The position numbers and the translations under genes were made by a program. From the NCBI GenBank assembly GCA_025355165.1, contig JANYAD010000172.1, positions 44,277-108,276 of the forward strand: 64,000 nt of DNA. Direction: 5' to 3'. Below, in pieces: positions 1-64,000 of the stretch. The notes below the pieces were generated by a model. It had not been told where the DNA came from and did no database searches. It saw only the letters and a list, made by a program, of their open reading frames with translations. How positions within the stretch are numbered: position 1 is the stretch's first letter; the number at the start of each line of letters is the position of its first letter. This DNA is from Gammaproteobacteria bacterium. GTDB taxonomy: Bacteria > Pseudomonadota > Gammaproteobacteria > Steroidobacterales > Steroidobacteraceae.

Positions 1-17
1 CAAACGCGCGCCCCGAT

Positions 18-623
18 TCAAGTAGACCTGAGCCGCGGCGCGAGCGCAAAGTGAAGCAGATAGTCCTGCTCCGTGCCGCGTTCGGCATGCCTCTGGGCCT
101 TGAGGCGCCCGCTGATTTCTTGGGTTAGGCGCAGGGCTTGTGCGCGGGAGAGACGCAGCACCTGCCACACTTCGGCAGCGGCTAGCAGCTTGGGCGCCGA
201 GTTACCTTTGTATCGCATGCGCGGTTCATCATGCTCATCCACATCATAGAGGATCCCGCCGCGCGAGGGCCCGCGCACCTTAGCAAGTGAGTCGCGCAAT
301 TCCGCATGCAGGGCCGTGAAGGGTCCCGCGGCCATGACGCGGCCCGGAACGAAAAAGCTCTCAGCCGCCGCGCGGTAAACCTTCACGCGCCGGCCGGGGC
401 GCGCCCGTTCGTGCGCAATGACAATCAGCCCAAGCTTCAATAGCGCGCCGGCGTGATAGTGCAGATATTTCAATTCGAGTTGCATGATGACGGCGAGCTC
501 GGCTACCGAGCGTTCGTGGCCGACGAGCAGCAGCAGCAAACGACGGCGCATGGGATGGGATAAGGCCGCCGCGGCGCGCACGTCCGTGACCTGCAAGGCC
601 CTACTCAGGATAGTCGCTGTCAT
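18..623 (-). CDS. Winged-helix/ArsR-like transcriptional regulator
   Basis: The 18..1160 ORF trimmed to an internal ATG at 623. Protein MTATILSRALQVTDVRAAAALSHPMRRRLLLLLVGHERSVAELAVIMQLELKYLHYHAGALLKLGLI has an ArsR-type HTH pattern. Upstream part overlaps the divergent hydrolase gene, so the longer start is unlikely. Confidence 0.7.
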   Translation of the reverse strand: MTATILSRALQVTDVRAAAALSHPMRRRLLLLLVGHERSVAELAVIMQLELKYLHYHAGALLKLGLIVIAHERARPGRRVKVYRAAAESFFVPGRVMAAGPFTALHAELRDSLAKVRGPSRGGILYDVDEHDEPRMRYKGNSAPKLLAAAEVWQVLRLSRAQALRLTQEISGRLKAQRHAERGTEQDYLLHFALAPRLRST

Positions 624-653
624 TCGGACTAGCTTCCAGCATACGGTGGCGTC

Positions 654-1817
654 ATGCAAATCTCGATCAATCGAAACTGTGTGCTGGGAACGGCATTGGC
701 AGCAGTCTTGAACTTCTGCGGGGGCGCGGCATACGCATCGCCGCCGCCGGCCGACGTGGTGGCATCCTGCATGGCGCGCGCCGCAACAAATCTTGGCTTC
801 AATGGATCGATGTATGCGCGCATCGGCAAGGTGACCGTGGAGAAGTCCTATGGGGCTTCCGATGCGGCGGGGCGCATCCCGATCGTTGACAGGACACGGT
901 TCAATATCGCCTCGGCGGGAAAGATGTTCACCGCAGTGGGAATCGGACTGCTGGTGGATCGCGGAGCGGTGAAATTCGATGCTCCCATCAGCCGCTATCT
1001 GCCGTCCCTCAACGCCGATGCCGGCGCGATTACCGTCGCCCAATTGTTGAATCATACCTCGGGTCTGGGCGACTATTTCAATCCGGCGAACCGGAGCGCC
1101 ATCGATGCCGCCGTCACGGCCGCGGATCTGTTGCCCCTCGCGCTGGCCGCATCTCGCCAATTCACGCCGGGCTCGAAGCGGGCTTATTCGAACTCAGGCT
1201 TTGTGGTGTTGGGCGCGATTATCGAGAAGGTGTCCGGGCTCACTTACCATCAATTCATCCAGAAAGAGATACTCACGCCTCTCGGCATGTTCAACACCCG
1301 ATTCGATGCGCAGCAGGGCGCGCAAGCGATGACCCGAATGTCACCCCAAGGACCGTTGGAAGAATCGCGACCTGCTCCGGTGCAGGCGCATGCATCGCCG
1401 GCCGGTGGAATGTTCAGCACGCCCGCGGACTTAAGCTTGTTCCTGACGGCGCTGATGGACGGGCCTCTTCTAAAACGCGATACGATCAGCACCCTGCTCA
1501 GGGGGCGCGCCGATCCCGCCGGCGGAAGCGGCGTTTACGGCTACGGCTTCAACGTGCGAGAGCAGGCGCCGCGCCGGGTCGGGCATGGCGGCGGCGCTCC
1601 GGGTGCGAATGCCGAAGTGGCGCTGTATCCGGACTCCGGCTGGCAGTTGATCGCATTGTCCAACAACGATCCGCCGGCGGCGTCGCGCATGGTGATGCTT
1701 TTGGAGAAAGTTCTATTCGCCTCGGAGCCGGAGTCGGCGTGTGCGAGCGCACTCGCCGACTCCAATCAGGGGGCGACCCAAGCGCCGGATACGCGGGGTC
1801 AGAAGAAGCCACTTTAA
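654..1817 (+). CDS. Serine hydrolase, beta-lactamase class C/PBP-like family, exported
   Basis: N-terminal signal peptide; LLNHTSGLGDYF and RAYSNSGFVVLG motifs; C-terminal GHGGGAPG box. Confidence 0.85.
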   Translation: MQISINRNCVLGTALAAVLNFCGGAAYASPPPADVVASCMARAATNLGFNGSMYARIGKVTVEKSYGASDAAGRIPIVDRTRFNIASAGKMFTAVGIGLLVDRGAVKFDAPISRYLPSLNADAGAITVAQLLNHTSGLGDYFNPANRSAIDAAVTAADLLPLALAASRQFTPGSKRAYSNSGFVVLGAIIEKVSGLTYHQFIQKEILTPLGMFNTRFDAQQGAQAMTRMSPQGPLEESRPAPVQAHASPAGGMFSTPADLSLFLTALMDGPLLKRDTISTLLRGRADPAGGSGVYGYGFNVREQAPRRVGHGGGAPGANAEVALYPDSGWQLIALSNNDPPAASRMVMLLEKVLFASEPESACASALADSNQGATQAPDTRGQKKPL

Positions 1818-2181
1818 GGATGCGCATACGGGGTGGGTTAGCGGTGGCGCAACCGCGATGAACGTGTCGCCCTCGTCGAGAACCTTGATGCGGTCGCCAA
1901 TCTCCATTGGGTCTACTAGTTTAATCCCTCTCTGCCGAAGGGTGGGCTGCAGCGAAAGCTCGCGCGACAATTCAGTAAGCGTCATTTCATAATATGATGT
2001 CTGAGGCGCCGGAATTTCGCGTATGCGGCTCTCGCTGCAGTGGGTAGATTTTTATTGACTGCCTCGCTCCGATCCATACCGAAACATCTCTTGCGCGTGT
2101 CAGCACTGCCCTACCGACGGTCAGACCGTAGCTCGCAAAAAATCGAGTCTCATCATCTTTAACTGTAGCGTACACGGAGTC

Positions 2182-4770
2182 TTAAGTTGCAGGCCCCAAG
2201 TAAGTGTCGAACCAGGCGAGGGTTTCCTTGATGAACTCGGTTGGCGGAACCAAGTGTCCAGAGGCATAGACCATCATTTTCTTCTGACTGGGAGCAGACC
2301 CTAACAAGCGGAACATCGGCTTTTGCGAAGACTCGACCGGGAAGAACATGTCGTACGTTCCGTTCAGCATCAGAACCGGTTGTTTGATTCTCGGCAGATA
2401 GTTAATCTGATCTACCTCTGGCAAAGCCTTGCCCATATCCATCCCGCCTACGTTCAGCACCACGGCTTTAATGCGTGGCTCAATGGCGGGGATGATTCCG
2501 CCGATGAAGCCTCCCCAGCTGATACCGAGGTAGGCGACTTTGTCCGCCTGCATGTCTTTGCGGGTCTCAAGATAATCGATTGCCCGCGAGTATTCCTTGC
2601 CCCACATGATGACGTGGTCCTTGTAAAGCACGGTCGTAGCCTGGATATCTGACTTCAAGTCGTCCTGCCGCTCGAACGTACCCTTGTAGATCGGAAAGAT
2701 CAGCGCGCGTCCACTCTTCATGATGAACAGCAGGCGGCTATTGATCAGCGTCGGCTCAAATTTGCTTTCATGAAGACCGTTGGAGCCGGAGAAGAAGACG
2801 ACCGGCTGAAGGCGGCCCGTGTAGTGCTGGGGCAGGAAGATGTGGAGCACGAGTCGCTCTTTGTTGTAACCGGCATCGATCGAAACGGTTTCGGCCTTCC
2901 AGGCGTCGCTTTCCGCCGTATTCTCGATGGTTGCAGCAAGCGGTGTTTTGTCATAGATGAACTGCCGGGCGAAATTGGCAAATGTTGCGTCATCAACCGG
3001 TTTTTCCTTGGCGTAGTCGCGAAAGCTCATGGAAATCGATTGCCGGAGCGCGGCAGAGACCGCATCAGCCTTAAGTTCCTTGATGCACCTGAAGCCATTG
3101 GACTCGCTGCGCTCGAGCGCCGGTTGCGTGAAGCTGTCGTTGAAGGCGTACGATGGATCGGTCCAGCCGCCCCCCATGATGAAATATTGGTCTGAGTCGC
3201 CTCGTCGATTCACTGCCCACTCGCGGGCATTGCCGGCAAGATCGTAGACACCGAAGGTGCTGAAGCCGGCGAGACTGCCGACTGGAGTGGTCGATTTGCC
3301 GCTGAAGTTGCTGAGCGGAAGAAGAAACTCCGACCGGGTGGTATCGGCTGCAGCGGCGAAGTGAAAGACGGTCGGCAGTTGTTTGTGTGCGAAGACCGCG
3401 TAGGCCGCCGCTTCGTACCACGACACACCGGTGACCGGATGGTCTTGTTTACCGTCCGGGTAGGTTCCCGCTTCCCACGTTGCCGGTCCTTGACGCCCTG
3501 TCCGGTCCGTAAATTTCGCCCACGCGGCGTTCAGCGCAATCGAATTGCCGGCTTCCACGATCGGAACGGTCCAGTACGCCGCGTTTGTGTAGCCGCCGGC
3601 GTCGACGAATGCCATGAACTGCTTGTTCGTTACTTCAAACTTGTCGATCAAGAACTCGGGCACCTCTTTGGGGCCATATTTCTCAATGCCGATAATGTAC
3701 ATGTCGGTCTGCGACTTCGGGATACGAACCATGTTCTCGGGCAGACTGCCGAGCCGGTCCATCGTCAGGTGTTCTTGGATGGGCCGGATCCCCACTGACA
3801 ACTTGGGCCCGGCAAATTCAATCGTTTGATAGCCCGCCTTTCTGACTTCCAAGCGCAGGTAATCGCGGGGCACCCGCACGCCGTTGAGCGGCGTTAGGCC
3901 TGCCGACCGCCACTCAGCGAGAGGCGTGTCGTAGTCCTTCCAGAACACTTCCGCGCCGGCAGGGTCAGTCTCCATCGAGATGGTGGTCGCGATCAACGGC
4001 CATAACTTCGCCAACGTCGGATCGTTGGGAAGGTATTTTTCCGCCTCCACGGCCTTATCAAAGACCTGTCTGTCGCTGCGAAACATAGTCGCCGTGGTGG
4101 CTTGAATCTCGGGCAGCAAATGGTTTCGCGCGTTATCCTTTTTCTGCCAGGTCGATAGCAGTAGCGCCCCGGCGATGCTCAGCAGCAGAGCGGGAATCGC
4201 CAGTTTATGGAACCTGGTCCAGGCCTTTCCGACCGCAGTCGGGGCGGCGCGAGCCGGAGGTTGCCCGCGTGGTTTGGCTTTCGCGATCACCTCGGGACGG
4301 GGCAAGGCGCTCGGAGGAGAGGGGGAAGCTGCAGGCGCGTCCGAGGCGAGCCCGCGCACGCGCTCCACGAACTCAGGCGATGCGTTGCCGTCCGACAGGC
4401 GCGTCCATTGCACCTCCCGGAACTTCTCAGGCACGCGAGCGATCGCATCCGGCGTCGCGTCGATGACGACCGGCAGCAAGAACGCCCTGTCATCCGCCAT
4501 GTCCAGTGTGCGTCCCACCGCAAGATTCCATTCGCGCCGAAAATAGCCCTCTTCGCGGGCCTGGGTGTTGGCCGAGATCACCGGCACAAACAGTTTGCAG
4601 CTCTTAATCTGCCGCCGGATCGAGGCATCCCAGGCATCGCCGCTGCGCAACTCGCTCTGGTCGAACCAAACTTCAAGCCCGGCAGCCCTGAGCACCTCGC
4701 AGATGCGCCGCGCCGCCGCGGCATCTTGCGAGGCATAACTCAAAAAAATGGCCCGTGACGGCACGCTCAT
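2182..4770 (-). CDS. TIR domain - TM helix - FGE/sulfatase-modifying factor domain - alpha/beta hydrolase (dienelactone hydrolase-like) fusion
   Basis: N-terminus RAIFLSYASQDAAAARRICEVLRAAGLEVWFDQSELRSGDAW (TIR); TM segment LAIPALLLSIAGALLLSTW; FGE motifs FEVTNKQFMAFVDAGGY, PVTGVSWYEAAAYA, GVYDLAGNAREW, GGGW, NGFRCI; C-terminal VVFFSGSNG...VAYLGISWGGFIGG nucleophile elbow. Confidence 0.85.
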   Translation of the reverse strand: MSVPSRAIFLSYASQDAAAARRICEVLRAAGLEVWFDQSELRSGDAWDASIRRQIKSCKLFVPVISANTQAREEGYFRREWNLAVGRTLDMADDRAFLLPVVIDATPDAIARVPEKFREVQWTRLSDGNASPEFVERVRGLASDAPAASPSPPSALPRPEVIAKAKPRGQPPARAAPTAVGKAWTRFHKLAIPALLLSIAGALLLSTWQKKDNARNHLLPEIQATTATMFRSDRQVFDKAVEAEKYLPNDPTLAKLWPLIATTISMETDPAGAEVFWKDYDTPLAEWRSAGLTPLNGVRVPRDYLRLEVRKAGYQTIEFAGPKLSVGIRPIQEHLTMDRLGSLPENMVRIPKSQTDMYIIGIEKYGPKEVPEFLIDKFEVTNKQFMAFVDAGGYTNAAYWTVPIVEAGNSIALNAAWAKFTDRTGRQGPATWEAGTYPDGKQDHPVTGVSWYEAAAYAVFAHKQLPTVFHFAAAADTTRSEFLLPLSNFSGKSTTPVGSLAGFSTFGVYDLAGNAREWAVNRRGDSDQYFIMGGGWTDPSYAFNDSFTQPALERSESNGFRCIKELKADAVSAALRQSISMSFRDYAKEKPVDDATFANFARQFIYDKTPLAATIENTAESDAWKAETVSIDAGYNKERLVLHIFLPQHYTGRLQPVVFFSGSNGLHESKFEPTLINSRLLFIMKSGRALIFPIYKGTFERQDDLKSDIQATTVLYKDHVIMWGKEYSRAIDYLETRKDMQADKVAYLGISWGGFIGGIIPAIEPRIKAVVLNVGGMDMGKALPEVDQINYLPRIKQPVLMLNGTYDMFFPVESSQKPMFRLLGSAPSQKKMMVYASGHLVPPTEFIKETLAWFDTYLGPAT

Positions 4771-4958
4771 AGACGAATTGACTCCCGGCAGTCGCGACGG
4801 GTGCAGAGTGCACCAGACCTCGTGTCGAACCAGAGCTTATCCCAATTCCACTGGTCGCTCTCCTGCGCCGATCGGCTGTATGCTCCGATTCATGATCACG
4901 GGTGGTGCCACCAACTCAGTCATGGATGTCGATGATCAGCGGGATTTGATCCTCGACC

Positions 4959-5594
4959 GTGTCGGCGCAAATCGCCACGCTCATTCTCGGGTGTCTGGCC
5001 GGTATCGTGTTCGGATTTGTCGGACTTCTTATAACGGGGCTCATCCGCAACAGTCACGCTGCGAACCCTGCAATCGGTTGGGTGCTGCTAGGCGTTTCCG
5101 CCGTTGTTTTTATTGCGACGCTTCGTCAGCTCTTGTGGCCAATACCGTTGGTCGACGTTACCTGCCGTGGAGTGCGTTTAAGAATCGGCGCTCCGATGCA
5201 TCGCTCGGGACTTTTCTTTATTCCGTGGTCCCGCCTGCGCGCTGTGCTCTTGACGCAAACGATGATCAAGAATGCTGCCGGCGGGCGGGAGAACGCGCTC
5301 GGATTCCAGATCGCTCAGGACCAACTGTTTCGGTTACCTAAAGTCAGGTGGAATTCGAGCCACGCAGCGCCGCAAGCACCGAAATGCGAGGTCGTTTTTG
5401 CAGCAAGCATGATCAACGGCGATGTGCGTGAATGCGTGCGAAAGATCGAGGAGCGGCGCATTCGGCTGTCACCGGCAAAGGTTCAGCAAACAGGGCGTAC
5501 TGAGGTCCGGCGTGTTTTGCAATGCAAAAAGCAGCAATGTAATACGGATGATTGGCCTGTGCGTTGCGCTTGGCCACCTTCGCGCGCATTCTAA
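4959..5594 (+). CDS. Putative small membrane protein, PH-like cytoplasmic part
   Basis: Two N-terminal hydrophobic segments (IATLILGCLAGIVFGFVGLLITGLI; AIGWVLLGVSAVVFIATL) followed by a soluble region. C-terminal tail looks low quality, so the end is uncertain. Confidence 0.45.
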   Translation: MSAQIATLILGCLAGIVFGFVGLLITGLIRNSHAANPAIGWVLLGVSAVVFIATLRQLLWPIPLVDVTCRGVRLRIGAPMHRSGLFFIPWSRLRAVLLTQTMIKNAAGGRENALGFQIAQDQLFRLPKVRWNSSHAAPQAPKCEVVFAASMINGDVRECVRKIEERRIRLSPAKVQQTGRTEVRRVLQCKKQQCNTDDWPVRCAWPPSRAF

Positions 5595-5668
5595 TCCCGC
5601 TCGTTGCGGCGCGTGGCCAAAGCGGGAGGCGCAGGAATCCAAACCAAAACCAATCAAGGGGATCCAAC

Positions 5669-6121
5669 ATGAAACACGCACTCGCGCTCATTGTTTTGGG
5701 GACGATATTCGCCGGGTCTGCATACGCCGCAGACCCTATCGTCGGCACCTGGAAGCTCAATGTCGCAAACTCGAAGTTCAGCCCGGGACCGCCGCCGCAA
5801 GCCGGCACCCGCGTGTACAGCGAGTCCGCAGGGATGTACACGCTCGACCAAAAGATCATGGGCGTCGATGGAAAGCAGAGCGTGACGAAGTTGACATACC
5901 GGGACGGGCAAGAGGTCAAGCAATCCAGGGCCGCAGACTCCACGGTGGCGAAGAAAGTCGATGCCAATACATGGGACTTTGATATCAACATGGACGGCAA
6001 GGCGATCGGCCATGTGCATCGTGTGGTATCGGCCGACGGCAAGATGCTGACGGTGCACAACACCGGCAGACAAGGAGAGGTCGCGGCAGCCGACGATACC
6101 ATGGTGTTCGATAAGCAGTAG
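5669..6121 (+). CDS. Small exported protein of unknown function, lipocalin-like repeat pattern (paralogue of 7564-8034)
   Basis: ATG at 5669 after an AAGGGG-type RBS; signal peptide MKHALALIVLGTIFAGSAYAA; mature IVGTWKLNVANSKFSPGPPPQ shared with 7564-8034. Confidence 0.8.
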   Translation: MKHALALIVLGTIFAGSAYAADPIVGTWKLNVANSKFSPGPPPQAGTRVYSESAGMYTLDQKIMGVDGKQSVTKLTYRDGQEVKQSRAADSTVAKKVDANTWDFDINMDGKAIGHVHRVVSADGKMLTVHNTGRQGEVAAADDTMVFDKQ

Positions 6122-6192
6122 CCTCGAGGCGCGCACAGGGACGTGCGCGCCATCCTTCGCCGGACAATGCCGTGAAATGGGAGGATCTCCTG

Positions 6193-7458
6193 ATGTTGTC
6201 GCGTCGCGAATTCGTTCTGAGCGCCGCTGCGGCCGGCCTATCCAGTGCGATAATTCCACAGCGTCTCGCACATGCCGCCATCGTGCGCACCGATAACGAC
6301 AAGCTCTCGCCGTACGGCAAAGGAATATTGCCGAGCACAATTCGTTCGCGGATGATCAGCAACGTCAACGGCCTCGACGTGCATGTGCTGGAAGCAGGAT
6401 TCGAAGTCGCAGGTCGTCCGGCCATTCTATTGCTGCACGGGTTTCCAGAACCGGCCTACAGTTGGCGCAAGGTCATGCTGCCGTTGGCGGCGGCGGGCTA
6501 TCACGTCATCGCTCCTGATCGCCGCGGCTACGGACGCACCACGGGATGGGATGACGCCTATGATGTCGACCTCGGCCTCTTCGGTGTTCTGAACATGGTC
6601 ACCGACGCCCTGGCCCTGGTCACGGCACTCGGCTACCGCCGCGTGTCGACCGTGGTGGGACATGATTTCGGCGCACCGGTTGCGGCCTGGTGTTCGCTGA
6701 TTCGCCCGGATGTATTCCGCTCAGTCGTCATGATGAGCGCTCCGTTTCCAGGGCCTCCAACACTGCCATTCAATACCGCCGATCAAGCGCAACCAACGCA
6801 CGGATCCGAGCGGCAACCCGCAGTCAATATCGATGATCAGCTGGCTGCGCTCGATCCTCCGAGAAAATATTACATGCGTTATTTCACCACGCCCGGCGCC
6901 AACGCCAACATGCAAAGTGCGGCGCAGGGTCTGCACGCCTTTTTAAGGGCGTATTTTCACTACAAGAGTGCCGACTGGAAACAGAACCAGCCATTTGCGC
7001 TCAAGGCGCGCACTGCAGAGGAGCTGTCAAAGCTGCCCACCTACTACGTCATGAACCTCGGCGAAGGAATGGCGGAAACAGTGGCGCCGGAAATGCCGTC
7101 AGCCAAACAGATAGCCGCGTGCAAATGGCTGACTGAAGAGGAACTGCGCGTATATAGCGCGGAGTACGGCCGGACTGGTTTTCAGGGTGCTCTTCAGGCC
7201 TATCGTTGCAATTTTGATTCAAAGTTGACGGCCGAGCTGCAGTTGTTCTCGAATCGCACCATTGATGTGCCGGCGTGCTTCATTGCAGGCAAAAACGACT
7301 GGGGTCCTTACCAAACCCCCGGCGCCATCGATGCAATGAGGAATAATGCGTGCACGCGGATGCTGGGCATTCATATGGTAGACGGAGCCGGCCATTGGGT
7401 TCAGCAAGAACAGCCTAACAAGGTCACGGAGCTGATCGCACAATTCATACCAACGTAG
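6193..7458 (+). CDS. Alpha/beta hydrolase, epoxide hydrolase-like, Tat-type leader
   Basis: SRREFVLSAAAAGLSSA leader; AILLLHGFPEPAYSWRKVM, PDRRGYGRT, VVGHDFGAPVAAW, and C-terminal GAGHWVQQEQP. Confidence 0.85.
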   Translation: MLSRREFVLSAAAAGLSSAIIPQRLAHAAIVRTDNDKLSPYGKGILPSTIRSRMISNVNGLDVHVLEAGFEVAGRPAILLLHGFPEPAYSWRKVMLPLAAAGYHVIAPDRRGYGRTTGWDDAYDVDLGLFGVLNMVTDALALVTALGYRRVSTVVGHDFGAPVAAWCSLIRPDVFRSVVMMSAPFPGPPTLPFNTADQAQPTHGSERQPAVNIDDQLAALDPPRKYYMRYFTTPGANANMQSAAQGLHAFLRAYFHYKSADWKQNQPFALKARTAEELSKLPTYYVMNLGEGMAETVAPEMPSAKQIAACKWLTEEELRVYSAEYGRTGFQGALQAYRCNFDSKLTAELQLFSNRTIDVPACFIAGKNDWGPYQTPGAIDAMRNNACTRMLGIHMVDGAGHWVQQEQPNKVTELIAQFIPT

Positions 7459-7495
7459 TTGGGGAACGCCATATCAGGCTCCTATTATCGCGCGC

Positions 7496-7517
7496 CCGGC
7501 GGCAACCTCGCCGCCGG
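7496..7517. terminator. GC-rich hairpin between convergent genes
   Basis: CCGGCGGC-AACCTC-GCCGCCGG, perfect 8-bp stem; no strong U tract. Confidence 0.5.
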
Positions 7518-7563
7518 ACGCAGACCGACTAATAGATTCGATCGACTAGCTGCCCGTCAGCGG

Positions 7564-8034
7564 CTACTGCCGATCGTAAACCATAACATCGTTAAACTTT
7601 GCGCCTGCCTCATTCGTTCCCTTCTGCGTGAAGGTCAGCGTCTTGCCGTCTTTGGACACGGTGCGCACTCCCGTACCGACATTCGCGCCCGCTTTCATCA
7701 TGGTGCTGTTGAGCGTCGAAGCATCGACTCTCTTAACGGAAACGGAGTCGAAGGCCGGATTGCCGCTGACGGGGTAAGTTTTTCCATCTTCCTTGAAGCT
7801 CAGCGTGGTGGTGGACTCCTTACCGTCCGCCGCCGTCGTCTTCACAGTTACCGTCATGCCCTGCGGTGTTTCAGCATACGTGCGAGTTTGGCTTTTAGGT
7901 GCGGGGCCGGGAGAGAACGTCGATTTCGACGAGTTCAACTTCCACATCCCGACCACAGAGTCTGTGGCGAACGCCGCGCTGGTTCCGATGGCGAGAATGG
8001 CTCCAACAATAAGAGTCTTTAAAATGGTTTGCAT
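7564..8034 (-). CDS. Small exported protein of unknown function (paralogue of 5669-6121)
   Basis: Signal peptide MQTILKTLIVGAILAIGTSAAFA; VVGMWKLNSSKSTFSPGPAPKSQTRTYAE; ends VMVYDRQ, compare MVFDKQ in the paralogue. Confidence 0.8.
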   Translation of the reverse strand: MQTILKTLIVGAILAIGTSAAFATDSVVGMWKLNSSKSTFSPGPAPKSQTRTYAETPQGMTVTVKTTAADGKESTTTLSFKEDGKTYPVSGNPAFDSVSVKRVDASTLNSTMMKAGANVGTGVRTVSKDGKTLTFTQKGTNEAGAKFNDVMVYDRQ

Positions 8035-8234
8035 ATGTCCCCTCTGAAGTTAATTTTTTTTGCGCCCTCTGAAGTCGGGTCGAGTTCTTTTTTCCCCGCC
8101 GAGCATGCGCTTCTCGAGCGCGAAGCACAAACCCGAGTATGCGAGCCTACGCGCGGCGATGCGGCCGGGCGGTCCGCGTAGGTGCTTACGATTCGGTTAT
8201 GCTTTCTGAACTGCAAACATCGGGAGAATTTTTC

Positions 8235-9641
8235 ATGCCAGGATGGGTATTCTTTGCGGCCTTGATCGCCGCGACGCCGATATGGGCCGCCTCGGCTCCG
8301 CCGCTGCCGCCCCCGGCTGATCTGCAGCTCGCCCGCGACATGCTGAAGAGCCTGGTGGAAATCAACACCACGCACGTGCACGGCAGCACGGAGGCCGCGA
8401 AAGCCATCCAAGGCTGGCTGCTGAGCGCCGGATTCTCGGCCGGCGATGTGGTGTTCGTCACGCCCGACGATCATCCCGCCAGCGGCAACGTCGTGGTTCG
8501 CTACCGCGGCAAACACGCGAGCGCGCCGGTCTTGTTTCTGGGTCATTTGGATGTGGTGGAGGCCAATCCCGAGGATTGGTCGATGGACCCCTTCAAGCTC
8601 ACTCAACGAGACGGCTGGTTCTACGGCCGTGGCACGATCGACATGAAGGACGGCGATGCGGCGCTTTCCGAGTCGCTGATCCGTTTGAAGCGCGAGAAGT
8701 TCGTCCCGGATCGAGATGTCATCGTCGCCTTCACCGCGGACGAAGAAGCCGGCGGCGAGGCCAACGGTCCGGCGTTTCTGCTCAAGGAACATCGCAACTT
8801 GATCGATGCCGCTTGGGTCGTCAATCTGGATGGCGGCGGCGGCGGCACCAAGAACGGGGCGCGGCAATTTTTCGAACTCGGCACCAGCGAGAAAAGCTAC
8901 GTGACCTTTACGCTTGAGACCACCAGCCCCGGCGGACATGGTTCGCTGCCCGGCCCCGACAACGCCATTTATCGATTGGCGGCCGGACTCGGCAAGGTGG
9001 CTGCCTTCAAGTTCCCCGTGGCGCTGACGGTGACCACTCGGGCGAGTTTTGAAATGTTCGGTGCGCTGGAGAGCGGAGCGGTTGCGGCCGATATGCACGG
9101 CGTCGCACAAACGCCGCCCGACCTCGCTGCGGCGGAGCGTCTCAGTGAAAACGTCCGTTTCAACGCGCAGCTGCGCACCACCTGCGTCGCCACCCTGATT
9201 TCCGGCGGACATGCGCAGAACGCGCTACCGCAACGCGCCAGAGCCACCATTCAGTGCCGAATGTTGCCCGCAGACACGGCCGAGCATGTGCAGGCCCTGC
9301 TCATCGCTGCGCTCGCCGATCCCGCCATCCAGGTGAGCCTGGACGCTGCGCCGATTGTGAGTCCGGAATCCTCTCCAACGCCCCAAATCATGAACAAAAC
9401 GGCACGGCTTGTGCATTCGATGTGGCCCGATGTCCCGATCATTCCCACCATGGCGTCAGGGTTCAGCGACGACCGGCAGACCCGCAATGCGGGCATGCCG
9501 AGCTACGACATCAACGGTGTATGGATGGACGTCGATGAAAATCGCGCGCATGGACGCGATGAACGGATTGGGGTGCAAGCTTTCGACGAGAGCGTTGAAT
9601 TCACGTATCGGCTTATCAAGGCCATGAGCAGTGCCAAGTGA
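8235..9641 (+). CDS. M20 family metallopeptidase, exported
   Basis: VLFLGHLDVVEA, GRGTIDMKDGDAAL, AFTADEEAGG motifs; signal peptide from ATG 8235 with GGGAG upstream. Longer starts at 8139/8199 are possible. Confidence 0.85.
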   Translation: MPGWVFFAALIAATPIWAASAPPLPPPADLQLARDMLKSLVEINTTHVHGSTEAAKAIQGWLLSAGFSAGDVVFVTPDDHPASGNVVVRYRGKHASAPVLFLGHLDVVEANPEDWSMDPFKLTQRDGWFYGRGTIDMKDGDAALSESLIRLKREKFVPDRDVIVAFTADEEAGGEANGPAFLLKEHRNLIDAAWVVNLDGGGGGTKNGARQFFELGTSEKSYVTFTLETTSPGGHGSLPGPDNAIYRLAAGLGKVAAFKFPVALTVTTRASFEMFGALESGAVAADMHGVAQTPPDLAAAERLSENVRFNAQLRTTCVATLISGGHAQNALPQRARATIQCRMLPADTAEHVQALLIAALADPAIQVSLDAAPIVSPESSPTPQIMNKTARLVHSMWPDVPIIPTMASGFSDDRQTRNAGMPSYDINGVWMDVDENRAHGRDERIGVQAFDESVEFTYRLIKAMSSAK

Positions 9642-10144
9642 ATCGCGAGACAGCATAGCCGCCCGCGCGGAGCGTATTGCCGCCACGGCCCGGGGGGCGT
9701 GGAAACGAAATTGATTGACGGCGTCTTTCTTGAGCCGCGGCGGCAGCGCTCTCGCGTAGGCGATTCTCAGAACCGATTGCGCAACGGATAAGAGCCCCGC
9801 ATAGGCGCGAAGCGGCCGCCAACGGTGCCGGTGTGTTGCTCCTGGGCGGTTATCCTAAGTTGATCGAACCGTTGAAAGCGTCCGTTGGGCGAAAAGTGCA
9901 GTAAGGCGCATGCTGCTACGCACAGATTAGGGCAAGTGGGGCAAAGCAACTGCGCTAGCTGACGACAGATTATCTTTCGCGCGGCAGCCACAATTCTGCG
10001 GCCTACCCATCATGCTGCGAATCTAAGGCAGGGGCGGCGGGTTTGAAAATTTTGCAGGGAGTACGCGCCTTCAGATCCGGTAAAATTGTGGCTCAAGATT
10101 TTGTCCAATCTGAATGATGGCGACCTGCCGATAGGAATTACTCG

Positions 10145-13033
10145 ATGTCTGCAAAACACCCCGACCTGGCGGAATCGCCGCTGCCCCGCGCTTCCCACGC
10201 TTTCCTAGAGGGTGGCGGGGAAATGGGTGCATTGATTCGTGCCCATGATTGGCAAGCCACCTCGATCGGGCCGCCGGAGCGCTGGCCGGAACCGCTGCGT
10301 ACCGTGGCGGGCCTTCTCTTGAATTCGGCCCAACCTATGTACATCTGGTGGGGGCCGCAGCTTTTGTGCTTCTACAATGACGCCTATCGACAATCAATCG
10401 GACCTGAGCGCCACCCCGGCTCGCTTGGCCAACCCGGGCGAGAGGTGTGGGCGGAGATTTGGCCCATCATCGGCCCGCAAATTGATCAGGTGATGTCCGG
10501 CAGAGGCGCCACCTCGCATAAAAATGCGTTGGTGCCCATCACTCGCCATGGCCGACTCGAACAGGTGTTCTGGACTTACACCTACAACCCGATTTTCGAT
10601 CTCCACTCGAAATCGGGCGTCGGCGGAGTACTGGTCATCTGCCAAGAAACTACGGAGCAAGTCCTTTCAAGCCAGCTCGCAGCGGCGCAGCTGCAGGAGC
10701 TTGCAGCACTTTTTCAACAAGCCCCGATCTTCATGGCCGTACTCAAGGGCCCGGAACATCGGTTCGAACTCAGTAACCCGAGTTACGCTCAGCTGGTTGG
10801 CCATCGCGAGCATCTGGGTTTCACGGTGGCTGAAGCAGTGCCTGAATCCGTCTCTCAGGGGTATGTTAAGTTGTTGGATCAGGTGTACCGAAGCGGCGAA
10901 CCTTTCACCGCGACGGGTAAGAAACTTGCCCTTGCCATCAGCCTCGAGGGCCCGCTGGTGGAGCGGTACGTGGATTTTGTTTATCAACCCATTAGAGACA
11001 CGGGCGGCGCTGTCACAGGGATCTTCGTCGTGGGTGTCGATGCCACGGACCGATACGATGCGGATGCGGCGCTGCGCACCAGCGAGGAGCAGCTGCGCCT
11101 CGCAACGGATGCCGCAGAGATTGGTCTGTGGGACCTCGATTTGCTCACTGATACGCTTTACTGGCCGCCCCGAGTCAAGGCCATGTTTGGGATCTCTCCG
11201 AATCTCCCGGTTTCCATGGCCGACTATTACGAAGGGGTGCATCCGGAGGATTGGGAAGCCACGACCGCCGCCTTTCGTGCCTCGATCGATGCGCAGGAGC
11301 GAGCGCTTTACGATGTGGAATACCGCACGGTTGGTAAAGAAGACCGGGTTGTTCGCTGGGTTGCGGCCAAGGGACGTGGCGTCTTTGAAGGCGAGCGCTG
11401 CGTGCGGGTTATCGGAACCGCCATCGATATCACGGCTCGCAAAGCGGCCGAAGCGGAGCTGCGAGAGCTCAATGAGCGCTTGGAAAACCGCGTGGCGCAG
11501 GCGCTGGCCGAGAGAAAAATTCTCGTCGATATCGTCGAGGCCACCGATACGCTCGTTCAAGTCCTCGATTTGGATTATCGCTTTCTTGCGGTCAACCGAG
11601 CGTGTGCGGATGAGTTCGCGCGAGTTTACGGCGTGCGTCCCAATCTGGGTGACAGCATCCTCGAGCTGTTGCAGGATCGCCCCGGACAGCAGGTCGCAGT
11701 GAAAGCGCTGTGGAGCCGTGCTCTGGCCGGCGAACAGTTCACCGCAGTGGAAGAGTTGGGCGATGCAAATTTGGATCGGCGCCACTACGAAATGAAATTC
11801 AATTCGCTTCGCGATCGCAGCGGCAGGCTGATCGGGGCATTTCAGTTCGTCTATGACGTCACCGAGCGGCTTAGAGATCAGGCGCGGCTCGCAGAGGCAG
11901 AGAAGCATGTGCGGCAGTCGCAAAAAATCGATGCCATCGGACAATTGACCGGGGGCGTTGCGCATGACTTCAACAACCTGCTGATGGTGATCTCCGGGGG
12001 CTTGAGCATATTGAGGCGCCCTGGCGAGCCTGCGCGTAAAGAAAGAATCATGGCGCAGATGGGCCAGGCTGCGACCCGCGGTGCATCTTTAAGCCGACAG
12101 TTGCTGGCTTTCGCCAGGCGCCAGCCGTTGAATCCCGAGCCGGTGAATGTGCGCCAGCAGGTCGATGCCATGCGCGAGCTGCTCGATCGAACGCTGCGAG
12201 GCGATGTGCAAGTAAGGACAGAACTCGCGCCGGATTTATGGCCCATCAGGGTTGACCCGGCGGAGCTGGAGCTGGTCATATTGAATTTGTGCGTGAACTC
12301 GCGCGATGCGATGCCCAATGGAGGGGTGATCACCATTGGCGGCAAGAACGCGCCGGCGATCACCGAAGCGGGGTTGCAGGGCGATTTCGTGCTGCTCACC
12401 GTCGCCGATACGGGAACCGGAATGTCCGCGCAAGTGCTGTCGCGGATTTTCGAGCCGTTCTTCACCACCAAGGAAATCGGCAAGGGCTCGGGGCTGGGCC
12501 TGCCGCAAGTGTACGGGTTTGCCCAGCAATCCGGTGGCATGGTCAAGGTGCACAGCGAGGTGGGCGGTGGCACCACGGTTTCGATGTGGCTGCCGCGCTC
12601 TGAGGTCGCGCCAAGGCCTGTCGAGGAGGACACCGATCTTGACAGCACCAGTCGGCGCAGGGCACTCAAGGGTTCGATCCTTCTGGTTGAGGACGACGAT
12701 GAGGTCGCGGCGCTGGTCACCGAGATGCTGATCGAATTAGGCTATCGAACCACGCGCGTCGCCAGTGCTCAGGCGGCGCTCGGGGCTTTGGCGGATGATC
12801 GGGAAATCGATATCGTATTCTCGGATGTGATGATGCCGGGACCCATGAACGGCCTTGAACTCGCGCATGAGATCAGACGCCGGCGTCCGGGACTGCCTGT
12901 GTTGATGACCACAGGATATGCCGGTGCGGATATAAAGAAGACCCAAGGTGAGCACGTTGAGGTCTTATCGAAACCGTATGAACTGTCAGACTTAGATGCC
13001 GCGTTACATTCGGCTATGGCGCGCAAGATCTAG
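10145..13033 (+). CDS. Hybrid sensor histidine kinase: several PAS domains, HisKA, HATPase, C-terminal receiver
   Basis: IGQLTGGVAHDFNNLLMVI H-box; LNLCVNSRDAMP N-box; GTGMS/GKGSGLGLPQVYG G-boxes; receiver ILLVEDDDEVAALVTEML...DIVFSDVMMPG. Confidence 0.9.
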   Translation: MSAKHPDLAESPLPRASHAFLEGGGEMGALIRAHDWQATSIGPPERWPEPLRTVAGLLLNSAQPMYIWWGPQLLCFYNDAYRQSIGPERHPGSLGQPGREVWAEIWPIIGPQIDQVMSGRGATSHKNALVPITRHGRLEQVFWTYTYNPIFDLHSKSGVGGVLVICQETTEQVLSSQLAAAQLQELAALFQQAPIFMAVLKGPEHRFELSNPSYAQLVGHREHLGFTVAEAVPESVSQGYVKLLDQVYRSGEPFTATGKKLALAISLEGPLVERYVDFVYQPIRDTGGAVTGIFVVGVDATDRYDADAALRTSEEQLRLATDAAEIGLWDLDLLTDTLYWPPRVKAMFGISPNLPVSMADYYEGVHPEDWEATTAAFRASIDAQERALYDVEYRTVGKEDRVVRWVAAKGRGVFEGERCVRVIGTAIDITARKAAEAELRELNERLENRVAQALAERKILVDIVEATDTLVQVLDLDYRFLAVNRACADEFARVYGVRPNLGDSILELLQDRPGQQVAVKALWSRALAGEQFTAVEELGDANLDRRHYEMKFNSLRDRSGRLIGAFQFVYDVTERLRDQARLAEAEKHVRQSQKIDAIGQLTGGVAHDFNNLLMVISGGLSILRRPGEPARKERIMAQMGQAATRGASLSRQLLAFARRQPLNPEPVNVRQQVDAMRELLDRTLRGDVQVRTELAPDLWPIRVDPAELELVILNLCVNSRDAMPNGGVITIGGKNAPAITEAGLQGDFVLLTVADTGTGMSAQVLSRIFEPFFTTKEIGKGSGLGLPQVYGFAQQSGGMVKVHSEVGGGTTVSMWLPRSEVAPRPVEEDTDLDSTSRRRALKGSILLVEDDDEVAALVTEMLIELGYRTTRVASAQAALGALADDREIDIVFSDVMMPGPMNGLELAHEIRRRRPGLPVLMTTGYAGADIKKTQGEHVEVLSKPYELSDLDAALHSAMARKI

Positions 13034-13132
13034 CATAAGCGTTTCGCGCAATTGAAAAAATTACGCGCGAGTGCCGAAATCTGATGACAGGCATTCGCCG
13101 GTCGCGACCAAGATTTTACGGTAAAATTCGGC

Positions 13133-15058
13133 ATGCGCCTCGAAGTTGTATTGATGCTGTTCGCCGGTTTGTATGCCACAGCCGGCGCTAACCCCGTTGA
13201 CTCAAACGTTAAGCCGGCAGCCCGCGCCGCCGATAGCCCCGCAGCTGATCCCAGTCATATCTCGGTGTTGACGCCCGAACAGGTCATCGAAGTCTTGGAC
13301 AAGACCGTCGACTGGTACAGAACGCTTGGTACTCAGCAGCAAAGTGCGACCCGCGCCAGCGATCTCATGATCGTGTACGCCAATAAGCAAGCGGCCGATC
13401 AGGTGGTGAATCTGGCCATTGAGATTGCGCGGGCGAATGCCGAGCTCATTAGCAGTGAAGCCAACGCGGACCAAAGCGCGGACTCCAACTTATCGCAGTC
13501 TTTCGAGCAGCAGCGAAACCGAATGGCGCAGCAACGCGTATCCACGCAAACGGAACTGGATGCCGATCGCAAAAAGCACGGCGCCGCCGCCGGTAAGGCG
13601 AGAAAAGAACTCGAAGCGACGCTCCCGGAGCTTGAGGGCGAACTGGCCATGCTGGACGCCCAAATCAATTTGCTCAACATGATGGCTGAGTCCGTGCATG
13701 AGACCAATCCGAAGGCTGCGAGTGCCAGCGCGCTCAAAGCCCACATCGATGCCATTGCCGCCAGCGTGCCGACCATGACCGTAAACGCGGCCACGCCCGC
13801 GCAGGCCCCTACCTCCGCCTCATCCCCGGCAGGCAGCGCGGCGCAGAGCGCTGCCTCGAAGGAAGGGGTGCGCACGGGGATCTGGGATCTTCTGTCGGAG
13901 GTGTTTCGAGTCCGCGCGAAGCTCAAAGCTATCAATGTCGTCGATGCGCACACGGCTGCACTGGCAGCAACTTATCTGACGATCAGCCGGGCGCCGGAGG
14001 AGCAATTGAAGGCTTATTCGGCGCAAAGCGCGGCGCTTGCGGCGCAAGCGGACAACGCCAGCGAGGCGACACTGATCAGCCTACGCGCCCAATTCGACAA
14101 GTTGGCGTGGGTCTTCAAGCAAACATCCGCCATAGTGCTTCCCTTGAGCAAGGAGTCCGTGCTGCTTAAGCAGTACCGGCATAATTTGGACAATTGGCGC
14201 CAATCCACGCGCCAGGAATACAAGGACGCGCTGCGAGCTCTGGGTGTCCGCCTGAGCATTTTGGGCGCAATGCTCGGCGTCGTTTTCATCCTGGGAGAAA
14301 TTTGGCGCCGGGCCGTGATTCACTATGCGCGCGAACCGCGCCACCGCTACCAGCTGCTGTTGGTGCGGACCATCATTGTGTGGAGCACGGCGCTGATCAT
14401 CATCGCCTTGAGTTTCATCACCGAGATGAGCACCTTCGCCACCTTCGCCGGTTTGCTCAGTGCCGGCGTGGCGGTTGCCATGCAAAGCGTGTTGGTCTCC
14501 ATCGTCGGCTATTTCTTTCTGATCGGAAAATATGGCATTCGGATCGGGGACAGGGTGCAGATCGGCACGGTGGTCGGCGAGGTCATCGATTTGGGTCTGG
14601 TCCGCATGCATCTGATGGAACTCAGCCAGAACGGCCCGCTGGGGCCCACGGGCAGGGTGGTGGCGTTCGCCAATCTCATCGTGTTCCAGTCCTCAGGAGG
14701 ATTGTTCAAGCAGCTTCCGGGAGTGGAACTGTCGTGGCACGAAATAACGGTGACGCTACCCCCGGTCGACGATTATGTCGCTCTGAAGGCGAAGCTCGCC
14801 CAGGCGGTGGAACACGCCTTGCATGCATACCGCGGAGAAATCGAGCGCCAGACCTTGAAGGTGCGTGGCCTGAGCATTTCACAAGGCGCAGTCGAGTCGG
14901 CCGCGCGCATTCAAATGCATATCGTCGAGGGACACATGCAGGCGCAAATCGGCTATCCCGTGCACTCGAAAGACGCCGCGGATATGGACGAACACGTATC
15001 GCAAGCGGTGCTGACTGTTCTGCAGGGGGCCGGCGCCCCCGCTCAAAAAACCTCGTGA
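13133..15058 (+). CDS. MscS family mechanosensitive channel with long coiled N-terminal region
   Basis: Signal peptide, Ala-rich coiled region, then TM helices and LLSAGVAVAMQSVLVSIVGYFFLIGKYGIRIGDRVQIGTVVGEVIDLGLV, typical of an MscS pore/beta domain. Confidence 0.85.
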   Translation: MRLEVVLMLFAGLYATAGANPVDSNVKPAARAADSPAADPSHISVLTPEQVIEVLDKTVDWYRTLGTQQQSATRASDLMIVYANKQAADQVVNLAIEIARANAELISSEANADQSADSNLSQSFEQQRNRMAQQRVSTQTELDADRKKHGAAAGKARKELEATLPELEGELAMLDAQINLLNMMAESVHETNPKAASASALKAHIDAIAASVPTMTVNAATPAQAPTSASSPAGSAAQSAASKEGVRTGIWDLLSEVFRVRAKLKAINVVDAHTAALAATYLTISRAPEEQLKAYSAQSAALAAQADNASEATLISLRAQFDKLAWVFKQTSAIVLPLSKESVLLKQYRHNLDNWRQSTRQEYKDALRALGVRLSILGAMLGVVFILGEIWRRAVIHYAREPRHRYQLLLVRTIIVWSTALIIIALSFITEMSTFATFAGLLSAGVAVAMQSVLVSIVGYFFLIGKYGIRIGDRVQIGTVVGEVIDLGLVRMHLMELSQNGPLGPTGRVVAFANLIVFQSSGGLFKQLPGVELSWHEITVTLPPVDDYVALKAKLAQAVEHALHAYRGEIERQTLKVRGLSISQGAVESAARIQMHIVEGHMQAQIGYPVHSKDAADMDEHVSQAVLTVLQGAGAPAQKTS

Positions 15059-15083
15059 TCGCACGGCTTATCGGCGCAGGAGA

Positions 15084-15950
15084 ATGGCCATGAATATCGG
15101 CTTTATCGGAATAGGCAGCATGGGCGCCGCGATGGTACCGAACTTGCTCAAGGCAGGTCATCGAGTGAGCGTGTGGAACCGCAACCCTGGCGCGGCCGAG
15201 GCGCTCGCCGGGGTTCGAGTGCTGGCATCGCCACGCCAGGCGTTCGACAACGATGCGGTACTCACCATGCTCGCGGATGATCAGGCGGTGCGCAGTGTGA
15301 TCATCGAATCAGGTGCGCTCGATTCGGCCCGCGCCGGCTGCATCCACGTCATGATGGCGACTATTTCGCTGGGTCTCGTCGATGAGCTGCAAAAACTGCA
15401 CCGCATCTCAAGGGTAGGTTACGTGTCCGCGCCGGTATTCGGCGTGCCGGCCGCGGCAGCCAGGCGCGAGTTGAATATTGTCGCGGCGGGCGATCCCGAG
15501 GCGCTTGCCGCGATTCAGCCCGTGCTCGATGCGCTGGGTCAAAAAACCTGGAACTTAGGGGCCGATCCCATTCGCGCCAACGTCGCGAAGATTGCCGGCA
15601 ACCTGATGCTCGCGCTGGCCATCGAGGCAATGGGCGAAGCCACCGCCTTGACCGAGAGCTACGGTTTGCCGGCGCGCGACTTTCTCGACATCGTCACCAG
15701 CACGTTGTTCGCGAGCCCAGCGTACCAGCGCTATGGAGGCAATATTGCGAGTAAGAACTACGAGCCGGGATTCAAACTTCCCTTGGGCCTCAAGGATGTC
15801 AACCTTGCGCTCGAGGCGGCGAGCATCAAGCACGCTGTGCTGCCGGCGGCGGAGGTCGTGCGCGAGACCATGCAAAAGGGAATCGAGGCGGGATTGGGTT
15901 CGAAGGATTGGTCGGTGCTCGCGCGCGTGGCGCAGGAGCGCGCGGGTTAG
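15084..15950 (+). CDS. NAD(P)-dependent oxidoreductase, beta-hydroxyacid dehydrogenase family
   Basis: IGFIGIGSMGAAMVPNLLKAGHRVSVWNRNP Rossmann start; GNLMLALAIEAMGEA; LPLGLKDVNLALEAA. Confidence 0.9.
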   Translation: MAMNIGFIGIGSMGAAMVPNLLKAGHRVSVWNRNPGAAEALAGVRVLASPRQAFDNDAVLTMLADDQAVRSVIIESGALDSARAGCIHVMMATISLGLVDELQKLHRISRVGYVSAPVFGVPAAAARRELNIVAAGDPEALAAIQPVLDALGQKTWNLGADPIRANVAKIAGNLMLALAIEAMGEATALTESYGLPARDFLDIVTSTLFASPAYQRYGGNIASKNYEPGFKLPLGLKDVNLALEAASIKHAVLPAAEVVRETMQKGIEAGLGSKDWSVLARVAQERAG

Positions 15951-16091
15951 GTATTAACTTAGATTAAGACAAAAGCGCTCGGCACCTGCCTTCTTACAAA
16001 GGGGTAAAAAAAGACGACATAAAGCGGGGTGTTTTTGGGTTTTCACGTGGGCGCGGTTATATGACACTGGCCTTGAGTTGTAGGGGGATCC

Positions 16092-16316
16092 ATGGACGAT
16101 GTCATCGAAATATTGCTGGACCTAAAAGATAGAGTCGAGCGTCAAATCCGTCAGCACGAGAGTGGGGGCCTGACCGTTTCCGAACTAGGCTTGGATCCCT
16201 GCGCAGCGAACCGGAAATTCAGTCACATGCTGCACTCGCAATTGATCGATATTAACGAAGCGATCGAACTGGCAAACGCGGCAGCGCCGGCAAGGAATGC
16301 CATGTCGCACAGCTGA
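16092..16316 (+). CDS. Small conserved-looking hypothetical protein
   Basis: ATG after GGGGG-type RBS; its TGA overlaps the ATG of the next gene by 1 nt (TGATG). Confidence 0.55.
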   Translation: MDDVIEILLDLKDRVERQIRQHESGGLTVSELGLDPCAANRKFSHMLHSQLIDINEAIELANAAAPARNAMSHS

Positions 16317-16864
16317 TGGTAAGCAACTTAGATCCATTCAACGTCGAGCGTTTTCTGGACGCGCAGGCGCGATTTTACGGTAAGGCTCTGCGCGAGTTGC
16401 GAGCGGGTCGTAAAGAAAGCCACTGGATGTGGTTCATATTTCCTCAACTAGCCGGCCTCGGGCGCAGCGACTCCGCAAAATATTTCGGCATATCCTGTTT
16501 GAGAGAAGCGGAGAGCTATCTTCGCCATCCCATATTGGGAGCGAGACTGCGCGAGATCACCGAAGTGACGACGAGTCTTAATAAAAGCGCAGTAGAGGAC
16601 ATTTTCCCCTATCCGGACGATCGCAAGTTTCATTCTTCGCTGACCCTCTTTGCGATCGCCGGCGAAGAAACCGCGGTGTTCGATAGAGCCTTGATGCAGT
16701 ATTTCCGATCCGAACTGGATGCGGCGACGTTGGATCTTCTCAAGGTCTCCGATCCCCTCTTGCCGCCCACGGTGCTGCCGCTCACGGTCGCTGCAAAAGA
16801 GGATGGCCGGGGAGAGCGAGGCTCACCATGCGGCGGTGCGCTTGATGTCCCGTTGTCTGACTGA
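16316..16864 (+). CDS. DUF1810 family protein
   Basis: DPFNVERFLDAQARFYGKALRELRAGRKESHWMWFIFPQLAGLGRSDSAKYFGI is the characteristic DUF1810 N-terminus. Confidence 0.85.
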   Translation: MVSNLDPFNVERFLDAQARFYGKALRELRAGRKESHWMWFIFPQLAGLGRSDSAKYFGISCLREAESYLRHPILGARLREITEVTTSLNKSAVEDIFPYPDDRKFHSSLTLFAIAGEETAVFDRALMQYFRSELDAATLDLLKVSDPLLPPTVLPLTVAAKEDGRGERGSPCGGALDVPLSD

Positions 16865-16971
16865 GGGTCAGCACCCAGGCTGACAGATACCTTTTGCCGT
16901 TCCAAGCCTAATGCCCCCACGGATTCGGCAGCGTCGTGTTGCCGACCTTAACCCATATCAGGGAGCATTTT

Positions 16972-17523
16972 ATGGCTGGAAAGAACACAGCAGTTTTTGG
17001 CATTTACCCCTCATCGACCGAAGCTGAGCGTGCGGTTGATACGCTCATCGCCGCGGGCTTCTCAAGTTCCGCGATCTCAGTGTTGCTCCCCGATACGCGC
17101 AGCACCAAGGAATTCGCACATCACAAGGATACCAAGGCGCCTGAGGGCACCACGGTCGGTGCGACCACCGGCGGCGTGATCGGCGGGACCTTAGGAGTGT
17201 TGGCGGGCGTAGGCGCTCTTGCCATCCCCGGCATCGGACCCTTTATCGCTGCCGGCCCCATCATGGCGGGCCTCGCGGGCTTGGGTGTGGGCGGCGCCGT
17301 GGGCGGATTGGTAGGCGCGCTCGTAGGAATGGGGATTCCTGAATATGAAGCGAAGCGCTATGAGGGTCGAGTCAAGGATGGCGGAACGCTGCTGTCCGTG
17401 CATGCCGACACCTCCGATCAGATTACCCGAGCCAAAGATGTGCTGAAGCAAACCGGCGCTGAAGACGTCTCCTCGTCAAGCGAGGCCAGTTCGCCGAAGA
17501 CGGGCACGGATTCGATTCGTTAA
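16972..17523 (+). CDS. General-stress-type protein with Gly-rich hydrophobic core (YflT/DUF3341-like)
   Basis: ATG 16972 after GGGAG; AVFGIYPSSTEAERAVDTLIAAGFSSSAISVLLPD followed by long Gly/Ala-rich membrane-like segment. Confidence 0.7.
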   Translation: MAGKNTAVFGIYPSSTEAERAVDTLIAAGFSSSAISVLLPDTRSTKEFAHHKDTKAPEGTTVGATTGGVIGGTLGVLAGVGALAIPGIGPFIAAGPIMAGLAGLGVGGAVGGLVGALVGMGIPEYEAKRYEGRVKDGGTLLSVHADTSDQITRAKDVLKQTGAEDVSSSSEASSPKTGTDSIR

Positions 17524-17531
17524 ACAACCGC

Positions 17532-17562
17532 ACCTTAAGGGGTCTTGCTGGCCCCTTAAGGT
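17532..17562 (+). terminator. Hairpin terminator-like structure
   Basis: ACCTTAAGGGG-N9-CCCCTTAAGGT, perfect 11-bp stem just after the 17523 stop; weak T-rich tract further on. Confidence 0.6.
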
Positions 17563-17590
17563 TGCCATCGATTCTTTTAAGAGGTTCTTT

Positions 17591-17974
17591 ATGAAAAGCC
17601 GAACAAAAACCATGCTGGCATTGACGCTATCGCTGGGGCTCGCCGCTGCCGCACAAGCGCAAAGTCCGGCCCCGGATAATACCAAGACCAATGCCAACGC
17701 AACGAATTCGACCGCCAAGTCGAGTACTGCAGATGGTCAGGCCAATGATGCGTCCGACGTGAACTTGACCAAGCAAATCCGCCGGCGGGTGATGGACGAC
17801 AAATCTCTCTCGACCTATGCCCATAATGTCAAGATCGTAGCGGTGAACGGAGCCGTGACGCTCAATGGCGTGGTGCGCGATAGTCGCGAAAAAGATCTCG
17901 TTGCCGCCAAAGCAGAAGAAGTCGCGGGCAAGGGCAAGGTCACCAACCTGCTCAAAGTTGCGCCTCCGAAATAG
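17591..17974 (+). CDS. BON domain exported protein (OsmY-like)
   Basis: Signal peptide; LTKQIRRRVMDDKSLSTYAHNVKIVAVNGAVTLNGVVRDSREKDLVAAKAEEVAGKGKVTNLL. Confidence 0.85.
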   Translation: MKSRTKTMLALTLSLGLAAAAQAQSPAPDNTKTNANATNSTAKSSTADGQANDASDVNLTKQIRRRVMDDKSLSTYAHNVKIVAVNGAVTLNGVVRDSREKDLVAAKAEEVAGKGKVTNLLKVAPPK

Positions 17975-18010
17975 CTGACTTTGTCCTTCTCGATTATCTC
18001 GCCAACTCAA

Positions 18011-18035
18011 CGGCGGCAAGCGCTGCTTGCCGCCG
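18011..18035 (+). terminator. GC-rich hairpin downstream of BON gene
   Basis: CGGCGGCAAGC-GCT-GCTTGCCGCCG, 11-bp perfect stem, no U tract. Confidence 0.45.
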
Positions 18036-18201
18036 CCGGGGTTAAAATAGCTTCTCGAAATCCTACCGTGATCGAGGCTGTCGGCCGCTTAGAGCCCGGG
18101 TCGCGTGCCGGTAAGCTTCCGTATAACTTTCAAACGGCCCCCGGGCGATGCGAGCTTTTGTTTAATAGAAAGTATTGCACCCGTGTACGGCGGCTTCTAC
18201 G

Positions 18202-18615
18202 ATGACATGTAGCGTCAAAAAGGTTCTACTGGTCGAGGACTCAGTCGTGGTCGCGGAGCGACTTATTGAAGTGCTGCGCGCGATACCACAAGTGGATCTG
18301 GTGGGCACCGTCGACACCGAAAAAGCCGCGGTCGATTACCTTCGCCTTAAGCCTGCGGACATTGTTCTTCTGGACCTGCACTTGAAGCAGGGGACCGGTT
18401 TTGGAGTCTTAAGAGCGCTGGCAGGTATGCAAGTCAAGACGCGCGTGATTGTATTGACCAACTACGACTTACCCGAATACATGGAGGCCTCACTGAATCT
18501 GGGCGCTGAGCACTTTTTGGACAAAGCGCGCGACCTATTCCGGCTCTCAGAGATCATGCGCGACATCATCGCGGGTGAGTGCGTCCAGGCCGACACGTCT
18601 TGCCATGATTCGTAG
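18202..18615 (+). CDS. Single-domain response regulator (CheY-like)
   Basis: KKVLLVEDSVVVAERLIEVL, DIVLLDLHLKQGTGFGVLRAL, VIVLTNY, and a terminal K in LDKARD; no output domain. Confidence 0.85.
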   Translation: MTCSVKKVLLVEDSVVVAERLIEVLRAIPQVDLVGTVDTEKAAVDYLRLKPADIVLLDLHLKQGTGFGVLRALAGMQVKTRVIVLTNYDLPEYMEASLNLGAEHFLDKARDLFRLSEIMRDIIAGECVQADTSCHDS

Positions 18616-19765
18616 TCTGCGCTCGACGCGCACGGTGTTGAAGCACAGAGCCAGCCTGGCCGGTGCGGCTGCGGCGATCATCACCGGCGGCAGCTTGATG
18701 CACTCGCCTAACGCGATAGCCGCCGAGGGCGAACCTACGCAGTCTCATCCGGCTGCGGATACGGAATTGGGAGAAGCTCTATACCCGGGCGAGGAACTGC
18801 TCGCGGAACGTATAGCAACCGTCATTGACAAGTCGATCCGTGAAAAGTACCGCAGCGGCGATGCTCGGCGCGACGCGCACCCCAAGGCGCATGGCTGCGT
18901 GAAGGCGACTCTGCATGTCGATGAGCAAATTCCCGACAATTTAGCGCAAGGGATTTTCATTCCCGGCAAGAGCTATCAATCGTGGCTCCGCTTCTCCAAC
19001 GGCTCGCAAGATCCGACTCGCGCGGATGGCAAGGGCGATGCGCGCGGCATGGCCATCAAAGTGATGGGGGTCGAGGGTGCGAAACTCTTGGAAAGCGACT
19101 CCCGCGCCACCACTCAGGATTTTATCCTGATCAATCACCCGGTGTTTTTTGCCAATGATCCAAAGCGCTATCTCGCCTTCATCGAGAAGAGCACGGACGG
19201 TGGTTTTTTCGGCAAAGCGACCATCCCTTTCTCACTGGGCCTGCGGGGCACCTTGATCGCGTTCGAGACCACGCGAAGCAAGATTTCGAATCCGTTGAGT
19301 GCGCGCTACTGGTCCATGGTTCCTTATCAGCTGGGAGTGGGACCTCGGCGGAAAGCCGTAAAATTTTCCGCCAGGCCGTGCTCGATCGAAACCGAAACGA
19401 TCCCGAAGAACCCGGCGCACGATTATCTTCGCGACGCTCTGCGTTCCACGCTGCAAAGCCGGGATGCCTGCATGGAGCTTCTCGTGCAGCCCAGGACCTC
19501 TGAAAGCATGAGCGTTGAAAATCCGCAGATAGAATGGAAGGAGGCGCAAGCGCCGTTTTACAAGTTGGCGAGCATCCTCATCCCTCGGCAAGAATTCGAC
19601 ACGGACGAGCAGAATCGATTCTGTGAGAACCTTTCTTTCACCCCATGGCATGCGCTCCCCGAACACCGGCCGCTTGGGGTCACCAACCGCTTGCGCAAGA
19701 TAATTTACGAGCGTATCAGCCAAGTGCGGCATGAGTTGAATTCAGCCGAACGGCGCGAGCCCTAG
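18605..19765 (+). CDS. Catalase-family (SrpA-like) exported heme protein
   Basis: Hydrophobic leader; AHGCVKATLHVDEQIP, FIPGKSYQSWLRFSNGSQDPTRADGKGDARGMAIKVMGVEG, DFILINHPVFFAND typical of catalase-like SrpA proteins. Confidence 0.8.
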   Translation: MIRSLRSTRTVLKHRASLAGAAAAIITGGSLMHSPNAIAAEGEPTQSHPAADTELGEALYPGEELLAERIATVIDKSIREKYRSGDARRDAHPKAHGCVKATLHVDEQIPDNLAQGIFIPGKSYQSWLRFSNGSQDPTRADGKGDARGMAIKVMGVEGAKLLESDSRATTQDFILINHPVFFANDPKRYLAFIEKSTDGGFFGKATIPFSLGLRGTLIAFETTRSKISNPLSARYWSMVPYQLGVGPRRKAVKFSARPCSIETETIPKNPAHDYLRDALRSTLQSRDACMELLVQPRTSESMSVENPQIEWKEAQAPFYKLASILIPRQEFDTDEQNRFCENLSFTPWHALPEHRPLGVTNRLRKIIYERISQVRHELNSAERREP

Positions 19766-19781
19766 AGGGGAACGGAGCGCC

Positions 19782-21728
19782 TCAAGGCCGGGCGGGGCGG
19801 CACAAGGATGCCACGGTCGATACCAGCAACTGCGGGTCCAGCGGTTTGACCAGATGTTCCTGAAAGCCTGCCGCCAGCGCCTGCACGCGGTCCTCCATCC
19901 GTGAGAATGCGGTCAGAGCGATCGCAGGCAACTTTGAAGCATCATGGCCTGCTTCGCGCAACGCCGCCAGCAGCTCGTAACCATCCAGATTCGCCATGCC
20001 GATATCGCTGATCAACAGGTTCGGCGTACGGGATTGAACGCTGGCCATTCCAGCCGCGGCATCGTCGGCCTCAATCACGGCGGCCCCGGCGTCGGACAAG
20101 ACCCGGGCAGTCAAGGCTCGGGAGTCGGCATCGTCGTCAACAATCAACACGACGATACGTGAGAAGTCGAAACTGCGGATCAGTTGGCTGTCGCTCTCCT
20201 GGGCCTCCTCGCTGCGTTGGCTTAACGGCAGTAACACCTCAAATTTCGCGCCACACCCTCGTCCCGCGCTTGAGACTTGGATCGTGCCCCCGTGCAGGTC
20301 CACCAGCTGCTTGACGATCGCCAGGCCCAACCCCAGGCCCCCGTGCGACTTGCTGGTAGTCGCATCCTGCTGGCTGAATCGCTCGAAAATGCGCGGCAAG
20401 AACTGCGGCTCGATTCCCCTGCCTTGATCGCGGACCATTAATTGGAACTGGTTGCCCGCGCGCCCTGCGCTCAACTGCACCAGCCCCCCCTTCGAGGAGA
20501 ATTTGACGGCGTTGGTGAGCAAGTTCAAAACAATTTGTTGAAGACGCGCAGGATCGGCATCCACCCGCAGTGAATCATCTTCGAACGATGTCTGTATCTC
20601 GATGTCCGCGGCCAAGGCAGTTGCCGAAATCGTATCCAGAGCCGCGCGAATGATCGGGTACGGATCAATATGTTCCGGCGCACAGCGTATGCGGCCGAAG
20701 GTAATTCCGGCGTAGTCCAACAGATCCGATATCATTCTCGCCTGCAGTTTCGAATTGCGTTCGATCGACTGCAGGCCGCGCCGCATCGGCTCGGTCAGCT
20801 CCGGATTGCGGTTGAGAATGGTTGCCCAACCGACGATGGCGTGCAGCGGATTTCGCAGTTCGTGCGATAGGGTTGCCAAAAACTCTTCCTTGGCCCGATT
20901 GCTGCGCTCGGCTTCCGCGCGAGCGGCGCGTTCGCTCGCGAGCAAGCTCGCGCGCGCCTGCTCGGCGCGCAATCTTTGCGTGATGTCGATGGCAATCAGC
21001 ACACTCGTCCCCGCGATATTCTCCTGGATGATTTGCCAGTCCATTTCGATGTGGCTGCCGTCGCCCTTTTTGAACTTCACGTCCTGTTTCCACGGACGGC
21101 GGCTGCCTTTTAGCGCCTCCGACAGAGCTGGTAAATCAAGCGATGCCCCCGCGAGTGAGTAGTTCAGCGAGCGTCCCGCGAGCTGCGCGATTGAATAACC
21201 CGTCAGCGCGCAGAACGCCGGGTTCACGCTGGTGTAGTTAAAAAGATCATCCAGAAAGGCGATTCCTACGGGTGCCAGATCAAACATGGCGCGCAATTTT
21301 GCGTCCGCGCCGCGCCGCAGGTTGTCGGCTCTCCTGGCAAAAAGCAGCGTCCGTACGGTGGCAATCAGCACCGGAGCCTCGACGGGGCGCGTCAAGTAGC
21401 TGTCGGCGCCGGCTTCAATTCCCATCGCAAAGTCAGCCGACTGGATGAAGGTCGCCGTTAAGTGCAAGACCGGCAGCTGCGCCGTAGCCGGATTGGCGCG
21501 CAGGCGCCGGCATACCTCGAAGCCATCGAGGTCGGGCAAGTTCACATCCAGCACAATCAGGTCCGCAGAGCTTGCTTTGGCCAATGCTTCCGCGCCCGTA
21601 ACGGCTTGGATAACCTCATAGCCGACCGACTTCAGCACCCGGCTGGTCGCGTAAAGGGCGGCCGGATTATCATCGACCGCGAGAATGCGGACGGGCCGCT
21701 CTGTGCCTTTCTCGATGCGCTGGTTCAT
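19782..21728 (-). CDS. Hybrid histidine kinase: receiver-PAS-HisKA-HATPase-receiver
   Basis: ILAVDDNPAALYATSRVL...LIVLDVNLPDLDGFEV; LATLSHELRNPLHAIVGWA; GGLGLGLAIVKQLVDLHGG; second receiver VVLIVDDDADSRALTARVL...LLISDIGMANLDGYELL. Confidence 0.9.
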   Translation of the reverse strand: MNQRIEKGTERPVRILAVDDNPAALYATSRVLKSVGYEVIQAVTGAEALAKASSADLIVLDVNLPDLDGFEVCRRLRANPATAQLPVLHLTATFIQSADFAMGIEAGADSYLTRPVEAPVLIATVRTLLFARRADNLRRGADAKLRAMFDLAPVGIAFLDDLFNYTSVNPAFCALTGYSIAQLAGRSLNYSLAGASLDLPALSEALKGSRRPWKQDVKFKKGDGSHIEMDWQIIQENIAGTSVLIAIDITQRLRAEQARASLLASERAARAEAERSNRAKEEFLATLSHELRNPLHAIVGWATILNRNPELTEPMRRGLQSIERNSKLQARMISDLLDYAGITFGRIRCAPEHIDPYPIIRAALDTISATALAADIEIQTSFEDDSLRVDADPARLQQIVLNLLTNAVKFSSKGGLVQLSAGRAGNQFQLMVRDQGRGIEPQFLPRIFERFSQQDATTSKSHGGLGLGLAIVKQLVDLHGGTIQVSSAGRGCGAKFEVLLPLSQRSEEAQESDSQLIRSFDFSRIVVLIVDDDADSRALTARVLSDAGAAVIEADDAAAGMASVQSRTPNLLISDIGMANLDGYELLAALREAGHDASKLPAIALTAFSRMEDRVQALAAGFQEHLVKPLDPQLLVSTVASLCRPARP

Positions 21729-22585
21729 GGCTGCGCTGCTCCATCGCGATACTGCACGGGAATGAGCACGGAAAATCGAGAACCCTTTCCCAGCTCGCTT
21801 TGCACCGCCACGGTACCGCCCAAAAGTTCTGCGAATTTCTTGGACAGCGACAGACCCAGGCCGGTGCCACGCAGGCGTTTATGAATTCGCGTATCCAGCT
21901 GCACAAAATCCGCAAAGAGGGACGGCAAGTGGTCTTCAGCAATCCCGATCCCCGTATCGCTGACCGCGAACTCCACTTTATCGCCCTCGAGCGATCGGAC
22001 GGAAACCCGAACTTCTCCCTGAGAGGTAAATTTCAATGCATTAGAGATGAAATTGCGCAATATTTGCGACAATTTTTTGTCGTCGGTATACAAGCGCGGC
22101 ACAGACTGGGGTTCCTCGAATACCAGAGTGACGTTTGAGCTTGCGATGATCGGTCGGAACATGCCACGCAGTGCCGAAAACAGATCGACCATCTCGAACC
22201 ATTCGGGCGATATGGAGATTCGGCCGGCCTCCACCTTGGCCAGGTCGAGCAGGTCGTCGACCATTTCGGTCAGTTCTCGAACGCTTCCTTGTACGAATTG
22301 CAGCTGCCGCGTTTGTTCTTGCGTCAGCGGACCATCGAGGCCGCTGGTGAGAATGTCGGTGACGCTCGTGATGGAGGCCAACGGCGTGCGGAACTCATGA
22401 CTCATATAGGAGAGAAAGCGACTCTTAAGGTCGGCCGCTTCTTTGAGATGAATCGCATTCTCATCGAGCTCGGCATACAGCGCGACCACACCCTTGTTGG
22501 TTTCGGCAAGCTCAGCCTCGATATTGGCAAAGTCGGCCTGCTGCTGCGCAACTTGCCTGCGCAATTGGGCCAGCTCTTCGCTCAT
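21725..22585 (-). CDS. Sensor histidine kinase (HisKA-HATPase, coiled N-terminus)
   Basis: MSEELAQLRRQVAQQQ start at 22585; FLSYMSHEFRTPLASITSVTDIL; GTGLGLSLSKKFAELLGG. ATGA overlaps with both neighbours. Confidence 0.85.
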   Translation of the reverse strand: MSEELAQLRRQVAQQQADFANIEAELAETNKGVVALYAELDENAIHLKEAADLKSRFLSYMSHEFRTPLASITSVTDILTSGLDGPLTQEQTRQLQFVQGSVRELTEMVDDLLDLAKVEAGRISISPEWFEMVDLFSALRGMFRPIIASSNVTLVFEEPQSVPRLYTDDKKLSQILRNFISNALKFTSQGEVRVSVRSLEGDKVEFAVSDTGIGIAEDHLPSLFADFVQLDTRIHKRLRGTGLGLSLSKKFAELLGGTVAVQSELGKGSRFSVLIPVQYRDGAAQP

Positions 22586-23616
22586 TGGCCGTGCCGCGCC
22601 ACGATGACCGTGACATCGTCTCGCCCCCGCGAATAGTCTCGATAGAGCACCGCGGCAATGATCGCGGGGTGACGCTGGGCCAGGCCCGGATAATCCGCCA
22701 GGCTCCAGCGCGATGAAAGGCCATCGGAATGCATCACGACGTAGCTGCCGGCGGGCATCGGGTATTGAAATTGCTGGGTGCGCACCATTTGCAGGCCCAA
22801 GGTGCCGTTGTGTGAAACCATTCCGCGAGGCCTGGCTTCGGTGACCACCGCCCCGCTGATGTTGCCGACTCCCGCATACTCGATCGTCAGCTGCGTGGTA
22901 TTCAATCTTGCGCAAGCGGCAGCCGTGCCGCGGGTGCCGGACGCGGCCCGATGCATCGCGCGCATGGCCTCTTCGGGGCGATCAAAGGGATTGTTGACAA
23001 AGGCGGCCACCGCAGCCTTGGATGCGCTCGCCGCAAGGGGACCATGACCCAAGCCGTCAGCCACCAGAATGCTGATGAACTGCTCGTTATCGGCAATCCC
23101 CCAGCTGTCGCCGCATTCAATTTCGCCTGCCATGGCAAGGCTAATCACACCCAGCTCGAGCTTGGGTGCGCTGGGTAGGGCCGTTTGACGGGCCGTCGCG
23201 CGACCGCGGATGCGAGACAGCAAGGCCGTTCCCTGCCCCGGAATGGAGAAAATATCGAATACCGTGGAGAGGCGGAAAATGGCGCCAAGGCCGGTGCCGG
23301 CGGTCCCTCTCGTTGAATGACCGTCGCGCAGGCAGGCCTGCACATCGCTCATCCCAGAACCCTGATCGATGCCGAGGATTTCAAATTCCGGTTGAATCGA
23401 ATCATCGAGCACCTGAGTGAGCACCGTTCCTCGACCGGCATGGCGGAAGATGTTGTTGGCGATCTCAGTGGCGACGATACCCACTCGGCCGACTTGGGTC
23501 TCATCAAAGCCATATTGCTCGGCCATGCCCATCGCCCTGCGGCGGCATTCTCCCACGTCGCTTTGATCGGCAATCGCCAGGCTTGACTGTAAGGATTGAA
23601 TGATTCGCCCCATCAT
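22582..23616 (-). CDS. HATPase (RsbW/T-like) plus SpoIIE/RsbX-type PP2C phosphatase fusion
   Basis: VATEIANNIFRHAGRGTVLTQVLDD...IDQGSGMSD; then SLAMAGEIECGDSWGIADNEQFISILVADGLGHGPLAASASKAAV. Confidence 0.85.
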   Translation of the reverse strand: MMGRIIQSLQSSLAIADQSDVGECRRRAMGMAEQYGFDETQVGRVGIVATEIANNIFRHAGRGTVLTQVLDDSIQPEFEILGIDQGSGMSDVQACLRDGHSTRGTAGTGLGAIFRLSTVFDIFSIPGQGTALLSRIRGRATARQTALPSAPKLELGVISLAMAGEIECGDSWGIADNEQFISILVADGLGHGPLAASASKAAVAAFVNNPFDRPEEAMRAMHRAASGTRGTAAACARLNTTQLTIEYAGVGNISGAVVTEARPRGMVSHNGTLGLQMVRTQQFQYPMPAGSYVVMHSDGLSSRWSLADYPGLAQRHPAIIAAVLYRDYSRGRDDVTVIVARHGQ

Positions 23617-24020
23617 TTCCAGCGGGTAACCGTGACCCGTGTACCTTGGCCCACCGCCGAGTCGAGTTCGAATTCATTGACCAGGCGGCGCGCACCTGAA
23701 AGTCCCAAGCCCAGTCCGTGGCCGGAGGTCCACCCATCCGTCAATGCGAGTTCTAGATTCGGGATACCGGGGCCCTCGTCCTTGAAAGTGAGCCGCAGCC
23801 CGCGTTTGATCCCATCCAAGAGCACTTCCCAGATGAGCACACCACCGCCTCCATAAATGAGGGCATTGCGCGCCAGCTCACTCGCTGCGGTCACGATCTT
23901 GGTTTGATCGACCAGGGAGAACCCTTGTTCCTGCGACAGTCGCCTAACCGTCTGCCGCCCGAGCACGATATCGCGCTCCGTCTTGAGTGGCAGCTCACCG
24001 CTGGAATGAAGCGTCGTCAT
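23613..24020 (-). CDS. rsbT: RsbT-like serine kinase/anti-sigma regulatory factor
   Basis: VTAASELARNALIYGGGGVLIWEV, LTFKDEGPGIPNLELALTDGWTSGHGLGLGLSGARRLVNEF. Start (24020, 24029 or 24083) uncertain. Confidence 0.85.
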   Translation of the reverse strand: MTTLHSSGELPLKTERDIVLGRQTVRRLSQEQGFSLVDQTKIVTAASELARNALIYGGGGVLIWEVLLDGIKRGLRLTFKDEGPGIPNLELALTDGWTSGHGLGLGLSGARRLVNEFELDSAVGQGTRVTVTRWK

Positions 24021-24381
24021 CGCCGTCATCCATCGAACGCCTGAGCAGTTGCATTCCACGATCCACGTTGAGCGCCGTTGCAACGCCGGGCAATGTAAGT
24101 CCCAGTTCCACCAGCGTAATCGCCACCGCCGGCTGCATTCCGACCAACACCGTCTTGGCGTCTAAAATTTGCGCCATTCCCGAAATGTCTGCAATCATTC
24201 GTCCGATAAAAGAGTCGACCATTTCCATGGCAGAAATGTCGATGAGCACGCCCTTTGCGCCCTTGGTTTGGATGGCATTGGTCAAATCATCTTGCAGCCG
24301 CATGGCCAGTTCATCGTGCATATCCACCTGGATGGTCACCAGCAGGAACTCGCCCATGCGCAAAATCGGGATGCGATCCAT
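23995..24381 (-). CDS. rsbS: RsbS-like STAS domain stressosome scaffold
   Basis: MDRIPILRMGEFLLVTIQVDMHDELAMRLQDDLTNAI...GVLIDISAMEMVDSFIGRMIADIS is a typical RsbS with the conserved D-S phosphosite region. Confidence 0.9.
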   Translation of the reverse strand: MDRIPILRMGEFLLVTIQVDMHDELAMRLQDDLTNAIQTKGAKGVLIDISAMEMVDSFIGRMIADISGMAQILDAKTVLVGMQPAVAITLVELGLTLPGVATALNVDRGMQLLRRSMDDGDDDASFQR

Positions 24382-24384
24382 GGG

Positions 24385-25233
24385 TTACTTCTTGGTAAAA
24401 GCGATGCCGCTTCGCTTGAGCGCCAGTGCCAAGGCATCGGCCAGATTCGCTTTCGTGGTCACTCCGTGAAGATCGACTCCCAAGTGCACGATCGTTTGAG
24501 CGATCTGCGGACGAACGCCGCTGATGATGCAGTCGGCACCCATGAGTCGAAGCGCGGTCACGGTCTTGATCAAATGTTGAGCCACCAAGGTGTCCACGGT
24601 CGGAACTCCCGTGATGTCGATGATGGCGATTTGTGATTCGGTTTCGACGATCTTCTGCAGCAATGACTCCATCACCACCTGGGTACGCGCGGAATCGAGG
24701 GTGCCGATCATCGGCAAGGCCAAAATGCCGTCCCATAATTTGACCACCGGGGTGGACAACTCGAGTAACTCGTGCTGCTGGCGATTGATGACTTCTTCGC
24801 GGGTTCTTTGATAGCTCTTAACGGTGTGCAGGCCTAGTTTGTCGAGCAACACGTTCATTTGCCAAAAATGATCGGCCATTTGCATCGCATCGCCGGCAGA
24901 CTCATCCTTCAATATGTCGAATAAAACCCGCTTGAGGGAAAAGATGAACAGCGCCGTCTCATCGGAGGAGAAGCCGGCGAGCACCCGGCGCCTGGACAAG
25001 TCTTCCAAAAAAGCTCGAACCTCGAGCCATTCGCTGCCGTTGATGTCGTCCAGCTGGTTGCTTTGGACGGCCGGATGAAATAGTTCTAAAAACTGCCTGG
25101 CTTGTTGTTCCAACTCCGTCGAGGAGAGCCTGCCCTTGGCCGACCCCGCCGCGCTCGTCAATTGCTTTGTCCAGATCGCCTGAATATCGGCGCGACGCTT
25201 CCCGAACGCATCGGAAATCGTGGTGTTTTTCAC
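24385..25233 (-). CDS. rsbR: RsbR-like stressosome sensor: N-terminal RsbRD-like domain plus STAS domain
   Basis: C-terminus IAIIDITGVPTVDTLVAQHLIKTVTALRLMGADCIISGVRPQIAQTIVHLGVDLHGVTTKANLADAL; N-terminal helical domain. Confidence 0.85.
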   Translation of the reverse strand: MKNTTISDAFGKRRADIQAIWTKQLTSAAGSAKGRLSSTELEQQARQFLELFHPAVQSNQLDDINGSEWLEVRAFLEDLSRRRVLAGFSSDETALFIFSLKRVLFDILKDESAGDAMQMADHFWQMNVLLDKLGLHTVKSYQRTREEVINRQQHELLELSTPVVKLWDGILALPMIGTLDSARTQVVMESLLQKIVETESQIAIIDITGVPTVDTLVAQHLIKTVTALRLMGADCIISGVRPQIAQTIVHLGVDLHGVTTKANLADALALALKRSGIAFTKK

Positions 25234-25448
25234 GGTCCATCCCCTGTATATGTAGTCCTAGGATGGCGCCGGAGTCGCGAATTAGCAATGGGAGGGTTGG
25301 GCTCGCGGTTTATGTCGAGAGTGAGCCCCGCAAGAGCCGCCGGAATTCGTGCAAAAATCCCGGCTTAGGATGTCCAAGCGGGCATTAAAAACTCGAAAAC
25401 ATGATGTTTGTGCCGCGCTGAAATGGGGAGCGTCAGACACTAGGCTGA

Positions 25449-26324
25449 TCACCCCTGCTCACCCGTCGGGTTCGGCTCGGCATCCTTTGGCTGGTCGCGG
25501 ATGCCGCCGAGGCAGGCGGTGAATTCGGCGCCGAAGAGAAATATCTGCGCCGTGTAGTACAGCCACAAGAGCAGCGCCACGAACGAGGAGGCCGCGCCAA
25601 AGGCGGAGGCCTGAGTGGAATGGGCCAGATACAGACCGATGATCCAGCGTCCCGCATCGAACAACACCGCGGTGAGCACGCCGCCGATCAACACGACTTT
25701 CCACGGTAATCTGCGCGTCGGCATATAGCGGTAGATCAGGGCGAACAACGATGACACCAGCAGCAAGGAGATGAGGAAATCCACCAGCCCGATCAAGCCG
25801 ACCACGGCGGCCTGCGGCGAGAAGTGCGTGCGAACACCTGCAAGCACGGTGGTGACGGTGAGGGACACCAGCAACAAAAACCCCAAGGTCAGAATAAAGC
25901 CGAACGACAGGAAGCGCGTGCGCACCCAGCCGCGGATACCCACGGATGCGGCGACGGCGCCTCCCCAGATTTTTTCGAGCACTTCTTCGAGGGCGGCGAG
26001 CACCGTGGTCGCGCCGATCATCAAAGTAACGATGCTGGTGAGAGTCGCTACCAGGCCTTGCGCCTGTTGCGAACTTTGCATGGCGTTCAACAGCACCTTG
26101 GCGGTCGCAGTGCCGAAGAGGCCTTGCAGCTGCGCGCCGATCTGGCCATACGCGGCATTCTTTCCCACGATCGCCGCGGCCACGGTCAGCAAAATGATCA
26201 ACAGCGGCGCCAAGGAAAAGGCGCAATAGAACGCCAGCGCCGCCCCCGTGGTCGAGGCATTGTCGGAGCTCCAATAGCGCGCGGCGCAGGTGCTCAAGCT
26301 TAAAAGTTTGCGCAAGAAATTCAC
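25449..26324 (-). CDS. YihY/BrkB family inner membrane protein
   Basis: ASTTGAALAFYCAFSLAPLLIILLTVAAAIVG; LPWKVVLIGGVLTAVLFDAGRWIIGLYL; LLLWLYYTAQIFLFGAEFTACLG. Confidence 0.9.
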   Translation of the reverse strand: MNFLRKLLSLSTCAARYWSSDNASTTGAALAFYCAFSLAPLLIILLTVAAAIVGKNAAYGQIGAQLQGLFGTATAKVLLNAMQSSQQAQGLVATLTSIVTLMIGATTVLAALEEVLEKIWGGAVAASVGIRGWVRTRFLSFGFILTLGFLLLVSLTVTTVLAGVRTHFSPQAAVVGLIGLVDFLISLLLVSSLFALIYRYMPTRRLPWKVVLIGGVLTAVLFDAGRWIIGLYLAHSTQASAFGAASSFVALLLWLYYTAQIFLFGAEFTACLGGIRDQPKDAEPNPTGEQG

Positions 26325-26567
26325 GAATGCCTTTCATTTTCAGGGAGTCGACATTATCCCACGGCGGGTGGGCCAGTTCCGCTCCGTGCTTGACTTATGG
26401 TGCTTTGACTTAAAGTAGCCAAGGGCCAAAGTGGCGCGCGAAACGCTCTATTTGCCTTGTTTTTAAGCCAAATCCCCATGTCGCCGCAAGCTCACGTCGG
26501 TTTCCGGCGACATGCCTTCGCGGCCTTGGCTTACGTACCATGGACTCGTTAAAACAGGAGTTAAAAC

Positions 26568-27776
26568 GTGTCGACCAATCTGACTTATGCGGCCGAGGCG
26601 GCCTCGAGCAAAACGCTGGAAGCGTTGGCTCAGGTCATCCAGGCCCTGGCGCCGGAAGTGTCCAGCGTGTCGTTCCATGATTTCGCCGCGGACACGTTGT
26701 GGCTCAGCGATGACTTCCTGCTGCCCGAGGATCATAAGCTGGTTGAAGATTCGATCGGCGATTCGGGCACCAACATGGAATTCACCTACGCGCCGCGCGA
26801 GGATGGCAACTACTCGCTCGCCATTCCGGTGCGCGATGGCAATGGCGCCATCAACGGCGCGGTGCGGTTGAGCATCGATGCCGGGATCAAGGACACGCGC
26901 ACGGATGAAACCTTGCAACAAAAGCTCGCGCCCGTCTTCACCTGCCTGTCGGCCGAATTCGAACGGCGCCAAGGGTTTCCGCTGCTCATCAGCGAGGACA
27001 ACCACGAGGGCACGATGATCCAAAACGCGCTGCATGCCGAGCGCTACGAGCTATTTCTGCAGCCGATCTGCTCGCTGCACGACAATGCCAGACTGGCTCA
27101 CTACGAAGTGCTGCTGCGCCTGCGCACGGTGGACGGCAGCCTGATCGCTCCCAAGGCATTCTTCGAGCGCGCCGCGCAGCAGCGTTTGATGCCGAGCATA
27201 GATCGATGGGTGGTGCGCACCTTGCTGGTCTGGCTCGCCAAAAATCGCAAGCTCTGGTCGAGGGTGCCCTCGGTGTTCTCCATCAACCTATCCGCACAGT
27301 CCATCACCGATGAGCGGTTCATCGGTTTCGTGGAAGCCTGCGTCATCAAGAGCGGCATTGCGCCCAATGCGCTGTGTTTCGACATCACCGAGCGCCATGC
27401 CGCGTCGGGCAACATCAGCGTGACGGAGTCCATGCGCCGTCTCGAGGTGTTGGGCTGCGAGGTCGCGCTCGATGATTTTGGCGCCAATTCGCCCACGTAT
27501 GGGTACCTGCGCTCCATACCGGCGCATTATTTCAAAATCGACAGCTCATTAGTGGGCGCGGCGCCGAACGATCGGGTGGCGCGGGCCATGATCTCCGCCA
27601 TCGTGCGCATGGCGAGCGACTTAGGCGTGCAGACGGAGGCCGAGTCGGTGGAATCGGATGTACAACTGCAAGCGGTGCGCTCCCTCGGGGTGGACTTCGC
27701 GCAGGGCTATCTGTTGGGCCGGCCTCAATCACTCACCGGATTCGACTTCCGCCCGAGCCTAAGTCACCTCAATTGA
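26568..27776 (+). CDS. EAL domain c-di-GMP phosphodiesterase
   Basis: GTG start; YEVLLRLR, FSINLSAQSI, FDITERHA, LDDFGANSPTYGYLRSIPAHYFKID, TEAESVES, QGYLLGRP motifs all present. Confidence 0.85.
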   Translation: MSTNLTYAAEAASSKTLEALAQVIQALAPEVSSVSFHDFAADTLWLSDDFLLPEDHKLVEDSIGDSGTNMEFTYAPREDGNYSLAIPVRDGNGAINGAVRLSIDAGIKDTRTDETLQQKLAPVFTCLSAEFERRQGFPLLISEDNHEGTMIQNALHAERYELFLQPICSLHDNARLAHYEVLLRLRTVDGSLIAPKAFFERAAQQRLMPSIDRWVVRTLLVWLAKNRKLWSRVPSVFSINLSAQSITDERFIGFVEACVIKSGIAPNALCFDITERHAASGNISVTESMRRLEVLGCEVALDDFGANSPTYGYLRSIPAHYFKIDSSLVGAAPNDRVARAMISAIVRMASDLGVQTEAESVESDVQLQAVRSLGVDFAQGYLLGRPQSLTGFDFRPSLSHLN

Positions 27777-27788
27777 GGCGCTTTCGAC

Positions 27789-29819
27789 TCACCATACCCG
27801 CACCCGTTGTACCGGCGAGAGATACAGCGCCTGGCCCGGGTTCACGGTAAACGCCGCGTACCAAGCGTCCAGGTTGCGCACCGTTTGCGCCCGATATTGA
27901 GCGGGCGCGTGCCCATCGGTGATGATCTGATTGCGCAGTGCGGCCGGGCGCGTCTTCTCGCGCCAGCTTTGCCCGAAGCTCAGGAAAAATAATTCATCGC
28001 TGCTGAAACCGGCCGCCGTCACGGGTTCTGCGCCTTGAATCGCCAGCCGGTACGCATCATAGGCGGCGTTCAAACCCGCGACATCGGCGATGTTTTCGCT
28101 TAACGTCTGCTCGCCGTTCACGGCTAAGTCGGGGAAGGGCTTGTAAGCGCTGTATTGCGCCGCCAGAAGCGCTCCCGATGCGCGGAAATGCGCGAAATCG
28201 TCCGGCTGCCACCAGTTGTGCAAGCGGCCGTGGGCATCGAAAAGCGCGCCCTGATCATCGAAGCTGTGGCTGATTTCATGGCCGATGGTGGCGCCGGTGG
28301 CGCCATAGTCCATCACCAACGGCTGATTCGGATCGAAGTAGGGCGGCTGCAAGATGGCCGCCGGAAAATTCAGTGCGTTCAGTGCCGGCAAGTTCACCGC
28401 ATTCACCAATTGCGCGTTCATCACCCATTCCGAGCGGTCCACCGGTTGCGAGAGCTTGCCGAGATTCTTGCGGTAGTCGAAAGCTTCCGCGCGCTCATGG
28501 TTCCCGAGCGCATCGCCACGCACGATCTTAAGTCCCGCATAGGAGCGCCAATGATCGGGGTAACCCACCCCCACCTTGAGCGCCGCCAGCTTTTCTTTGG
28601 CGATGGCCTTGGTTGCCGGCGCCATCCACTCCAGACGGTCTATGCGTGCGGCGTACGCGCTGAGCAAATTGCGCACCATGGCTTCGGCGCGTACCTTTTC
28701 AGCCGGGGAAAAATAGCGCTGCACATAGAGCTTGCCGACCGCATCGCCCAAGGCGTTGTCGGATGAATCCACGGCGCGCTTCCAGCGAGGTCGTTGTTCG
28801 GGCGTGTCATAGAGGACGCGCCCGTTGAAGGCAAAGCTCTCATCGTCGAATCGCTTCGCCAGGTAGGGCGAAGCGTCTTGCACGGCATGGAAGCGCAGAT
28901 AATCCTTCCAAGCGTCGAGCGATTCGCTGCGGGTGAGCTGCGACAGGCCGACCAGCGCGCTAGGCTGCCATACCACGAAATCCTTCTGGCGATCTAAGCC
29001 GGCTGCGGTGAAAAAACGCTGCCAGTCAAGGCCCGGAGCCTGCGCGTCGAATTGCGCTCGGGTCCAGTGATTGTTGCCGGCGCTCACCTGCTCGGAGGCG
29101 GCGCGCGTCCAGTGCACCTCTGCCATGCGCCGCTCGAGTTCCAGTACCTTGGCGGAGCGCGCTCTTGCCTCGGTGAAGCCCGCGAGCTCGAGCATGGCGG
29201 CGATATGGGCTTGGTATTGTTGACGGATGGCCGTCATGGCCGGCGAGGGGTTCACGTAATACTCGCGGTCCGGCATTTCCAATCCGCCTTGCAGTAGAAA
29301 GGGCGAGTAGCGGTTAGGATCATCGAGATCCTGCGCCACCCACAAGCCAAAAAGATTCGGCGTATGCAAATTGGTGGAATTGAGCACGTCCACATCGGTA
29401 CGCAGACCCGCGCCCAGCGCCGCGGCCAGCTGGTGGCGGTTGGCGATGGCCTCAATCCGCGCAAGCGCCGGCCGCAGGGGCGTCAGTCCCTTCTTTTCAA
29501 TCGTCGCCTCGTCCATGAAGCTTAAGTAGTAATCGCCGATCTGCTGCGTCTCGGATCCGGGGACCGAGCTTTGCGTGGTGGTTTGCACCAGCAATTCATT
29601 GACGCGGCGCGTGGTCAGCTCGGCCAACATGGCGCTGGTTCCATACGAGCTGCGATCCTCGGGGATGTCGGTGGCTTTAAGCCACCCGCCGTTGGCAAAT
29701 TGAAAAAAATCATCGCCCGGCGAGGTGGAGTGGTCCATGCCGGCAAGATCGGGTCCGGCCCATTGGGCAGCGGCCACCCCGGCCAGCAACGCAAGGCCGC
29801 TCAACGCAAATCGATTCAT
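27789..29819 (-). CDS. M13 family metallopeptidase (neprilysin/PepO-like)
   Basis: Signal peptide; ATIGHEISHSFDDQGALFDAHG zinc motif; SENIADVAGLNAAYDAY. Start 29819 overlaps the upstream stop (ATGA). Confidence 0.9.
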   Translation of the reverse strand: MNRFALSGLALLAGVAAAQWAGPDLAGMDHSTSPGDDFFQFANGGWLKATDIPEDRSSYGTSAMLAELTTRRVNELLVQTTTQSSVPGSETQQIGDYYLSFMDEATIEKKGLTPLRPALARIEAIANRHQLAAALGAGLRTDVDVLNSTNLHTPNLFGLWVAQDLDDPNRYSPFLLQGGLEMPDREYYVNPSPAMTAIRQQYQAHIAAMLELAGFTEARARSAKVLELERRMAEVHWTRAASEQVSAGNNHWTRAQFDAQAPGLDWQRFFTAAGLDRQKDFVVWQPSALVGLSQLTRSESLDAWKDYLRFHAVQDASPYLAKRFDDESFAFNGRVLYDTPEQRPRWKRAVDSSDNALGDAVGKLYVQRYFSPAEKVRAEAMVRNLLSAYAARIDRLEWMAPATKAIAKEKLAALKVGVGYPDHWRSYAGLKIVRGDALGNHERAEAFDYRKNLGKLSQPVDRSEWVMNAQLVNAVNLPALNALNFPAAILQPPYFDPNQPLVMDYGATGATIGHEISHSFDDQGALFDAHGRLHNWWQPDDFAHFRASGALLAAQYSAYKPFPDLAVNGEQTLSENIADVAGLNAAYDAYRLAIQGAEPVTAAGFSSDELFFLSFGQSWREKTRPAALRNQIITDGHAPAQYRAQTVRNLDAWYAAFTVNPGQALYLSPVQRVRVW

Positions 29820-30550
29820 AGCACCGTCCACTCAGGGTTGGGGAGTTCACTGAAAACTTCTTGAAGCGCGAAGCCCCACATCTCGTGGATCATCTGGAAA
29901 TATTTGTTGTCGTTGTCAATGCTGAGGTGGGCGGTCACCTTGAGCTCGTCGCGTTTGATGATGGCGAGGTCCAAGGGCGGCCCCACGGAAAGGTTGGAGC
30001 GCATGGTGGAATCCATCGACACCAGCGCGCACTTTGCGGCCTGGGCGAGACTTGAGCTGCGGGTGATGACCCTATCAATAATGGGCTTGCCGTATTTGGA
30101 TTCGCCGATCTGAAAATACGGCGTTTCGATCGAGGCTTCGATGAAGTTTCCGGCCGAATAGATGTGAAACAGTCGCGGCTCTTCGCCCTTGATCTGGCCG
30201 GCTAGTATGAAGGTGCCGTTGAAATCGTAGCCGTGCTCCTTCAAGTCCAGCGCATCGCGCTGATAAATCGAGCGCAGCCCATCGCCCACCACGCGCGCGG
30301 CATTGAACAGGTTGCTCGCGGACATGAGGGGGGTCGGCTCGCCCGGCTCCTCGGGCGTTTCCAGCAAATTCACCACCGCTTGGGTAATGCCTAAGTTACC
30401 GGCCGACATGAGCACCAGCGCGCGCTCGCCCGGGTTATGAAAGGTCTTCATCTTGCGAAATGTATTGATCTGATCGACGCCGGCATTGGTTCGCGAGTCG
30501 GACAACATCACGAGACCGGTGTCGACCAGTAGGCCGACGCAGTAAGTCAT
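29816..30550 (-). CDS. Anbu-type proteasome-related peptidase
   Basis: MTYCVGLLVDTGLVMLSDSRTNAGVDQINTFRKMKTF, with Thr2 at the N-terminus; Ntn-hydrolase proteasome-like fold and Anbu gene neighbourhood. Confidence 0.85.
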   Translation of the reverse strand: MTYCVGLLVDTGLVMLSDSRTNAGVDQINTFRKMKTFHNPGERALVLMSAGNLGITQAVVNLLETPEEPGEPTPLMSASNLFNAARVVGDGLRSIYQRDALDLKEHGYDFNGTFILAGQIKGEEPRLFHIYSAGNFIEASIETPYFQIGESKYGKPIIDRVITRSSSLAQAAKCALVSMDSTMRSNLSVGPPLDLAIIKRDELKVTAHLSIDNDNKYFQMIHEMWGFALQEVFSELPNPEWTVL

Positions 30551-30564
30551 ATGGGAATTCTACA

Positions 30565-31368
30565 TCACTGCTGCTGGGCCGATTCGGCCACCAGCACGTT
30601 GGCTTCCATCTTCTCGCCGCCGCCACCGTTGCGCATGCCGCGCACCGGCGCCGCATCCAGATAATCGCGGCCCACGGCAAGCCGGCAATACGTTCTGACC
30701 GCGGGGCGCTTGTGCGTCACATCCATGCTCTGCCAGCCGATTTCCGCGCCCAGCCACACATCCGCCCAGGCGTGGCTCGCCGCATCGCTGGCATCCCCGG
30801 TATAAATGTAGCCGCTGACATAGCGGGCGGGCATGCCGGAGGCGCGTGCGGCGGCGATGAACACGTGGGCATGATCCTGGCAGACCCCTTCGCCGCTCTT
30901 GAAGGCGTTCGCGGCGGTATCCTGCACATCGCTGGTGCCCGATTTGTAGCGCACCGCATCGCAGACCGCCTCGGCTAGAGCTTGGGCGCGGGCGCGCGGA
31001 TCGATGACGTTGCAGAGCACCGATTGAGCGAAGGTGCGAATGGCATCGTTGGGCGTCGTCAGCTGCGTCGGAGCGAGATACGCCAAGGGCGACAAAGGCC
31101 CGTCGTCATGGCGCGATTCCTGGTCGGAGGTTTCAACCACGCCGTGCACCAGGATGCGGATTTCCCGGTGCGGCTCCTCGATGGTGAGCAGATGCGAAAT
31201 ATTGCCATAGGCATCGATTTGTTCGAGGCGCCGCCCGGGCGAGGCGATGTTCCACGAGAGCGAGCGCTGGCTCTGGTCGCGGCGCGGCGTCAGGTGCAGG
31301 CTTTGCACGCTGTATTTGACGGTGCGCTCGTAGCGATAGCGGGTCTCGTGCCTGATGTGCATCTGCAT
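30565..31368 (-). CDS. Transglutaminase-like cysteine protease family protein
   Basis: N-terminal RHETRYRYERTVKYSVQSLHLTPR; catalytic EGVCQDHAHVFIAAARASGMPARYVSGYI, ASHAWADVWLG, MDVTH. Confidence 0.9.
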   Translation of the reverse strand: MQMHIRHETRYRYERTVKYSVQSLHLTPRRDQSQRSLSWNIASPGRRLEQIDAYGNISHLLTIEEPHREIRILVHGVVETSDQESRHDDGPLSPLAYLAPTQLTTPNDAIRTFAQSVLCNVIDPRARAQALAEAVCDAVRYKSGTSDVQDTAANAFKSGEGVCQDHAHVFIAAARASGMPARYVSGYIYTGDASDAASHAWADVWLGAEIGWQSMDVTHKRPAVRTYCRLAVGRDYLDAAPVRGMRNGGGGEKMEANVLVAESAQQQ

Positions 31369-31370
31369 AT

Positions 31371-32321
31371 TTACGCCTCCGCCGGGGGAACCAAGAAATC
31401 CGATGCGATGCGATGTCCCAGGTCATCGAGTTTCGCCAAGAATTGCTCCAAGAACTGCGGCAACCCGCCTGCGTTGAGTTCCTCCATGCGCGCGAAATGC
31501 AGCATGGCATGCATTTCACCGGCGCGCCGCTCGGTTTCCGCCGATTGCTCATTGGCCACCGCTTTTAGGTTGATATACACCTCTTTGCAGCAGCGCAGCA
31601 GGGAGCGGGGCATGTCGTCGCGCAAGATCAACAGCTGTGCCACGCGGGACGGGGTGATGACATCCCGATACACGCGTCTATACACCTCGAAAGCCGACAG
31701 GGCGCGCAGCAGCACGCTCCATTGGAAAGGATCCGGCACCACCCCGGCATCGGCGCCGGGCACCAAGTCGCCCTGGTGGGCGGTCAGAATGCGGGCGGTG
31801 CTGTCGGCACGCTCGAGAAATGTGCCGATGCGCGTGAAGTGAAACGCTTCATCGCGCATCATGGTGCCGATGGTCACGCCGCGCGTCAGGTGCGAGCGCT
31901 CCTTGACCCACTCGACGAACTGACCAATGTCGATTTGCGCGGCGGAGCGGCGCACGATTTGCGAGCGCGCATCCAGCCAGGTGGAGTTCAAGGTCTCCCA
32001 CAGTTCCGAGGTCAAGGAGCCGCGCACGGCGCGGGCGTTCTCGCGCGCGCAGCGCAGGCAGCTGTAGATGCTGCCGGTGAAGTCTCGATCCAAGGTGATG
32101 AATTCGAATACGGCGCGCGGTTCGATGCTCGAATGCTTCTGCTTGTATGCCTCATCCATGTGCAGGGCTTTCATGGTCTCACCGAGCGAGTCGGCGAGCG
32201 TTTGGGGGGTGTGCGGCAGCAAGGACATCCGATAGTGCGCATCGACCAGCCGTGCGACGCTTTCGGCCCGCTCGATGTAGCGCGACATCCAATACATATG
32301 ATCGGCGGTGCGGCTCAACAT
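31371..32321 (-). CDS. Alpha-E domain protein
   Basis: MLSRTADHMYWMSRYIERAESVARLVDAHYRM is the hallmark alpha-E N-terminus; starts at 32321, immediately after the ATP-grasp gene. Confidence 0.9.
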   Translation of the reverse strand: MLSRTADHMYWMSRYIERAESVARLVDAHYRMSLLPHTPQTLADSLGETMKALHMDEAYKQKHSSIEPRAVFEFITLDRDFTGSIYSCLRCARENARAVRGSLTSELWETLNSTWLDARSQIVRRSAAQIDIGQFVEWVKERSHLTRGVTIGTMMRDEAFHFTRIGTFLERADSTARILTAHQGDLVPGADAGVVPDPFQWSVLLRALSAFEVYRRVYRDVITPSRVAQLLILRDDMPRSLLRCCKEVYINLKAVANEQSAETERRAGEMHAMLHFARMEELNAGGLPQFLEQFLAKLDDLGHRIASDFLVPPAEA

Positions 32322-32322
32322 T

Positions 32323-33738
32323 TTAACTTTCCAGGACCCAGGTGTCCTTGGTGCCGCCGCCTTGTGAAGAATTGACCACCAGGGACCCCTCGCGCAACGC
32401 CACGCGGGTGAGTCCGCCGGGGACGATGGTGACTTCGCGGCCCGACAGGACGAAGGGACGCAGGTCGATGTGCCGCGGCGCCAAGCCCGCTTCGACGAAG
32501 GTGGGGCAGGTGGACAGGGCGAGGGTGGGCTGCGCGATGTAGCGCTCGGGCGTGGCGATGATCTGCCGGCGGAAATTCTCGATTTCATCCAGGGTGGAGG
32601 CAGGTCCGATGAGCATGCCGTAGCCGCCGGCGCCGTGCACTTCCTTGACCACCAATTCAGGTAAATGCGCGAGCACGTACTCCCGATCCACGGGATTGCG
32701 CAGCACCCAGGTATGTACATTGCCGATGATGGGTGCCTGGCCCAAATAGAACCGGATCATCTCGGGGACGTAGGGATAAATCGACTTGTCGTCGGCCACC
32801 CCGGTGCCGATGGCGTTGGCAATGGTGATGTGCCCGGCGCGATACGCCGTCATCAGCCCCGGGACCCCGAGCATGGAATCGGGCCTGAATACCAACGGAT
32901 CCATGAAATCATCATCGATGCGCCGATACATGACGTCCACCCGCTGTGGGCCCTGGGTGGTGCGCATGAACACCGCCTCGTCGCGCACGAACAGATCCTG
33001 GCCCTCCACCAGTTCGATGCCCATTTGCTGCGCCAGAAAGGCATGCTCGAAATAGGCGCTGTTGTGAGCGCCCGCGGTCAGCAGCACCACGGTGGGGTCG
33101 GCGACGCCGATGGGCGCGACGCTGCGCAGGTTATCGAGCAGCACGTCCGGATAATGATCGACTGGCGCCACGCGGTTCGCGGAAAAGAGCTCCGGAAACA
33201 GCCGCATCATCATCTTGCGGTTCTCCAGCATGTAGGACACGCCGGAGGGCACACGCAGATTGTCTTCCAGCACTTTGAACTCGCCCGTGTCATCGCGCAC
33301 GATGTCGATACCGGCGATATGCGCATAGATGCCTCCGGGGACATCCACCCCCTGCATCTCCGGACGGTATTGCGAGTTACACAGCACTTGCTCCGCTGGG
33401 ATGACGCCGGCCTTCAAAATCTGCTGGTCATGGTAAATATCGCTAATGAAGGCGTTTAGCGCCCGGACCCGCTGCTTGAGGCCCGCTTCGAGCCGGATCC
33501 ACTCCTCGTGCGGCAACACCCGCGGCACGATGTCGAATGGAATCAGGCGTTCCGCGCCTTCGTCCTGGCCGTAAACCGCGAAGGTGATGCCGACGCGGTG
33601 GAACAGGGCATCGGCTTCGGCGCGCTTTTGCGCCAGGCGATCGCCGACCTGACCTTCCAGCCAGCGCGAATAGCCGAGGTAGTGCGCCCGGCCGGCATTG
33701 CCCTTCAAATACATCTCGTCGTAAGGCGTTTTGAGCAA
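32323..33738 (-). CDS. Circularly permuted ATP-grasp type 2 protein
   Basis: PYDEMYL, ERLIPFDIVPRVLPHEEW, GIDIVRDDTGEFKVLEDNLRVPSGVSYMLENR, VVKEVHGAGGYGMLIGP, LRPFVLSG. Confidence 0.92.
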   Translation of the reverse strand: MLKTPYDEMYLKGNAGRAHYLGYSRWLEGQVGDRLAQKRAEADALFHRVGITFAVYGQDEGAERLIPFDIVPRVLPHEEWIRLEAGLKQRVRALNAFISDIYHDQQILKAGVIPAEQVLCNSQYRPEMQGVDVPGGIYAHIAGIDIVRDDTGEFKVLEDNLRVPSGVSYMLENRKMMMRLFPELFSANRVAPVDHYPDVLLDNLRSVAPIGVADPTVVLLTAGAHNSAYFEHAFLAQQMGIELVEGQDLFVRDEAVFMRTTQGPQRVDVMYRRIDDDFMDPLVFRPDSMLGVPGLMTAYRAGHITIANAIGTGVADDKSIYPYVPEMIRFYLGQAPIIGNVHTWVLRNPVDREYVLAHLPELVVKEVHGAGGYGMLIGPASTLDEIENFRRQIIATPERYIAQPTLALSTCPTFVEAGLAPRHIDLRPFVLSGREVTIVPGGLTRVALREGSLVVNSSQGGGTKDTWVLES

Positions 33739-33824
33739 GAAGTCCTCAGCTTTATCCCGCAGGTTGCAACGCCTCGATCATGTAATAAGCCGCCTCACGC
33801 CGCAATGCCGCGGCGGCTCAAGGC

Positions 33825-34970
33825 TTAAAGTTTCGAGGTCGCGTGCGACCCCAAGTGCTGGGCCAGTGCGACAGCCACGGCCACGCGAGGGTCGCCATCG
33901 AACCGCACCGCGAAGTCGGATAACAAGGTCCGTGCCACCCGTGGCATACCGCCGCCGCGCGCGGCCAACTGCGCTATGGTCAAGGTATCGGCGGCCGATT
34001 TGGGGCGAAAAGCCGGGTCCGCACTTAAGCGCCGGCTCACCACGTCGAGCGCTTCGCCGGTGCGCTTGAGGCCCAAAAGCCGTGCCACGCGCTCTTCGGT
34101 GAGGCGGGTGATATAACGCGGGTCGTCCCAGTTCGCGGTTCGCTCGCACAGCCAGGCGTAGTCCTCAGGCTGATCGTCCCTGGATTTGAGCCAGTCGGAC
34201 ATGAGCTGCCAGCTACGGATATGGTTGTTCGAGCGCATCGAACCGTATGCTTCCAAAACCATCGCCTCGTGTTCCCGCCGCTGCTCATTGGACATTCGGT
34301 CGGCGGTACGTTCTGGGGAGGCCCAGGTTACGACGTCCAGCGCGTCGCGCCGCTCATAGATGGCGCCTCCTAAGAAGCTGAACACCGACAGCACGGCGAA
34401 CATCCATAAGGCCAAATCGATGGGCAGCCACAGGCCGAGAATCGACAAAAGGTCGAGCGCCACCCCGTAGCCAACGATCACAAGGAGCACTGCCAAGTAC
34501 AAAAGACCTAGTCCCCGCACCAGATGGAACCACGCAATGGGATTCATCGCCTTCAAAATGTGGCTGTCCAAGCCCAACACTGCTACCGAGGCCGGCAGGA
34601 AGAACACGCAGGTCAGGGCGAGCGCTAAAGCGGCGGGAAAGCCCAGATATGCCCACGTGAGTTTCACTGTGAAGAAAATCAGGCCTAGAATTACCACTTG
34701 CGCCAGGGGACGCATCTCGCTGAGAGGATTGACCATCTGGATGTCGAGCGTAGGAGGCTCATCGAAGCCGCGCACGGTGTGGTCAAATAGGATGTAGGCG
34801 TATTTAAAGAACCAGGAGAGCACGACCGCCGCCAGTGGGATTCCGAGAAGGCCAGCCTTGGATGCGATGAAGAGCAGGAAGGCGAAAACGATGACCACAC
34901 CCGCCGCTCCGCCGCGCGCGGGACGGGCAAGGTGGTGGATTAATTTTGAATGGGTGGTATGAGTGCGCAC
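33825..34970 (-). CDS. Multi-pass membrane protein with cytosolic helical-repeat-like tail (DUF4013-like)
   Basis: Five or so hydrophobic segments in the first 220 aa followed by a soluble domain; uninterrupted 381 aa ORF. Confidence 0.6.
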   Translation of the reverse strand: MRTHTTHSKLIHHLARPARGGAAGVVIVFAFLLFIASKAGLLGIPLAAVVLSWFFKYAYILFDHTVRGFDEPPTLDIQMVNPLSEMRPLAQVVILGLIFFTVKLTWAYLGFPAALALALTCVFFLPASVAVLGLDSHILKAMNPIAWFHLVRGLGLLYLAVLLVIVGYGVALDLLSILGLWLPIDLALWMFAVLSVFSFLGGAIYERRDALDVVTWASPERTADRMSNEQRREHEAMVLEAYGSMRSNNHIRSWQLMSDWLKSRDDQPEDYAWLCERTANWDDPRYITRLTEERVARLLGLKRTGEALDVVSRRLSADPAFRPKSAADTLTIAQLAARGGGMPRVARTLLSDFAVRFDGDPRVAVAVALAQHLGSHATSKL

Positions 34971-35243
34971 AGCAAAGTATCATTAAGATACTAGCCTCAG
35001 ATTGGAATAGTACCTTGGCGATAAAACCTCCTCATCCCGTGGCCGGATGGGCAACTCCCGCTTATTTTTTAGTTGTGGTTAGTGCCTGACTTCGCGCCTC
35101 ATTAGATCCGCTTTCAAAATCGAAGGGAAAAGTGCGAAAGACATGCGTAGAGTTGTGGCCGAGGGATCGCGTGGTATCGTTTTCATCTATTTTGAAGAGC
35201 GCCAACACAGGTCCTGCATAGATTACGTTTGCACTGAAACTTG

Positions 35244-36893
35244 CTAACTGCGGGAACCCGAACGGTAAGTGGAAATATCATTTTGGGTTATTGCGGAAAT
35301 CGAGATAGCTTTGGATGGAACGCGATCGGTAGGCGAAGGGCGTACCCCGTGAACATACGGTTTAACTAGGCGTTTAGACACGAAATGGTACAAAGGGATG
35401 ATAGGATAATCATTGAGCATCAAACGCTCTGCTGATTCCAGAATACTTCGGCGAATTGAGGCATCAGCCGTTACGCTTGCCTGGTCAATCAGCTTGTCGA
35501 AGTCCGAATTCGAGTATCTTTCGTCATTGTTATTTGATCGGCTACTCAGTATTTCTAGAAAATTGTTCGCGTCGTTGAAGTCTGCAACCCATGCAAGTCT
35601 CGCCACATCCCACCGAGCCCTATCATGCCGAGAAATCAGAAACGATCTATACTCTTCCTCGACTAATTCACAATCGATACCGAGTTCTTCCTTCCACATT
35701 GCTGCAATCATAATAGCCGTGCGCTTGATCACGGCGTTCGAATTGAAAAGAACTCGCAAGTGGAGTGGGGTTTTGTTGGAGAAGCCCGCAGCCGTGTACA
35801 GTTGCCGCGCCTGCTGAAGACGTTCTTGATCAGGCAAATTTTTCCAAGCGTAGGATTGTTGCTGGTAGTTCCAAAGACCTGGAGGTATGAAACCGTATGC
35901 TGGGGGTTGTCCGAACCCGAAGCTGTCAACTAAACGATGGCGGTCAATGGCCATCGACAATGCCTGGCGCAATTTGACTTGACTCCCCAGTGGTTGCGAA
36001 GCCAGGTTCAGGCCATAGTAAGCCGTGGCGAGGAAAGGAGCGATCATCAGTTCTTTGGCCCTGGCCTCTCCAAGCGACGGGATCGCGGAGGCCGGAACTA
36101 CATCTGTCATATCGAGCTCACCCGCTCGATACTGCGCGTATTGCGTGTTTTCATCGCTTGCAAATTGAAACTCTACTCTGGGAATATGAACATTTGGTCG
36201 GTCCCAGTATTTGGGGTTTTGCGTAAGCTCGATCGAGCTCCCGGTCTGCCACCGCGTCAATACGTAAGCTCCGTTTGAAACCCATGCGGCTGGATCATGA
36301 GTTCGCGCTGTCGATTCTGAATATATGGGGAATGCAACGGGGTGACTCAGGACCTCAGGCAGATAAGGAGTTGGTAAATCGAGGTCGACGACTAACGTAT
36401 CGTCCGAGGGTGCGGACACACCAAGCGTTAGCGGCGAAGCTCGACCGGCCAGTATTTCCGGTACTCCGTGAATCGCTCTTAGATCGTCCGCAACGGGCGA
36501 TCCTTGCTTTGGATCGACTACGCGCCGCCACGCGGCAACGAAATCTTGAGCTCGAACGGGGTACCCGTTTGACCATCGAGCGGTAGTTCGCAAGTGAAAC
36601 GTATACCGAAGCCCGCCCGGTTCAATGGTCCACGATGAGGCCACGGCCGGCACGACCGTTCCTTCGCTTGTTTCCGCAGTCAGGCCTTCGTATACATCTT
36701 GCAAGACCTGTGCCGAAAAATTATCGCCAGAACTAGCCGGATCTAAAGTCGAGGGTTCGCCGCTCAAGCCACGATGCAACACCGGACTTCTCTCTGAAGC
36801 TGCCTGATGGCGGCCACAACCGCAGACGGCCACGGAAATTGCAAACACCATTCCTAGATTCAAGGCCCGAATCATCAAAGATAGCAATTTCAT
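35244..36893 (-). CDS. Peptide ABC transporter substrate-binding lipoprotein (SBP family 5, OppA-like)
   Basis: Lipobox-like AVCGCG; LHRGLSGEPSTLDPASSGDNFSAQVLQDVYEGL; YTFHLRTTARWSNGYPVRAQDFVAAWRRVVDP. Confidence 0.9.
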   Translation of the reverse strand: MKLLSLMIRALNLGMVFAISVAVCGCGRHQAASERSPVLHRGLSGEPSTLDPASSGDNFSAQVLQDVYEGLTAETSEGTVVPAVASSWTIEPGGLRYTFHLRTTARWSNGYPVRAQDFVAAWRRVVDPKQGSPVADDLRAIHGVPEILAGRASPLTLGVSAPSDDTLVVDLDLPTPYLPEVLSHPVAFPIYSESTARTHDPAAWVSNGAYVLTRWQTGSSIELTQNPKYWDRPNVHIPRVEFQFASDENTQYAQYRAGELDMTDVVPASAIPSLGEARAKELMIAPFLATAYYGLNLASQPLGSQVKLRQALSMAIDRHRLVDSFGFGQPPAYGFIPPGLWNYQQQSYAWKNLPDQERLQQARQLYTAAGFSNKTPLHLRVLFNSNAVIKRTAIMIAAMWKEELGIDCELVEEEYRSFLISRHDRARWDVARLAWVADFNDANNFLEILSSRSNNNDERYSNSDFDKLIDQASVTADASIRRSILESAERLMLNDYPIIPLYHFVSKRLVKPYVHGVRPSPTDRVPSKAISISAITQNDISTYRSGSRS

Positions 36894-37149
36894 AGGTCCG
36901 TCGGATCCGGGGGTTATTGGGACGGCGACACTTAACTCGCACTTTGGATCACCAAACCGCGGTTTTTTGCAAAAGCCAGTTCGGCCCTGACTTCTGTAGC
37001 GAGCCGATAGAGCAGAGCCGCAATTTACAGTATCTGGGTTTCATATCGGTCCCTTACGGGAAATCCCCTAAGGCGGCAAGCCTTGGCTAAGGCGGTAACC
37101 TCAAAAATGTGATGCCCGACAACAAATTACTTGTAATATGTGAAGCTGC

Positions 37150-38061
37150 ATGGTGGAATCTGTCAAAGACACTTTAGTAGCAGCGCTTAGGTATTTATTG
37201 AAGCCGCTGGTGCGTTTAGCCATCAGAAGCTCCGTAAATCACGAAGACTTTAGCGGCGCTCTAAAGAAAGCTTATGTGGACGTAGCCACCCGCCAAATGA
37301 GGCTTTCTGGGATGAAGGTGACTGAAGAGGGAGTTTCGCTAATCTCTGGCATTCCGGTGCAAGAGGTGGGCGTCCTAATGCAAACGGGCGATGACGCGGC
37401 GTTTGAGATCGCGACTCGGCAAGTTTCCCCTATCGCAATTGTCTTGGGTGCTTGGCATACCGATCAAAAGTATACCGGTCCGTATGGAGTCCTCCGAGAT
37501 CTACAGCTGTCGCGCGCAAAAGTCCGCGAACGTAAATCACATAATCTATTGGCCGATCGTGATGCTTCCTCAGAAACATTTACAGAATTAGTCCAGACCT
37601 ATTGTCCTGGGATCAATCCTCAGGCGCTGCTGGATGAACTGCTGCGGATAGGAGCCGTAGCCGATGTTGGCAACGGTTTCTATCGCGCACAAATGCGCTC
37701 CTATGTCCCCAACACAATGAGCGCGGATGACATTCTTTACCTCGCACGAGTTGTTCACAACCTTTGCGAGACCCTCGAATTTAATTATCGACAGAGGACC
37801 CAAGGCCTTAAAGGTCTTATCGAAAGAAGCATCTTCACGCAATACGGAATTCCTAAGAAACAACTAGTGGCGTTCGATAAATTTATTCGCGAGAAAGGCC
37901 AAGTGTTTTCGGACGACATCGACAATTGGTATACATCGCACGATGTTGAAGGTGTCGAGGATGGTACGCAAATCGGCGTCAGCTTTTATCATTACGTCGT
38001 AAATGTGGACGACGAGATTGCATTGGCGAAGCAATTACCAAAAAAAAATGTAACGAATTAG
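37150..38061 (+). CDS. DUF6502-like protein
   Basis: LVAALRYLLKPLVRLAIRSSVNHEDFSGALKKAYVDVATRQM; TEEGVSLISGIPVQEVGVLM; PQALLDELLRIGAV; IGVSFYHYVVN. Same domain layout as 39491-40417. Confidence 0.7.
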   Translation: MVESVKDTLVAALRYLLKPLVRLAIRSSVNHEDFSGALKKAYVDVATRQMRLSGMKVTEEGVSLISGIPVQEVGVLMQTGDDAAFEIATRQVSPIAIVLGAWHTDQKYTGPYGVLRDLQLSRAKVRERKSHNLLADRDASSETFTELVQTYCPGINPQALLDELLRIGAVADVGNGFYRAQMRSYVPNTMSADDILYLARVVHNLCETLEFNYRQRTQGLKGLIERSIFTQYGIPKKQLVAFDKFIREKGQVFSDDIDNWYTSHDVEGVEDGTQIGVSFYHYVVNVDDEIALAKQLPKKNVTN

Positions 38062-38097
38062 AACTTAAATTGGGACAGGGATAAGGAAGGGAAAACC

Positions 38098-38541
38098 ATG
38101 AAACACACGATAACATCGCACGCTCGAACCGGAGCCGTCTTTGCGTTCGCCACGGTATGCGTGGCTTTTGCTACGCCGAGCGTCGCGTTACAACAGGGTA
38201 GCAGTCGCTTTATTACCCCTTTCCTTCAGCAAGGCAGCAGTGGAATCGTGACCCCGAACCTTCAGCAAGGCAGCAGCATCAAGTTGCAGCAAGGCAGCAG
38301 CGGCTTGGTTACCCCCTCGCTTCAGCAAGGCAGCAGCCTAATGCAGACACTCTTGCAGCAAGGCTCCAGCTTGATGCATGTTTTTCTGCAACAAGGATCA
38401 AGCAAGTTCTCTGCGCCCGCTTTGCAGCAGGGGTCAAGCAGAGCCAATGGAGTAGCGGGGTCTTCTGCATCCACGAAGCAAAAAGATGTATGCGAGATGC
38501 ACCAGAATGGTGGGATGTTCGGCCTACAAGAAACGTGTTAA
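38098..38541 (+). CDS. Exported tandem-repeat protein, eight LQQGSS units, Cys-containing C-terminus
   Basis: ATG after AAGGAAGGG; signal peptide ending TPSVA; repeats begin at 38188, 38224, 38260, 38284, 38320, 38353, 38386, 38422; C-terminus KDVCEMHQNGGMFGLQETC. Confidence 0.8.
   Translation: MKHTITSHARTGAVFAFATVCVAFATPSVALQQGSSRFITPFLQQGSSGIVTPNLQQGSSIKLQQGSSGLVTPSLQQGSSLMQTLLQQGSSLMHVFLQQGSSKFSAPALQQGSSRANGVAGSSASTKQKDVCEMHQNGGMFGLQETC
38188..38439 (+). repeat. In-frame tandem repeat array encoding LQQGSS-N(2-6)
   Basis: Eight 18-nt units with spacings 36, 36, 24, 36, 33, 33, 36 nt. Units differ at synonymous positions (caacagggtagcagt, cagcaaggcagcagc, caacaaggatcaagc, cagcaggggtcaagc). 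Confidence 0.95.
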
Positions 38542-38574
38542 GAAGCCGTAATAGGACAGGTTTTCTCGTTAAGA

Positions 38575-38604
38575 GGCCTGCGATTTGCAGGCCCTTTTCT
38601 TTTT
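38575..38604 (+). terminator. Rho-independent terminator downstream of repeat gene
   Basis: GGCCTGC-GATTT-GCAGGCC followed by CTTTTCTTTTT. Confidence 0.85.
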
Positions 38605-38694
38605 GCATGACCCGCTTCGAAACATTGTGACCGCGTAGTTACGATGAGTGAGGATGTATGCGCTGAGCTTGCAGCGAAATGCTACGTCTAGCGA

Positions 38695-39453
38695 TCATTT
38701 TTTCTTTGTATCTTGTGTTTTGCGGACCTTCGCCAGCCGGGTCCATGCGAAAATGTGAACGCTCATTTCACCAGATCCCTTATTTCGCGTTCGTCTTCGG
38801 CGAAGCGCCTCTAGATCGCCATTTACTGCGTCGATATATGCGGATCCTCGTTTTTTGATGTCTCGAAGGACCGGGGCAATAGTTGTCAGGTTGACTTCAG
38901 GAACATGACAGTTTCTTTCGAGAAGAAGTACTGCTTCGGTGTGGTGTCGAGACGAATTCCTACTCAGCGTATCCAGGTATCTTTCCATTACAAGCGCAGC
39001 GCGCGGCACCGCGAAATCAGGTAAGACGAATTCACGTCTCAGTGGTATAAAATCGCCGCGGTCATTCATGCCTATGCTCGGAGAGCGACGCATGAGCTGT
39101 ATCGCGACCGCCCGGGAAACTGAAACTCTAGACGTACGTACTAGGCTAAGCACTGATCTAGCGCTAGGCCCAGCAGTGAGCGGAATTGGCTGACAGTCCC
39201 TGTCTAAAAATTTTGGGGACGAAAACCAAGTAGACATCACCATGCCCATTTCTTCGTAAGTGCGCGCAAGGTTTCGATACTTTTGAATGTTGTATCGGGG
39301 TGCTCTGGCATCATAGTTTTGACGGATGCAATCAAAGATTTGTTGCTTCGAAATATTATTGGTTCGCAGAAATGAAATTGTGGCAGCGATGAGCGCACTG
39401 GCTCCTTGCCTTTTGACTGCATCAGTGTACGAAGACGGTGAGCTTCCTCTCAT
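38695..39453 (-). CDS. DUF6502-like protein (divergent variant)
   Basis: ORF trimmed to ATG 39453 to avoid a long overlap. GASALIAATISFLRTNNISKQQIFDCI; MVMSTWFSSPKFLDRDCQPIPL; RREFVLPDFAVPRAALVMERYLDTLSRN; MSVHIFAWT. Confidence 0.55.
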   Translation of the reverse strand: MRGSSPSSYTDAVKRQGASALIAATISFLRTNNISKQQIFDCIRQNYDARAPRYNIQKYRNLARTYEEMGMVMSTWFSSPKFLDRDCQPIPLTAGPSARSVLSLVRTSRVSVSRAVAIQLMRRSPSIGMNDRGDFIPLRREFVLPDFAVPRAALVMERYLDTLSRNSSRHHTEAVLLLERNCHVPEVNLTTIAPVLRDIKKRGSAYIDAVNGDLEALRRRRTRNKGSGEMSVHIFAWTRLAKVRKTQDTKKK

Positions 39454-39490
39454 AGCAGACTCTCCCGTGTCGAAAATCGACACTCTGTGG

Positions 39491-40417
39491 CTATTTTCCC
39501 ATTCTACCCTTGCTATTTCTTCTGAGATTTTTGCGATGCCCGTCGGCGGTGGCGACTGAAGCGTCCGGGTCGCTGGGCAATTCTTCCTCAAAATAATAAG
39601 CGGTTACACCGATGCGGCATTGCGTCGAAATGTTTGACGGCACGCGCGCAGGCTTGGAACGAGAGCGCGTTAGTAAGGAGCTGGTTCCATCGATAAACGC
39701 CGCTCCTTGTTCGGCGATGCCTCTCCGTACTAGAGGAACCGCGTTCGCATCGATATTGCTCATAACTGCCGTCGCCTCGAATAAGGCATTCGATGAGGTC
39801 CGAAGATTTCTTGTCAGTGTTGTGAGCAGATCGGCTGCCCGTTCCCCGACATTGGCTATTGCGCTTGCAGTCATACCCCGAAAAGTTGGAACGCGCACTT
39901 TAGCCCTTATACGTTGTCTCGGCAAAACTTCTATAGCACTGATTTGTGCTAGTTCGTCGAGCATCGCTCGAACAGGGATTCCACCGCTATACATACCCAC
40001 GAGGCGCTCAAAGCTTTTGCGCTTACCAAAAATGGGAAGGACAGCGGGATCTCCATTTGCTCCGAGAAATTGCACGTTGTCATACCACGCCGCAAGTACT
40101 TTCCTGGCTGGGTGCTGTCCAGCCAGACGGCTTGGGCAGAATTTTTCTGCTTTCAAGATTCGCGCTACTTCTCCCCTACCCAAGCCGGTCGTTATTGCGA
40201 CACGTGAATTGCTGTTACGTCCTGATTCCCTAGTAATGCGCGCAGATGCGATTCGCACGGCGCGCTCGCGGACCAATCGACTGAACTCGTGCACCGTAAT
40301 TCCTGCATCGAACGTTAGATCCATTAGGGGGTCAATCACGCGCTCCAGCGTTGTTATGGTTGCCGCTCTTAGGGGATCTCGCGACCGCGATTCTTTAGGG
40401 ATTTGCATTCCTGCCAA
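39491..40417 (-). CDS. DUF6502-like protein
   Basis: RVIDPLMDLTFDAGITVHEFSRLVRERAVRIA; NSRVAITTGLGRGEVARIL; VLAAWYDNVQFLGANGDPAVLPIFGKRKSFERLVGMYSGGIPVRAMLDELAQI; IGVTAYYFEE. Confidence 0.7.
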   Translation of the reverse strand: MAGMQIPKESRSRDPLRAATITTLERVIDPLMDLTFDAGITVHEFSRLVRERAVRIASARITRESGRNSNSRVAITTGLGRGEVARILKAEKFCPSRLAGQHPARKVLAAWYDNVQFLGANGDPAVLPIFGKRKSFERLVGMYSGGIPVRAMLDELAQISAIEVLPRQRIRAKVRVPTFRGMTASAIANVGERAADLLTTLTRNLRTSSNALFEATAVMSNIDANAVPLVRRGIAEQGAAFIDGTSSLLTRSRSKPARVPSNISTQCRIGVTAYYFEEELPSDPDASVATADGHRKNLRRNSKGRMGK

Positions 40418-40618
40418 TAGCTTTAAGTATGTCTGTGCAAAACATTATGCACAAAAGCACATCACGATGGCACTTACACGTTGTAATCGTGTGGAATCGA
40501 CGTCAAATTGGCGGACGGGTAGAATCGGCCGACTATAAACCGGGCTAGGGTTTTTGTTGATGAAGCTTGGCTCGAGAAAGTCTAAAATTCTGCAGAAACG
40601 TTTATTCGTGAAATCCAG

Positions 40619-40918
40619 ATGGTCCACTCCCTAATTTGCTGGCGCTGCGGCGCATCTCTTGCTGTTCTTAGTCTTCCTTTTAGGCGCTTGGATGTTTGCA
40701 AGGCCTGCAATGCTGAGTTGCACGTGTGCAAAATGTGCGTTGAGTACGCTACGTCCTATGCCAAGCACTGCAAGGAACCTACCGCTGAGGAGATTCGAAA
40801 AAAGGACGAAGCCAATTTTTGCGATCACTTCAAGCCTAAGACTGGGGCTTATATCGCCAAAAACGAAGCAGAAATCGCGAAGTCGAAGTCCGCCCTGGAC
40901 GATCTCTTTAGGCGGTGA
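40619..40918 (+). CDS. Small Cys-rich zinc-ribbon-like protein
   Basis: CWRCGASL...CKACNAELHVCKMCVEYATSYAKHCKEP...FCDHFKP, with three CxxC pairs. Confidence 0.65.
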   Translation: MVHSLICWRCGASLAVLSLPFRRLDVCKACNAELHVCKMCVEYATSYAKHCKEPTAEEIRKKDEANFCDHFKPKTGAYIAKNEAEIAKSKSALDDLFRR

Positions 40919-41409
40919 TGGTCTGCGTCGATACGGATGGACACGCTGTCTGAGTCGGATTGCAGGCATCGTTACGGTTTCGCGGCGCCGCTGCGTCTAC
41001 GCCCTTGCCAAATGCGCGCGAGCTACAAGAGAGATGGTATGGCCCGGGGGTCCCAATCCTCGCACTGCAGCAGAAACGTGCGTAGGCCCAGTATCTGAGC
41101 TGAGGACATGGAAACTGATCAGCGTTGGAAATCACTGCTGCGGGCCCACCTCGCAAGGTCCATCAAAAGACTGAGATTTTTGCTGCCTAATGACGATGGT
41201 TTCCTTAATGCGGCGGGCGGCCCCGGCATTTTCGTCGACCTAGTCGCACGGTTGGGCGCCAAGCGTCGCCCATCTGTAACCAACGTGAAGACTGGGGCTG
41301 CTAGACTGCGGAAATCCTGTATCCAAGGGGCTGCGGGCATACGCCTGTAATACGTTCAGCGTATCAGAGTCAGAAACAGATATATGTAACCATTCCCGGA
41401 GTCCACTGG

Positions 41410-44400
41410 ATGGCGACATCTCCGGATTTCCTGCGCTTAGCGGCTAGTGCGTCGCGGGCGTTGGCGGAAACGGCCCTCGATAGCTTGCGAGACTCGGTGC
41501 TGGTCATCGATGCTCGCCATAAACTTGTCCCCCTCGTGCTAGCCAATGCGGCTGCACGCCGGTGTTTATGCAGCGCAGCTGATGAAGCCACTCTCATCGA
41601 GTCGCCGTTGGCCCGGGTCCTTGGCAGCGCCTCTGCAGCGTTAGTCGACCCTCTAATCAGCTGCCTGGTCGAGTCGAAAGTGCCGGTCAGCCGCCTGCTG
41701 ACTTGGCGTTTTATACAGGGCGAGCAGTCGGTGCTCACCGACATCAAGCTTTTGGACTTGGGCGCCGCGCAACGCTTGGTAATGCTGAGCTTCACACCGC
41801 CCCCGGCACATCCGGATCTCGTGTCGGCCATGGACCAGCTGCCCTTCGACATCCTGATTTTGGACCCTGACCTCAAGGTGACCTACGCGAATGCGGGCGC
41901 TGTCCGCTCGGCAGGCGCGATACCCGGCGGCGTGTTGGGCTGCTCCGCTTTAATGTTGGCGCCCACGATGTTGCTGCAGCCCGAGGTGTTTGCGCGCGTG
42001 CTGGCCGGTGGGATGTTTCACGATGAGTCGCTGGTTTTGGCGGAAACCGGCCGCATCACGCGCCGATTTGAGATCGATATGCATCCGCTCAACGGCGCTG
42101 CGGGAATCGTGGGTCTGCTCGTGCTGTGCCTAGAGGTGACGGAGGGTCACGCCGGCAAACGCACGTACGGCAAAGGCGAGCGCCGTTTGTTGGCGCTGAC
42201 CGAGCACGCCTTGGACATCATCACTATTGCCGATGCCGACGGCAGGTTGCAATACGTCAGCGGTGGCGTTCAAAACTCGTTGGGGTACACCTCCGAAGAA
42301 CGCCAGTCGAACTTGTTGTTCGAGCATGCTCATGCGGATGACCGCGAAGAGTTGCTCGGCAAGTTTCGCCAGTTGGTCAAGGGCGACATCAAGAGCTTCT
42401 CCAGGGAATATCGCATGCGTCACAAGGACGGCTCGTTCCGCTGGCTGGAGTCGCGCTGCGTGTCTGCCTTCGCCAATCCTTTGATCAATGGTGTGGTCAT
42501 TAATTCGCGCGACATCACCGAGCGCAAACAGGCCGAGTTCAGGCTGGCGCAACGCGAAGAAGTGTTCCGCTTGGCAGCCGAAGCGGTCGATGGCGTCATT
42601 TTCGAGTGGGACGTTGCGAGAAATGTGGTGCATCGTTCGCATGCGGTCCAAGAAGTGTTGGGGCTGGCGCCCGAGGAGCTCGAATCGTCGGTCGATGGGT
42701 GGTTGGCGCGGATTCACCCGCGCGATTTCAGTGCCGCAAAACGGGCGCTCTCTATGGGGCTCATGAGCGGCCGTGGTTGGACGACGGCCTACCGCATTCG
42801 CGATGCAAAAGGCCGTTACCGATCCATCCTGGATCGTGCGCTGGTGCAGCGCAACCACGCGGGGGATCCGGTCCGCGTGATCGGCTGCTGTGTCGATGTC
42901 TCGGAGATCAAACGCCTTACGGACATTCTGGATGAAAGCCAGCGCATCGCCAAAATCGGCGGCTGGGAGTACAGCTATGCGACTCGGGAGCTGACCTGGA
43001 CGGATGAGATGTTTCGCATCTACGGTACCAATGCCCAAGAGTTCCATGTTTCGTGGGACTCGATGCTGGCCCAATGTGTGCCCGAATCCACGGCGCAATT
43101 GCGCGAGGCCTTCCGCAGGGCGGAGGCAGGCTCGGGTCACGTCGATCTTGAAATCGAAATCAATTCGCTCAAAGATCAGCGCATCTGGGTGAGGATCATC
43201 GGACATCTGGAAATGCTGGGCGGACGCCCATTTCGCGCATTCGGTTCGGTGCAGAACATCCAAGCGAAGAAATTGGTGCAAATCCAGCTGGAAAACAGCA
43301 CGGGCTGGCTGAAACTGTCCATGAACATGGCGAACATGCATGCCTGGCGCTGGGACAAGGCGCAAAATTCCTTCGAATTCGCGAATCTGGACGAACCGCA
43401 AGTGCATTTGTCGAGCGTCTATCCAGATATGGAGACGATGCTGGCGCGAGTGCATCCCAAAGACCAGCGCGCGGTTAGGCGGGCCGTCGACCTGGCGTTT
43501 TCAGGTCCTGGCGAGGTTCGCCAGGAATTCGAGCTCTTGGGGATAGACGGGCGCTACCGCTCCTATGCCACAACGGCGCGGCCGCTGTACGAAGGAGATA
43601 TGCCGCGGGGCTTGGTGGGTGTCATCCAAGATGTCACCGCACGGCGTGATTCCGAACGACGCTTGCGCCGCTCGGAAGAATTGCTGCGCGTCACGACTGC
43701 CAATACTGCCGATACGCTGGTGTTGCTCGACACGACCCTGTGCGTGCGCTTCATCAACAAAGGCGTGAACGAATTGACCGCTGATGAAATTATCGGCCGC
43801 GACATCGGCGCGTTGCTGCCCGCCGCCGCGCGCATGGGAGTTTTGCAAAAGCTCGCGCGCATTCTGGAGACTGGCCAGACGGCGACCTTCGAGTTTGAAT
43901 CCATTGAGAAGGGACAGCCGCATTATTTCGAGAATTGCGCGGTGGTTGTGCGTGACCGAGGCGTCGCAACGGGCATCTCCATTTCCATGCGCGACATCAC
44001 CGAGCGCAAGGGTCTGGAGCAGGAAATCCTCGACGTTTCGGGACGCGAACGCCAAAGCATCGGCCGCGATCTGCACGACGGATTGGGACAGGAACTGACG
44101 GGCGTGGCGCTCATGTTGCGTGGCCTGGCGGGGCGAATCACAGAGCGCTGTCCCGACGTGGTGCAGAACGTGAACGAAATTGTCGGTCACGTGAATCAAT
44201 CCATCGAAACGGCGCGCTCCCTGGCGTGGGGATTGCTGCCCGTGCGCACCGAAACCGGGGGATTAAGCGCTGCGCTGCGTGCGCTGGCGGCCCGAAGCCG
44301 CGACCTGTACGGCCTGGAAGTGCACTTCCATTCGCAACTATCGCGCGAGTTCGTCTTGACGGAAACCAACGCGAGTCACCTGTATCGCATCACGCAGGAG

Positions 44401-44637
44401 GCGTTGACCAACGCCTCCCGTCACGGCCGCGCGAGCCTCGTGGATATTTCGCTGACCGGAGAGGTCAAAGGATTTATGTTGCGGATAACCGACAATGGCG
44501 TGGGCCTGGCGCAGTCGGCCCCCTCGGCGAGCGGCATGGGCCTCAAAATCATGAAGTACCGCGCCGATATGATCGGCGCCAAGTTCGACATCGCCGCATA
44601 TGAGCCGCACGGCGCCGTGGTGACGGTGGCGGGTTAG
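41410..44637 (+). CDS. Multi-PAS sensor histidine kinase, NarX/DegS-type (HisKA_3)
   Basis: Multiple PAS/PAC blocks (SRDITERKQAE, DVTARRDSERR, MRDITERKGLEQ); GRERQSIGRDLHDGLGQELTGVALML; ITQEALTNASRHG; SASGMGLKIMKYRA. Confidence 0.9.
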   Translation: MATSPDFLRLAASASRALAETALDSLRDSVLVIDARHKLVPLVLANAAARRCLCSAADEATLIESPLARVLGSASAALVDPLISCLVESKVPVSRLLTWRFIQGEQSVLTDIKLLDLGAAQRLVMLSFTPPPAHPDLVSAMDQLPFDILILDPDLKVTYANAGAVRSAGAIPGGVLGCSALMLAPTMLLQPEVFARVLAGGMFHDESLVLAETGRITRRFEIDMHPLNGAAGIVGLLVLCLEVTEGHAGKRTYGKGERRLLALTEHALDIITIADADGRLQYVSGGVQNSLGYTSEERQSNLLFEHAHADDREELLGKFRQLVKGDIKSFSREYRMRHKDGSFRWLESRCVSAFANPLINGVVINSRDITERKQAEFRLAQREEVFRLAAEAVDGVIFEWDVARNVVHRSHAVQEVLGLAPEELESSVDGWLARIHPRDFSAAKRALSMGLMSGRGWTTAYRIRDAKGRYRSILDRALVQRNHAGDPVRVIGCCVDVSEIKRLTDILDESQRIAKIGGWEYSYATRELTWTDEMFRIYGTNAQEFHVSWDSMLAQCVPESTAQLREAFRRAEAGSGHVDLEIEINSLKDQRIWVRIIGHLEMLGGRPFRAFGSVQNIQAKKLVQIQLENSTGWLKLSMNMANMHAWRWDKAQNSFEFANLDEPQVHLSSVYPDMETMLARVHPKDQRAVRRAVDLAFSGPGEVRQEFELLGIDGRYRSYATTARPLYEGDMPRGLVGVIQDVTARRDSERRLRRSEELLRVTTANTADTLVLLDTTLCVRFINKGVNELTADEIIGRDIGALLPAAARMGVLQKLARILETGQTATFEFESIEKGQPHYFENCAVVVRDRGVATGISISMRDITERKGLEQEILDVSGRERQSIGRDLHDGLGQELTGVALMLRGLAGRITERCPDVVQNVNEIVGHVNQSIETARSLAWGLLPVRTETGGLSAALRALAARSRDLYGLEVHFHSQLSREFVLTETNASHLYRITQEALTNASRHGRASLVDISLTGEVKGFMLRITDNGVGLAQSAPSASGMGLKIMKYRADMIGAKFDIAAYEPHGAVVTVAG

Positions 44638-44684
44638 GCAGCCAGGTTAGGATACAATGAGACGCCGTCTTAAGAGGATTCAAC

Positions 44685-45440
44685 TTGGCAGCGAGCAGTA
44701 CATGGATTCGAGCTTCGATGTCCCAAACGGGCATTAGCGCGGCTAACCGCCGGGCGCGGCGCGTCCTCATTGTCGATGACCATCCCATCGTGCGCCAAGG
44801 ACTGCGGCGCATCATGGAAAACGAGGAGGATTTGATTGTCTGCGGCGAGGCGGAAACGGCCCGCGATGCACGCATCGCGATCAAGGAGTTGAATCCCGAT
44901 GTCATGATCGCCGATATCAGCTTGAAGCAAAGCGATGGCATCGAGCTGGTGCGCGACGTGCGTGCCCACTATCCGCAATTGCCCATCTTGGTGCTGTCCA
45001 TGCACGATGAGACCATTTACGCCGAACGCATGCTTTCGGCCGGGGCCAATGGCTACATCATGAAGCAGGCGGCGAGCGAGCAGTTCTTGGTGTCGCTGCG
45101 CCGGGTTCTGGACGGCGGGATCTACGTGTCCGAGTCGGTCGGCAACAACATGATTCAAAAATTCGCAGCCGGCGGCTCCTATATCTCGGCCAATCCCATC
45201 GATCGGCTGAGCAATCGCGAATTGCAGATTCTGCACATGATCGGCAAGGGCATGAGCACCCGTGAGACCGCCGAGTCTTTGAACTTGAGCATCAAGACGG
45301 TGGAGTCCCATCGCCAGCGCATCAAGCGCAAGCTCAATTTGAATACCGGCACGCAGTTGGTGCAATACGCGGTGAATTGGTTCACGGGACGCGAGAGCAG
45401 CACAGGTTCCTCGGCCTCGCGCGAGGGTTTTAATCCTTAA
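44685..45440 (+). CDS. NarL/LuxR-type response regulator
   Basis: RRVLIVDDHPIVRQGLRRIM...DVMIADISLKQSDGIEL; LSNRELQILHMIGKGMSTRETAESLNLSIKTVESHRQRIKRKL. Downstream of the cognate-type kinase; true start may be 44718. Confidence 0.9.
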   Translation: MAASSTWIRASMSQTGISAANRRARRVLIVDDHPIVRQGLRRIMENEEDLIVCGEAETARDARIAIKELNPDVMIADISLKQSDGIELVRDVRAHYPQLPILVLSMHDETIYAERMLSAGANGYIMKQAASEQFLVSLRRVLDGGIYVSESVGNNMIQKFAAGGSYISANPIDRLSNRELQILHMIGKGMSTRETAESLNLSIKTVESHRQRIKRKLNLNTGTQLVQYAVNWFTGRESSTGSSASREGFNP

Positions 45441-45686
45441 TCGTTGAGTTGGGGCCTACCCTTGGGCGGCGGGGATGAACAGAGTTGGTGCGGCGCGTGC
45501 GCCGGGGCATCGCGATATACCCGGACGATGCGGAAGGGTAGCGACGTCACGATATGCTCGGTTAAGGCATTCCCTTAATCCCCAGTGAGTGCCAGTGCCG
45601 AGTTTTCATACCCGGTTCTCGCGCATGATTAAGTCATCGAATGTTACGCCGATATGACAAAGGCGCTGATAACGTGACCAACGGGG

Positions 45687-46691
45687 TTGAATACAGTGTC
45701 TGACACGGAAAGTGTGACGCCGATCACATTACAGGCGACGCCAACGATTCTGCTGGCCGAGGACGATCCTGTCACCCGGATGCTCATGACCCGCTTTCTC
45801 AAGAACGCCGGCTACGAAGTCGATGCCGTGGCGAATGGTTCCGAAGCGCTCGACAAAATGACCTCGCGCTACTACCCGATGTTGGTGACCGATTGGGAAA
45901 TGCCGCAAATGGATGGCATTGCCCTGTGCAAGGCGGTGCGCAACATGCAGCTCGATGGCTACGTGTACGCACTGCTGCTGACCGCGCGCGATGCCAAAGA
46001 GCACATCATTGCCGGGCTTGAGGCAGGGGCGGATGACTACCTGGTCAAGCCCGTGCACGAAGCTGAACTGATCGCGCGCTTGAATGCAGGCCGACGAATA
46101 CTGGCGCTCGAGCACTCGTTGCGCGTGGCCAACCAGCGCAACCGAATTCTGTCGATCACCGATGCGCTCACCGGGGCCTACAACCGGCGCTATCTGATGG
46201 AGCAATTGCCGCGCGAATTCGAACGCTGCCGCCGCTACGGATATCCATTATCGGTGCTGATGTGCGATCTGGATCATTTCAAACAGGTCAACGACCAGCG
46301 CAGTCACGCCGCGGGAGACGATGTGCTGCAGCAATTTGCGAGCCGCGCCCAGAAATTTATCCGCGGCAACAGCGATTGGATCGCCCGTTACGGCGGCGAG
46401 GAATTTCTCATCGTGCTGCCCGAAACCGGCTACGACGAAAGCCTGATCGTGGCGGAAAAGCTCCGCCAGCTCATCGCCTCGACACCGTTCCCCACCCGTG
46501 CCGGGGATGTCTCGGTGACGGCCAGCTTTGGGGTGGCCTCGACCGGGCTTCAGGGACCGGATTTGGCGCTTCATGTCGAGACATTGATCCGCGCGGCGGA
46601 TGAGAGTTTGTACAAAGCCAAGATGGCGGGGCGCAATTGCTTCACCGGCCAGGAACTGGGCGCCCCCTTACCCCGCGCGGCTCACGGCTAA
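45687..46691 (+). CDS. PleD-like response regulator diguanylate cyclase (REC-GGDEF)
   Basis: ILLAEDDPVTRMLMTRFLKNAGYEVDAV; LTGAYNRRYLMEQLPREFERCRRYGYPLSVLMCDLDHFKQVND; IARYGGEEFLIVLPET. Start TTG 45687 or GTG 45696. Confidence 0.9.
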   Translation: MNTVSDTESVTPITLQATPTILLAEDDPVTRMLMTRFLKNAGYEVDAVANGSEALDKMTSRYYPMLVTDWEMPQMDGIALCKAVRNMQLDGYVYALLLTARDAKEHIIAGLEAGADDYLVKPVHEAELIARLNAGRRILALEHSLRVANQRNRILSITDALTGAYNRRYLMEQLPREFERCRRYGYPLSVLMCDLDHFKQVNDQRSHAAGDDVLQQFASRAQKFIRGNSDWIARYGGEEFLIVLPETGYDESLIVAEKLRQLIASTPFPTRAGDVSVTASFGVASTGLQGPDLALHVETLIRAADESLYKAKMAGRNCFTGQELGAPLPRAAHG

Positions 46692-46702
46692 ATAAATTCA
46701 CT

Positions 46703-46863
46703 AGTCGAGCAGGCATTCCGCGTTCACGGCGCGCTTCACACCGAGTTCGACCATCTTTCCCGATGGCAGGAAAGGAATTTTCACACACGGCTTTTCGAGG
46801 GTTGTGACCTCGTGACTCAAATCCCGGGCATCGATATTGCCCCTCGCGTCTTTAAAGAAACGC
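46703..46863 (-). pseudogene. Remnant 3' coding fragment lacking start codon
   Basis: Minus-strand reading RARFFKDARGNIDARDLSHEVTTLEKPCVKIPFLPSGKMVELGVKRAVNAECLLD* is preceded by an in-frame stop and no ATG. Confidence 0.4.
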
Positions 46864-47207
46864 GCCCGCTATCGCATGTGTTCTCGTCTCTCACCCTTCA
46901 ATACCCCGATGATCTCCGCCAAGCACTGCTCGCCACCGCTGACGATATGGGGGACTGCGGCACCGCTTGAGCTATGATCGAGGGTGCACTCTTAAGCGAA
47001 AAGCATGCGAAAACTGAAGTGTTTGGGTCTTGTGACTGCGGCCATCTCACACTCTTGGCATCGCTTTGGGTGGCACTCCAGCGGGGGCACGCCAGGCGGG
47101 AAAAACCACCGGCTAGCGATGAACCTTTGCTCGCGGTCAACATGCCAGCTCGAAGATGGAGTTGGAGCCGTGCTTAAAGAGAGCTGGCCACAGGGAATGT
47201 TCGAGCG

Positions 47208-48278
47208 GTGACTCGACAGTCAAATCCATTTGCGCAGCGGCTGCTCGACTGGTTCGCCCTGCATGGCCGGCACACGCTGCCGTGGCAAACCGATCCCACG
47301 CCATACCGAGTGTGGGTCTCGGAAGTGATGCTGCAGCAGACGCAAGTCGCCACGGTGATCCCCTACTACGAACGATTCATGGCGCGCTTCCCCGATGTGC
47401 GCTCGCTCGCATCAGCGCCGCTCGATGAGGTGCTTCACCTGTGGACCGGCTTGGGTTATTACGCGCGCGCCCGCAATTTGCACGCGTGTTCGCAAGGTTT
47501 GGTCGCGCGCAATGGCGGCGAGTTTCCAGAAGAACTCGAGACCGTGATGGAACTGCCCGGGATCGGGCGGTCCACCGCAGGCGCTATTCTGGCGATCTCG
47601 CGCGGTCAGCGGCATCCCATACTCGATGGCAACGTCAGGCGCGTGATGGCGCGGGTATTCGGCGTTGCTGGGGATCCTGCTTCGAAGGCTGTCGTTGGCG
47701 CGTTGTGGACGCACTCAGATGACTGCACCCCTTCGCATCACGTAGCGGAGTACACCCAAGCCATCATGGATTTGGGCGCCATGGTGTGCACCCGGTCTCG
47801 ACCTGCCTGCACGGTCTGTCCCTTGAATGAGAGGTGCGTGGCAGCGCGCGAGGGGCGTCAGGCGGAATTGCCGGGCAAGAAACGCAAACGCGTGCGGCCC
47901 GCGCGCGAGGCGACGTTGCTGATTGCGCAAACTGCAGGGCAGGGCGGAAGTCTTGTCTTCTTGGAACGGCGACCCGCTTTAGGCTTATGGGGCGGGCTCT
48001 GGTCACCACCGCAATTCAATAGCTCGCAGGACGCGTTTGAGTGGTGCCTGAAAGAATTCGGTGACATCGCGCAATCGCGGATGCTGGCACCGATCGATCA
48101 CGCATTCACGCATTTTGATTTGCGTCTCATACCCTTGCAAGTATTTTGCACACCGAGCGGGAAAGTGGACGAAGGTCATGACCGCCTTTGGTACCAACTT
48201 GACGCGCCACCACGAATCGGCTTACCTCAACCCGTGGCGCAGCTGCTCGAGCGCTTGCGCACAGGGGGAATGGCTTAG
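47208..48278 (+). CDS. mutY: A/G-specific adenine glycosylase
   Basis: [49 protein letters not shown]; 4Fe-4S motif [17 protein letters not shown]. Confidence 0.97.
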
Positions 48279-48293
48279 CGTAAGATTCGGTGC

Positions 48294-48560
48294 ATGGCAC
48301 GCAAGGTTCAGTGTTTATTACTTAAGCGCGAGGCGGAAGGGCTCGACTACCTGCCTTATCCGGGCGAATTGGGCAAACGCATTTATCACCACATTTCCAA
48401 GGAAGCGTGGGCTCAGTGGGTCGCGCATCAGACCATGCTGATCAATGAGAATCGACTGACGCCCATTGAACCGAAGGCTCGGGCCTTTTTGGTCGCGGAA
48501 ATGGAAAAATTCTTGTTTGGCAGCGGATCGGAGAAGCCCAAAGAGTTTGTGCCAAAATAG
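48294..48560 (+). CDS. yggX: Fe(2+)-trafficking/oxidative damage protection protein YggX
   Basis: [66 protein letters not shown]; classic mutY-yggX adjacency. Confidence 0.97.
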
Positions 48561-48656
48561 GCCAAACGCGCCTATGCCGTAGGTAAGTGGCTGATTCTTC
48601 GATTATTCATTGACGATCAAAGCTCGCGCCTGTCTAATACGCGGCTCTTCGAATAA

Positions 48657-48729
<73 letters not shown>

Positions 48730-49303
48730 TTCTTCTGGGTGGTCCGTTCCGAGCACATCGGTAACGATTTATACCGACGGTCAGTGTCAAGATAGTTGTC
48801 GCTCGGGCTGGGCCGCCACACTGGGTGAGAAACTCGCTCAGGGTTGAGGACTACGTCAACCGGTGGATCTGAAAAACGGCTCGAAAGCTGAAGCCTCGGA
48901 TCTCGAGTGGCTGGAATGCGGAGGAAATCTATCCCGGCACGACCACCTCGCAACTGTCGACCGCCGAACTTACCAAGCTGCGCGACCGGGCATACATCGC
49001 TGACGTTCATCGAGGATGGCACCAGTAAGATGGTGGAGTGGTCGGCCATTTTCAGCTTTTTCAGCGACACGCCGGTGAACTCATCGCTCGTATTAGTAGA
49101 GCGGCTGGCGCTCGGTAAGCTTCTCATGGTCATCGCTAGCGACGATCTCGTCATTTGTAACAAGGCTGTAGTTGTTTTCAGCGCTAAAACGTTATTTAAG
49201 TGTAGTGGCGAATAAAAAATAGGCGCGATGGGACTTCCAGACGAGTGGCTACACGGCGTCGCATTCATCCTTCCGCGAAGATCTGAAAATCCGAGGGGAA
49301 AAT

Positions 49304-49570
49304 TATGTTCGGCAAGAAGGGTTGGTCTATCCCAGCAGCGTCGTTGCTCTTTATTTTTTTCGGCGTATCTACGGCAAATGCCGAGGATCATCCGCAGTGC
49401 TCACCGTTGCCAGCCTTCGAGGCTCGTATGCGGTTGTCGCTACCTATGGCGCTAACGTTGCGGTAGCGCTGGCGAAACGGTACTTGGATGGAAATGGAAA
49501 TTTGACGGGAACATTTCTTGTCAATGCAAGAGCCGATGACCAGCCAGCAGGCCATTCCCCCGGAATCTAA
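49304..49570 (+). pseudogene. Frameshifted gene for an exported protein
   Basis: ATG 49304 reads MFGKKGWSIPAASLLFIFFGVSTANAEDHPQ (signal peptide) then stops; the next frame continues SLRGSYAVVATYGANVAVALAKRYLDGNGNLTGTFLVNARADDQ. Confidence 0.55.
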
Positions 49571-50291
49571 CACCCATACCTTTGCAGGGTCTCTCGAATT
49601 GTAGTGCAAAAAGTTGCTCCGAGATTCCGGTAAAGACTGGCTGAGCGATGGGACCCTATGGCGAATGTTGCCTGCGCACTTGATTCCTGCCTACATGGGG
49701 CAGAAGGTCGAGTGTGAACCGCTGTGGGCGCGTGCTGTGGAACGGCAATCGCGCCTCTACGATCAACAAGCCGTTTTAAGCAGGAAAAAGGCGGCGCCAG
49801 ATCCAAGCAAGTGGAAGGCGTACTGCCAACGAGGACGCGATCTTCTGAACGGTCGAGTTGCAACGCAAGCGTGACGATCACGCAACATCAAAACCAACGC
49901 CCGACGACTTCGCGGCCGACCCCCCGATTTTTGGCAGTCGATTCCACCAGCTACTTGCAATCATCTGAATGGGTGGGGCCTTACTCGTTTACGGCGTCGC
50001 TGCTAGCCATTCGCGGCGTGATGGACAGGCCGTTAGAATCCAGAGTTGAGCGTCGCGCCTCGTTAGTGACCGCGGACACGCCGTTCGTTGTAGGACAGCA
50101 ATCTGAGGTATCGCGAAGGGCATTAAGTCAAATACCTGTGTCGTTGTCTGTCGCAGTCAGTCCCGAAGAGCGTGGTGCGACTTCAGACATTGATGTGGTG
50201 TTGAGTGTTGACTTGTAGATGATCACGGCCGGACAATCGAAGCATTCCGGTACGAATCGTTTCGCGCGACTCTCTCGTACCGCGTACATCA

Positions 50292-52298
50292 ATGATTAAG
50301 ATAAAACGAGGGGAATGTATGCTGTTGTTTCAAAGACGAACGTTTAAATTTGCGGGCGGTACAATCATGGGCTCGTTCGGCGCGGCGCTGGGTGTCCTTT
50401 GCCTATCGCAAAGTCCGATTGCCGCTGCTCAGACGGCGCGGGTGTTTCCACAAACCGTCATTCAATTCACTGCGCTGGGGCAGACCACCATTCACGGCGG
50501 CCCCGTGGCTCCTGCGGGCATCGCGCTGCCAGAAGTTTCGCCTCTCGATGACTCCTCGGTCGGCGTGAAAAACGAAAGTGTCGGCGGCGGCGCGGCGCTG
50601 GCTGCAGCGAGAGTGCCGACCTCCAACTTGAGCGGCAAGCATGGTCTGGCCATTCCGAGCAAAGTCGAAGGACGCAATCGTGCCGGTCTGGCTAGCGAGA
50701 GCAATTCTGCAAACGACGGTCAAAATGCGGCGGCCCCAGCATTGCCGGCGCCGCCCACTGCAGTGCCAAATCCGCGCGGCAGACCGGTCGTCGACTCCTC
50801 GAGCCGCGTTTTTCATTTCGATGGATTGACGCACGCGGATCAACGGCTCGCCGGTACCGGCATCTATACCAACACGCAGTTTTCCCTTGAACCGCCCGAC
50901 CAGGCCTTGTGCGCCGGCAACGGCTTCGTCGTCGAAGCGGTCAACAATGCCATCGCCATCTACGATCAGGCAGGAAATCTGTTGAGCGGGCCGGAAGCCT
51001 TGAGCCAATTCTGGGGATTGGCGCCCGAAGTGATTCGTGGCACCAAACCGGTGTTCGGTCAGTTCATCAGCGATCCAAAGTGTGCCTACGACGCTGAGAC
51101 GCAGCGCTGGTTCGTCAGCGAACTGATGCAGGACAATGGCAACGGCGGCAGCGGGCGCAACTTCAATTTGCTTGCCGTGAGCCAGACTTCCGACCCGCGC
51201 GGCGCGTTTTTGCGCTTGAGTTATGACGTGACTGACGATGGGGTCAATGGCACTCCGAACCATGCGGGCTGCCCTTGCTTCGGCGATCAGCCCTTGCTCG
51301 GCTACGACGCGAATGGCGTTTACCAGTCCACGAATGAATTCGGCGCCAAGGTCTTCAATGGTTCGCAGATTTATGCCATTCCGAAGAAAGGCCTGATTGC
51401 GGCGACGCACGGCGATTTTTCGCACTTGTACGTGGTAAGCATCGATGCATCCCAGGGGTTGGCGCCTTTCGGCGGCTTGAGCTACTCGGTGCAGCCGGCA
51501 GTTAGCAATGGCGGCGAAGACCAAGAAGATGGGTCAAACCGAGGGGTGGAATTTTTCTTAAGTTCCCTTCAATTCGGCAATCCCGGCTACGAAATGCTCG
51601 ACAATCGCATCGCGGTCTGGGCGCTGGCGAACACCGCTTCGCTCAACACTAACTCGCCGGCATTGTCGTTGAGCTTCGACGTGATCGCCTCTGAGACTTA
51701 CGGGCAGCCCAATCCGGCGCAGCAAAAGCCAGGTCCCACGCCGCTTGCCACTGCTTTGGGCGAGCCTGAGGAATTGATCAATACGAATGACGATCGCATG
51801 AATCAAGTGGTGTATGCCAACGGCCTGCTCTACTCGGGCGTCAATACCATCATCGGTGATGGCAGCCGCACCGGCATCGCCTGGTTCGGCGTGCGGCCCC
51901 GCTTCGAGCATGGCAGCGTGTCGGGAAGCGTTGCGCGTCAAGGCTATGTCGCGGTAGACGGCAACAACGTGATTTTTCCGTCGTCTGCCTTTACAGGTGA
52001 GAGCGGCGCGATGGTATTCACGCTGGTCGGACCCGACTATTATCCGAGCGCTGCGTATACGCGCATGGGAGAAGAAAGCAGCTCAGCCGTGCACATAGCC
52101 GCTGACGGCGCGGGGCCGGATGATGGATTCACCGGCTATAAAGCATACGGCGGAAACGGTGTCGCGCGCTGGGGCGATTACTCGGCTGCGGTCTCCGATG
52201 GCGGCAGCGTCTGGCTGGCGACCGAATATATTCCCAATAAGCCTCGCACCGCTTTGGCGAATTGGGGCACTTCCATCATTCGGGTGCAATCGGAATAA
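50292..52298 (+). CDS. Large exported protein of unknown function
   Basis: 668 aa; signal-like N-terminus ALGVLCLSQSPIAAAQ; NTQFSLEPPDQALCAGNGFVVEAVNNAIAIYDQAGNLLSG, DPKCAYDAETQRWFVSELMQ; likely beta-rich extracellular domain. Start may be 50319 or 50367. Confidence 0.8.
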   Translation: MIKIKRGECMLLFQRRTFKFAGGTIMGSFGAALGVLCLSQSPIAAAQTARVFPQTVIQFTALGQTTIHGGPVAPAGIALPEVSPLDDSSVGVKNESVGGGAALAAARVPTSNLSGKHGLAIPSKVEGRNRAGLASESNSANDGQNAAAPALPAPPTAVPNPRGRPVVDSSSRVFHFDGLTHADQRLAGTGIYTNTQFSLEPPDQALCAGNGFVVEAVNNAIAIYDQAGNLLSGPEALSQFWGLAPEVIRGTKPVFGQFISDPKCAYDAETQRWFVSELMQDNGNGGSGRNFNLLAVSQTSDPRGAFLRLSYDVTDDGVNGTPNHAGCPCFGDQPLLGYDANGVYQSTNEFGAKVFNGSQIYAIPKKGLIAATHGDFSHLYVVSIDASQGLAPFGGLSYSVQPAVSNGGEDQEDGSNRGVEFFLSSLQFGNPGYEMLDNRIAVWALANTASLNTNSPALSLSFDVIASETYGQPNPAQQKPGPTPLATALGEPEELINTNDDRMNQVVYANGLLYSGVNTIIGDGSRTGIAWFGVRPRFEHGSVSGSVARQGYVAVDGNNVIFPSSAFTGESGAMVFTLVGPDYYPSAAYTRMGEESSSAVHIAADGAGPDDGFTGYKAYGGNGVARWGDYSAAVSDGGSVWLATEYIPNKPRTALANWGTSIIRVQSE

Positions 52299-52305
52299 AC
52301 GCCGT

Positions 52306-52333
52306 GCCCTGCAAGCGAGTGCGCTTGCAGGGC
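52306..52333 (+). terminator. Long perfect hairpin, terminator-like
   Basis: GCCCTGCAAGCG-AGTG-CGCTTGCAGGGC, 12-bp stem, 4-nt loop, just past the 52298 stop; U tract weak (TTGGTTG). Confidence 0.7.
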
Positions 52334-52594
52334 TTGGTTGCGCGGAACGGCCTTAGACATGTGGTGCGGCAAGTCGGGCGCATGACGACGCTGCAACCGG
52401 CCCTTCGTTGTGATGCGCGCTGTTCATTTATCTTGCAAGTATGTCGTACGGAGTCTCGCACGGACGACTGTCGCGTCGCGTGACGACTTTGGACTTAGGA
52501 TGCACGCCCTTTGGTGACTTGAGAGTCGTGCCGCCTTGGTGATGCTGGAATACTTGAGTGTAAGATCAGACCGGAGCGAGCCCGCGGCGCGAGG

Positions 52595-53605
52595 TTGACC
52601 GACACCATGAACGCATTGCGATTCGGCTTGCGAACTCCTGTTGTGCTCATCGCTTTATTGACGCTTGGGATGGCGGAGCCCCCGCCCCCGGGGATCGCGT
52701 ACGATGAGATTGTGCACATCGTGCCGCCCGGCGCAACTCCGCCGCCGCTCGGCAGCTTCGCGCAAGAGGCAGCCGTGATCGCGGCATTGCCTCCGCTCGT
52801 GGTTCCCAAAGCGCGGACGCCCAATTACACCGCGATGATTGCGCTGCAGACCGTCTCGAGTTTGGCGGTCGACCCGTACACGGCCCTTATCAACTCGTGG
52901 GCCGCCGTAGCTGCGGGAAGGTTAGAGGGCAAAGCGGTTGCCGCGGACTTCAACAAGAAAAAGACGGACTTCGCGAACGGGCGGGCGGCGAGAGAACGGA
53001 CTGGGTTGTTGGTCACGTTTGCCTACTATCGTGGCTGGAGCCGGATCGAATTTATCCCCGGCTATATTGCGATCGACAAGCCCGATCAAGGCCTGACCAT
53101 CACACTGGACAGCGCGAAGAAAACCTACCACTCCGTCCACGCCGGACCGATCGAGACGTTTACCGTGAATACTGGGGCGGCTGCCGGGACCGCTACCCTC
53201 GAGGGCGCGATCGCGGTCGAGACATTGCCGCCGGAGCGCATCGAGGGGCTCCCAGCCCGCGGGTATCGCACCAGCGGCTCGATCATCGTGACGCGCGCAT
53301 CGAATACGTGCGCGGCCGGACAGCATCACGTGACAGAGACGGAATATGTGAGTGACAAGCCTGACGCGCGATACGACCCGGCCCAAGATGCATCCAACGC
53401 GCAGCCGCTTGTCGGCGCCTGCGCATTCGGCTCGCCGGTCTCGCACCGCGAACCCGGACACCTCGTGCTGTATCGCGCGGTCATGGTCGATGAGGGTTTG
53501 CCCGCGGCATTCGGCACTGCGATCGAGCGCGGCAACATTCGCGCCCTGGGCGAGGCGGACAATGCAATGTTCCTTCCACCGCCGAACTTCTCGGAGGAAC
53601 CGTAG
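52595..53605 (+). CDS. Hypothetical exported protein
   Basis: Hydrophobic N-terminus TPVVLIALLTLGMAEPPPPG; 336 aa uninterrupted, followed 2 nt later by the next gene. Confidence 0.7.
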   Translation: MTDTMNALRFGLRTPVVLIALLTLGMAEPPPPGIAYDEIVHIVPPGATPPPLGSFAQEAAVIAALPPLVVPKARTPNYTAMIALQTVSSLAVDPYTALINSWAAVAAGRLEGKAVAADFNKKKTDFANGRAARERTGLLVTFAYYRGWSRIEFIPGYIAIDKPDQGLTITLDSAKKTYHSVHAGPIETFTVNTGAAAGTATLEGAIAVETLPPERIEGLPARGYRTSGSIIVTRASNTCAAGQHHVTETEYVSDKPDARYDPAQDASNAQPLVGACAFGSPVSHREPGHLVLYRAVMVDEGLPAAFGTAIERGNIRALGEADNAMFLPPPNFSEEP

Positions 53606-53607
53606 CC

Positions 53608-54441
53608 GTGGGCAGATTCGTTCTTGTGATCCTGCTCGGCATTCTGGGTGTTCCCACGTGCGTCGCCGTGGCGGATGCTCTCAAGCCAGGCGACGCGCTT
53701 ACTTATACGATGACCACGTCTTGGAGCGACTGGCCCGCGCACGACCCTAGTCCGATGATGCCAAAGTCAGACGCCGAGTGGGCCAAGGTGCCGGTGGGGG
53801 ACATGTTCAAGAGATCGACGTCGGGCACGTTCGTGGTCAAGGTCGACCGGCTCGATGTGGACGGCAGCGCCCATGCCAGCATGGTCTTCAGTGACAACAA
53901 GCCCGACAAGCGCAACAAGCGCGTTACCGGCTTGCCGGATACGCTGGTACTCGATGTAAACGTCATGCCCGACGGTCAGATCCTACCGAAGGTCGACTTT
54001 GCCATGATCCAAGCTGCGGGCTTCGACCAAAGCACGAGCGAGCCCGCTTTTCCTCCTGGCTACCGGCCTCGGACCCCAGCGGAGTGGAGCAACGTTCTGG
54101 CCTTCTTGGCCAGTCGCAAACTACTATTGTTCAACGAGGTCGCGCTCGGCGCCGGAAAGAAGAAGGCGTTCAAGGAGGGGGATGCCTGGCGCATCGTCAT
54201 CCCCGACCAAAACAACCAGGTAGTGAACTTCGTCTGTCAGGGAACGCAACAGTTCCTGGGCCGCGAAGTTGCGGTGCTCGCCTTCACGACGACACGAATG
54301 ACGCAGAATGGAGTCGGACCCGTTGGCGGGACCGCATTTTACGATATACAAAACCATCTCCTCGTAAAGCTGCACAGCGTCGGCGATAACGACATCGTCA
54401 CCGGCGTGCACAATCAGGCGCTCGACATCATCTTGCAGTAA
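53608..54441 (+). CDS. Hypothetical exported protein
   Basis: Signal peptide FVLVILLGILGVPTCVAVADA; likely co-transcribed with 52595-53605. Confidence 0.7.
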   Translation: MGRFVLVILLGILGVPTCVAVADALKPGDALTYTMTTSWSDWPAHDPSPMMPKSDAEWAKVPVGDMFKRSTSGTFVVKVDRLDVDGSAHASMVFSDNKPDKRNKRVTGLPDTLVLDVNVMPDGQILPKVDFAMIQAAGFDQSTSEPAFPPGYRPRTPAEWSNVLAFLASRKLLLFNEVALGAGKKKAFKEGDAWRIVIPDQNNQVVNFVCQGTQQFLGREVAVLAFTTTRMTQNGVGPVGGTAFYDIQNHLLVKLHSVGDNDIVTGVHNQALDIILQ

Positions 54442-54554
54442 ATCTAAGCGGGCACAACCCGAGTGGCGGGACTGCTCGCGCGTGGAGCACGCGTTGGGTC
54501 TGCCGCGCTCGCTTGAAGGAACTCGGTTACAAATGGCTGCGGTGGGTCCCGCGT

Positions 54555-54574
54555 CCCGCACAATGCCGTGCGGG
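54555..54574. terminator. Hairpin between convergent genes
   Basis: CCCGCAC-AATGCC-GTGCGGG, 7-bp stem. Confidence 0.4.
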
Positions 54575-54612
54575 TGCGGGTCAGCAGTGGGGTGGGAACC
54601 TGCGCATCCTCA

Positions 54613-57279
54613 CTACTTCACGTTAATGGCAGCGATGCCATTGGCGCCGAATTGCAGATAGAGAATGCCGTTCGCCGACAGCGCAAGCCGCGCGCCGCCC
54701 ACTGCCGGATAACTCCACACCGTCTGATGGGTGGTGGTGTCGATGCCGTAGACTGCCGTGTTGGTGCTGATGAACACCATGTTCTGCGTCAGGAGCGCCT
54801 CGCTTAAGAAGTTGACATCACCGGCCGTTGGGGGAACCCACGACCATTGGATTGAGCCGTCCGTCTCCGAACGTACCTCGAGCTGCATTGGATTCTCGTT
54901 CGCGACGTACAAGAGCCCCGCGTGGTAGGCGGGATTACTGGGGAAGCATCCCAGCATCTTCCAGTTGATAGTCCCGAGCGTGGTGTTGTAGCCGACCAAG
55001 GCGTTGCCGATGCCGCAACCATTTAACAAGGAGTTGGTGTACGCCGCGGCAACGGCGTGCCCCGCGGCACCCAGCACGACCGATCCGCCGATGTCGTACA
55101 CATAGTTGGTGAAGGTCGGATCGGTAATCGACATTTGCACCGCTCCGGTAACCGGATCAAAGATATGCAGTGCGTCCCCGGTATACGCATATACGGACTT
55201 TGCGTCCACGGCCGGCGTCCACTCGTCCTGCTGTGCGGCGCCAGCGAAGAAGAGTTGATTGCCTAACGTATCGAACCCGTAAAGACCACCATAGGTACCC
55301 GCATCGGTGTAGACACCGGAGGCCCCGATGGTGGGCGCCAAATAATGCTCCCACTGCGAACTCATTTGCGATTTGAATACCAGGCCGCCATCGGATGCCC
55401 GCAAGGCGAACATGTAGGTGGAACTCTGCTGGCCCGCCGCGATATAGACCACGCCGTTCGCAACGGCCGGCGGGTTGGTCGAGGGTTGTTGCAGGCTGCT
55501 GAAATCATACTGCCAGGCCACCGAGAGGTCCGATTCGTTCCGCGCATATAGGATGTTGCCGTTCGCCGCGAAAAACTTGCCGTTGGAAGCCGTCAAGGTC
55601 GTGTCGTAGTTGCCGCCGAGCCCTCCGGCGACCATGGGGGGTCCCTGGAAACGCGTCGTGAACTGGTTGGGATCAACAGCCGCATCCACGTAACCTGTGT
55701 GCGAAGCGTTGCCCTGGAACGTTGTCCAGTCCGCCACGCCGGGCCAGGCGCTCAAGGTGGTCTTGTTGTCCCCCGACCAAGCGCTGTTGCTCGAGAGCAC
55801 ATGCACATCGAATGGAATGTAGATGGCGCGCAGCGCTTGTGGCACCGTCGCCGCGGCATCGCTGTACAAATCGACGATCAGCTTGTCGACGACGTGTCCC
55901 AGGGCCGCGCTGGTCGAGGTGACCACGGACACCGGGAATACACCGCCCGATGCGGCACCCACGGTGGCAGGCATGGAGAAGGTACCGGTCGCATCCGTCA
56001 CCGTCGCGTGAAGCGTGCCGGTGAAGGAGAAGTCCAGGGGCTTGAGGCCGATCGCCACGGTGACGGGCGTACCGCTCGCGACCATGCGAGCGATTGCTGA
56101 CGGCGTGACGGTCAAATTGACGATGCCGATCGAGACGCTGGCACTCGTCGAACCCGCACTATTGCTCACCGTGATGGCATAGGTGGCAGCAGCTTGAGCG
56201 ACGGTGGGGGTACCGCTGATTATGCCGGTTGTGGCATCGAGCAGTACGCCGAACGGCAGGTTCGGTGACACGCCGTAGTGCAACTGGATTCCCTGCACGG
56301 TCGGCGGCAGCGGCACCATCGTTGCATTGATGACGAAAAGCACCGGAGTCGGATAGGACAGCGACTTCGGCGGCGCAAGTGTGACGGCAATCGCTAAGGC
56401 GAATGTCGCCGAACCTCCCGAGTTGCTTGCGGCGACGAGGTACTGCGCGCTGGCCACCGCCTGAGTCGGTGTACCGGAAATGCGCCCCGTCGCGGCATCC
56501 AGGGTGAGTCCCGGTGGCAGCGCGGGTGAGACGCTGTAGCCTGTCACGATGCCCGTGACAGTGGGAATGATGGGGGTGATCATCGCGGCGGTCTGATAAC
56601 TCTGAGGACTCGGGTAGGACAGCGCGCTCGGCGGCGCCTCGACGACCGCGATGGAAATCGAGAAGCTCGCCTGCCCGACCGGGTTTTGCGCCGTGATGGT
56701 GTAGAACGCAGCGGGAGTGAGCGCCGTGGGCGTGCCCGAGAGTTGCCCGGAGCTCGGATCCAGCGACAGTCCTGCCGGCAGCGCCGGCACAACGGAATAA
56801 CCCGCTACCTTGCCCTGGACTGCGGGAATCAGGGTCGCGATCGCGACACCTCTAAAAAAGGTCTGAGGACTCGGATACGCAAGGCCAGAAGGCGCCGCGA
56901 GATTGACCGAGATCGTGAGCGCGAATGAACTCGAACCGCCCGAGTTGTTGGCGGCGATGGTGTAGTTCGCCGTTGAGGTGGTTGAGGTAGGCGTGCCAGC
57001 GATCTGTCCGGACTTGGCATCGAGCGCAAGCCCTGCAGGCAATGCCGGGGACACGGAGTATCCGGACACGGTTCCCGTGATGCTTGGCGCCAGCGGAGTG
57101 ATCGCGACGCCGACCGTATATACCTGGGGGCTCGCATAGCTCATCGTCCCGGGCGGACCGACCGGCGGGGCAGAACTGCCTCCTCCGCCTCCTCCGCCAC
57201 AGGCGGCAGTCAGCACGCAGACAAAGGCTACAAAAAAGCTGGCCGCGACGTTGCGCGGAACGGTCGTGATCGATCGCAT
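54613..57279 (-). CDS. Lipoprotein with four He_PIG/Ig-like repeats and C-terminal PQQ-like beta-propeller
   Basis: Lipobox-like TAACGGGGGGG; four repeats of GYSVSPALPAGLxLDxxSGxISGTPT...YTIxAxNxxGxxxF; propeller blades such as VAWQYDFSSL, VVYIAAGQQ, INWKMLG, GLLYVANE. Confidence 0.85.
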   Translation of the reverse strand: MRSITTVPRNVAASFFVAFVCVLTAACGGGGGGGSSAPPVGPPGTMSYASPQVYTVGVAITPLAPSITGTVSGYSVSPALPAGLALDAKSGQIAGTPTSTTSTANYTIAANNSGGSSSFALTISVNLAAPSGLAYPSPQTFFRGVAIATLIPAVQGKVAGYSVVPALPAGLSLDPSSGQLSGTPTALTPAAFYTITAQNPVGQASFSISIAVVEAPPSALSYPSPQSYQTAAMITPIIPTVTGIVTGYSVSPALPPGLTLDAATGRISGTPTQAVASAQYLVAASNSGGSATFALAIAVTLAPPKSLSYPTPVLFVINATMVPLPPTVQGIQLHYGVSPNLPFGVLLDATTGIISGTPTVAQAAATYAITVSNSAGSTSASVSIGIVNLTVTPSAIARMVASGTPVTVAIGLKPLDFSFTGTLHATVTDATGTFSMPATVGAASGGVFPVSVVTSTSAALGHVVDKLIVDLYSDAAATVPQALRAIYIPFDVHVLSSNSAWSGDNKTTLSAWPGVADWTTFQGNASHTGYVDAAVDPNQFTTRFQGPPMVAGGLGGNYDTTLTASNGKFFAANGNILYARNESDLSVAWQYDFSSLQQPSTNPPAVANGVVYIAAGQQSSTYMFALRASDGGLVFKSQMSSQWEHYLAPTIGASGVYTDAGTYGGLYGFDTLGNQLFFAGAAQQDEWTPAVDAKSVYAYTGDALHIFDPVTGAVQMSITDPTFTNYVYDIGGSVVLGAAGHAVAAAYTNSLLNGCGIGNALVGYNTTLGTINWKMLGCFPSNPAYHAGLLYVANENPMQLEVRSETDGSIQWSWVPPTAGDVNFLSEALLTQNMVFISTNTAVYGIDTTTHQTVWSYPAVGGARLALSANGILYLQFGANGIAAINVK

Positions 57280-57869
57280 TGCATCCCTGCCTGGGCTATT
57301 ACCCAAAAGAATGTAGTTATTTGTTTTTTTGCTACGCCTCAATCTAGCATGTTTTGCGACAAAATCACGAAACAGCGCAGATGATCATCGGATGGCTGCG
57401 GCCGCGGCGATTGACATGAAAATTCAATTCTCAGTAAGCAGGCCATCGATATCCGCGAACGGTAGCAGTTCGATACAGAAGAGTTACTTGCTAACGCCGG
57501 CCTATGATCTTCAATTATGCAGAGGGGGCCAGTGAGTCGCTCTTACGGCAAAAAGGCCACCACTCGTCGAATGACGGCTTCGACTTACGGGTGCGATTTA
57601 TTGGCGATTCGCAAAACGTAGAATGCACAACGGTCGGGAAATTGGTGGCCCGATGTCGCGTCCTGACTGGGCCCCACGTCGGGCCATTAACGTCACGGTT
57701 TCTTGAAGATTCACCAAGTCGAAAAAGCGGCTTTGCCTGCTGCCGTTTTCTCAGCAATCCCCTTTGATTATCCAGAGGTAGTCACGCCGCTAAGGCTGTT
57801 ATCGTTCAAGAGCCCGAACAGGCATGGGGGACGCCCAATCCGTGAACTCATATCCGCTCGGTCAGACGT

Positions 57870-59444
57870 TCAATAGTGGCTGTTATCCGCGTCCTCAATA
57901 AGGCCGTTTGAATCCAAGAAAATATTCCACGTCGAGAGGCCGCGCTCCTGACGGACTTCGTAAATATCGCCGCCATAGAAGTCTACGTGACGAAACTCCA
58001 CAGATTTCACCGCTCCCCAGCGAGCATAGGTCTTGTTGAAATCCGTAGTTTCCCTAACGAGCTCGGCATACCACGGCGCCATCTCGTCGTAATTGGGCCT
58101 TCCCGTGCGTATCCCATCGAACAACCGCCGCAGGGCCGCTTCGCTCCCCGGGGCCGGGGACTGACTTTGAAATCTGGCCTTGTTGTTGTCCGTAATCTGC
58201 TGGGCCGTTGAGGCATCGATGCGCGGAAGAGGAACTGAAAACGCCGTGCCGTAGTGCTGAATCATAGCTGTAATTTGACCCTGTCGATCGCGCACGAACG
58301 TGGCCACGGGCCCCAGGCCTGCCCATTTCGGCGCAAAAAAGTTCATCTCGCTGTCTGCCATGATTTCAATGGGATCGTCGTCCGGCGTTTGCAAGAGCAA
58401 GCGCGCGCCATCGCGGGTGATGGAGTAAACGACATGGGCTCCGCGTGCATAAAAACCGGTGTACTCATCAAGGGCGGCGGGCGTCAGGAGAATCGGGCGA
58501 TCCGGGACTGATAAACCGGCGTTGGGCGGAGTCACCTGCGCGGCAACGGCGACTAAGGCTAACGCCAGTGTTCCGAATATTACAGTGCCGACAGACCCCC
58601 ATTTGGCAGGATCCCTCACCATGATGGCGATCCTTTCCTCAAGAAGCGATTTGGATTCGGACATGGCCGCCACCGTGCCAATGTAGGCCGACGGCCGCTG
58701 ACTCACTTCAAGCAGCATCTCCCCGTATTGCCTAGTATCAACACCCTCTTCAAGGACTCGCGCATCGCAATCGACTTCGATCGCGTTACGCAGACGGTGC
58801 AATTGCCACCACAATGGTAAATTCCAGGGCATGAGCACCAGCAGAAACAGTGCCACGGTCAGCAATTTCGGGTCACCCGCCGCCAAATGTGCCTGCTCGT
58901 GCGCAATGACCATTGCTTGGTGCGAGGGCGAGGAGTTGGTCAACCATAACGGTACGACGATCCGAGGACGCACTAAGCCAAACACCGCCGGACCCACATC
59001 CGGAGCGATGAGCACGGAGGCGCCGGCAACACTGCCTATTCTCCACCGCCGTTTGCGCCAGAACACGTATGAGCCATTGAGCACCAGAGCTGCAAGCAGC
59101 GCGCCCGAGACTACCATCCAAGAGCGTTGCAACATCTGGTGGAGGCGCGGCGTCGTCGCGGGATTGCCGGTGCGCTCGCGCACCCATACTAACGGAGCGA
59201 TCTGAACTGCGGTCATTTCTCGCAGGGCTGTAATTTTACGCGAAACCGTCGGCGTCACGAGACTCGGAACTTGCACGGAGACTGAGGAGATGATCGTAGG
59301 AATGGCGAGCGAGGCCACAATCGTCAGCGCCCAGATCCATCGAGTTCGCCCCCGACGCATTCGCGCAGCGTATTCAGCCGCGCGGGCCGCCACGCTGAGC
59401 AGCAGCGTAACCACGATGACGTACAGCATCCAGCTGAGCATCAA
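57870..59444 (-). CDS. BlaR1/M56-type membrane metallopeptidase with non-penicillin-binding C-terminus
   Basis: TM helices; VIAHEQAHLAAGDPKLL HEXXH zinc site; LRNAIEVDCDARVLEEGVDTRQYGEMLLEV; C-terminal DEYTGFYARGAHVVYSITRDGARLLLQTPDDDPIEI (DUF3471-like). Confidence 0.85.
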   Translation of the reverse strand: MMLSWMLYVIVVTLLLSVAARAAEYAARMRRGRTRWIWALTIVASLAIPTIISSVSVQVPSLVTPTVSRKITALREMTAVQIAPLVWVRERTGNPATTPRLHQMLQRSWMVVSGALLAALVLNGSYVFWRKRRWRIGSVAGASVLIAPDVGPAVFGLVRPRIVVPLWLTNSSPSHQAMVIAHEQAHLAAGDPKLLTVALFLLVLMPWNLPLWWQLHRLRNAIEVDCDARVLEEGVDTRQYGEMLLEVSQRPSAYIGTVAAMSESKSLLEERIAIMVRDPAKWGSVGTVIFGTLALALVAVAAQVTPPNAGLSVPDRPILLTPAALDEYTGFYARGAHVVYSITRDGARLLLQTPDDDPIEIMADSEMNFFAPKWAGLGPVATFVRDRQGQITAMIQHYGTAFSVPLPRIDASTAQQITDNNKARFQSQSPAPGSEAALRRLFDGIRTGRPNYDEMAPWYAELVRETTDFNKTYARWGAVKSVEFRHVDFYGGDIYEVRQERGLSTWNIFLDSNGLIEDADNSHY

Positions 59445-59453
59445 GACCCCGCT

Positions 59454-59816
59454 TTATTTCAATTTCCCTGCGAGAAGTTTGCGCATCCGCCGAATCTGTT
59501 CGGGGCTGAACTTCTGATCAGACACTAACCTGGCAAACAAGAGTTCGGACGAATCTTTAAAGAGCTTACCCAGTAGATGGTTTAGTGCACTCTTCTGAGC
59601 GGCATGTTGCAGCACAATGGCGAAATACCGATGCAGGCGTCCTTCTTCCTCATGCTCGGCGTAGCCCTTGGCTTCGAGCGTGCGCAGCACAGTCAATACT
59701 GTGGTATACGCCAGATTGTCGCTCAAGCGCTTCTGCACGTCGCTGACGGAGGAATGCCCGTCTTCCCAGAGCACTTGCATGACATCCGCTTCCCGGTCGG
59801 TAAGGGGTATTTTCAC
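59454..59816 (-). CDS. BlaI/MecI/CopY family repressor
   Basis: LTDREADVMQVLWEDGHSSVSDVQKRLSDNLAYTTVLTVLRTLEAKGYAEHEEEGRLHRYFAIV; GTG start. Confidence 0.93.
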   Translation of the reverse strand: MKIPLTDREADVMQVLWEDGHSSVSDVQKRLSDNLAYTTVLTVLRTLEAKGYAEHEEEGRLHRYFAIVLQHAAQKSALNHLLGKLFKDSSELLFARLVSDQKFSPEQIRRMRKLLAGKLK

Positions 59817-59824
59817 CGCATCTC

Positions 59825-59841
59825 GCTACTAAAGTTGTAGT
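59825..59841. promoter_or_regulatory. Putative BlaI operator upstream of blaI
   Basis: GCTAC-TAAAGTT-GTAGT, near-palindrome with the same 7-nt spacing as the two sites below. Confidence 0.6.
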
Positions 59842-59966
59842 AAACAATAAGCGCGCGACCCAAGGTTGTCAATGTGCGCGGCATAGCTGTTGGGAGCTGT
59901 AGGTTCATGACCGCCCTAGAGGCGAAGCACCATCAGGCTCACGCGTGCAGTGATTCTCGCCTCGAC

Positions 59967-59987
59967 CAACTACTATTGATGTAGTTG
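59967..59987. promoter_or_regulatory. Putative BlaI operator overlapping a -35 element
   Basis: CAACTAC-TATTGAT-GTAGTTG, perfect 7-bp arms; overlaps TTGACA at 59985-59990. Confidence 0.7.
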
Positions 59988-60011
59988 ACAGATCCGCGGT
60001 CCAGGGCGTCT

Positions 60012-60028
60012 ACTACATCTCTAGTAGT
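60012..60028. promoter_or_regulatory. Putative BlaI operator overlapping a -10 element
   Basis: ACTAC-ATCTCTA-GTAGT; lies about 18 nt downstream of TTGACA. Confidence 0.7.
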
Positions 60029-60090
60029 GACGTGTGAGTTTAGAGCGGCGAAGCTAGCAATCCAACAATACAAACTATCGGAGAGTGTCG

Positions 60091-60615
60091 ATGAACAAGA
60101 GAATAAAGGTTATCCTATCGGGCGTCGCGATGGCGGGGGCCGTCGCGGGAATTGCTTTGGCGACGCCGACACTCGGCTTGCTTTCCAACAAAATCCTCTC
60201 GACCGGGGTCAAGAATGGCGACATCCACGCTCACGCCCACGTTGCGGTGCCGGGCACAGAAGAAGAAGGGTTTAGCGCAGAGTTACAGACGGAGGGGCCC
60301 TCAAACATCATCGTCCAGGACGCGATCTTCGGGCCTGGTGGTACCACCGGCTGGCATAAGCACCCTGGAATCCTGCTGCTCAGCTTGACGGCCGATTCTG
60401 CGCCCATTGACTGGTACGACGCGCATTGCAACAAGCATGTCTATAACGCTGGAGACTCCTGGACTGAAGGCACTTCGGTACACGATGTGGTCAACAGCAG
60501 CACGATCAATGCCCACTTTATAATTACCTACGTTGTCGCAAAAGACCAGAATAAGCGCACTGACATACCTGCTGCGGACATTCCGGCGTGCGCAGCTGGC
60601 TTAGGGCTGCCGTAA
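60091..60615 (+). CDS. Exported cupin-like protein
   Basis: Signal-like N-terminus; AIFGPGGTTGWHKHPGILLLSLTADSAPIDWYD metal-site pattern of cupins; RBS GGAGAG upstream of ATG 60091. Confidence 0.75.
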   Translation: MNKRIKVILSGVAMAGAVAGIALATPTLGLLSNKILSTGVKNGDIHAHAHVAVPGTEEEGFSAELQTEGPSNIIVQDAIFGPGGTTGWHKHPGILLLSLTADSAPIDWYDAHCNKHVYNAGDSWTEGTSVHDVVNSSTINAHFIITYVVAKDQNKRTDIPAADIPACAAGLGLP

Positions 60616-60645
60616 GAAACCGGCTGCAAATTGGCGAAACGGGGG

Positions 60646-60672
60646 TGAATTCCATGTGATGCGTGGAATTCA
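60646..60672 (+). terminator. Hairpin downstream of cupin gene
   Basis: TGAATTCCATG-TGATG-CGTGGAATTCA, 11-bp stem with one T-G wobble; no U tract. Confidence 0.45.
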
Positions 60673-61077
60673 TCCTGCGCTTCGCGTTGAACTGGCCAAG
60701 AATGACGAAGTAATCTTCCATCACGGGATGTCCCACGTTTTTCGCCAGGGCCGGTGACAAAGTGTTCTTTGTCTATAAAGAAATAATTGCGACACAAGCA
60801 CGCGTACACGCGAGTTAGAGGAGCTCATCGTGAACGAGTCAACGCATTGACTCAAGGTTGATACCGAAAAGCGAACGATGTGATTTGTTCCAGGAACGAG
60901 AATGGGCCACGCCCGAAATCAGCCGGCTGCGATTGCAGATCCTGCACTTCACGCAATCGGCTTATGCACGCAAGCACGCGCACAGTCAAGGACGACTACC
61001 GGAACACCTTACGCCCATCAATCTCGGTCGATTCGGACTAGAATACAGAGGAGACCGGTTGCCACAGGGAGCACATC

Positions 61078-62397
61078 GTGAATCCAAGTAGATACGCCTT
61101 TGCAGTTAGTTTGATCGCCTTCGCCGCGATGTCGGCCCAAGGGCAACAGAACTTAGCTCCCAAAAGCAACTTTACGGTAGTCAACAGTCCCTCCGGCGGT
61201 CAATATATCTATGGTCCGTTACCGGGCCGAAGAACTATGCCCGACGCCCTCGTCTACATGCTGCAGCAGGTTCACGCGTATTTCGGCAATCGGCCTGATG
61301 TGGGCAAATTTTTTCAGTCTCGCGACGGTGCCTCGATTGCGACTTTCTTCACCGTGGGCGCGAAGAACGCAGACAACAAGCCGATGACCGGTCTGTTGAT
61401 CGTAGTCCACGGCGCTGATGACTCGGCATCGGGCGCCGTACTTTTTGACGATAAGTCGCGCTTCGCATCGTCCGAACCGAATCTGATGAAGGCCCTCTCC
61501 GCCGTCTGGCAACCCGCCGCCCATGCTTCATCGAGCGACGCTACCGCGGCGGCCAACAGGGCAAGGCCTGCGTCCAATCCGAGAGACGCCGCGCCGCTTC
61601 GACCGGTGACCGGAGGTGACCAAAGCGCCTCGATCAGTCTGCCCGAGGGGTGGAGGATTACATCCGTTGCGTCCGGCACATTGACCGCCACCGGATCCAA
61701 TGGCGAGATGATTTTCCTTGGGCTGCTGTATCAGGGCTTCCCGATGGGACCCGACCTGTTCACTAACTTCGTGAATATCAGCAATCAGTTTCGCCGCCAG
61801 CATCAGTTGCCCCCGGGGACCTATACCGGAGTCAGCAAGTCAAGTCTTTCGCCTCGGGCGGTGCAAGTAATGTTTCATGTGGATTTCAATGACGGCAAGG
61901 GATCGCGCCGCGGCAGCGTACGGCTCGATTCCTGGGGCGCGCGAGCGATGGGAGTCAACGGCTCGAACATTCCGGAACGATTTGCCGATGAAGAGAATTC
62001 AACGATGAACGCCGTCATTGCTTCATTTCGGCAGAACGAGCCGATGATGGCGCAGCTGCGCCAAGGCGCCATGAACCGGGTGCAAGCCGACATCTCCAGG
62101 GGCAAAGCGCAGACGGAAGCCATTAACGCTCGCCGCGAAGCCAGCAATGCCGCCTTCAATCAGCACATGAGCAAACTCGATGCCCAGAGCAGCGCTTTCG
62201 ACGCACACAACGACAACATCGACCGCGCCAGCAAAGCCACCCAGGACTATATATTGGATCGTTCGATCGTTCGCGATACTGACAACGGCGAGCGCGGTAC
62301 TGTCACCAATAGTTATGCGGATTCGCTGGTTCGGGGCAATCCTGAACGCTTCCAAGTCGTTCCCAATCAGGACCTGATCAAGGGCAAGGATTACTGA
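61078..62397 (+). CDS. Hypothetical exported protein
   Basis: GTG start; signal peptide YAFAVSLIAFAAMSAQGQQ; 439 aa with a long helical C-terminus (RQGAMNRVQADISRGKAQTEAINARREASNAAFNQHMSKLDAQ). Confidence 0.75.
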   Translation: MNPSRYAFAVSLIAFAAMSAQGQQNLAPKSNFTVVNSPSGGQYIYGPLPGRRTMPDALVYMLQQVHAYFGNRPDVGKFFQSRDGASIATFFTVGAKNADNKPMTGLLIVVHGADDSASGAVLFDDKSRFASSEPNLMKALSAVWQPAAHASSSDATAAANRARPASNPRDAAPLRPVTGGDQSASISLPEGWRITSVASGTLTATGSNGEMIFLGLLYQGFPMGPDLFTNFVNISNQFRRQHQLPPGTYTGVSKSSLSPRAVQVMFHVDFNDGKGSRRGSVRLDSWGARAMGVNGSNIPERFADEENSTMNAVIASFRQNEPMMAQLRQGAMNRVQADISRGKAQTEAINARREASNAAFNQHMSKLDAQSSAFDAHNDNIDRASKATQDYILDRSIVRDTDNGERGTVTNSYADSLVRGNPERFQVVPNQDLIKGKDY

Positions 62398-62852
62398 GCA
62401 CTCGAGGGAGTGCAGCCGCACTTCTTCGCGGCCCTGTCATCCTAACTGTGGGGCGATCGCATTCTTGCGACTTCCCTGTCATCGAGTGCAGGCCGTCTAA
62501 GACCCTGATTCGGTCATACCAATTCGCTCAGTAAAATCGGGGATATGCGAATGCTGCACGGTGATGATGTATTTGCGAGACGTGAGATCCACACTTGGGC
62601 CGGTTTGCTATCGATGCGCGATCTCCTGGGTTTCTTTGCCAATGAACCGGTATGCCTGACCTCACTCAAGCAGGCGGGACTGAGCGTCGCTCGCGTGCAT
62701 GGTGAGCGGTAAGCCACGTCTTGAAGTGAGTCGTTGACGCGCATGTTTGAGTGCGTAGGTGTGATTTCAAACTTTCTTGACGTCCCCTCGTCTTTTATCT
62801 ATGCCTTCGCTCGCAAGGCGGTGCTGTAGTCCACCGCTTTATGTCGACGCTC

Positions 62853-63059
62853 TTATTCGAGACTGATCGCATCCTTAAATTCAACTTTCAGGTTGAGCGC
62901 CGCTACTTCCAAGGTGACCTTGGCATGAAAGGATTCAGTGCCTGCGATTGCGGCTTGGGCCAGGGCCTTGGCCACCGCTTGTTCAATCTCACGCTGGGAA
63001 TTGACGCCCACCATTTTTAAGAACTTACGTACACTGAGGTTGAAGATATCTTGATTCAT
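62853..63059 (-). CDS. Small protein, DUF6494-like
   Basis: MNQDIFNLSVRKFLKMVGVNSQREIEQAVAKALAQAAIAGTESFHAKVTLEVAALNLKVEFKDAISLE, compact and well formed. Confidence 0.7.
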   Translation of the reverse strand: MNQDIFNLSVRKFLKMVGVNSQREIEQAVAKALAQAAIAGTESFHAKVTLEVAALNLKVEFKDAISLE

Positions 63060-63501
63060 TGTCGGTCTCCATTTTTTCGTGAACCTTAAATTCTCGATGA
63101 CTCGGGAGGGTCGGGGAAGAGGAGTTCCAGTATGCGCGCCTACCTTGCGGAAACCCGAGCGTGTGTCGAGACGCGTAACAAAGAAACCGCAAGACCGGTG
63201 AGCGGATGCATCTCACAGTGCTGGATGGCAGCATCCGGGCGTCAACGATCGGCGTATCTAAGATATGACCAACAAGCCGCCTTACGCGTAAGCGCATCTC
63301 CGTGGAGCAAGTTCGGAAATTGGCGTTCGAGGACGAGGCTGCTGTGGAGGCGGCGCTCTTCGACTGACAGGATAGCCGGATGGATTCTTGGACTGTCTGA
63401 TCGTCGCCCATCAACTACAACTCGGCTGCCGAACGACGGCCCGTTTTTACGCGCACGCCGCCCCCTTGCGAGGCGCGATCAGCTGCGGTGAGATGGGTAG
63501 A

Positions 63502-64000
63502 TTACTGTTTCTTGTCAATCGAGGCGTCGGGCCCGAGATACTTGACGAACCACCGCGTCACTTCAACCGTCGAGCGAACGCGGTTGACCATCTTGCGCCA
63601 CCCATGGCCTTCGTCGGGAAACATTATCAACTCAACCGGCACACCACGCTTCTTTAGGTTGTCGACCACTTGTTGCGCTTCGACCACGGGCACGTTGGTG
63701 TCGTTGGCGCCGTGCAAGACCAGGGTTGCCGCCTTAACGCGATCGATTTTATTGATCGGCGATAGTTGCTTCAGCATCTCCCCTTGGGTTTTGGGGTCGC
63801 CATATTCGACGGTGGAAATCGCTGCCATCCAGGGCTCGGTGTGAGCGAAAAAGGTCTCGAAGTTGACCACGCCATAGAGGTCCGCGCCGGCGCGGAACAG
63901 GTCTGGGTACTCGGTCAGGCCCGCCATGGTCATGTAGCCGCCGTAGGAGCCACCCATGATGCCGAGCCGCTTAGGGTCCGCGATCTTATTGGTCGTCAAG
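63502..64000 (-). CDS. S9 family peptidase (prolyl oligopeptidase-like), C-terminal part, runs off window
   Basis: LGIMGGSYGGYMTMAGLTEYPDLFRAGADLYGVVNF; LVLHGANDTNVPVVEAQQVVDNL; FPDEGHGWRK. Confidence 0.92.
   Translation of the reverse strand, partial: LTTNKIADPKRLGIMGGSYGGYMTMAGLTEYPDLFRAGADLYGVVNFETFFAHTEPWMAAISTVEYGDPKTQGEMLKQLSPINKIDRVKAATLVLHGANDTNVPVVEAQQVVDNLKKRGVPVELIMFPDEGHGWRKMVNRVRSTVEVTRWFVKYLGPDASIDKKQ

Follow-up and report, generated by a model that had tools for sequence, protein, structure and literature searches.

DUF6502 (PF20112) is a protein family that is catalogued without a described function, and the same holds for DUF5666 (PF18914). The open-access papers searched do not mention DUF6502, and DUF5666 appears in four of them, with one or two mentions in each. 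A literature search with the hexapeptide GIGGTG matched a paper on antimicrobial peptides. Peptide signaling of the RRNPP type (e.g., PlcR-PapR, ComR, and Rgg) is a Gram-positive system that uses Opp for import. Surface tandem-repeat proteins, including the serine-rich repeat proteins, are exported, are of low complexity, and vary in copy number and sequence among relatives. Proteins of the left-handed beta-helix type (PF00132) have a hexapeptide with Ile or Val at a fixed place. The locus described here resembles each of these in part. It lies in a 64,000-nucleotide stretch of DNA from a gammaproteobacterium of the Steroidobacteraceae (the window), and its features are listed in Table 1.

Table 1. 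Features of the LQQGSS locus, with positions numbered from the first nucleotide of the window.
Feature	Position	Strand	Details
OppA-like peptide-binding lipoprotein, orphan (SBP_bac_5)	35244..36893	-	PF00496 1.3e-78; divergent from A
DUF6502 gene A, 303 aa	37150..38061	+	PF20112 E 8e-23; directly 5' of the array gene
LQQGSS motif-array protein gene	38098..38541	+	147 aa, ORF and translation; ATG start
Sec signal peptide (predicted), residues 1-30	38098..38187	+	by eye: basic n-region, hydrophobic core, cleavage between SVA and L
Eight-unit LQQGSS array, variable spacers	38188..38439	+	unit starts 38188, 38224, 38260, 38284, 38320, 38353, 38386, 38422
C-terminal tail	38440..38538	+	ends KDVCEMHQNGGMFGLQETC, two Cys; no match found
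Terminator-like hairpin, T-rich tail	38575..38603	+	8 pairs, 3' of stop; scan position 38575-38593
Divergent DUF6502-like paralogue C	38695..39591	-	start uncertain; listed ORF overlaps the end of B
DUF6502 paralogue B, 308 aa	39491..40417	-	PF20112 E 1.5e-26

The initial annotation of this DNA described an exported protein with eight LQQGSS units, and the open reading frame bears this out. A purine-rich stretch resembling a ribosome-binding site (aaggaaggg) lies just 5' of the start codon. The signal peptide, judged by eye on the translation, has its predicted cleavage site immediately before the first unit (between MKHTITSHARTGAVFAFATVCVAFATPSVA and LQQGSS), and the protein passes a hydropathy filter for export signals. 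The exact copies (n = 8) begin at residues 31, 43, 55, 63, 75, 86, 97, and 109, giving spacings of 12, 12, 8, 12, 11, 11, and 12. The annotated 12-residue period is the commonest spacing, but 8 and 11 also occur, and the longer unit LQQGSSxxVTPx does not describe most copies, since xx[VI]TPx follows only three. That spacer changes are multiples of three is true but trivial for an open frame. Synonymous variation, cited as a sign of selection on the peptide, is confirmed: the hexamers differ from their own consensus at 25 nucleotides, all 25 changes are synonymous (neutral simulation, P ~1e-17), and both AGC and TCC/TCA encode Ser5. A chance origin of the repeat is ruled out by these codons and by shuffled sequences, which contain no match to the degenerate 12-period pattern that occurs four times in the window. 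Modeled by AF2 as a single sequence, the protein has a pLDDT of 45 and no fold, and it is probably a largely unstructured chain; the model fits disorder without proving it, as single-sequence disorder prediction is weak evidence. No anchoring signal is seen. The hairpin and T-rich tail make the annotated terminator plausible, but the count is not significant: the scan gave 3 sites of this kind where shuffled sequence would give 2.2.

Searches with the array protein returned no match in Pfam (no family at E up to 1), NCBIfam, or PHROGs, in agreement with the annotated proposal of a new repeat family. The genome carries no second copy of the gene, and LQQGSS occurs nowhere else in it (six other pattern matches are present, none reading LQQGSS). 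No credible relative was found in 217 genomes of the family, in GTDB contigs, or in viral contigs. Weak matches within the family (L003-L006, 17-23 bits) were set aside as homologs; two lie in frames with stops, and that of L003 falls in a GC-rich, antisense-like region. The 12-period pattern is likewise absent from the 395 other genomes of the order, leaving the window alone among 396. In the initial annotation, absence of the repeat from every relative was to count against the proposal. Literal LQQGSS indeed has no homolog in these searches, but positional homologs with diverged motifs are abundant.

The 36-nt, same-strand gap between gene A and the start codon of the array gene was annotated correctly, and the upstream gene is a true DUF6502 gene (81 bits against PF20112, where the curated cut-off is 27). 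Its paralogue B is also a clear member, whereas the array protein is not. Paralogue C has no match in Pfam, and its relatives found by phmmer adjoin DUF6502 genes in four loci (L043, L044, L051, and L053). At least two DUF6502-like genes are present in 59 of 77 loci of the order; the window has A, B, and C. The AF2 model of the product of gene A (pLDDT 80, pTM 0.51, 33 sequences) contains an N-terminal helical part, a helix-turn-helix (HTH)-like pair at residues 59-78, a winged-helix-like unit at residues 144-180, and long C-terminal helices. Searches of the PDB with DUF6502 gave only designed or short matches by sequence and nothing below E 0.001 by fold (best E 0.34). Winged-helix fragments appear in the fold search at a probability of 0.63, and many of the weak matches are DNA-binding regulators or winged-helix domains. 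Judged from this model, DUF6502 is likely a DNA-binding regulator.

DUF6502 loci were gathered from relatives, and the named records among these belong to the Steroidobacteraceae, the Woeseiaceae, and other Gammaproteobacteria. Within the order, the gene that comes after A-type DUF6502, on the same strand and at an offset of about -60 to +250 nt, encodes an exported tandem-repeat protein in one locus after another. Of 77 loci, 66 have a repeat ORF that begins where A ends; the control, ORFs taken from 5' of A, gave 5 of 884. Six of the 11 loci without such an ORF lie on contigs that break off no more than 660 nt from A, and three (L041, L110, and L135) were missed only through start choice, which leaves L095 and L114. 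The distance from A to a contig end is under 1.4 kb on the 3' side at 28 loci of 60 and on the 5' side at 3, a bias that is expected if repeats break assemblies. Almost all genomes of the order that bear DUF6502 have the exported repeat protein, and what defines the family is its position after DUF6502 together with a drifting motif, not literal LQQGSS. Most repeat proteins of the order, like other relatives at the same position, combine a DUF5666 domain with the motif. Others do not, and the domain has changed at least 13 times on the tree. The window protein has neither DUF5666 nor a lipobox, and its motif is multiplied and diverged.

Across lineages, the hexapeptide has the consensus [GSA]-I-x-G-[ST]-[GD], for which the search itself fixed G4 and restricted position 5 to certain residues, leaving positions 1, 2, 3, and 6 free. 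Lineage motifs include SIQGTG, GISGSG, GIIGSG, AIVGTG, SIIGSS, GVGGTG, ASVGTG, GSMGTG, AIDGTD, SINGSD, GISGGD, and GITGSG. A single genus (g1) contains LQQGSS, GQTGSG, GIVGTD, SIIGSS, and SIIGTS. A tree built from 120 A-type DUF6502 proteins places the window in a clade (SH-aLRT support 100%) whose other arrays read GQTGSG (13 copies), GQTGSD (6), GQHGTD (7), and GIVGTD (22). Given these Q variants on the tree, Q at position 2 characterizes the clade to which the window belongs, with LQQGSS as the member that has diverged furthest. Modal unit lengths over the family's arrays range from 6 to 19, with 8 the most frequent. Most relatives share with the left-handed beta-helix a hexapeptide that has Ile or Val at a fixed place, and the repeat protein of L043 scores just below the PF00132 cut-off. 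The window protein, in contrast, has no match to PF00132 in Pfam, and its spacings of 8-12 form no regular 6-residue coil. The variable unit length of the family and the lack of an AF2 fold for the window protein favor an array of linear motifs over a fixed solenoid.

The initial annotation missed a second form of the protein that is found across the Gammaproteobacteria. Outside the order, 26 of 28 A-type loci continue into a lipoprotein that carries the motif near its mature N-terminus and usually a DUF5666 domain; the ORF 3' of A was chosen in these loci by length and not by motif. The lipoprotein gene mostly overlaps A by 4 nt. A single motif copy (two in L210) follows the lipobox cysteine and a Gly-rich linker, as in CGGGGSAGIGGTGI, AGISGTGI, GIDGTGI, GIEGTGI, and GETGTG. 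A single one of 920 control ORFs has the motif within its first 80 residues, and none of the 55 with a lipobox-like site does. In 20 longer neighborhoods, DUF6502 and the exported motif protein alone are common class-wide, with no third gene. One lipoprotein (L218; G712:C226) follows DUF6502 and bears the motif without DUF5666 (CGDGGIIGTGTG...), which suggests that the motif, not the domain, is the constant part. Another (L210; G696:C38) has DUF5666 and two tandem copies (AGIGGTGSAGIGGTGIS) and is a possible intermediate between the single motif and the array. From its wider distribution we infer that the single-motif lipoprotein (one G-I-x-G-[ST]-G) is the ancestral form, the tree itself being unrooted.

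The motif is under purifying selection and the spacers are not. In 64 arrays, identity stands at 98% among hexamers and at 66% for the two spacer residues that follow; the motif value is inflated because hexamers were picked by similarity. Synonymous and nonsynonymous codon differences number 16638:830 in the motif and 2905:5486 in the spacer, counted over pairs that are not independent. The size of the contrast between motif and spacer, and its agreement with the window alone, indicate that the hexapeptide is the selected unit and that spacing is free. Such a pattern points to a linear recognition element more than to a rigid solenoid.

The array protein is very probably one half, the exported one, of a two-gene module with DUF6502. 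How the module would work is more tentative, and a mechanism in which the motif binds a putative extracytoplasmic partner while the HTH-like DUF6502 controls the gene falls somewhat short of an even chance. The reading preferred overall, at about even chances, is that the array protein is an exported tag protein of the module in which amplification of a linear motif has produced a hypervariable, multivalent array. An ancestral single motif on a DUF5666 lipoprotein would have given rise in the window's order to tandem arrays of genus-specific sequence, sometimes without the DUF5666 domain, and the window protein would be the array-only, Q-variant end of this series. The protein would leave the cytoplasm as a largely unstructured chain displaying the hexapeptide many times. 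The hexapeptide may be a recognition element for a putative extracytoplasmic partner on the same cell, on a neighbor, or in the matrix; its repetition would provide avidity, and the lineage-specific drift of the motif could reflect motif and partner evolving together. Expression of the exported gene would probably be controlled by DUF6502, in whose model HTH-like and winged-helix-like parts are seen. The open-access literature appears to contain no description of the pair, its tag motif, or the arrays, which would make the pair new as a system, with neither component of known function. Two DUF families form a conserved pair across the Gammaproteobacteria and are linked by a six-residue motif that is in no library. 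The hypervariable arrays of one order amount to a natural mutational scan of which residues matter, and short synthetic peptides, together with deletions of single genes, offer a direct way to test the function.

Four other readings were weighed and rank, from most to least probable, as a structural or adhesive repeat, a precursor of peptide signals, an unrelated replacement, and a ribosomal modified peptide (RiPP). The protein could be surface material, with the Gly/Ser/Gln-rich repeat forming a stalk, fiber, or matrix and the motif being merely structural. This is unlikely, although export, low-complexity repeats of up to 41 copies in the order, hypervariability typical of surface repeats, and the frequent attachment of DUF5666 domains all fit it, and the novelty of the pair as a system would shrink if it were so. 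The hexamer is kept while the spacers drift in sequence and length, and a purely structural repeat leaves unexplained the single conserved copy in lipoproteins that have no repeat. The window protein matches no adhesin, fiber, or solenoid family in Pfam or NCBIfam, and it differs from surface tandem-repeat proteins in its short hexapeptide, its free spacers, its fixed DUF6502 partner, and the lack of a visible anchor.

A second alternative is that the array is a multicopy precursor that is cut to LQQGSS peptides, which would be taken up through Opp and OppA and sensed by DUF6502, the hexapeptide acting as a pherotype. As in RRNPP systems, a small exported precursor, an OppA, and a likely cytoplasmic DNA-binding protein stand side by side, and a constant repeated peptide with lineage-specific variants adjoins regulators that are HTH-like in the model. 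A divergent OppA gene adjoins A in 5 of 5 members of the window's DUF6502 clade, and, with these five included, an OppA-like gene lies beside A, divergent or on the same strand, in about a dozen of 108 loci. The OppA of the window is the only free-standing SBP_bac_5 gene in its genome, and an OppBCDF-like operon without its own OppA is found on another contig (L238 4704-8424; G000:C169). The placement of OppA and the OppA-less operon keep this reading alive for the window's clade. OppA was rejected as a general part of the system because most loci lack it and the class-wide pair does too. Unlike RRNPP systems, the locus is Gram-negative and multicopy, and its OppA is not conserved in the family. 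Moreover, no cleavage-site pattern is evident between units, the class-wide form has one motif on a lipoprotein, and DUF6502 lacks a TPR receptor domain of the RRNPP type: no TPR-HTH receptor was found, DUF6502 matching PF20112 only and its AF2 model having no evident TPR array. A signal precursor is a doubtful explanation, and slightly more doubtful is the proposal that the pair is a Gram-negative system of peptide communication or kin recognition in which a pherotype hexapeptide enters via OppA and is read by DUF6502 DNA-binding proteins. On a different contig of the genome (L239 2563-5163; G000:C143), a single 866-aa frame contains both SBP_bac_5 and ABC permease domains, a rare fusion or an effect of frame or assembly.

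It is quite improbable that a lineage-specific repeat protein, unrelated by descent to the GIxGTG family, came to follow DUF6502 by chance. No relative has a sequence that can be aligned with that of the window protein, and LQQGSS agrees with the family consensus at G4 and S5 only, plus the Q2 that it shares with sister loci. Its homology thus rests on position, export, architecture, and clade instead of alignable sequence. The protein occupies the same place and strand and is likewise exported, and a copy of its motif comes directly after the predicted cleavage site, as in L049, L050, and L051 and at the same place as in the lipoproteins. The Q variants of its nearest relatives (GQTGSG, GQTGSD, and GQHGTD), with G and S in register, bridge the family to LQQGSS. 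On these grounds we infer that the window protein belongs to the DUF6502-coupled family. Finally, the annotated option of a multicore modified peptide (RiPP), to which the leader-like N-terminus followed by repeated short cores lends some resemblance, is very improbable. The N-terminus resembles a Sec signal peptide, and the ten neighbors scanned include no lanthionine synthetase, YcaO, or radical-SAM maturase. No third gene (and hence no maturase) is conserved with the pair, DUF6502 being the sole gene shared class-wide, and the class-wide form consists of large single-motif lipoproteins.

Other genes of the window were also noted. A 99-aa Cys-rich small protein (CWRCG...CKAC...) is encoded at 40619-40918 (+) and has no match in Pfam or NCBIfam; a clear relative of it adjoins the B and C paralogues in L044. 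A 381-aa membrane-like protein (33828-34970, -), also without a match in Pfam or NCBIfam, is syntenic with the locus in L042 and L049. At 29819-33738 (-), a proteasome-like subunit of 243 aa that weakly matches the archaeal proteasome beta subunit adjoins genes for an Alpha-E protein and a circularly permuted ATP-grasp protein, and the group resembles a cluster of the Anbu type. It is followed by an M13 peptidase (27795-29831).
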